Below, piece after piece: positions 1 through 32,201 of a stretch of DNA of 32,201 nucleotides (the first letter of the stretch is position 1; each line of letters starts with the position of its first letter). Under the pieces are notes generated by a model, which saw only the letters and a list, made by a program, of their open reading frames with translations, did no database searches and was not told where the DNA came from. The DNA comes from Gammaproteobacteria bacterium (GTDB lineage: Bacteria; Pseudomonadota; Gammaproteobacteria; Steroidobacterales; Steroidobacteraceae): the NCBI GenBank assembly GCA_030038875.1, contig JASHQW010000033.1:1-32201 (forward strand), read 5' to 3'. The position numbers and the translations under genes are program-made.

Positions 1-2
1 GC

Positions 3-1484
3 ATCGAGGCCCCGGGCGACACAGTGCGCATGCCCTCGCAGAAGGGCGGCCCGGCCGAGCGCGCCGGCGCCGACTACAACAGCTCGACCGAGCTCCTGGT
101 GTTTGGAGCGGGGCCGGGCGGCTACACGGCGGCGTTCCGCGCCGCTGACCTGGGCCTCAAGGTGACCCTGGTCGAGCGCTGGCCGGAGCTCGGTGGCGTG
201 TGCCTCAATGTTGGCTGCATTCCGTCCAAGGCACTGCTGCATGCCGCCAAGGTCATCGAGGACGCCGATGAGATGAGCGGGCGCGGCATCGCGTTCTCGG
301 CTCCCGACATCAACCTCGCGAAGCTGCGCGACTGGAAGACCTCGGTGGTGCGCAAGCTCACGAGCGGACTGCGGGTGCTCGCGCGGCAGCGCAAGGTGGA
401 CGTCGTGCAGGGGAGCGGGCGCTTCGTCAGCCCGAACGTGCTCGAGGTCATGGGCACGAGCGGCTCGCAGCGCATCCGCTTCGAGCAGTGCATCATCGCC
501 GCCGGGTCCGAGCCCATCGGGCTGCCGGGCCTGCCCGCCGATCCGCGCATCCTCGATTCGACCGACGCGCTCGAGCTGCCGGAGTTCTCCGGCGGCCTGC
601 TGGTGATCGGCGGCGGCATCATCGGCCTCGAGATGGCGTGCGTGTTCGATGCGCTCGGCACGCGCGTCAGCGTCGTCGAGCTCACTCCGCAGCTCATGCC
701 GGGCTGCGATCCGGACCTGGTGCGCCCGCTCGAGCGGCGCATCCGCGCGCGCTACCAGCAGATCCTTCTCGGCACCAAGGTGTCCGCCGTCGAAGCCAGG
801 TCCGAGGGGCTGCGGGTGAGCTTCGCGGGTGACAAGGCGCCGGCGCCGCAGATCTTCGACCGGGTGCTGGTGGCGGTCGGACGTGCGCCGAACGGCCACA
901 GCGTCGGCGCCGAGCTCGCCGGCGTGCAGGTATCCGAGCGCGGCTTCATCCCGGTTGACCGGCAGATGCGCACCAATGTGCCGCATATTTTCGCGATCGG
1001 CGACATCGCCGCGCCGCCGCTGTTGGCGCACAAGGCGATGCACGAGGGCAAGGTGGCTGCGGAAGTCGCTGCGGGTCACAAACGCGCCTTCGATGCCCGG
1101 GTGATTCCCTCCGTGGCCTATACCGATCCGGAGGTGGCCTGGGCCGGGCTCACCGAGATCGAGGCGAAGGAGAAGGGCATCGCCTACGCCAAGGGCAACT
1201 TCCCCTGGGTGGCGAACGGCCGCTCGTTGTCGCTCGGGCGCGAGGAAGGATTCACCAAGCTGCTGTTCGATCCGGAAACCCATCGTGTGCTCGGCGGCGG
1301 CATCGTCGGCGCGAACGCGGGCGAGCTGATCAGCGAGGTCGCGCTCGCGGTCGAGACCGGCTGCGACGCCGCCGACATCGGCCTCACGATTCACCCGCAT
1401 CCGACCCTGTCGGAGACCGTGGCGGGAGCGGCCGAGGCGTTCGAAGGGACGCTGACGGATCTCTATCTGCCGAAGAAGAAGTGA
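3..1484 (+). CDS. lpdA: Dihydrolipoamide dehydrogenase (E3), 5' end outside window
   Basis: FAD-dependent E3 subunit of 2-oxo acid dehydrogenase complexes; it reoxidises dihydrolipoamide with NAD+. The visible 493 residues show the FAD-binding GAGPGGYTAAFRAADLGL segment, the redox-active disulphide GGVCLNVGCIPSK (visible Cys67 and Cys72), an NAD-binding GGGIIGLEMA segment, the second FAD motif (FAIGDIA) and the C-terminal active-site HPHPTLSE. The reading frame is open to the left edge. The residues before the FAD motif (IEAPGDTV, then a Gly/Ala/Pro-containing linker) look like the linker after an N-terminal lipoyl domain, as in the fused E3 proteins of many proteobacteria, so the GTG at 24 is probably not the start. 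The fused lipoyl domain is inference. An imperfect inverted repeat just after the stop (about 1487-1517, no T-tract) may end the operon. Confidence 0.95.
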   Translation: MEAPGDTVRMPSQKGGPAERAGADYNSSTELLVFGAGPGGYTAAFRAADLGLKVTLVERWPELGGVCLNVGCIPSKALLHAAKVIEDADEMSGRGIAFSAPDINLAKLRDWKTSVVRKLTSGLRVLARQRKVDVVQGSGRFVSPNVLEVMGTSGSQRIRFEQCIIAAGSEPIGLPGLPADPRILDSTDALELPEFSGGLLVIGGGIIGLEMACVFDALGTRVSVVELTPQLMPGCDPDLVRPLERRIRARYQQILLGTKVSAVEARSEGLRVSFAGDKAPAPQIFDRVLVAVGRAPNGHSVGAELAGVQVSERGFIPVDRQMRTNVPHIFAIGDIAAPPLLAHKAMHEGKVAAEVAAGHKRAFDARVIPSVAYTDPEVAWAGLTEIEAKEKGIAYAKGNFPWVANGRSLSLGREEGFTKLLFDPETHRVLGGGIVGANAGELISEVALAVETGCDAADIGLTIHPHPTLSETVAGAAEAFEGTLTDLYLPKKK

Positions 1485-1555
1485 TCGCGCGACAGAAGTG
1501 AGGAGCCTGTCGTGCGCACAGGGGGCTGGCGCGACTAAACTGACCGGCGTCCTTC

Positions 1556-1560
1556 AGGAG
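1556..1560 (+). promoter_or_regulatory. Ribosome binding site AGGAG
   Basis: AGGAG lies 5 nt before the ATG at 1566. It is the main support for the small downstream reading frame being translated. Confidence 0.5.
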
Positions 1561-1565
1561 CGCTT

Positions 1566-1823
1566 ATGGTAAGTGCCGTCGGCTCAGCGTACCCGGTAGC
1601 GGCCCTCGAGGGTCAGATCCGGCAGGATCAGGTCCAGCTGAATGATTGGACGACCTGCGTGTCGGCCAGGACCCCCAAGGGACAGGCCGCGATACAGAAG
1701 CTGTCCGGCGAGATCAGCGCGGACAAAGAGCAGATCGCCAGAGCTCTGCAGGCGAAGTCCGGGGCGCCGGCGGCGACCTCCGCCGCACCGAGCCGCCCGG
1801 GGGCGCTGGATGTCTGGGCATAG
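1566..1823 (+). CDS. Small hypothetical protein, predicted helical/coiled-coil
   Basis: 85 residues, family not recognised. The middle (about residues 15-65) is rich in Gln, Glu and Lys with hydrophobic spacing (EGQIRQDQVQLNDW, IQKLSGEISADKEQIARAL), consistent with a short helical hairpin or coiled coil. The tail is Ala/Pro-rich. The single Cys31 sits in DWTTCVSARTPKGQA. No convincing signal peptide is visible, although the first 15 residues are mildly hydrophobic. The good Shine-Dalgarno at 1556-1560 and protein-like composition argue that it is real. It lies between lpdA, 81 bp upstream on the same strand, and the convergent desaturase. Function unknown. Confidence 0.55.
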   Translation: MVSAVGSAYPVAALEGQIRQDQVQLNDWTTCVSARTPKGQAAIQKLSGEISADKEQIARALQAKSGAPAATSAAPSRPGALDVWA

Positions 1824-1920
1824 GTCTTTTTGCCGCCTGCTATCTGAGATTCATAAAGAATCCGTGAGCCAGCTGCCGCGGCCTCCGAGCGAGCGGCACT
1901 CTCCTCAAATGCCGCGCAGA

Positions 1921-2979
1921 TCACGTGCGCCGCAGGTACTCGGCCACCGAGATGATTCGCTGCGCGCGTGCGTCCCAGAGAATGCATCGCAGAGCGCCGA
2001 GGACCTGGGACAACCTCAACCGGGTGACGCGCGAAAACAGGTGTTGATATTCGCCGTGACACTCGACGAGCCGGTAGTTCGGAATGCCGGGCGCAAGGTG
2101 ATGCACGTGGTGGTAGCCGATATTGACCGTAAACCAATCAAGCCAGCGGGGCAGCACCAGGAAGCTCGTGCCTTCGATCGCTCCGGTATCGAGGTCCCAG
2201 CTGGCGTTATCGCTGGCATAGGAGTGCTCGAAGTTGTGCTGCACCGTGAATAGGACGATGCCGACGCCGCCGGCAATCGAGACGCTGAGGAGATAGATAG
2301 AGAAAAAACGCACCGTGCCACACGCCCAGCACATCAACACCCAGAGGCTGAGCAGCACGAGGTTGTTCCACAGCATGTGCCGGTACTCGCGCTGCGAGGC
2401 CCAGTAGCGCGTCTGGTAGCTCGCGCCGTGCGCCCGCAGCGACACCGCAGGCTGTACCAGCTTCCGCCTCAGCGTGTGTACGAGCAGGCCGATGCTGCCC
2501 TTCATCCACGTGAAGCGCGGGTTGAAAATCAAATAGACGAAGCCCGCGAGCGGGGCGGCCACGACGCTGCACTTGCTGCGGTACATGCGCTGCTGGGCGT
2601 GGCTCAGCGCGGTGTACTCATCCACCGACAGCGTCGTGTACGGTCCGCGGTAGCGGTCCCAATTGCCATTGTGCGTGTGGTGATAGTGATGATGCTGCGC
2701 CCAGACGTACTGGGGCATTCCCGACACCACGCCCAGGACGAACCCCGCCGCGCGATTGAGCCAGGGGCTGCGAAAGAGACTCCCATGGCCGCATTCGTGC
2801 ATCAGGCCAAACACGCGCACGGTAAACAGGATGATGAGCAGCACAGGCATCACTGTCAGCCAGGGAGACAGACCGGCGCTCCACACAGCAGTCCACCACA
2901 GGAGCGCAAACGGAACCAGAGTCGTGCAGACCTGTGTCAGTCCCTTGAGGTCATCCGACCTGGCGTAGCGGCCGACCAT
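1921..2979 (-). CDS. Membrane fatty acid desaturase
   Basis: Membrane-bound di-iron desaturase of the FA_desaturase superfamily, which introduces double bonds into lipid acyl chains. 352 residues from the chosen start. Histidine boxes in order: HECGH (His61-His65), HHHYHHTH (from His96), and two in the C-terminal half, HNFEH and YHHVHHL. Hydrophobic segments precede box 1 (LVPFALLWWTAVW, LTVMPVLLIILFTVRVFGL) and surround residues 200-260 (LVLLSLWVLMCWA, IYLLSVSIAGGVGIVLF). I chose ATG 2979 because GAGAG lies 7 nt upstream; a GTG at 3018 would add 13 residues with a weaker site. The substrate and regiochemistry (acyl-lipid, or a carotenoid- or sterol-related substrate) cannot be told. It points towards the small hypothetical gene and is separated by 209 bp from the decayed cytochrome gene upstream. 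Confidence 0.88.
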   Translation of the reverse strand: MVGRYARSDDLKGLTQVCTTLVPFALLWWTAVWSAGLSPWLTVMPVLLIILFTVRVFGLMHECGHGSLFRSPWLNRAAGFVLGVVSGMPQYVWAQHHHYHHTHNGNWDRYRGPYTTLSVDEYTALSHAQQRMYRSKCSVVAAPLAGFVYLIFNPRFTWMKGSIGLLVHTLRRKLVQPAVSLRAHGASYQTRYWASQREYRHMLWNNLVLLSLWVLMCWACGTVRFFSIYLLSVSIAGGVGIVLFTVQHNFEHSYASDNASWDLDTGAIEGTSFLVLPRWLDWFTVNIGYHHVHHLAPGIPNYRLVECHGEYQHLFSRVTRLRLSQVLGALRCILWDARAQRIISVAEYLRRT

Positions 2980-3188
2980 GGCGCATCTCTCGCGCCGCAA
3001 ACACTCGTGCGACACCACGATAGAAGACTTGCCCCCGTCTCGAATTTTCTAGTTCTGGTCAACGCCCGCCAAGTCGCTGACCCTGGCGGAGCCTTGGCAG
3101 TATGCGCCAGGGGAGCCGTCGGGCGCCACCGCATTGTGCGGGGAACGGACGCAAGCGTCGCGACAGCCTGCACCGCCTCACTGCGACG

Positions 3189-4192
3189 TCACTGTCCGTA
3201 GCGCTCGGCGTAGAACTTGCGAACGTTCTCGAGCGTGTCTTTGCTGATGCCGTTGAAGTACCAGTCATGGCCGGCGATCGGCTTGAAATGCTTCTCAAGC
3301 AGCGCGTTGGCGAAGTCCTCATTGCCGTCTTTCTTGCGCACGACGTCCTTCAACTCGGGAATCCACGTTGTCATAGAGCTCCTTCATCGCCGCACTGATC
3401 GGCTTGGCGAACTTGTCGTTGTACAGGTCGACCAGCTCATCGAACTGCTGATAGTGGCTGTCCACGGTGCGCGACGCGTGGCAGGCAAGGCAGACGTCCT
3501 TCATGCTCTTGCGGCGTTGCTCCCAGGTGATGACTTCCTTGACCTGTGAGCCCAGGAAATCGTCGCCGACCTTGGGCGTCGGCCTGCTGACCGGGACGTC
3601 CTCCTCGTTGCCGTTCGCCAGGCGCACCAGGTTCTGCTTCTCGGAGATCGGCGGCCGCAGCGTGTACGAGATCCGCTCGCCGACATCGTGCGTGCTTTCC
3701 TGGTCCGGCGTCGCGCTCATATGGCAGGTAGCGCAGGTCGGAGCCGCCGTGTAGTCCTTGCCGACGACCCAAGTCCTGGAATCCAGATTCATCTCGCGTA
3801 CCTTGGCCCGGTAGATGATGCCGTGCTTGGATTCGTTGTAGATCTCGAGCTGCGGGTGATCAGGGCCCAGGTGGCACTTGCCGAAGGTGTCCGGGGTGCG
3901 CGCCTGTGCCGCGGAGAAGCGGTGGCGGCCGTGACAGGCGGCGCACGAGCCGAGCGTGCCGTCCGGATTCATCCGTCCGATGGCGGTGTTGGGCCAGGTC
4001 TGCGACGTCGGGCGGTTGAACCTGTCGAGCGTGACCTGTGCGCCGTGGCACTGGCGGCAGCCGGCGTTGACGGCCGCCGGGCTCGCCTCGCTTGCAGCGC
4101 ATCATGGCGAGCTCCTGCGGGAAGGGGCCAACCGGCGTCGGTCGGACTGCTACGGCGGGTCTCAATAAACTCGCCGAGCTCGAGCCACGCAA
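3189..4192 (-). pseudogene. Remnant of HAO-like octahaem cytochrome c
   Basis: Minus-strand remnant of a hydroxylamine-oxidoreductase-family multihaem cytochrome c (periplasmic nitrogen redox enzymes). The main open stretch (3319 to about 4080) carries CRQCHG, CAACHGRH, CATCHM and CLACHA plus family-typical stretches such as GPDHPQLEIYNESKHG and THDVGERISYTLRPP. Lesions: (1) near 3365-3375 the frame shifts after LYDN, and the C-terminal 60 residues (WIPELKDVV to RYGQ stop) continue in another frame; (2) at about 4100 the CRQCHG frame meets a TGA, while upstream sequence (PVGPFPQELAMMRC) continues in a third frame, apparently across a small deletion; (3) one haem site reads FGKCH, with Phe where the first Cys should be; (4) the N-terminal half with further haem motifs and the signal peptide is absent. 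Sequencing error could explain one shift but not all of this. Confidence 0.75.
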
Positions 4193-4361
4193 CTCGCAGA
4201 TGTACGTACCGCGCGACGAGACGCTGGTGTTTCGACTAGCCGCGATGAGGGCGCGCGCGCACCCGGACGTGCGCGGTCCGGCGACTGCCGCAGGCGAGAG
4301 GGTCGTTCCGGCCGATGATTTCGGGCGGCGCCGATCGAGGCGAGGCCGGAACGGCTTCCTG

Positions 4362-4742
4362 TCAGGTGGTCAGAGCCTTCAGTTTTTCCTTGTCGCTTTC
4401 GGAAGGCATGTGTTTAAGGCTGAGCAGGATCGATGCAAGCGTCTTGATGGAGCTGGCCGCCCTGGCATCTGCGACGATGGCCTCCAGCTTCGGTTTGTCG
4501 GCCGCTGCCACCGTGTGCTGGACGTCCATCAGAGCCTGAGCCACCGTGCGCTCGTCCTGGGTCGCCGACTTGTCCTCTGCGATCTGCTTCAGCGACTGCT
4601 TGTCCGCATCAGAGGGGAAGTGCTGAAGATGCAGCAGTATCGCGGCCATGGTCTGCACAGCCTTGCTCTCGGCGGCGTTTGCCACACTCGCAACCACGCC
4701 GAGGAACAGAACGACCGACAGGGCAGCTATCCGATACTTCAT
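4362..4742 (-). CDS. Exported protein with three helical repeats
   Basis: 126 residues; family not recognised. The start is ATG 4742, preceded by GGGAGA at a good distance; the longer frame to 4781 lacks support. Residues 1-24 form a Sec signal peptide (MKYRIAALS, a hydrophobic core, then ANA-A). The mature part repeats a pattern three times: ILLHLQHFPSDADKQSLKQI, ALMDVQHTVAAADKPKLEAI and ILLSLKHMPSESDKEKLKAL. Each looks like a helix, a turn with Asp-Lys, then a second helix, so a small all-helical repeat protein in the periplasm is expected. It has no haem motif or cysteine. It lies upstream of, and on the same strand as, the HAO-like remnant and downstream of the DUF2845 gene, so it may be a leftover accessory protein of that cytochrome locus; that is inference. 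Confidence 0.75.
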   Translation of the reverse strand: MKYRIAALSVVLFLGVVASVANAAESKAVQTMAAILLHLQHFPSDADKQSLKQIAEDKSATQDERTVAQALMDVQHTVAAADKPKLEAIVADARAASSIKTLASILLSLKHMPSESDKEKLKALTT

Positions 4743-4816
4743 GGGTGTCTCCCGCTGGCTCCGACTAGGATGCGCCCGCATACCTTCCCGGACAAGGCGC
4801 GAGGCACGGCCAAGCC

Positions 4817-5137
4817 TCAGTATCCGTATCCGATGGTGTCTATGTTCGCCACGACGCCGTTTCGAAACCGAATGCGCTGCATCAGCTTGTTAGGGCCGAA
4901 GTTGTAAATCCAGGTTTCGTTTTCCACGTCGGATACCCCCGGCACTACGCCGTCAGTGACTTCGGGGCGCACGACCTGGGCAGGCTGGCCACATAGGGCG
5001 GCGACCTTCGCCTGACTCGTGCCCCTGGTGATGAGCTCGCTTCCGCAACGCATCGACTGCCCGAAAGCGAGCGTCGGGAGGAGAGCGACAATTGCCGCGG
5101 CGAAGAAACGAACTCGATGGCGGGTGTGTTGAAGCAT
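4817..5137 (-). CDS. DUF2845 family exported protein
   Basis: 106 residues, matching the small DUF2845 family as I know it. An N-terminal signal peptide (basic MLQHTRHRVR, hydrophobic FFAAAIVALLPTLA, cleavage near AFGQ) is followed by the family-typical MRCGSELITRGTSQAKVAALCGQPAQV segment, with two cysteines that could form a disulphide, and a C-terminal beta-rich part (ETWIYNFGPNKLMQRIRFRNG, then IDTIGYGY). The fold resembles small periplasmic or outer-membrane lipoproteins of the SmpA/BamE type; the role is unknown. It is transcribed away from the secreted protein at 5324 and sits 74 bp upstream of the three-repeat protein gene, possibly in one transcript. Confidence 0.8.
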   Translation of the reverse strand: MLQHTRHRVRFFAAAIVALLPTLAFGQSMRCGSELITRGTSQAKVAALCGQPAQVVRPEVTDGVVPGVSDVENETWIYNFGPNKLMQRIRFRNGVVANIDTIGYGY

Positions 5138-5213
5138 TTTGCCAGCGCCTCTGTCTGCTCGGCACTCAACGTTGCCAACTTAAGGTAGCGATTCGCCCCC
5201 GAAACTCGACTCT

Positions 5214-5241
5214 CTTAATCACTCGTTAATCCCACATTAAC
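5214..5241 (+). promoter_or_regulatory. Three 11-bp-phased TTAA half-sites, OmpR/PmrA-like operator
   Basis: CTTAAT (5214-5219), GTTAAT (5225-5230) and ATTAAC (5236-5241) are each separated by exactly 5 nt. This matches the known layout of PmrA boxes (YTTAAK-N5-YTTAAK) and, more loosely, of PhoB/OmpR-family direct repeats. The third half-site overlaps the putative -35 of the promoter at 5237-5266. Binding and the identity of the regulator are inferred. Confidence 0.5.
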
Positions 5242-5266
5242 CTGCCTCAACAGCGCCGGCTATACT
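5237..5266 (+). promoter_or_regulatory. Putative sigma-70 promoter of the secreted 261-aa protein gene
   Basis: TTAACC (5237-5242) and TATACT (5261-5266) are spaced by 18 nt. The -10 matches 5 of 6 consensus bases and the -35 matches 4 of 6. A weak -35 covered by operator half-sites is typical of activator-dependent promoters. Transcription would start about 50 nt before ATG 5324. Confidence 0.45.
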
Positions 5267-5323
5267 GTCACTGCTGAGGCAAGCACTCGCTGCCTCGCAC
5301 AACAATCAACAGAGGGGGATTCC

Positions 5324-6109
5324 ATGAGCCATTCAGTGTGGAGAATGATCGCCGGCGTATCAGTGGTCGCGGCGCTCGGCGCGGCGCCCGCGCCCGCGCC
5401 CGCGCAGACGGCTGAAGTAAAGGAAAAGCCGCCGATGTATACCTATGAGTCCTGGTGGGTCATTCCGAGGGCGCGCTGGGGGGATATGGACAAGGACAAC
5501 GCCACCATGAACCAGAAGGTCCTGGCGCCGGCGCTCGCCGACGGAAGCCTGCTCGGCTACGGAGACGACGCGAATCTGGTCCACACTGCCGACGGGCCGA
5601 CCCATGACAGCTGGCATCAGGCACGCTCCATGGCAGCTTTGCTGAAAGTCCTCGATGCCCTCTACAAGAGCGGCGGCGCCTCTTCCTCGGTCCTCGTCAG
5701 CTCAACCAAGCACTGGGACGGTGTATACGTCAGCCGCTTTTACAACTGGAAGGCCGGCTCCTGGAAGGATGCGTACGGGCGCGCCTCCACCTACAAGCTG
5801 AAGGCTGACGCGCCTGCCGATGCGGTCGCGACGCTCAGCAAGAGCCTGTTTGTGCCGCTGCTGGAGAAACTTCTCGCCGATGGTGCCATCGTGGAGTACG
5901 AGATCGATGAAGAGACGATCCATACTGAGTCGCCGGATTTGTTCTTCATCTACATCCTGACGCCGAGCGCTGAGGGCCTGGACAAGTTCAACGACGCGGT
6001 ACGAGAGACAACCAGGAGCAACCCGCTGATTGGACCGGCATTCGGTTCGATGGTCGACTTCACGCCGCACCGCGACCAGCTGGTACGGGCCAACGCGACC
6101 TATAAGTAA
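5324..6109 (+). CDS. Secreted protein of unknown function, internally duplicated
   Basis: 261 residues; no family recognised. ATG 5324 is preceded by AGAGGGGG. The signal peptide runs to about residue 28 (VWRMIAGVSVVAALGAA, an Ala/Pro stretch, then AQ-TA). The mature protein seems to hold two related halves. The first has VLAPALADGSLLGYG, LVHTADGPTHDSW and ALLKVLDAL; the second has VPLLEKLLADGAIVEYE, TIHTESPDLFFIY and GLDKFNDAV. The order helix, LADG turn, strand, His-Thr, strand, helix is what a pair of ferredoxin-like (Dabb/ABM-type) domains would give, but that is inference from the pattern. It has no cysteines, no visible metal-binding site and no anchor. The gene has its own promoter with a phased operator and is followed by a GC-rich hairpin, so it is probably monocistronic and regulated. 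Confidence 0.8.
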   Translation: MSHSVWRMIAGVSVVAALGAAPAPAPAQTAEVKEKPPMYTYESWWVIPRARWGDMDKDNATMNQKVLAPALADGSLLGYGDDANLVHTADGPTHDSWHQARSMAALLKVLDALYKSGGASSSVLVSSTKHWDGVYVSRFYNWKAGSWKDAYGRASTYKLKADAPADAVATLSKSLFVPLLEKLLADGAIVEYEIDEETIHTESPDLFFIYILTPSAEGLDKFNDAVRETTRSNPLIGPAFGSMVDFTPHRDQLVRANATYK

Positions 6110-6123
6110 GGGCACAGCGAGTC

Positions 6124-6162
6124 GCACCCCGGGCGTGACTCACCCAGAGCGCCCCGGGGTGC
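6124..6162 (+). terminator. GC-rich hairpin after the secreted-protein gene
   Basis: GCACCCCGGG (6124-6133) pairs perfectly with CCCGGGGTGC (6153-6162) across a 19-nt loop, 15 nt after the stop. No T-tract follows, so it is a weak candidate terminator or an mRNA-stabilising hairpin. Confidence 0.35.
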
Positions 6163-6184
6163 CCCCGCTCTCCAGGCGCGTGCT

Positions 6185-6212
6185 TTGACCTGCCAGGCCT
6201 CAGGATTAGTAT
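6185..6212 (+). promoter_or_regulatory. Putative sigma-70 promoter of the PEBP gene
   Basis: TTGACC (6185-6190, 5 of 6) and TAGTAT (6207-6212, 4 of 6) are 16 nt apart, about 25 nt before ATG 6237. The transcript would have a very short leader carrying GGGGAGG (6225-6231). Confidence 0.35.
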
Positions 6213-6236
6213 CGGCCTCCTTTCGGGGAGGACACC

Positions 6237-6893
6237 ATGATGCACCGCAACTCAGATCACTGGCGCCGGGCCGGCATGCTGTGTGTGACCGTGACGGGTC
6301 TGACGCTGAGCGCCGTCAACGCCGACGAGCCCTGGTGGGAAGGACAGCGGGGCAGGCTGGAGGTCAGCAGCACCACGTTCACGGAGAACGGGCCTCTGCC
6401 CGACAGCGCTGTCTACAACGACATCTACCAGGGCGCGAACATCTGCACCGCGAACGGCGCCGTCGGGGGCGATCAGTCGCCGCAGCTCGAGTGGTCGCAT
6501 GTGCCGGACGGGACGCGCAGCTTCGTCGTGGTGCTGTACGACACGACCGCCGCCTTTACGCACTGGGGCATGTACAACATTGCCGCGCACGTGCGCTCGC
6601 TCCCGCAGAACGCCGGAGCCATCGGCAGCACCTACGGCAGCCAGGTCAACAATGACTTCGGGGATCAGAGCTACGACGGGCCGTGCCCGCCGGCCGGCGT
6701 GGCGCCGGACGCGCATCACTATGTGTTTACCGTGTACGCGCTCGATACGGAGCTCAAGGTGAGCACGCTGGCGAATTTCCCGGCTAACGCCGAGACGCTC
6801 TATCACGCACTGATACACGCGGCGCGTGACGGACACATCCTGGCGAGCGGCAGCCTCGGCACCTACTACTCGGCCACGCCGCCGGCGAACTGA
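6237..6893 (+). CDS. YbhB/YbcL-type PEBP family protein, exported
   Basis: Phosphatidylethanolamine-binding-protein superfamily (bacterial Raf-kinase-inhibitor-like proteins). 218 residues. Diagnostic stretches in order: SPQLEWSHVPDGTRSFVVV (the usual SPxLxW...P), an Asp-Thr-Thr and THWGMYNI (His-Trp ligand-pocket motif), DQSYDGPCPPAG (Y-x-G-P-x-P), HHYVFTVYALD, and GHILASGSLGTYY (the usual GxxLAxGxLxGTY). The N-terminus (WRRAGMLCVTVTGLTLSAVNA-DE) looks like a Sec signal peptide, so the mature protein is periplasmic. GGGGAGG at 6225-6231 fits either of the tandem ATGs at 6237 or 6240. The bacterial ligand and role are unknown; no kinase connection should be assumed from the family name. Confidence 0.9.
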   Translation: MMHRNSDHWRRAGMLCVTVTGLTLSAVNADEPWWEGQRGRLEVSSTTFTENGPLPDSAVYNDIYQGANICTANGAVGGDQSPQLEWSHVPDGTRSFVVVLYDTTAAFTHWGMYNIAAHVRSLPQNAGAIGSTYGSQVNNDFGDQSYDGPCPPAGVAPDAHHYVFTVYALDTELKVSTLANFPANAETLYHALIHAARDGHILASGSLGTYYSATPPAN

Positions 6894-6918
6894 GGCGGCG
6901 CCGGCGGCGCGCCTTAAG

Positions 6919-7665
6919 CTAGGGGCGCCTGGCTCGGGCGGTGCGCCGCCGCGCGGGGGCGCTGCGGTCGTCGGCTACGCGTCGTATGGCTTTGCCGACT
7001 GACCCGGCGGACCGGGTCCCCTGCGCCGCTGCGGGCTGCGTCTTGTGCCGGTACTCGCACAGGTCGCGGATGATGCAGGTCGGGCATTTGGGGGCGCGCG
7101 CGGTGCATACGTAGCGGCCGTGCAGGATCAGCCAGTGGTGCGCGTCCTTGCGGAACTCGGGCGGCGTATTGGCAACCAGACCGTCCTCGACCTCGCGCGG
7201 CGTCTTGCCCGGCGCGAGCCCGGTGCGGTTGGCGACGCGGAATATGTGCGTGTCGACCGCGATCTCGGGCTGGCCGAACACCATGTTTAGAATGATGCTG
7301 GCGGTCTTCCTGCCGACGCCCGGCAGCGCCTCGAGCGCGGCCCGGTCGGAGGGAACCGCGCCGCCGTGCCGCTCCACGATCTGGCGCGCGAGCGCGACCA
7401 GGTTCGCGGCCTTGGTGTTGTAGAGACCGACGCTGCGGATGTAGGGCTTCACTCCCTCGACGCCGAGCGCTGCGATGGCTGCGGGCGTGTGGGCGACCGG
7501 GAACAGCACGCTGGTGGCGGCGTTCACGCTCTTGTCGGTGGTGTGCGCCGAGAGCATCACGGCGACCAGCAGCTCGAACGGCGAGGCGTACGCGAGCTCG
7601 GTCGTGGGTGAGGGATTGGCGGCCCGAAGCCGGCGAAAGATAGCGGCGCGCGTGGCAGGTCGCAC
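6919..7665 (-). CDS. nth: Endonuclease III, DNA glycosylase/AP lyase
   Basis: Base-excision repair enzyme that removes oxidised pyrimidines and nicks AP sites. 248 residues. The helix-hairpin-helix reads LPGVGRKTASI; catalytic Lys120 (in GVGRKTA) and Asp138 (in VDTHIFRV) fall at the same numbers as in E. coli Nth. The [4Fe-4S] loop C-x6-C-x2-C-x5-C is complete (CTARAPKCPTCIIRDLC). The start is GTG 7665, aligned with the usual N-terminus. After the cluster loop the protein carries a basic, low-complexity tail of roughly 40 residues (many Arg, Ala) that the E. coli enzyme lacks; it may aid DNA binding. It is last in the metG-rnfB-nth run and begins 10 bp after the rnfB stop. Confidence 0.97.
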   Translation of the reverse strand: MRPATRAAIFRRLRAANPSPTTELAYASPFELLVAVMLSAHTTDKSVNAATSVLFPVAHTPAAIAALGVEGVKPYIRSVGLYNTKAANLVALARQIVERHGGAVPSDRAALEALPGVGRKTASIILNMVFGQPEIAVDTHIFRVANRTGLAPGKTPREVEDGLVANTPPEFRKDAHHWLILHGRYVCTARAPKCPTCIIRDLCEYRHKTQPAAAQGTRSAGSVGKAIRRVADDRSAPARRRTARARRP

Positions 7666-7675
7666 GGCCGGGCGC

Positions 7676-8212
7676 CTAGCTCTCGGCCTGCTTGCGCGCC
7701 GCGACCAGCTGGGCGCGCTGCTCGGACCGCTGCGCGAGACGCACGCCGTGGGCGGTGTAGCGCGTGCGGTTGTCGCGGCGCTCGGGGGCCGCAGGGGCGG
7801 CCGGGAGGCTCACGCGCGCCACCATCGCGATGCAGTCGACCGGACAGGGCGCGACACACAGCTCGCAGCCGGTGCAGAGCGCCAGCACCACGGTGTGCAT
7901 CTGCTTGGCAGCACCCACGATCGCATCGACCGGACAGGGCGGGAGGCAGCGGGCGCAGCCGATGCAGGCCTCCTCGTCGATCTGAGCCACCAGCTCGGGC
8001 CCCTCCACGCCGTTGGCGGGGTTGAGCGCGAGGGGTGCGCGCGCGAGCAGCCTGGCGAGCGCGCCGATGGTGGCGGCGCCCCCGGGCGGGCACTGATTGA
8101 TCTCGGCGAGCCCGGCGGCGAGTGCCTCGGCGTAGGGCCGGCAGCCGCTGTAGCCGCAGCGCGTGCACTGCGTCTGCGGCAGCAGGGCGTCGATGTCGTG
8201 CGCGCTCGCCAT
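7676..8212 (-). CDS. rnfB: RnfB-like iron-sulphur protein, standalone
   Basis: 178 residues related to RnfB/RsxB, the ferredoxin-like subunit of Rnf electron-transfer complexes. The N-terminal Fe-S domain has [17 protein letters not shown] plus a further Cys in NQCPPGG. Two 4Fe-4S ferredoxin motifs follow: [16 protein letters not shown] and [16 protein letters not shown]. The tail is charged ([20 protein letters not shown]). Full-length RnfB begins with a membrane anchor; here the sequence starts [16 protein letters not shown] with no hydrophobic segment, so the protein should be soluble. No other rnf gene is in the window. The position immediately before nth is a conserved proteobacterial arrangement. 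A role in keeping an Fe-S protein such as Nth, or a redox sensor, reduced is plausible but unproven. Confidence 0.9.
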
Positions 8213-8244
8213 GTTCGCCGGCGGTGAAGCTCGGGTTGTCGGCC

Positions 8245-10350
8245 TCAGGTGATTTTCATGCCGGGCGCCGCGCCGCCGTCCGGCGCGAGCAGATAGAGGC
8301 CCGCACCCTCGCCACTCGCCGCCAGCACCATGCCCTCGGACACGCCGAACTTCATCTTGCGGGCGGCGAGGTTGGCAACCATCACGGTCAGGCGGCCCTC
8401 GAGGGCCGACGGGTCGTAGGCCGACTTGATGCCCGCGAAGACGGTGCGCTGCTCCGTTCCCAGATCGAGCGTGAGCTTCAGAAGCTTGTCGGCGCCGGCG
8501 ACCGCCTCGGCGCGCACGATCCGTGCCACGCGCAGGTCGATGCGCTTGAACTCGTCGATGGAGATGCTGGCCGCCCCGGCCGGCGCGGCCGCGGACGCGG
8601 CGCTCGTCGTCGAGGCGCTCGCAGCGGCCGCCACCCTGGCGGCGGTGCCGCCCGCGCCCGCAGGCGCCCCCATCTCGGCGTCGAACAGCGCCTCGAGCTG
8701 TCGGGGCTCGACGCGTGTCATGAGGTGCTCGTACGCGTTGACGCGCTCGGGCAGAACCGTGGCGTCGCTCCAGCGGAACGGCCGCTCGAGCCCGAAGAGC
8801 TGCCGTGCGACGCGCTCGGCGACCGCCGGCAGCACCGGCGCCAGCAGCACGCTGAGGAGCTTGAAGCCGGCGAGCGCGCGCGAGCAGACGTCCTGCAGCT
8901 CTGCGGCGCGATTGGGATCGCGCGCCAGCACCCAGGGCTGCCGCGCGTCGAATTCCTGATTGATGTGGTCGGCGACCCCCATGATGTCGCGCATGGCCTT
9001 GCCGAACTCGCGGCTCTCGTAGCTCTCCTGAACCTGTGCTGCCTGCGCCGCCGCCCGCGCGGTGAGCTGTCCGGTGTCACCGCTGTAGCGCAGCGCGCCG
9101 CCGAAGTGCCGGGTGATGAAGTTGGCGGCCCGGCTCGCGATGTTGACGTATTTGCCGACCAGGTCGCTGTTGACCCGCGAGAGGAAGTCGTCGGGATTGA
9201 AATCGAGGTCCTCGACACTGGCGTTGAGCTTGGCGGCGATGTAGTAGCGCAGCCACTCGGCGTTCATGCCGACGTCGAGATAGCGCAGCGGACTGATGCC
9301 GGTGCCGCGCGACTTCGACATCTTCTCGCCCGAGACGGTGATGAAGCCGTGCACGTACACGTGGTTCGGCACCTTGTAGGGAGGGCCCGCGAACCTCAGC
9401 ATCGCCGGCCAGAAAAGCGTATGGAAATAGATGATGTCCTTGCCGATGAAGTGGATCTGCTCGGTGTCGGGAGCGGCCAGGAACTCCTCGAAGCCGCGCG
9501 CCTCGCCCCGGGCGCGCGCCTTGCCGGTGGTGAAGTAGCTCTGCAGCGCCGCGAGATAGCCGATCGGCGCATCGAGCCACACGTAGAAGTACTTCCCCGG
9601 CGCATCCGGGATCGGGATGCCGAAATAGGGGGCGTCGCGCGAGATGTCCCAGTCGCCGAGGGCCCGGTCGCCGCGTCCGGAGAGCCACTCGCGGGCCTTG
9701 TTGGCGACCTGCGGCTGCAGCCGCTCGGGGGCCGCGAGCCATGACTCGAGGAACGCGACGCACTTCGGATCCGACAGGCGGAAGAAGAAGTGCTCCGAGC
9801 TCTTCAGCACCGGCTTCGCGCCCGAGAGCGCCGAATAGGGGTTGATGAGATCGATGGGCGCGTAGACGGTGCCGCACACCTCGCAGGCGTCGCCGAACTG
9901 ATCCGGCGAGTGGCAATTGGGACATTCGCCCTTGATGTAGCGGTCGGGCAGGAACATCGCCTTGACGGGGTCGAAGAACTGCTCGACGTCTTTCTTACAT
10001 ATGAGCCCGGCGGCCTTGAGGCGCGCATACACGTCCTGCGACAGGCGGGTGTTTTCGGGCGAGTCCGTCGAGTACCAGTGGTCGAAGCTGAGATGAAAGC
10101 CCGTGAGATAGCGCGGCCGCCCGGCGGCGATGCGCGCCACCAGCTGTTGTGGCGTGACGCCCTCGGCTTCCGCCTTGAGCATGATCGGTGCGCCGTGGGC
10201 GTCGTCGGCGCAGACGAAATGCACCTGATGCCCCCGCATGCGCTGGAAGCGCACCCAGATGTCCGCCTGGATGTACTCCATGATGTGCCCGATGTGGAAC
10301 GGGCCGTTGGCGTAGGGGAGCGCCGTGGTGACGAAGATCCGCCGGGTCAT
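8245..10350 (-). CDS. metG: Methionine--tRNA ligase
   Basis: Class I aminoacyl-tRNA synthetase that charges initiator and elongator tRNA(Met). 701 residues, the long form. The HIGH signature is HIGH at residues 19-22 ([14 protein letters not shown]). The zinc knuckle is complete: Cys143, Cys146, Cys156, Cys159 ([17 protein letters not shown]). KMSKS is at residues 343-347. After the anticodon-binding helical domain there is an Ala/Ser/Thr-rich linker of about 35 residues (around 565-595), then a C-terminal OB-fold tRNA-binding domain ([19 protein letters not shown] to the end) used for dimerisation and tRNA binding. The linker is low-complexity and probably variable between relatives. The gene starts 41 bp after the PilT-like gene at 10392 and is followed by rnfB after 32 bp. 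Confidence 0.98.
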
Positions 10351-10391
10351 CCGAGTAGTTTACCGTCCCGGCGCGGCGCTTGCCGGGGAGC

Positions 10392-11453
10392 TCAGCCGGC
10401 TTCGCGGACCTCCTCGAACTTCGCCTTGTTGATCGCCTTCTTGTAGGCCTCTTTGCCGCTGATCTGCCGCGAGTCGAGCAGCTGTTGGATCGCCGAGTCC
10501 ATGGTGCGCATGCCGAACTGGCCGCCGGTCTGCATGGCGTTATCGAGCTGGTCGAGCTTGCCCTGGCGGATGAGGTTGGCGGCCGCCGGAGTGTTGACCA
10601 GGATCTCGAGCGCCGCGACGCGGCCCTGGCGGTCGGCGCGCTGCAGCAGCTGCTGCGAGACCACGCCACGCAGCGAGGTCGACAGCATGGTGCGCACGTG
10701 CGACTGCTTGTCGGAGGGGAACACATTCACCATGCGGTCGACGGTAGCCGCTGCGCCGTTGGTGTGCAGCGTGCCCATCACCAGAATACCCATCTCCGCG
10801 GCCGTGACCGCGATGCTCATGGTCTCGAGGTCGCGCAACTCGCCGACCAGCACCACGTCGGGATCCTCGCGCAGGGCCGAGTGGACCGCGGCCGCGAAGC
10901 TCGGGCTGTGAACGCCGATCTCGCGCTGGCTGATGAGGCAGCTCTTTCTCTCGTGCACGAACTCGATCGGGTCCTCAACGGTGAGAATATGGCCGTTCAC
11001 GCGGCGGTTGATGTCGTCGATCATCGCGGCGAGCGTGGTGGACTTGCCCGAGCCGGTCTTGCCGGTGACGAGGATCAGCCCGCTGTTGGCCCGGCACAGC
11101 TGACGCACCGCTTCCGGGAGCTTGAGCTCATCGAGCGTGAGGGCCTTGGAGGGGATCGCCCGCAATACTCCGCCCATGCCGTTCAGCTGCCGCATCACGT
11201 TGACGCGGAAGCGGCCCTTGCCCTCGAGCGTGTAGGCGAAGTCGGCGCCGTCCTTCTTCTCGAAGCGGTCGACGGCGGTCTTCGGCATGATCTCGTAGAG
11301 CGCCGTCTTGACGAAGTCGACGGGCAGCTTGTCCGGCCTCAGGGGCATGAGATCGCCGTAGACGCGGATGCGCGGCGGGTCGCCGGCGATGAAGTGCAGG
11401 TCCGAGCCGCGCTTCTCGAGGACCTCGTTCAGAAAGGAATCGATCTGCGCCAC
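10392..11453 (-). CDS. PilT/PilU-family type IV pilus ATPase (paralogue 1)
   Basis: Secretion-family AAA-type motor ATPase; relatives depolymerise type IV pili for twitching or DNA uptake. 353 residues. N-terminal PAS-like domain (GSDLHFIAGDPPRIRVYGDLMP), Walker A GKTGSGKS at 131-138, Asp box ILTVEDPIEFVH, Walker B VVLVGELRDLET, His box MGTLHTN. The C-terminal part holds ANLIRQGKL, a partial match to the AIRNLIRE retraction motif of true PilT. It differs from canonical PilT in GKTGSGKS (usually GPTGSGKS) and GELRD (usually GEMRD), and is not a standard PilU, which has GEVRSRET. It begins 10 bp after the second PilT-like gene and is last in the kinase-PilT-PilT block before metG. It acts in the cytoplasm at the pilus base; partner pilus genes are not in the window. 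Confidence 0.93.
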   Translation of the reverse strand: MAQIDSFLNEVLEKRGSDLHFIAGDPPRIRVYGDLMPLRPDKLPVDFVKTALYEIMPKTAVDRFEKKDGADFAYTLEGKGRFRVNVMRQLNGMGGVLRAIPSKALTLDELKLPEAVRQLCRANSGLILVTGKTGSGKSTTLAAMIDDINRRVNGHILTVEDPIEFVHERKSCLISQREIGVHSPSFAAAVHSALREDPDVVLVGELRDLETMSIAVTAAEMGILVMGTLHTNGAAATVDRMVNVFPSDKQSHVRTMLSTSLRGVVSQQLLQRADRQGRVAALEILVNTPAAANLIRQGKLDQLDNAMQTGGQFGMRTMDSAIQQLLDSRQISGKEAYKKAINKAKFEEVREAG

Positions 11454-11463
11454 GATGACCCCG

Positions 11464-12588
11464 TCAGGACGCCTGAGGGGACGCCGCGGCGGCCGCCGGC
11501 GGGGCGCTGTCCATCTTCGGCAGCATGCTCGTGTCGGTGACGAACTTCTGGAAGTTGCGCTTCTCGGTGGCGTAGTTGTAGGCGTCGTCGGGATCGACGG
11601 TGCGCGCGTTGATCGCGGCCAGCAGCGCCTGGTCGAGCAGCTGCATGCCGAGGTCGCGGCCCATCTGCAGCTGACTGGGAATCTGATGCGTCTGCTCGCT
11701 CTGGATGAGCTTGGCGATCGCCTTGGTCATCATCAGGATCTCGCAGACGGCGCGGCGCCCATGCGCATCGGCGGTCTTCACCAGCACCTGGGTCACGACT
11801 GCGAGCAGGCTCTGCGCCAGGAAGCTCTTGGTCTGCTCGCGCTCCTCGACCGGCAGGGCATCGATGATGCGGTCGATGGTCTTGACGGCGCCGGTGGTGT
11901 GCAGAGTGCCGAGCACCAGGTGGCCGGTCTCGGCCGCGGTCATGGCCATCGAGATGGTCTCGGCGTCGCGCAACTCGCCCACCAGGATCACGTCCGGGTC
12001 CTCGCGCATGGCCGCGCGCACCCCTTCGGCGAAGCTCGGGATGTGCGTGCCGAGCTCGCGCTGAATCACCTGGCTCTGCTTGCTCGCGTGCACGAACTCG
12101 ATCGGATCCTCGAGGCTGATGATGTTGAGCTTACGCGTGGAGTTCAGGTGATCGATCATCGCCGCGAGCGTGGTCGACTTGCCGGTGCCGGTGGAGCCGG
12201 TCACCAGCACCATGCCCTGATGGAAGTCGCACAGCCTGGTGACCACTGCCGGAAGAGCCAGGCTCGCGAGCGTCGGCACGGTCGAGGGGATGGCGCGGAA
12301 GGTGGCGCCGATGCCGGTGTCCTTGCGATAGACGTTGACGCGGAAACGCCCGCCCTCGGCGGACACGTAGGAGAAGTCGAGGTCGTTGCCCCTGGCGAAA
12401 TGCTCGTTTTGCGAGTTGGTGAGGATCTCGCCGATGTAGCCTTCGAGCTCCCCAGGGCGCAGGTCGCGAAACTTGATCGGCAGCAGGTCGCCATGCATGC
12501 GCAGCATCGGCGGCACGCCGACCGCCAGGTGCACGTCCGAGCACCCCTGCTGCGTGCCGAGCTTCAGGAACGCATCTATACGCGCCAC
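11464..12588 (-). CDS. PilT/PilU-family type IV pilus ATPase (paralogue 2)
   Basis: 374 residues with the same architecture as its neighbour: SDVHLAVGVPPMLRMHGDLLP, Walker A GSTGTGKS at 131-138, Asp box IISLEDPIEFVH, Walker B VILVGELRDAET and His box LGTLHTTGAVKTIDRIID. The equivalent of the retraction motif is degraded (AIAKLIQSEQ instead of AIRNLIRE), so this copy may play a PilU-like helper role beside the better conserved copy at 10392. The C-terminal 20 residues are Ala/Pro/Ser-rich. The two proteins are clearly related but much diverged, so the duplication is old or the pair was acquired together. The weak promoter at 12666-12693 and the 192-bp gap after the kinase gene suggest that the pair can be transcribed separately from the kinase. 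Confidence 0.93.
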   Translation of the reverse strand: MARIDAFLKLGTQQGCSDVHLAVGVPPMLRMHGDLLPIKFRDLRPGELEGYIGEILTNSQNEHFARGNDLDFSYVSAEGGRFRVNVYRKDTGIGATFRAIPSTVPTLASLALPAVVTRLCDFHQGMVLVTGSTGTGKSTTLAAMIDHLNSTRKLNIISLEDPIEFVHASKQSQVIQRELGTHIPSFAEGVRAAMREDPDVILVGELRDAETISMAMTAAETGHLVLGTLHTTGAVKTIDRIIDALPVEEREQTKSFLAQSLLAVVTQVLVKTADAHGRRAVCEILMMTKAIAKLIQSEQTHQIPSQLQMGRDLGMQLLDQALLAAINARTVDPDDAYNYATEKRNFQKFVTDTSMLPKMDSAPPAAAAASPQAS

Positions 12589-12665
12589 GCGGCCTCCCCG
12601 GCCAGAAAACTCCTGATCCTGTTTAGCCCGCCGCGGACCGCAGGATCAACAGCTTGAAGCGGGAA

Positions 12666-12693
12666 ATTTGACGTAACGCACGAACTTTTTCAA
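12666..12693 (-). promoter_or_regulatory. Putative promoter of the PilT-like pair
   Basis: Reading the minus strand, TTGAAA (12693-12688, 5 of 6) and TCAAAT (12671-12666, 4 of 6) are 16 nt apart, about 80 nt before ATG 12588. This is the only AT-rich patch in the 192-bp gap. Confidence 0.3.
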
Positions 12694-12696
12694 TTG

Positions 12697-12723
12697 GCGG
12701 GCGGCACCCGCGGCGCCGCCCGC
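12697..12723 (-). repeat. Perfect 9-bp inverted repeat in the kinase-pilT gap
   Basis: GCGGGCGGC (12697-12705) and GCCGCCCGC (12715-12723) form a stem with a 9-nt loop, directly upstream of the putative PilT-pair promoter and about 58 nt past the kinase stop. It has no T-tract on either strand. It could be a hairpin at the end of the kinase transcript or an operator. Confidence 0.4.
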
Positions 12724-12780
12724 AGGCCAGCCGACCAGAGCTGTTGTACCCGCCGGCCTTACAGCGCAAGTGTGCGCTGG

Positions 12781-15234
12781 TTAACGGAAGCGCTCGAGCG
12801 CGACCCGCAGCTCGTCCATCGTCTGGAAGCGCTTGTTCTTGTCGACCGCCATCGCCTTCACCACCAGATCCGAGAGGCCGGGCGGCAGGTTGGGGTTCAG
12901 GTCCTGCGGGACACGCGCCTTGCCCTGCACGTGCTGGTACATGACCGACATGTGATCGCCGCGCGAGTAGGGCGGCACGCCGGTCACCATCTCGTAGAGC
13001 ATGACGCCGAGCGCGTAGATATCGGCGCGCTCGTCGACCTTCTTGCCGAGGATCTGCTCGGGGGCCATGTACTTCGGCGAGCCGATGACGTAGCCGGTCT
13101 TGGTGAGCTGCGTGTCGCCCTCGCGCTGCGCCGCCGCGACGCCGAAGTCCACGATCTTCAGCAGCCCCTCCTGGTTGATGAGCACGTTGGCGGGCTTCAG
13201 GTCGCGGTGCACGATGCCCTGCTGGTGCGCCACCGCCATGCCGGTGCAGATGTCGATGCCGAACTGCATGGCGCGCTTCAGCTCGACCGGTTTCTCGTTG
13301 ACGACTTCGCTGCCGAGCGTATGCGAGGGGAAGTACTCCATCGAGATGGCATAGTTCCCCTGGATGTAGAGGAAGTCGTAGATGCGGATGACGTTCTTAT
13401 GGGTGATCTTGCGCGAGTAACGCAGCTCATGGACGAAGCGCTTCATCACCTCCTCGTCCTGCGAGACGTTCGGGTTGAGGAACTTGAGGATGAGGCGCTC
13501 ATCGACCACCGTGTCCTCCATCAGCAGCACGGTGCCGAAAGCGCCGCGCCCGATGCGATCGATGTACTTGTAGCGGCCCTCGATGATGTCGCCGGGCTTG
13601 AGCGTCTGGATGTCGAGGCGCGCGGCGGCGGAGGCCGCGGCCTCGGCCTGACGGCGCGCCTGGCCATCGATCACCACCGTGCGGGTGGGCTCGTGCGCCG
13701 CCGCCGGCGGCGGGCGCACGCCGCTTTGCGCCGGGGCGGGCGGCATGGTCGGCGGCAGCGCCGAGGGAGGCGGCACGCTCGGCGCCAGGGTGGCGATGCC
13801 GGCGATGCGGTTATCGAGCTCGGTGACCGCGGCCGCGGCCATGCGCGAGATGGTCTGATCCTGCGAGCCGGCCTGCGCCTGCAGCTCCTTGCGCACCTGG
13901 TCGGCCTGGCTCTCATCGGCCACCTTGGAGAGCGCCTGCATCGCCTCGATGCGGATCTCGCGCTCGGGACGGGCCACGAGCGGCAGCAGCTCATCCACCA
14001 GCTTGGCATCGCCCAGCTTGCCGAGCGCGCGCACCACGATCGGCATGGCCTTGCCGTGGCTGCCGGTATGCAGCATTTCCATGAGGCGCGGCACGGCACG
14101 CTTGCTGCCGATCTCGGCGAGCGCGTCCACCGCGCGCTCGCTCACCCACCAGTCGCTGTCACGCGTGGCCTGGATGAGCGAGTCGACCGCGCGCTCGTCC
14201 TTGGTCTGGTTGAGGATCTCGATGGCGGCGCGGCGGATGTCCTCGTCCTTGTCGCGCACCAGCTGCAGCACCGCGTCGATCACCTTCGGACCGCCGATCT
14301 TGCCGAGCGCGTCCGCGGCGCGGCTGCGCACCCACCAGTCGCTGTCCTTGAGCGCCTCCAGCAGGTACTTGACCGACTTGGCGTCCCCGACCTCGTTCAG
14401 CACCTCGACCGCCGCGCGCCGTGCGTTCTCGTTCTCGTCCTTGAGCACGGGGATCAGGTGGCGGATCGTCTCCGGGTGGTTGGCCTTGATGACGACGTCG
14501 ACGGCCTTGTTGAGCACGTCGATTTCCGGGTCGCGCAGCAGCGCGCATACCCGCTCGACGTCGATGGGGCCGTCCATGCGCTGCAGCGCCGAGAGCGTCG
14601 CGCTGCGGATCAGCTTGTTGGGATCCTTGAGCAGGCCCTGCAGCGTGCTCTGCACCTCCGGGGTGTTGAAGCGCCCCAGGGTGTTGATGATGTGCACGCG
14701 CGCGATCGGGTCCTTGCCCTGGACGCGGCCGATCAGCTCGGGGAGCGCGCTCTTGTCGGCGATCTCGCCGATGAGGCGGAACAGCGCCGCCTTCTCGTTC
14801 GGCTCCTGGGCGTAGGCCGCGGTGAGGAGCTCGCGCACCGAGAAACGTGACTTCTGCGCGGTAATGACCTCGAGCAGGGCCGACTTGGAGATCCCCTGGG
14901 TGTTGAGCGCGTCGAGCAGCAGGTGCGCCGGGTAGTTGCGGTTGCTGGTGAGCGCCCAGGAGATGCCCGAGATGACGCGCGGGCTGCCCTCGATCAGCCC
15001 CTGCATGTACTGGGGGAAGGTCTTTGGATTGAGGAGCGCCGCGAGCACGTCGACCAGCGCCAGGGTCGCCGCCTTGTCGGCCTCCGGGAGCGCCGCGAAT
15101 ATGGACTCGATGGCGCCCGGGCCGACCTGCTTCAGCGCCGCCACCGCCTTCTGCGTAGCCGGGTTCGACGGATCGCTCGAGGTGCGGATCTCGTGGATCA
15201 GCCGGTCGGCGCGCAGGTTGGTGAAAAAGCTCAT
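12781..15234 (-). CDS. HEAT-repeat Ser/Thr protein kinase (Hanks type)
   Basis: 817 residues from ATG 15234; a TTG at 15291 would add 19 unlikely residues. Residues 1 to about 430 are HEAT/PBS-lyase-like helical repeats with recurring DSDWWVRSRAADALGKIG-type units. A Pro/Ala-rich linker (about 450-540) follows. The C-terminal kinase domain is complete: glycine loop GRGAFG 562-567, Lys584 (LILKFLN), catalytic loop HRDLKPAN with Asp678, DFG 696-698, then SPKYMAPEQ and DIYALGVMLYEM. No membrane segment, PASTA or FHA domain is seen, so it should be a cytoplasmic active kinase with a protein-binding N-terminal scaffold. It lies upstream of two PilT-like ATPases on the same strand, which makes the pilus motors, or proteins around them, plausible substrates; that is inference. 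It is divergent from apbC. Confidence 0.93.
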   Translation of the reverse strand: MSFFTNLRADRLIHEIRTSSDPSNPATQKAVAALKQVGPGAIESIFAALPEADKAATLALVDVLAALLNPKTFPQYMQGLIEGSPRVISGISWALTSNRNYPAHLLLDALNTQGISKSALLEVITAQKSRFSVRELLTAAYAQEPNEKAALFRLIGEIADKSALPELIGRVQGKDPIARVHIINTLGRFNTPEVQSTLQGLLKDPNKLIRSATLSALQRMDGPIDVERVCALLRDPEIDVLNKAVDVVIKANHPETIRHLIPVLKDENENARRAAVEVLNEVGDAKSVKYLLEALKDSDWWVRSRAADALGKIGGPKVIDAVLQLVRDKDEDIRRAAIEILNQTKDERAVDSLIQATRDSDWWVSERAVDALAEIGSKRAVPRLMEMLHTGSHGKAMPIVVRALGKLGDAKLVDELLPLVARPEREIRIEAMQALSKVADESQADQVRKELQAQAGSQDQTISRMAAAAVTELDNRIAGIATLAPSVPPPSALPPTMPPAPAQSGVRPPPAAAHEPTRTVVIDGQARRQAEAAASAAARLDIQTLKPGDIIEGRYKYIDRIGRGAFGTVLLMEDTVVDERLILKFLNPNVSQDEEVMKRFVHELRYSRKITHKNVIRIYDFLYIQGNYAISMEYFPSHTLGSEVVNEKPVELKRAMQFGIDICTGMAVAHQQGIVHRDLKPANVLINQEGLLKIVDFGVAAAQREGDTQLTKTGYVIGSPKYMAPEQILGKKVDERADIYALGVMLYEMVTGVPPYSRGDHMSVMYQHVQGKARVPQDLNPNLPPGLSDLVVKAMAVDKNKRFQTMDELRVALERFR

Positions 15235-15406
15235 GCGGCGATTACGCCCGGCAACCGCCCCGGCGGGGCCCCGCACCCGGCTCGCGGGCAACAGAAGCCC
15301 CGTGCGGCTGGGCGGCCGCAGAGGGGTCCGTTGTGGGGCGCAGATGTAATCAAGCGAACATAGCGACGGCGCAGCAATTATGCCACAGGCCTGCTACCGG
15401 CCCGGT

Positions 15407-15415
15407 TGCTACAAT
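15407..15415 (+). promoter_or_regulatory. Extended -10 promoter of apbC
   Basis: TG-C-TACAAT (15407-15415) fits an extended -10 element (TGn followed by 5 of 6 matches to TATAAT). Transcription would start near 15421, about 25 nt before ATG 15446. No good -35 is visible, as expected for this promoter class. Confidence 0.45.
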
Positions 15416-15445
15416 TCTCAACTGGCCCCGCCGGACTCATTCGCC

Positions 15446-16543
15446 ATGACCCCCGAGCCCCCCCAGAACGCCGTGCGCGCTGCGCTCGACGCCTACATCG
15501 ACCCTTATCTCGGGGAGACGCTCGGCTCCGCGCAGGCGGTGCGCGGGGTGAGGGCCGACGGCGCAGGTTACCGCGCGCAGATCGTTCTCGGTTATCCGGT
15601 CGGCGGCTATCGCGACGAGCTCGCCGCCGGCCTCGCCGCGGCGCTCGCCGCGGCAGGGATCCAGGCGCCGCTCGCCATCGAGCTCGAGTCCGCGATCGGC
15701 ACCCATGCGGTACAGCGCGGCCTGAAGCCGCTCGGTGAGATCAAGAACATCGTGGCCGTGGCCTCCGGAAAGGGCGGCGTCGGCAAGTCCACCGTGGCGG
15801 TCAATCTGGCCCTCGCCTGGGCCGGCCAGGGGGCACGGGTCGGGATACTGGACGCCGATATCTATGGACCGAGCCAGCCATTGATGCTGGGCCTCGCAGC
15901 GCAGCGGCCGGCATCGGCCGACGGCAAGCACCTGACGCCGCTCGTGGCCCACGGTGTGAGCGCCATGTCGATCGGGTTCCTCGTCGATGCCGAGCAGCCG
16001 ATGGTCTGGCGCGGGCCGATGGTCACGCAGGCGCTCACCCAGCTGCTCGGCGAGACCCAGTGGGGAGCGCTCGACTATCTGGTGGTCGACATGCCGCCGG
16101 GCACCGGGGATATCCAGCTGACGCTCGCCCAGCGCGTGCCGGTCGCGGGCGCCGTGATCGTGACCACGCCGCAGGACATAGCGCTCGCCGACGCGCGCAA
16201 GGGACTCAAGATGTTCGAGAAGGTCGCCGTGCCGGTGCTCGGCGTGGTCGAGAACATGAGCGTGCACATCTGTCCGCAGTGCGGACACACCGAGCACATA
16301 TTCGGCGCCGGCGGCGGGGCGCGCATGGCGGCGCAGTACGGGGTGAAGCTCCTCGGGGAGCTGCCGCTCGACGCCCGCATCCGCGAAGAGGCCGACGGCG
16401 GGCGGCCGACCGTGATCGCTGCCCCCGACTCGCCGCGCGCGCGCTGCTACCTCGAGATGGCGCGCCGCACGGCCGCCGCGCTCGCGGTGCGCGCGCGCGA
16501 TCGCAGCAGCGTGTTTCCGAAGATCGTCATCGAAGAAACCTGA
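15446..16543 (+). CDS. apbC: Mrp/ApbC-type Fe-S cluster carrier ATPase
   Basis: ParA-family P-loop protein that binds and transfers [4Fe-4S] clusters to apoproteins. 365 residues from ATG 15446; the frame is open upstream, but a start at 15380 would lie before the extended -10. An N-terminal MIP18/DUF59-like domain (residues 1-90) is followed by the deviant Walker A GKGGVGKS (108-115), a switch I region DADIYGPSQP, Walker B VVDMPPGTGD, and the cluster-binding pair Cys276-x2-Cys279 in CPQCGHTEHIFG. dcd follows after 12 bp. Divergent apbC/metG with dcd downstream is the usual arrangement in pseudomonads; here the kinase and PilT-like genes separate apbC from metG. Confidence 0.96.
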   Translation: MTPEPPQNAVRAALDAYIDPYLGETLGSAQAVRGVRADGAGYRAQIVLGYPVGGYRDELAAGLAAALAAAGIQAPLAIELESAIGTHAVQRGLKPLGEIKNIVAVASGKGGVGKSTVAVNLALAWAGQGARVGILDADIYGPSQPLMLGLAAQRPASADGKHLTPLVAHGVSAMSIGFLVDAEQPMVWRGPMVTQALTQLLGETQWGALDYLVVDMPPGTGDIQLTLAQRVPVAGAVIVTTPQDIALADARKGLKMFEKVAVPVLGVVENMSVHICPQCGHTEHIFGAGGGARMAAQYGVKLLGELPLDARIREEADGGRPTVIAAPDSPRARCYLEMARRTAAALAVRARDRSSVFPKIVIEET

Positions 16544-16555
16544 AGACTGGAACTC

Positions 16556-17122
16556 ATGAGCATCAAGTCTGACAACTGGATCCGCCGCATGGCGCGCGAG
16601 CAGCGCATGATCGAGCCCTTCGAGCCCGAGCAGGTGCGCCAGAGCAACGGCCACCGGATCGTCTCCTACGGCACCTCGAGCTACGGTTACGACGTGCGCT
16701 GCGCGAGCGAGTTCAAGATCTTCACCAACATCAACTCGACCATCGTCGACCCGAAGAACTTCGACGAGAAGAGCTTCGTCGACTTCGACGGTGATGTTTG
16801 CATCATTCCACCGAACTCGTTCGCGCTGGCGAGCACCGTCGAATACTTCCGCATCCCGCGCAACGTGTTGGTTGTCTGTCTCGGAAAAAGTTCCTATGCC
16901 CGCTGCGGTATCGTATGTAACGTAACGCCTTTGGAGCCCGAGTGGGAGGGCCACGTCACGCTCGAGTTCTCCAACACCACGCCGCTGCCCGCCAAGATCT
17001 ATGCCAACGAGGGCGTCGCGCAGATGCTGTTCTTCGAGTCCGACGAGGTGTGCGCAACCTCCTATAAAGACCGCGGCGGCAAGTACCAGGGGCAGAGAGG
17101 GGTCACGCTGCCGAAGACCTGA
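16556..17122 (+). CDS. dcd: dCTP deaminase
   Basis: Homotrimeric enzyme that deaminates dCTP to dUTP, feeding dUTPase and dTMP synthesis. 188 residues, the standard length. Conserved segments: [15 protein letters not shown], the [10 protein letters not shown] nucleotide-binding loop (here [25 protein letters not shown]), catalytic Glu137 in [17 protein letters not shown], and the C-terminal lid [19 protein letters not shown] that closes over the triphosphate. It starts 12 bp after apbC and was probably co-transcribed with it. A small imperfect stem-loop region (17124-17156) lies in the 45-bp gap before the convergent DUF3108 gene. Confidence 0.97.
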
Positions 17123-17123
17123 G

Positions 17124-17156
17124 GCGCACGGGGCGGAGCGGTCCGCTCGAGTGCGC
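17124..17156 (+). terminator. Possible bidirectional hairpin between dcd and DUF3108 gene
   Basis: GCGCAC (17124-17129) pairs with GTGCGC (17151-17156), and an inner GAGCG/CGCTC stem (17136-17140 with 17144-17148) has a 3-nt loop. There is no T-tract. It sits just where two convergent transcripts should end. Confidence 0.25.
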
Positions 17157-17167
17157 GCGCGTGCAGC

Positions 17168-17920
17168 TCATTGCCACTTGAAGCTGCGGATCTCCATGGT
17201 CCACTGCACGTCGTCGCCCTTCGTCTGCTCGACCTTCATCGGCACGTAGCCTTGCTGCGGCGCGCACCAGAAGCGCGTGATGCGCGGCGAGCCGGCCTTC
17301 TGGGCGCGATAGACCACCGTCGCTATCGCGCCCATGGGCGTCTGCAGCGTGGCTTCGGCCTCGCGCGCGAACTGATACTCGCGCGTGCCGCTCTTGTCGA
17401 TCATCCGGAAGCTGCTCGGCGTGCGCCCGGCAAGCAGCTCGACCATCAGGGCGAGCTGCACCGAACCGTCGTCCTGCACTCCCGGCGCGAGCGGCTGGTC
17501 CAACCGGGCGCCGTCGAGCGTGCCGGTGACCCGAGCGGCGTGCCAGTCGTAGCTCAGATCGGTGGATTTATCGCGGTCGCCGCCGAGCGAGCGAAAGCTC
17601 AGCGGCTGCACCTCGGAGGCCGTCACGCGCACGACGCTGATCTGGCGCGGCGGAAAGATCCCGGAAGCCAGCCGGCCGATGCCCCGTGGCGCGCTGCTCG
17701 AGGTGAAGGTCCACGTGTCGCCGGTCTGCTCGAGGCTCAAGTCCGACACGGCGACGGTCATGCCATGCCAGATGCCCTGGTAGCTCGCCTGGTAGGGCTT
17801 GAGCCCGTCGGCCCCGGCGGCGCTCGTCACCGCAGCGGCCATGAGCGCGAGGAGCGGCAGCGCCCGGCGCGCGCGCACCCGGCGGCCGGGCTCGGCGGCT
17901 TCACGGCGCAGCCGCGGCAC
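17168..17920 (-). CDS. DUF3108 family exported protein
   Basis: 250 residues. The start is GTG 17920, chosen because GGAGG lies 6 nt upstream and because the signal peptide then follows (basic RRVRARRA, hydrophobic LPLLALMAAAVTSAAGA, cleavage before DGL). The mature part has the DUF3108 pattern: LKPYQASYQGIWHGMTVAVSD near the start and an all-beta body ending in PRITRFWCAPQQGYVPMKVEQ and a final SFKWQ. It is probably a periplasmic beta-barrel-like lipid- or envelope-associated protein; its function is unknown. The start lies within the last codons of purN (20-bp overlap), so translation is likely coupled. The same purN-DUF3108 order occurs in other gammaproteobacteria. Confidence 0.88.
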   Translation of the reverse strand: MPRLRREAAEPGRRVRARRALPLLALMAAAVTSAAGADGLKPYQASYQGIWHGMTVAVSDLSLEQTGDTWTFTSSSAPRGIGRLASGIFPPRQISVVRVTASEVQPLSFRSLGGDRDKSTDLSYDWHAARVTGTLDGARLDQPLAPGVQDDGSVQLALMVELLAGRTPSSFRMIDKSGTREYQFAREAEATLQTPMGAIATVVYRAQKAGSPRITRFWCAPQQGYVPMKVEQTKGDDVQWTMEIRSFKWQ

Positions 17921-18566
17921 GGAAATCCTCCACCAGCGGGGCCGTGAGCCGCCGCCCGTCGAGCCATGCGGCGCCATCGCGCCAGGCGAGGCGCCCGTCG
18001 GCGAACCAGCCGAGCACGCGGGGATAGATGACGTGCTCAGTGGCGAGCACGCGCGCGGCGAGCGACGCCTCGGTGTCGGCGGGATCGACCGCAACCTGCG
18101 ACTGCAGCACCACCGGCCCGGCATCGAGCTCCGGCGTCACGAAATGAACGCTCGCGCCGTGCACGGCATCGCCCGCGGCGAGCACGCGGCGGTGGGTGTC
18201 GAGCCCGCGGTATTTCGGCAGCAGCGAGGGATGGATGTTGAACAGGCGGCCGAGGTAGCGCGCCACGAATTCCGCCGACAGCACGCGCATGAAGCCGGCG
18301 AGCGCCACCGCGTCCGGGTGGTGCCGCTCGAGCGCCGCGCCGAGCTCGCGCTCGAAGGCCCCCCGCTCGCCCCGATAGACGAGTGTCGCGGTCTCGAGGC
18401 CGCGGGCGCGCGCCGCATCGAGCCCGCCGGCGCCGGGGCGATCGGCGATCACCACCACGACGCGCGCCGCGAGGACGCCGCGGGCGCAGGCGCCTGCCAG
18501 CGCCTCCATGTTGGAGCCGCGCCCGGAAATGAGGATGGCAAGCTTAAGCGGTGTGGCGGTGCTCAT
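17901..18566 (-). CDS. purN: Phosphoribosylglycinamide formyltransferase
   Basis: Third step of de novo purine synthesis: transfers formyl from 10-formyl-THF to GAR. 221 residues. N-terminal [15 protein letters not shown] binds the ribonucleotide phosphate. The catalytic triad equivalents are Asn110 and His112 ([13 protein letters not shown]) and Asp148 (ELDAGPVV), with [11 protein letters not shown] between. The start ATG overlaps the purM stop in an ATGA arrangement (18563-18566), and the downstream DUF3108 gene starts inside its 3' end, so purM-purN-DUF3108 reads as one translationally coupled operon. Confidence 0.97.
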
Positions 18567-19594
18567 TCCCGGATGTACACGCCGCGTCCGCCGGCGCGCA
18601 CCTCGCCGATGACCCGGGCGCTCTCGCCCTGGGCGGTGAGCAACTCCACCGCGGCAGCGGCGCGTTCCGCGGGCACCACGGCTACCATGCCGATGCCGCA
18701 GTTGAAGGTGCGGTACATCTCGGCCGCGTCGATGTTGCCGGCGCGCTGCAGCCAGTCGAACACCGGATCGCGGTGCCAGCGGCCCCGTTCGAGTATCGCC
18801 TCGACCCCCGCGGGCAGCACGCGCGGAATATTGTCGGTGAGACCCCCGCCGGTGATGTGCGCCAGCGCGTGTACCGGCAGCGCGCGCAGCAGGGCCAGCA
18901 GCGGCTTCACGTAGATGCGGGTCGGCGCGAGCAGCCGCTCGAACAGTGCGCGCCCCTCGAGCATCGTCGCGGGACCGGCACCCGCCACGGAGATGAGCTT
19001 GCGGATGAGCGAGTAACCGTTGGAATGCGGTCCGGAGGAGGCGAGGCCGATGATGGCGTCGCCGGCCGCGGTGCGCGTGCCGTCGATGATCGCATCCTTC
19101 TCGACCACGCCGACGCAGAATCCGGCGAGGTCGTAGTCCTCACCGTGGTACATGCCGGGCATCTCCGCCGTCTCGCCACCCACCAGCGCCGCGCCGGCCT
19201 GGACGCAGCCTTCGACGATGCCGCGCACCACGGCCTCGGCGACCTCGACCCGGAGCTTTCCGGTGGCGTAGTAGTCGAGAAAGAACAGCGGCTCGGCGCC
19301 CTGCACCACGACGTCGTTGGCGCACATCGCCACCAGGTCGATGCCGATGGTGTCGTGTCTGCCTGAGTCGATAGCGAGGCGCAGCTTGGTACCGACGCCG
19401 TCGGTTCCCGACACCAGCACCGGCTGGCGGTAGCCCGTCGGCAGCTCGACCAGCGCGCCGAAGCCGCCGATGCCCGCGAGCACCTCGCGGCGCTGCGCGC
19501 GCCGCACCAGCGGCTTGATGCGCTCGACCAACTCGTCGCCGGCGTCGATGTCGACGCCGGCATCACGATAGGTAATGCCAGGACGCTCAGTCAT
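18563..19594 (-). CDS. purM: Phosphoribosylformylglycinamidine cyclo-ligase (AIR synthetase)
   Basis: Fifth step of de novo purine synthesis: ATP-dependent ring closure of FGAM to AIR. 343 residues from ATG 19594, close to the usual length of about 345. Signature segments: [21 protein letters not shown] near the start, [13 protein letters not shown] (ATP/phosphate loop), [53 protein letters not shown], and [13 protein letters not shown]. The frame is open to 19708, but the added residues ([12 protein letters not shown] etc.) have no counterpart in the family, and a possible -10 lies inside that stretch. No strong Shine-Dalgarno is visible. It is divergent from the DUF2066 gene, 80 bp away. 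Confidence 0.96.
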
Positions 19595-19633
19595 AAGATT
19601 TGCGCGCACCGTCGGACAGGTGGCACGTATGCT

Positions 19634-19639
19634 ATTGTA
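19634..19639 (-). promoter_or_regulatory. Candidate -10 element for the purM operon
   Basis: TACAAT on the minus strand (5 of 6) would place the transcript start near 19627 and give a leader of about 33 nt to ATG 19594. No clear -35 was found. The same AT-rich patch may serve the divergent DUF2066 gene. No PurR operator was recognised. Confidence 0.3.
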
Positions 19640-19674
19640 CATTCCGTCCACCGCCCGCGTGTGCGATCCGCACG

Positions 19675-20658
19675 ATGTCGCAACCCTGCCCAAGATCAAC
19701 TGCCGCAAAGGCGCGCGTGCGTGGCGCTCTCGCGGGCCTCATGGCGCTCCTCGGCGCCCTGCCGCTCAGCGCATGGGGGCTGCGCCCGGTGTCGGTTTAC
19801 GAAGTCGACCTCGACGAGCAGTCCGCCACCGCAGTTCAGAACGCCATGCGCCAGGCGCTGGTGCGCGCTACCGGACGGCGCGAGTCCGCGGATGATCCGG
19901 CGCTCGCCGGCGTGATCGCCGACGCTGCCAGGTACGTACAGAGCTATGCGACCGGCCCGCGTGGCGAGCCGCAGGTAGTGTTCGACGCTGCGGCTGTCGC
20001 GCATGCCATCGACACAGCCGGCCGCAGCGTCTGGGACCGCGAGCGTCCCTTCACCCTGGTCGTGCTGTACCCGCCGCTCGGGCGCAGCGACGCCGACACG
20101 GCGCGCGCCGAGCTCGAGCGCACCGCCACCGCGCGCGGGCTGCCGATCAGTGTGATCCCGCTGACCGTGGTCGACGGCGGCGGTAACACGCTCGGCGGCG
20201 AGGTCCTGCTGCAGTCGGCGCAGCGCTACGGCGGCGATGAGGTGCTGGTGGGGCGGGCGGACGCGGCGGGCGTGGCTGCCGGGCAGCTGCAGTGGACGCT
20301 GTATACGCGCGCGCTGAGCGAGAGCTGGACCGGTCCCCTGAGCGCCGGCATCGATCACGCGGTCGATCTGCTGGCTCCGCCGCCGGGGGCGGCGGGCAGT
20401 CCCGAGGCCGCCGCGCGCGTGCGCATCGAGGGCGTCGCAGGGCTCGCCGATTACGCGGCGGTCGAGCGGCTGCTGCAGAGCATTCCCGGTGTGCGCCGCG
20501 CGGACGTGGCCGAGGTCGACTCCGGCAGCGTCACCTTCGAGGTGGACATGCGCGGCGGTTCCGCGGCCCTCGAGCACGAGCTCTCGGGCTCGACGCGCAT
20601 GGTCCGCAGCACATCCGGCAGCGCGCCGCTCGTGTACCGCTACCAGCCACAGGGCTGA
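19675..20658 (+). CDS. DUF2066 domain protein, exported
   Basis: 327 residues from ATG 19675. The N-terminus is basic ([10 protein letters not shown]) followed by a hydrophobic stretch [18 protein letters not shown], a likely signal peptide. The DUF2066 region begins [32 protein letters not shown] and includes RYVQSYATG and [10 protein letters not shown]. The C-terminal part has an alternating alpha-beta pattern ([25 protein letters not shown]). Function is unknown; the family is a conserved gammaproteobacterial neighbour of hda and purM, as here. It starts 80 bp from divergent purM and is followed by the CDP-alcohol phosphatidyltransferase after 33 bp. The frame is also open from 19600, but those extra residues resemble the antisense of the purM leader. 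Confidence 0.88.
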
Positions 20659-20691
20659 AGTGGCGCCAGCGGCTCTCTCACCTCGCTCAGC

Positions 20692-21240
20692 GTGCGCCAC
20701 CTTCCCAACCTCATCTGCCTGGTTCGCATCGCGCTCGTCTGGCCGATCGCCGCGGCGCTCGCCGCGCGCGCGATGCCGACGGCGCTCGCGCTGTTCGTGG
20801 CGGCGGCGGTCTCCGACGGCCTCGACGGCTACCTCGCCAAGCGTTTCAACTGGACCTCCGAGCTCGGCAAGATCCTCGACCCGCTCGCCGACAAGCTGCT
20901 GCTGGTGACGGTGTTCGTCGAGTCGGCGTGGCTCGAGCTCATTCCCTGGTGGCTGACCGCGGCGGTAGTGGCGCGCGACGTGATGATCGGACTCGGCGCG
21001 CTGGTCTATCGCCTCTGGTTCGGCCCGCTGCGCGGCCGTCCGACCATCCTGAGCAAGATGAATACGGCTCTGCAACTCGGCTACGTGATGCTGGCCATGC
21101 TCAACGCCGCAGGCGGCCTGCCGCCGCGCGAGGTGCTCGACGCCACGGCGGCGCTCACCCTCGCGAGCACGGTGCTGTCAGGGCTGCACTACGTCGTAAC
21201 TTTCACGCGCCGAGTCTGGACACCGGCGCGCCCCGCATAG
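20692..21240 (+). CDS. CDP-alcohol phosphatidyltransferase (PgsA-like)
   Basis: Integral membrane enzyme that transfers a phosphatidyl group from CDP-diacylglycerol to an alcohol. 182 residues, the size of PgsA (phosphatidylglycerophosphate synthase). The catalytic signature is complete in SDGLDGYLAKRFNWTSELGK followed by ILDPLADK, that is D-x2-D-G-x2-A-[KR] ... G-x3-D-x3-D. About five or six hydrophobic segments are visible. The start is a GTG (RHLPNLICLVR), aligned with the usual NxPNxLTxxR N-terminus. The family also includes cardiolipin and inositol-phosphate enzymes, so the acceptor alcohol (glycerol-3-phosphate most likely) is inferred. hda starts 5 nt after its stop, so the two are co-translated. 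Confidence 0.92.
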   Translation: MRHLPNLICLVRIALVWPIAAALAARAMPTALALFVAAAVSDGLDGYLAKRFNWTSELGKILDPLADKLLLVTVFVESAWLELIPWWLTAAVVARDVMIGLGALVYRLWFGPLRGRPTILSKMNTALQLGYVMLAMLNAAGGLPPREVLDATAALTLASTVLSGLHYVVTFTRRVWTPARPA

Positions 21241-21244
21241 ATTC

Positions 21245-22562
<1,318 letters not shown>

Positions 22563-22616
22563 TCACTTAGCTCAAGTACTATTACGAGTTTCTGCCGTGG
22601 GGGACGCAAGCTGGTC

Positions 22617-22889
22617 GTGATCTGCAAGAGGTGCGTCGTGGGCGGGCGTGTCCAGGGGGTCTTCTACCGCGCCACTGCGGCGCGCCGTGCGCGGGAGCTC
22701 GGCATCCGCGGGCACGCCCGCAACCTGCCGGATGGCCGGGTGGAGGTGTTGGCGTGCGGCGACAGCGCGGCGGTGGAGACCTTCGTGGGCTGGCTGTGGA
22801 TCGGCTCATCCGCCTCCAAGGTGACCTCGGTCGAGGCCAGTGACGCACCGGTGAGCGCGCCGCTTCCGGCCGGGTTTCACACCGCTTGA
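22617..22889 (+). CDS. acyP: Acylphosphatase
   Basis: Small enzyme that hydrolyses acyl phosphates. 90 residues from GTG 22617, the usual length. The catalytic signature is GGRVQGVFYRATAARRARELG (catalytic Arg in FYR) with Asn in GHARNLPDGRVEVLACG. The rest follows the family pattern (VETFVGWLW, ASKVTSVEA) and ends with a hydrophobic F in PAGFHTA. The frame is open from 22560, but those 19 residues have no family counterpart. A GGGGGA precedes the chosen start at a slightly long distance. The next gene begins 10 bp after its stop. Confidence 0.93.
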   Translation: MICKRCVVGGRVQGVFYRATAARRARELGIRGHARNLPDGRVEVLACGDSAAVETFVGWLWIGSSASKVTSVEASDAPVSAPLPAGFHTA

Positions 22890-22899
22890 GCGTAGCGTG

Positions 22900-24843
22900 A
22901 TGCGCAAGCGCGGACTGCTGTTGCTGCTGGCTCTGCTCGCCGGTGCCGCGTTCGGGGGCGCGACAGCCTCTTTGGGTGCGCAGCCCGCGGCACCGCCGAC
23001 GCCGCCACCTGCGCCGGTCTCTCAGCCGGCGCAGGAGCAACCAGGCGTTCAGCCGGCGCCGGAGCAGCCGGCGGCGACGCCTCCCGCGGCTGCCGCGCCT
23101 CAGCCGGCAGCAACCGAGGCGCCGGCGGCCGCCGAGACCCTGGCGCCCGCCCAGCCGGCCTCCGAGCCGAAGCTCGGGTTCTTCCATCGTCACGCGAAGG
23201 GGCAGGCCTGGGTGGCCGCGGCCAATCCGCTAGCGGTCCAGGCGGGGCTCGAGATTCTCGCCAAGGGCGGCAGTGCTATCGATGCCGCGGTCGCGGTGCA
23301 GACCATGCTCGGGCTGGTCGAGCCGCAGAGCTCCGGCATCGCCGGCGGCGCCTTTCTCATGTACTACGACGCGCGCAGCCGCGAGGTGAGCGCACTCGAC
23401 GGGCGCGAGAAGGCGCCGGCGGCCGCGCCCGCCAACATGTTCCTCGACGAGCACGGCAAGCCCCTGCCGTTCCTCGAGGCGGTGCGCAGCGGCCGCTCCA
23501 CCGGCGTGCCGGGCGTGATTGCGATGCTGTACGCGGCGCATGCGAAGTTCGGCGCGATGCGCTGGAAGGAAGACTTCGCGCCAGCGATCCGCGCCGCTAG
23601 CCAAGGCTTCCGGGTGCCGGCGCGGCTCGCAATGTTTCTCGGCGAGGGATCGCCGTTTCCGCCGACCAACGAGATCCGCATGCTGTTCTCGCGGCCGGAC
23701 GGCGAGCCGCTCGAGGCCGACGACGTGTTCAGGAATCCCGAGTACGCCAAGACACTCGAGGGCATCGCGCGCGAGGGCCCGCGCGCGCTCTATACGGGCC
23801 CGATCGCGCGCGCCATCATCGCCGGGACGCACGAGGAGCCGCTGCCCGGAACGATGACGCTCCAGGACCTCGCTTCCTATCGTCCCGAATGGGACCAGCC
23901 GCTGTGCCGACCCTTCCGCCACTACTCCGTGTGCGCGCCGCCGCCGCCCGCGGGCGGGGTCTCGCTGCTCGAGCTCCTTGGCATGCTTGAGAAGACCGAC
24001 ATCGCTGCGCGCGGCCCGAACGATCCCGAGGCCTGGTTCCTGTTCGCCCAGGCGAGCCGCCTCGCCTACGCCGACCGCGACCGCTACGTCGCCGATCCGC
24101 ATTTCGTCGCCGTGCCGGTCGAGCGGCTGCTCGATCCCGCGTACCTGAGGTTGCGCACCCAGCTGATCGGCGAGCACGCGGGCCCCGCGCCGCTGCCGGG
24201 TGAGATCGCGGTGCCGCGCGGCCGGGACGCCACCACGGAGTCGCAGGGGACGAGCCACTTCGTCGTGGTCGACGCGGACGGCAACGTCGTATCCATGACC
24301 ACCACCATCGAGTCGGTATTCGGCTCGGGGCGTACCGTGGGCGGCTTCGTGCTCAACAACCAGCTGACGGACTTCTCTTTCACTCCGAGCGACGCGGGGC
24401 AGCCGGTCGCCAACGCAGTGCACGGGGGTAAGCGGCCGCGCTCCTCGATGGCGCCGGTCATCGTGCTCGATCACGACGGCGCTTTCGTCGCGGCGCTCGG
24501 CTCGCCGGGTGGCTCCGCCATTACCGAATACAACGCCAAGGCACTCGTCGGGCTCCTCGCCTGGAAGCTCACTCTCAAGCAGGCGATCGAGCTGCCGAAT
24601 CTGATCGCCCGCGGCGACAGCTTCAACGGCGAGCTCGCCAAGTTCACGCCCGAAGTGCTCGCGGGGCTGCGGGAGCGCGGCATGGTGCTGAAACTGGGCC
24701 GCGCCGAGAACTCGGGCCTGCACGGCGTCGTGCGCCTTCCCGACGGCACCTACGAGGGAGCGGCCGATTCGCGCCGCGAGGGCACGGCGAGCATGTTGGC
24801 GCCGCGGCCGGCGAAAGCGAAGCACGCGGCCGCGGGCAAGTAA
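22900..24843 (+). CDS. ggt: Gamma-glutamyltransferase, exported
   Basis: N-terminal-nucleophile hydrolase that cleaves or transfers the gamma-glutamyl group of glutathione and other peptides. 647 residues from ATG 22900 (a GTG lies one codon before). A signal peptide (MRKRGLLLLLALLAGAAFGGAT) leads into a Pro/Ala/Gln-rich low-complexity segment of about 60 residues before the catalytic domain, longer than usual. Conserved parts: HAKGQAWVAAANPLA (start of the large subunit), SSGIAGGAFLMYYD, STGVPGVIAML, and the autoprocessing site with nucleophile Thr451 in SQGTSHFVVVDADGNVVSMT. RPRSSMAPVIVL and LGSPGGSAI form the small-subunit pocket. The tail is Lys/Ala-rich. The product is probably periplasmic. 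The gene ends at the twin-hairpin repeat that it shares with the convergent transglycosylase gene. Confidence 0.96.
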   Translation: MRKRGLLLLLALLAGAAFGGATASLGAQPAAPPTPPPAPVSQPAQEQPGVQPAPEQPAATPPAAAAPQPAATEAPAAAETLAPAQPASEPKLGFFHRHAKGQAWVAAANPLAVQAGLEILAKGGSAIDAAVAVQTMLGLVEPQSSGIAGGAFLMYYDARSREVSALDGREKAPAAAPANMFLDEHGKPLPFLEAVRSGRSTGVPGVIAMLYAAHAKFGAMRWKEDFAPAIRAASQGFRVPARLAMFLGEGSPFPPTNEIRMLFSRPDGEPLEADDVFRNPEYAKTLEGIAREGPRALYTGPIARAIIAGTHEEPLPGTMTLQDLASYRPEWDQPLCRPFRHYSVCAPPPPAGGVSLLELLGMLEKTDIAARGPNDPEAWFLFAQASRLAYADRDRYVADPHFVAVPVERLLDPAYLRLRTQLIGEHAGPAPLPGEIAVPRGRDATTESQGTSHFVVVDADGNVVSMTTTIESVFGSGRTVGGFVLNNQLTDFSFTPSDAGQPVANAVHGGKRPRSSMAPVIVLDHDGAFVAALGSPGGSAITEYNAKALVGLLAWKLTLKQAIELPNLIARGDSFNGELAKFTPEVLAGLRERGMVLKLGRAENSGLHGVVRLPDGTYEGAADSRREGTASMLAPRPAKAKHAAAGK

Positions 24844-24847
24844 GCGC

Positions 24848-24943
24848 CACTGCGCAGCCGGCAAAAACGACGCTTTTTGCCGGCGGTCGACGGAGTAATG
24901 TCCGGCAAAAGCGCCGCAGGCGACTTTTGCCCAATCTACTAAC
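24848..24943 (-). repeat. Twin-hairpin repeat, copy A
   Basis: About 95 bp, oriented with the minus strand. Hairpin 1 (24904-24931) pairs GGCAAAAG with CTTTTGCC plus an inner CGCC/GGCG; hairpin 2 (24857-24884) is an 11-bp perfect stem with arms GCCGGCAAAAA and TTTTTGCCGGC. They are separated by exactly 19 nt containing GGACATTACTCCGTCG (24888-24903). The element starts with GTTAGT overlapping the transglycosylase stop codon and fills the gap between convergent ggt and the transglycosylase gene, where it may also end transcription. Copy B lies at 31040. Confidence 0.85.
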
Positions 24944-25592
24944 GTGTGGTGGCGGTGGCCGGGAAGCCCAGGTCGTCCGCGCCGTTCCAGCGCCTCCATG
25001 CCGTGAGCACGCGGTCCGGGTAGTCGCGCTTTCCCGGGCTGCCGTTGTAGCGCGCCAGCGCCTTGCGTACGTCGTCGTGCTCGTAGCCGAGGTAGTAGCG
25101 CAGGATCGCGCAGCCCATGTGCACGTTCGACGCGACGTGCACCAGCTCGTAACGCCGCATCCCGAGCCGCTCGGGCCAGAAGGGCATCACCTGCATGAGG
25201 CCCACCGCTCCGGCCGCGGAGACGGCCCAGCGATCGAAGCGGCTCTCGACGGCGATCAGCGCCATGACGAGGCCCGGCGGCAGCCGCGCCTCACCGGGGC
25301 GGTGCGTCTCGCAATAGACCTGCTTCAGGATCTCGAGCCGCTCGCTGTGATCCTTCACGATGGGGCGCAGCCGCGGCTCCATGAGCGTGTACCAGACGGC
25401 CGAATCGTACTGATCGTCGAAGCACTGCGCCTGGGCGATGGCGCGCGCGACCACGTCGCGCAGCGCCGGATCGTGCTGCTGATCGGCGTGCGCGCATTCG
25501 CTGCCGAGCGCGAGTGCCCCCGTGAGCATCAGAGCGGACAGTGCGCCCGCCGCGCGCCGGCAGCGCCCGAGGGCCGTACCCGCCAGCCGCAC
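24939..25592 (-). CDS. Lytic transglycosylase, SLT domain, exported
   Basis: Peptidoglycan-cleaving lysozyme-like enzyme that forms 1,6-anhydro-muropeptides. 217 residues from GTG 25592, which lies 4 nt after the proS stop with GGGGTGAGG overlapping that stop. The signal peptide runs VRLAGTALGRCRRAAGALSALML to about AHADQ. The SLT domain holds the catalytic Glu in MALIAVESRFDRWAVS, then GAVGLMQVMPFWPERLG, NVHMGCAILRYYLG and ALARYNGSPGKRDYP, all typical of family 1 transglycosylases. Cys residues in SECAHA and QCFDDQYD may form a disulphide, or the first could be near a cleavage site; no clear lipobox is seen. It was probably co-transcribed with proS. Confidence 0.92.
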   Translation of the reverse strand: MRLAGTALGRCRRAAGALSALMLTGALALGSECAHADQQHDPALRDVVARAIAQAQCFDDQYDSAVWYTLMEPRLRPIVKDHSERLEILKQVYCETHRPGEARLPPGLVMALIAVESRFDRWAVSAAGAVGLMQVMPFWPERLGMRRYELVHVASNVHMGCAILRYYLGYEHDDVRKALARYNGSPGKRDYPDRVLTAWRRWNGADDLGFPATATTR

Positions 25593-25596
25593 CGCC

Positions 25597-27303
25597 TCAC
25601 CCCAACCGCGAGCGCATGAAGCCGAGTGCACGGTCAGCCGGAAACTCGTGGCTGTCGGTGTCGCGGCGGTGCCGGTACTCGAGCTTGCCGGCCTCGAGCC
25701 CGCGTTCCGCCACCACCAGCCGGTGCGGGATACCGAGGAGCTCCGCATCGGCGAATTTGACGCCGGGACGGGCGTCGCGGTCATCGAGCAATACCTCGAT
25801 TCCGGCGTCGGTGAGCTCGGCATACAGGCGGTCGGTGGCGGCGCGGACACGGTCGGATTTCTGCAGATTGAGCGGAACCAGCACCACCTGAAAGGGCGCG
25901 ATCGGGTCCGGCCAGATGATGCCGCGCTCATCGTGATTCTGCTCGATCGCGGCGGCAACGATACGCGTCACACCAATACCGTAACAGCCCATGTAGAGGG
26001 CGGTCTCCTGCCCGCCCTCATCGAGAACCAGAGCCTTCATCGGCTCGCTGTACTTGCGCCCGAGCTGGAAGATGTGGCCGACCTCGATGCCGCGCGCGAT
26101 CCTCAGGCGCCCGCGCCCCGAGGGGCTCGGATCACCCTCCACGACCTTGCGCAGGTCGGCGGGCATGGCACCGGGCACGTCGCGGTCCCAGTTGACGCCG
26201 GTCAGGTGCAGGTCCTTCTCGTTCGCCCCGCACACGAAGTCCGCGAGCGCGAGCGCGGACGTGTCGGCGTAGATGCGGCACTCGAGCCCGACGAGACCCA
26301 CATAGCCCGGCTCGGTGCCCGTGGCCGCGCGGACCCGCTCGGCGCTCGCAAGCTGCAGCGGGCTGGCCACGCCCGGCAGCTTGTGCGCCTTGACTGCGTT
26401 CAGCTCGTGGTCGCCGCGCACGGCGAGGGCCACGACGGCGCCGTCCGTGCCCTCCACGATGAGCGTCTTCACGCAATGCGCGGGATCGACCTTGAGGAAG
26501 CGCGCCAGGTCCTCGATGGTGCGTGCCCCCGGCGTAGGCACCTTGCGCAGCTCCTCGCGCGCGGCCGGGCGCGGCTCGGCGGGCGGGAGCGCCGCGGCGG
26601 CCTCGAGGTTCGCCGCGTAGTCGTCGGCATCCGAGAACACGATCGCGTCCTCGCCCGAGGCGGCGAGCACGTGGAACTCCTGGCTGACGTCACCGCCGAT
26701 CGCCCCCGAATCGGCGCGCACCGCGCGGAACGTGAGCCCGGTGCGCGTGAAGATGCGCGTGTAGGCGTCGTACATGGCGCGGTAACCCTCGCGCAGCGAC
26801 TCCTCGTCGAGGTGAAACGAGTAGGCGTCCTTCATGATGAACTCGCGGGCGCGCATGACGCCGAAGCGCGGTCGCACCTCGTCGCGGAACTTGGTTTGGA
26901 TCTGGTAGAAGTTCACCGGCAGCTGCCGGTAGCTCTTCAACTCGCGCCGGACGATGTCGGTGATCACCTCTTCATGGGTCGGGCCGGCCACGAAATCACG
27001 CTGGTGGCGGTCCTTGATGCGCAGCAGCTCCGGTCCATACTCGGTCCAGCGTCCCGACTCCTGCCACAGCTCCGCCGGCTGCACCACCGGCATCACCAGC
27101 TCGAACGCGCCGGCGCGGTTCATCTCCTCGCGGATGATGCGCTCGACCTTCTGCAGCACGCGCAGGCCGAGCGGCAGCCAGCTGTAGAGGCCCGCCGCCA
27201 GGCGCCGGATGAGCCCGGCGCGCAGCATGAGCTGATGACTGACGACCTCCGCTTCAGCGGGGGTCTCCTTCAGGGTGTTGATCGGATATTGCGAGAGGCG
27301 CAT
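25597..27303 (-). CDS. proS: Proline--tRNA ligase
   Basis: Class II aminoacyl-tRNA synthetase of the bacterial type. 568 residues. N-terminal motif 1 region ([21 protein letters not shown]), motif 2 ([26 protein letters not shown]), an inserted editing (INS, YbaK-like) domain at about residues 225-390 that clears Ala-tRNA(Pro) ([26 protein letters not shown] is within it), motif 3 ([18 protein letters not shown]), and a C-terminal anticodon-binding domain. The start ATG begins [22 protein letters not shown], the family N-terminus. A 14-bp perfect hairpin lies 41 nt upstream. The lytic transglycosylase gene follows after 4 nt. Confidence 0.98.
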
Positions 27304-27343
27304 CGCGCTTCAGTTCGTGTTACGGGGCCAAAAACAAGGAGTT

Positions 27344-27376
27344 GGCATCTTAGCAGGAGGCCCCTGCTAAGATGCC
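27344..27376. repeat. 14-bp perfect palindrome in the proS/pssA divergent gap
   Basis: GGCATCTTAGCAGG (27344-27357) and CCTGCTAAGATGCC (27363-27376) pair fully around the 5-nt loop AGGCC. TAAGAT, a 4-of-6 match to a -10 element, occurs on both strands, one per arm. No T-tract follows. An operator or divergent-promoter symmetry element is more likely than a terminator, since both neighbours start here. Confidence 0.7.
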
Positions 27377-27417
27377 GGCCGATTGGTCCCGAGCCTGTCC
27401 GCCGAGAGCCGAACGCC

Positions 27418-28212
27418 GTGGAGACTCAAACGCCGCCCCCGCCGCGGGCCCGACCCCGGACCCGGGCGATCTACCTGCTGCCGAATCTGCTCACCACCGG
27501 GTGCCTGTTCTCGGGCTTCTACGCGGTGGTGGCGGCGATCGACAAGCACTTTGCGCCGGCCGGCATGGCGGTGTTCGCCGCCATGATCTTCGACACGCTC
27601 GACGGGCGCATTGCGCGCCTCACGCACACCGAGAGCACCTTCGGCAAGGAGTACGACAGTCTCGCCGACATGGTGGCCTTCGGGCTGGCTCCGGCGATCG
27701 TGGCGTACCAGTGGGGCGTGGTGCGCATCATGGAGTTCGGCCACTACTGGGGCCGCTTCGGCTGGCTGGCGTGCTTCTTCTACGCGGTGGCGGCCGCGCT
27801 GCGGCTCGCGCGCTTCAACGCGCGGGCGGCAACCGCCGACAAGCGCTACTTCGAGGGCCTGCCGAGCCCCTCGGCGGCGGCGATCGTCGCGGCCTTCGTC
27901 TGGTTCTTCAGCGAGTGGCAGGGGCATGAGCCGGGGCTCACCGGGCTGATTGCGGCGTTCGTGGTGACCGCCACGGCGGGCGCGCTCATGGTGAGCCGCT
28001 TCGGCTACCCGAGCTTCAAGCAGTTCGATCTCGACCGCCGTATCAGGTTCGTTTACATGGCGCTCGTGCCGCTGTTCTTCGTCGCGATCGCGATCGACCC
28101 GCCGACCATGCTGCTGTCGATGTTCGGCATCTATGCGCTGTCGGCACCGCTGCTGTGGGTGGGACGGCGCATCCGGCGCGCAGTGCGCGGGGCGCCCACC
28201 CCGAGCGGCTGA
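27418..28212 (+). CDS. pssA: CDP-diacylglycerol--serine O-phosphatidyltransferase
   Basis: Membrane enzyme making phosphatidylserine, the precursor of phosphatidylethanolamine. 264 residues from GTG 27418. After a Pro/Arg-rich N-terminus comes AIYLLPNLLTTGCLFSGFYAVVAA (the PNLLT...G pattern of type II PssA), then the CDP-alcohol signature DTLDGRIAR with GKEYDSLADM supplying the last two Asp residues. PAIVAYQW, FFYAVAAALRLARFNA and YFEGLPSPSAAAIVA follow, all typical of the Gram-positive/proteobacterial integral-membrane type rather than the E. coli peripheral type. About seven hydrophobic segments are visible. The frame is open far upstream, but that part is antisense to proS. The DNA glycosylase gene starts 4 nt after the stop. 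Confidence 0.95.
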   Translation: METQTPPPPRARPRTRAIYLLPNLLTTGCLFSGFYAVVAAIDKHFAPAGMAVFAAMIFDTLDGRIARLTHTESTFGKEYDSLADMVAFGLAPAIVAYQWGVVRIMEFGHYWGRFGWLACFFYAVAAALRLARFNARAATADKRYFEGLPSPSAAAIVAAFVWFFSEWQGHEPGLTGLIAAFVVTATAGALMVSRFGYPSFKQFDLDRRIRFVYMALVPLFFVAIAIDPPTMLLSMFGIYALSAPLLWVGRRIRRAVRGAPTPSG

Positions 28213-28216
28213 GGGC

Positions 28217-28963
28217 GTGCGCGTGGCGGGCGGGCGGCGCCGGGAGTACCTCGAGGCGATCGGCATCGACCTATGGGTACCGCGTACGGCACGCACGGCA
28301 CCGGCGCCCCTCGCGGAGGCGGCGAGCGTGGCGCCTGGGGAGGCGGCGCGCGAGGAGTCCGCCGCCGACGTCTCAGCGCGCTGGCAGGCGCTGCGCGAGG
28401 AAGTGCTCCACTGCACACGCTGTCCGCTGCATCTCACACGTACCCAAGGGGTATTCGGCGTGGGCCCGAAGCGCTCCGACTGGCTGGTGATCGGCGAGGC
28501 GCCGGGGGCGGAGGAGGACCGGCGCGGCGAGCCGTTCGTGGGTGCGGCGGGGCAGCTGCTCGATGCGATGCTGCGGGCCATCGGGCTCGACCGCACCAGG
28601 AACGTCTACATCGCCAACGTGCTGAAGAGCCGGCCGCCCGGCAACCGCGATCCGAAGCCGGAGGAAGTCGCCGCCTGCCTGCCGTACCTCGTGCGGCAGA
28701 TCGCCCTGCTGCAGCCGAAGATCATGCTCGCGGTCGGGCGGATCGCGGCGCAGAGCCTGCTCGGCACGGATACGCCCCTCGGGCGGCTGCGGGGCCGCGT
28801 CCACTATTTCGGCGAGCTGAATACACCGCTGGTCGTGACGTATCATCCCGCCTACCTGCTGCGCACACCCGGCGAGAAGCGCAAGGCCTGGGAGGATCTC
28901 AAGTTTGCCCGCAACCTGTACCAACAGCTCACGCAGGGGACCGTGAATGGCCACCGCCCCTGA
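28217..28963 (+). CDS. Uracil-DNA glycosylase, family 4, with one cluster Cys replaced
   Basis: Removes uracil from DNA arising by cytosine deamination. 248 residues from GTG 28217. Motif 1 is VIGEAPGAEEDRRGEPFVGAAG, the C-terminal motif is YHPAYLLR, and NRDPKPEEVAAC marks the Fe-S region. Family 4 enzymes bind [4Fe-4S] with four cysteines (C-x2-C-x70-100-C-x14-17-C). Here Cys66, Cys69 and Cys154 are present, but the third position reads VLKSRPPGNR, with Ser138 (codon AGC) where K-C-R is usual; spacing fits exactly. No other Cys is in the protein. An Ala/Glu-rich N-terminal extension of about 55 residues precedes the domain. The 3' end overlaps rimI by 17 bp. Confidence 0.93.
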   Translation: MRVAGGRRREYLEAIGIDLWVPRTARTAPAPLAEAASVAPGEAAREESAADVSARWQALREEVLHCTRCPLHLTRTQGVFGVGPKRSDWLVIGEAPGAEEDRRGEPFVGAAGQLLDAMLRAIGLDRTRNVYIANVLKSRPPGNRDPKPEEVAACLPYLVRQIALLQPKIMLAVGRIAAQSLLGTDTPLGRLRGRVHYFGELNTPLVVTYHPAYLLRTPGEKRKAWEDLKFARNLYQQLTQGTVNGHRP

Positions 28964-29444
28964 GTTGTTCGGCGCCGCCCCCGAGGCGATCCGCGCGATG
29001 CGCGATGCGGACGTCCCCGAGGTCGTCGCGATCGAGCGCTCCTCGTACCAGTTTCCTTGGAGCGAGGGGATCTTCCGTGATTGCCTGCGGGTCGGGTACA
29101 CCTGCCGCGTGGCGACACTCGGGCGGCAGGTCGCGGGCTACGGCGTGATGAGCGTCGGCGCGGGCGAGGCGCACATTCTCAACCTGTGCGTCGGCGAGGC
29201 GTTCCGCTGCCGCGGCCTGGGCAGGCGGCTGCTGACGCTGCTGGTCGAGCGCGCCGCGGCCGCCGGCATGAAAGAGGCATTCCTCGAAGTGCGTCCGTCC
29301 AACACCGCGGCCATCCGGCTCTACCTGGCACATGGCTTCGAGCAGGTCGGCACGCGGCGCGGCTACTATCAGGCGGTCGGCGGGCGCGAGGATGCGGCCG
29401 TGCTGCGGCTCGGACTCCGCGCCTCACGCGCCCGCTCCAGCTGA
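28947..29444 (+). CDS. rimI: Ribosomal protein S18 alanine N-acetyltransferase
   Basis: GNAT-family acetyltransferase for the N-terminal Ala of ribosomal protein S18. 165 residues. Family parts: [36 protein letters not shown] (the F-PW-E segment), [22 protein letters not shown] (acetyl-CoA pyrophosphate loop RCRGLG), [31 protein letters not shown] (with the conserved LEVR-SN-A--LY and GF) and a C-terminal tail. It overlaps the upstream uracil-DNA glycosylase gene by 17 bp, and prfC follows after 17 bp, so pssA to prfC looks like one transcript. Confidence 0.94.
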
Positions 29445-29461
29445 GCGCCGGCAATATCGTC

Positions 29462-31048
29462 ATGGCTGATCTCGCTGCCGAAATCCGTCGGCGACGGACC
29501 TTCGCGATCATTTCGCATCCCGACGCGGGCAAGACCACTCTCACCGAGAAGCTGCTGCTGTTCGGCGGCGCGATCCAGATGGCGGGCACGGTCAAGGGCC
29601 GCAAGGCCGCCCGCCACGCCACTTCCGACTGGATGCGGCTCGAACAGCAGCGCGGCATCTCGGTGACCTCCTCGGTGATGCAGTTCCCGTATCGCGACTG
29701 CATCGTGAACCTGCTCGACACCCCGGGGCACGAGGATTTCTCCGAGGACACCTACCGCACCCTCACCGCGGTGGACTCTGCGCTCATGGTCATCGACTGC
29801 GCCAAGGGGGTCGAGGAGCGCACCATCAAGCTGATGGAGGTCTGCCGGCTGCGCGACACGCCGATCATGACCTTCATCAACAAGCTCGACCGCGACGGGC
29901 GCAGCCCCATCGAGCTGCTGGATGAGATCGAGAGCGTGCTGCGCATCGGCACGGCGCCGGTGACCTGGCCGATCGGCATGGGGCGCGAGCTGCGCGGCAT
30001 CTATCATCTCGCCGAGGACCGCATCTACGCCTACGAGGCTGGGGAGCGTGGACGGGTGGGGGAGAACCGCATCATCGACGGTCTCGCGGGCGAGGCCGCG
30101 CGCGAGTTTCTCGGCGAGCTCGCCGCGCCCTTCACCGAGGAGATTGAGCTGGTGAAGGGCGCCACCGAGGCCTTCGACCGCGAGGCCTATCGCGCCGGAC
30201 AGCAGACCCCGGTGTTCTTCGGCTCCGCCATCAACAACTTCGGTGTCGAGGAGCTGCTCGCCGCGTTCGTGACGCATGCCCCGGGGCCGCTGCCGCGCGC
30301 GGCGCGCGAGCGCATCGTGCAGCCGGACGAGCCCGCGCTCGCCGGCTTCGTCTTCAAGATCCAGGCCAACATGGATCCCGCCCATCGCGACCGCATCGCG
30401 TTTCTGCGGCTGTGCGCCGGCAAGTACACGCGCGGCATGCGCCTCTATCAGGTGCGCCTCGGCAAGGAGGTGCGGGTCGCCGACGCGCTCACCTTCATGG
30501 CGGCCGAGCGCGCCCAGGCCGAGGAGGCCTACGCCGGGGACATCATCGGGCTGCACAACTACGGCACCATCAACATCGGTGACAGCTTCAGCCAGGGCGA
30601 GCGGCTCGCTTTCACCGGGGTGCCAAACTTCGCGCCGGAGATCTTCCGCCGTGCGGTGCTCAAGGATCCGCTGCGCGCCAAGGCGCTGCAGAAGGGTCTC
30701 TCGCAGCTGTGCGAGGAGGGGGCGACGCAGCTCTTCCGGCCGCTGCGCAGCAACGAGCTGATCCTCGGCGCGGTCGGGCAGCTGCAGTTCGAGGTGGTGG
30801 CCTTTCGCCTCGCGGACGAGTACGGGGTGCAGTGCGTGTTCGAGCCGGTCACGGTGTACACCGCGCGCTGGGTCGACAGCGCCGATGGAGAGCGCCTCGA
30901 GGAGTTCCGCAGCCGCGCCCACGAGCACCTGGCGCTCGATCACGCCGGCGCGCTCGTGTACCTCGCGCCGTCGCGCGTCAACCTCGAGCTGACGATCGAG
31001 CGCTGGCCGGGGATCGCCTTCCACGAGACCCGCGAGCATGTTAGTTAA
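29462..31048 (+). CDS. prfC: Peptide chain release factor 3
   Basis: Translational GTPase that removes RF1/RF2 from the ribosome after termination. 528 residues, the usual length. G motifs: [22 protein letters not shown] (G1), [12 protein letters not shown] (switch), [16 protein letters not shown] (G3), [10 protein letters not shown] (G4). The start ATG 29462 begins [15 protein letters not shown] as in the family; the long upstream open frame is the wrong frame of rimI. The stop TAA (31046-31048) lies within the first bases of twin-hairpin repeat copy B. Confidence 0.97.
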
Positions 31049-31132
31049 TTGGGCAAAATCGGCATCCTGCCGATTTTGCCGGACATTACTTCGTGGACCG
31101 CGGGCAAAAGGCGCGACTTTTGCCCGCTGCGC
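31040..31132 (+). repeat. Twin-hairpin repeat, copy B
   Basis: Hairpin 1 (31052-31080) is a 13-bp perfect stem with arms GGCAAAATCGGCA and TGCCGATTTTGCC and a 3-nt loop TCC. Hairpin 2 (31100-31127) is an 11-bp perfect stem with arms GCGGGCAAAAG and CTTTTGCCCGC. The two are separated by 19 nt starting GGACATTACTTCGTGG (31081-31096). The order and spacing match copy A, and the stems differ by paired changes. It begins with GTTAGT over the end of prfC. Confidence 0.85.
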
Positions 31133-31137
31133 CTCAC

Positions 31138-31178
31138 GCCGGCCCTCGCCGGCGATTTCGGCGGACATTACTTCGTGG
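31138..31178 (+). repeat. Partial third copy of the repeat core
   Basis: A short stem (GCCGGC, loop CCTC, GCCGGC; 31138-31153) is followed by GGACATTACTTCGTGG (31163-31178), identical over 16 nt to the core at 31081-31096 and 82 bp from it. The second hairpin is missing. This looks like a truncated tandem copy. Confidence 0.75.
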
Positions 31179-31221
31179 GGATGGCGCGGCCCGGCTTTTT
31201 GTGCGACATAGGCGGCACGAC

Positions 31222-31228
31222 AGGGAGG
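31222..31228 (+). promoter_or_regulatory. Ribosome binding site AGGGAGG
   Basis: A strong Shine-Dalgarno, 4 nt before ATG 31233, fixing the start of the ferritin-like gene. Confidence 0.6.
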
Positions 31229-31232
31229 CTCC

Positions 31233-32201
31233 ATGAACGACGTTCCCGCGGTCGCCGCCCCGCTCCTGCAGCGCGAGATCCTCATCAACCGGCTGTACGA
31301 GGCCTCCGAGCTCGAGCACAACCTCATGTGCACCTACCTCTACGCCGCCTTCAGCCTGAAGGACGGCGAGGGCGAGGGTCTCAATGCCGAAGAGGCGGCG
31401 GCGGTCAAGCGCTGGCGCCAGGTGCTGCTCGGCGTGGCGATCGAGGAGATGGGCCATCTCGCGGCGGTGTGGAACATCACCTCCGCGCTCGGCGGGAGCC
31501 CGCGTTTCGGCCGCACGAACTTTCCGCTGGATCCCGGCCTCCTTCCGGCCAGCATCACGGTGAAGCTGGCGCCGTTCAACGCCGACACACTCCAGCACTT
31601 CGTGTTCCTCGAGCGGCCGCGGGACTCCGTCGAGCCCGAGGGCGCGGGCTTTGCCCGCGAGCGGATGTATGTGCGCGGCACGGAGCGGCCGCACCTTACC
31701 CCGATGGGCCGCGACTACGACACCGTCGGTGACTTCTATGCGCAGCTCGGCGAGGGACTGCAGGCATTTGTACGGCACTATGGCGAGGAGGTCGCTTTCG
31801 ACGGCGACCGCGCGCTGCAGCTCTCGCCCGGGGAGGTGAGTCTCACCGGCGTCCAGCCGGTCTTCTGCCTGAAGACCGCGCTCGCGGCGTTTACCGCGAT
31901 CGTCCAGCAGGGGGAGGGCGCGCCGCGCGACTCGACGGACTCCCACTACCAGAAGTTCCTCGCCATCCGCGCGGAGCTGCGCGCGCTCAAGGACAAGAAC
32001 CCGGCCTTCGCGCCCGCCTTTCCGGCCGCCACCAATCCGGTGCTGCGCCGGCCGCCACGCCCCGAGGGGCGGGTGTGGCTCGAGAATCCGGACGCCTTCG
32101 CGACCGTCGACGTCGCCAACGCCTGCTACGCGCTCATGCTCCGGCTGCTCGGCTACTCCTACGGCGTTCGGGGACCGAGCGCGGAGAAGTCACTCAGCGT
32201 C
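31233..32201 (+). CDS. Ferritin-like domain protein (VioB-type family), 3' end outside window
   Basis: 323 residues visible, with the frame open at the right edge. The N-terminal half is a four-helix ferritin-like domain of the kind found in iminophenyl-pyruvate dimer synthases (the family of VioB and RebD-like ferritin-like domains). The evidence is NRLYEASELEHNLMCTYLYAAF and a later GVAIEEMGHLAAVWNI, where Glu and E-x2-H residues would bind a di-iron or other metal pair, then RFGRTNFPLDPGLLPASI. FYAQLGEGLQAFVRHY and HYQKFLAIRAELRALK give further helices. The reaction is unknown; many relatives stand alone and are of unassigned function. It follows the repeat cluster and is probably transcribed on its own. 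Confidence 0.8.
   Translation, partial: MNDVPAVAAPLLQREILINRLYEASELEHNLMCTYLYAAFSLKDGEGEGLNAEEAAAVKRWRQVLLGVAIEEMGHLAAVWNITSALGGSPRFGRTNFPLDPGLLPASITVKLAPFNADTLQHFVFLERPRDSVEPEGAGFARERMYVRGTERPHLTPMGRDYDTVGDFYAQLGEGLQAFVRHYGEEVAFDGDRALQLSPGEVSLTGVQPVFCLKTALAAFTAIVQQGEGAPRDSTDSHYQKFLAIRAELRALKDKNPAFAPAFPAATNPVLRRPPRPEGRVWLENPDAFATVDVANACYALMLRLLGYSYGVRGPSAEKSLSV

Follow-up and report, generated by a model that had tools for sequence, protein, structure and literature searches.

Three TTAA half-sites in 11-bp phase on a predicted promoter, a candidate OmpR/PmrA-family operator, and a PmrA-like box conserved before htrA in the same genus

Introduction

The PmrA (BasR) box of Enterobacteria reads (C/T)TTAA(G/T)-N5-(C/T)TTAA(G/T) (PMC10729948; PMC3973317). 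The PhoP box of Salmonella, (T/G)GTTTA-N5-(T/G)GTTTA, is active at 12, 23, and 33 nt from the -10 hexamer, and a shift of only 2 bp (21 instead of 23 nt) lowers expression to about a quarter (PMC3335776). Here we describe a 32,201-nt stretch of DNA (the window) from a gammaproteobacterial genome in which three TTAA-core hexamers stand upstream of a gene for a 261-aa secreted protein. With the PmrA box they share the TTAA cores, the N5 between hexamers, and the 11-bp head-to-tail geometry, and their first half-site, CTTAAT, is also that of the PmrA box at Klebsiella pbgP (PMC3973317; PMC10729948). Unlike the PmrA box, the window has three half-sites, two of which (GTTAAT and ATTAAC) lie outside the Y...K spelling, and we therefore treat it as a candidate site. 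Unlike the PmrA regulon, the genome has no such box at its one eptA gene, upstream of which we found no TTAA-N7-TTAA within one mismatch. As in the PhoP box, the hexamers are 11 bp apart and the site replaces or overlaps the -35 region (PMC3335776), but the core is TTAA rather than GTTTA. The core pattern TTAA-N7-TTAA is identical to that of the CtrA site of Alphaproteobacteria, whereas the genus studied here belongs to the Gammaproteobacteria; among three of the genome's regulators scanned in NCBIfam, the best score against the CtrA model was 190 bits, compared with a cut-off of 350.

Taken alone, the triple in the window would only add another candidate to a well-known class of operators. 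Following it up brought to light a PmrA-like box conserved before htrA throughout the genus, with a likely regulator encoded nearby. The genus is known here by named records that are all metagenome assemblies, and the box points to a concrete, testable envelope-stress regulon in these little-studied Gammaproteobacteria. It also serves as a yardstick by which single candidate sites, the window triple included, may be accepted or rejected.

Results

Three Equally Spaced Half-Sites Lie on a Promoter-Like Sequence

A first-pass annotation of the window, made from its letters alone, had described three TTAA half-sites at exact 11-bp spacing that run into a weak -35 hexamer followed by TATACT. The sequence bears this description out: CTTAAT-N5-GTTAAT-N5-ATTAAC occupies 5214-5241 with a start-to-start step of exactly 11 bp, and TTAACC-N18-TATACT, with 9 of 12 consensus letters, is the sole promoter-like match within 5138-5400 (Table 1). 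Its spacer lies in the sigma-70 range (-35 and -10 hexamers 16-18 nt apart). The -10 reads TATACTGTCAC in the window, TATACTGACAC in a same-genus homologue (L004/L082; the upstream regions of L004 and L082 read alike), and TGTATACT or TGTACACT before several other homologues from Acidobacteria records. This common -10 was read directly from the sequences; the MAFFT alignment of the upstream regions was poor and uninformative. The intergenic region (5138-5323, 186 bp) is a divergent promoter region common to the DUF2845 gene, a point that the annotation had left unmentioned, and its GC content is 54%, compared with 68% for the window. An inverted repeat, TGCCTCAACAG / CTGCTGAGGCA (5243-5253 / 5271-5281, 10 of 11 pairs), is centred on the -10; one equally good arises in ∼3% of Markov sequences. 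Folding of 5273-5360 as a structured 5′ leader was no better than that of shuffles (z -0.5).

Table 1. Coordinates of the features discussed, in window numbering unless a contig is given
Feature	Position	Strand	Remark
DUF2845 secreted protein gene	4817-5137	-	divergent; sites at least 77 bp upstream of its start
Lone CTTAAG, spelled like the genus half-site	5179-5184		without a partner at 11 bp
Half-site 1, CTTAAT	5214-5219	+	sequence; part of the sole three-part match in the genome
Half-site 2, GTTAAT	5225-5230	+	also left arm of the perfect inverted repeat GTTAAT-N5-ATTAAC
Half-site 3, ATTAAC	5236-5241	+	overlaps the -35-like hexamer; right arm of the inverted repeat
-35-like hexamer, TTAACC	5237-5242	+	consensus match only; 18-nt spacer to the -10
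-10 hexamer, TATACT	5261-5266	+	kept at homologues
261-aa protein gene, downstream	5324-6109	+	predicted signal segment; predicted tandem ferredoxin-like (monooxygenase / chlorite-dismutase type) barrel
htrA box of the same genome (L051/L107)	C140:497-513 (cores 498-512)		cores 57-71 bp before htrA

We carried out the genome search that the annotation had proposed, and no second exact triple was found in the 3.43 Mb: TTAA-N7-TTAA-N7-TTAA occurs once, in the window, and its reversed control not at all. The two-part core TTAA-N7-TTAA has six places in the genome, two of them within the window triple, and 100 dinucleotide shuffles of the window gave none where the window itself has two. A first-order Markov null produced no triple in 200,000 sequences. 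Given the four TTAA in the 186-bp region, the probability that three fall at exactly 11 bp is ∼5e-4, and that of any equal spacing up to 22 bp is ∼0.01. Triples with up to two mismatches numbered 7 genome-wide against 11 for the reversed control, so that the weaker triples are chance matches. N7 is the commonest TTAA-TTAA spacing in this genome (6/28; 4/26 without the window, p ∼0.06), and no clear enrichment appeared in the relatives listed, where N7 (19/74) is less common than N6 (24). The triple is a real and unusual local pattern; it is not proof of function, since its geometry was picked after looking.

These counts bear directly on the possibility of coincidence, in which an ordinary sigma-70 promoter has an AT-rich upstream part where three TTAA are equally spaced by chance. 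A start near 5273 would put the first two TTAA near -57 and -46, positions that may be UP-element-like, with AT-rich DNA contacted by the alpha subunits of RNA polymerase, so that no specific regulator would be needed. The lower GC content of the intergenic region, the lack of any excess of mismatched triples, and the ∼1% figure for equal spacings (many geometries could have drawn a reader's eye) all agree with this explanation, as do two results given below, the absence of the half-sites at homologues and the lack of a match to the genus box. Against it stand the empty Markov null and the fact that the genome's one exact triple has an 11-bp step and sits right on a promoter. We give coincidence a substantial chance, somewhat better than one in three.

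Half-sites 2 and 3 can also be read as a perfect inverted repeat of 6+6 bp, GTTAAT-N5-ATTAAC, which the annotation had not reported. TTAA is its own reverse complement, so the cores cannot tell a direct from an inverted reading, and the repeat may be a dyad operator for another dimeric regulator, placed over the -35 as a repressor would be, with half-site 1 an accessory or chance copy. The repeat was found in none of the other loci compared, and no other TTAA-N7-TTAA place in the genome shows it by matched letters, which speaks for such an operator. However, the complementary flanks come cheaply, at about 1 in 16 per pair once two TTAA stand this far apart; the scan of window ORFs turned up no regulator gene beside the site; and the first site and the equal spacing would be left unexplained. 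We consider a dyad operator unlikely, though worth keeping in mind.

The Half-Sites Are Absent Before Homologues

Relatives of the 261-aa protein turned up at 15 public genome loci, at 48-63% identity and mainly in Acidobacteria records, and, within the genus, in 4 of 57 other genomes, at 49-61% identity. The half-sites were found upstream of none of them (0/15 and 0/4), the very absence that the first-pass annotation had named as speaking against its own proposal; all of these homologues are distant, at no more than 63% identity. No TTAA occurred in the 330 bp upstream of the DUF2845-gene relatives in the 16 that were testable. All homologues are distant, so a young operator could have been lost in them or could have arisen late.

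The family of the 261-aa protein has no Pfam, NCBIfam, or PADLOC match. An AlphaFold2 model built from 19 homologues (mean pLDDT 79.7) shows two ferredoxin-like halves after the signal segment, and the solved structures closest to it in fold are putative monooxygenases (3f44, 2pgc, 3mcs) and chlorite dismutases, at 7-16% identity. The modeled product thus resembles monooxygenases and chlorite dismutases at the level of fold, which carries no claim of activity. The annotation had suggested a cell-envelope response for the regulated gene, and the predicted fold does not particularly point there.

A PmrA-Like Box Is Conserved Before htrA Throughout the Genus

A box of related form, CTTAAG-N5-NTTAAG (with the second half-site NNTAAG in some species), stands upstream of htrA in every one of the 25 species whose upstream DNA was long enough, at one mismatch or fewer in the cores (L051/L107, L108-L136, L069, L073, L127, and L157). 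In the window's own genome this box is one of the TTAA-N7-TTAA places outside the triple, and the htrA behind it encodes a Do-family protease (TIGR02037, 474 bits). At htrA the box takes the form CCTTAAG-N2-TC-N3-TAAG, with G after both cores in 25/25, T-C at +7/+8 in most sites, and a TANNNT -10-like hexamer 10 nt further on. Over all 30 genus sites, G follows both TTAA cores without exception (60/60 half-sites).

CTTAAG-N5-NTTAAG also precedes a PmrA/QseB-type regulator gene in 5/5 relatives of one subgroup (L158-L162; genomes G019, G048, G041, G015, and G021), which suggests autoregulation. On the side facing away from the regulator gene, the box is followed at 10-11 nt by a -10-like hexamer. 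The G019 box is shared by the regulator gene and a divergent gene judged PAP2-like on visual inspection; a Pfam search with a 160-residue piece of the latter returned no match. In another genome (G010) the genus box lies at L147:1614-1630, 70 bp before htpX, an envelope-stress protease gene (NF003965, 430 bits).

Wherever both were found on one contig (35 genomes), the widespread PmrA/QseB-type regulator gene lies 2.7-11.4 kb away from htrA; in 15 genomes, including that of the window, the two are on different contigs. Three genomes (G068, G069, and G005) have a kinase gene followed directly by the box and htrA. Published PmrA boxes are of this form, and the recognition helices resemble each other, so the PmrA/QseB-type regulator of the genus very probably binds the genus box. 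Among the literature titles and abstracts listed, nothing specific appeared on PmrA control of htrA/degP.

The Window Triple Departs from the Genus Box

Like the genus box, the window has the TTAA-N7-TTAA core in a position upstream of a -10. Unlike it, the window half-sites end in T, T, and C where the genus box has an invariant G after both cores, and there is no TC at +7/+8. Position differs as well: in genus boxes the second half-site ends 10 nt (htrA) or 10-11 nt (on the side facing away from the regulator gene) before a TANNNT -10, whereas the gap in the window is 19 nt from half-site 3 and 30 nt from half-site 2, ∼2 bp short of adding one and two helical turns. A profile built from the 30 genus sites scored 0.8 bits at 5215 and 0.5 bits at 5226, compared with 19-32 bits for its building sites, and several unrelated places in the window outscore the triple. 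The genus box is kept before orthologues of its gene, and the triple was found at none of the distant homologues of its own. As spelled, then, the window triple is not a genus-box site by either letters or position.

The triple could still be a true, loosely spelled member of a PmrA-type envelope regulon of the genus (htrA, htpX, and the regulator gene) with an extra half-site, and the common core and spacing, the presence of the regulator, and the secreted product would fit such membership. The missing G that is invariant in 60/60 half-sites, the profile score of 0.8 bits, the wrong phase to the -10, and the lack of half-sites before homologues count against it, and we regard membership as quite improbable; the little probability that it has is a part of that given below to an OmpR/PmrA-family operator and is not additional to it. 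A broader proposal, which we also think unlikely, is that the PmrA/QseB-type system encoded close to htrA controls periplasmic protein quality in this genus, acting on htrA, htpX, and its own paralogue through CTTAAG-N5-NTTAAG boxes in the role that CpxR has in E. coli, and that the window promoter, with its three half-sites, is a diverged target of either this system or a paralogous regulator.

The triple has the geometry of the published PmrA box (TTAA-core hexamers, 5 bp between, head to tail), and the genome encodes a PmrA-type response regulator (L041/L165); in flanking letters (Y before and G/T after the core) the triple as a whole does not conform. Letter by letter, site 1 (CTTAAT) fits the published consensus, site 2 (GTTAAT) needs the looser Salmonella form XTTAAT, and site 3 (ATTAAC) does not fit; CTTAAT-N5-XTTAAT falls inside the published range of PmrA half-sites. 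The match to PmrA-box geometry put forward in the first-pass annotation thus holds in part: the spacing, the regulator, and the genus boxes before envelope genes support it, and the letters, the phase to the -10, the homologues, and eptA do not. Regulation of the promoter by PmrA is therefore conjectural.

A Candidate Operator and a Candidate Regulator

The genome has 13 Trans_reg_C matches, including the PmrA/QseB-type regulator L041/L165. This protein scores 254 bits with the NCBIfam QseB model and 243 bits with the PmrA model, both under the equivalog cut-offs, and its best PDB match is BasR. Its recognition-helix stretch, SNAVEVHIHGLRRKLG, is close to that of BasR/PmrA (4s04, TNTLEVHIHNLREKIG). 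In the 450 bp upstream of 11 of the genome's own regulator genes, L041 included, no TTAA-N7-TTAA was found at one mismatch or fewer; L043 (at a contig end) and L047 were outside this search.

We tentatively favor the reading in which the three phased TTAA form an operator particular to this lineage, at which a winged-helix response regulator of the OmpR/PhoB/PmrA family would act, though we hold it at somewhat below an even chance. Regulator subunits would line up head to tail along one face of the DNA at intervals of one helical turn, covering the -35 of the promoter for the 261-aa secreted protein and the DNA just upstream of this hexamer. The bound regulator would replace the weak -35 and so activate transcription, or would block the -35 if it made no contact with RNA polymerase. 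L041/L165 would be the best single candidate, and the first to test, because the related genus box has the same spacing. Binding at the triple, the identity of the regulator, and the sign of control are each presumed here.

In favor of such an operator, the exact 11-bp triple is unique and improbable under local nulls, and it ends on a -35-like hexamer with a kept -10. The Trans_reg_C regulators, among them one of PmrA/QseB type with a BasR-like helix, and the use of TTAA-N7-TTAA across the genus also favor it. The mismatch to the genus box, the phase to the -10, and the lack of the repeat before homologues of either flanking gene weigh against it, as do the absence of TTAA-N7-TTAA before the genome's own regulator genes and the fact that, among the relatives listed, another spacing is commoner than N7. 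Between the operator on one side and coincidence or a dyad on the other, the balance is nearly even.

Elsewhere in the window, an open frame of 836 aa (12781-15291, - strand) joins five HEAT-repeat stretches to a protein kinase domain.
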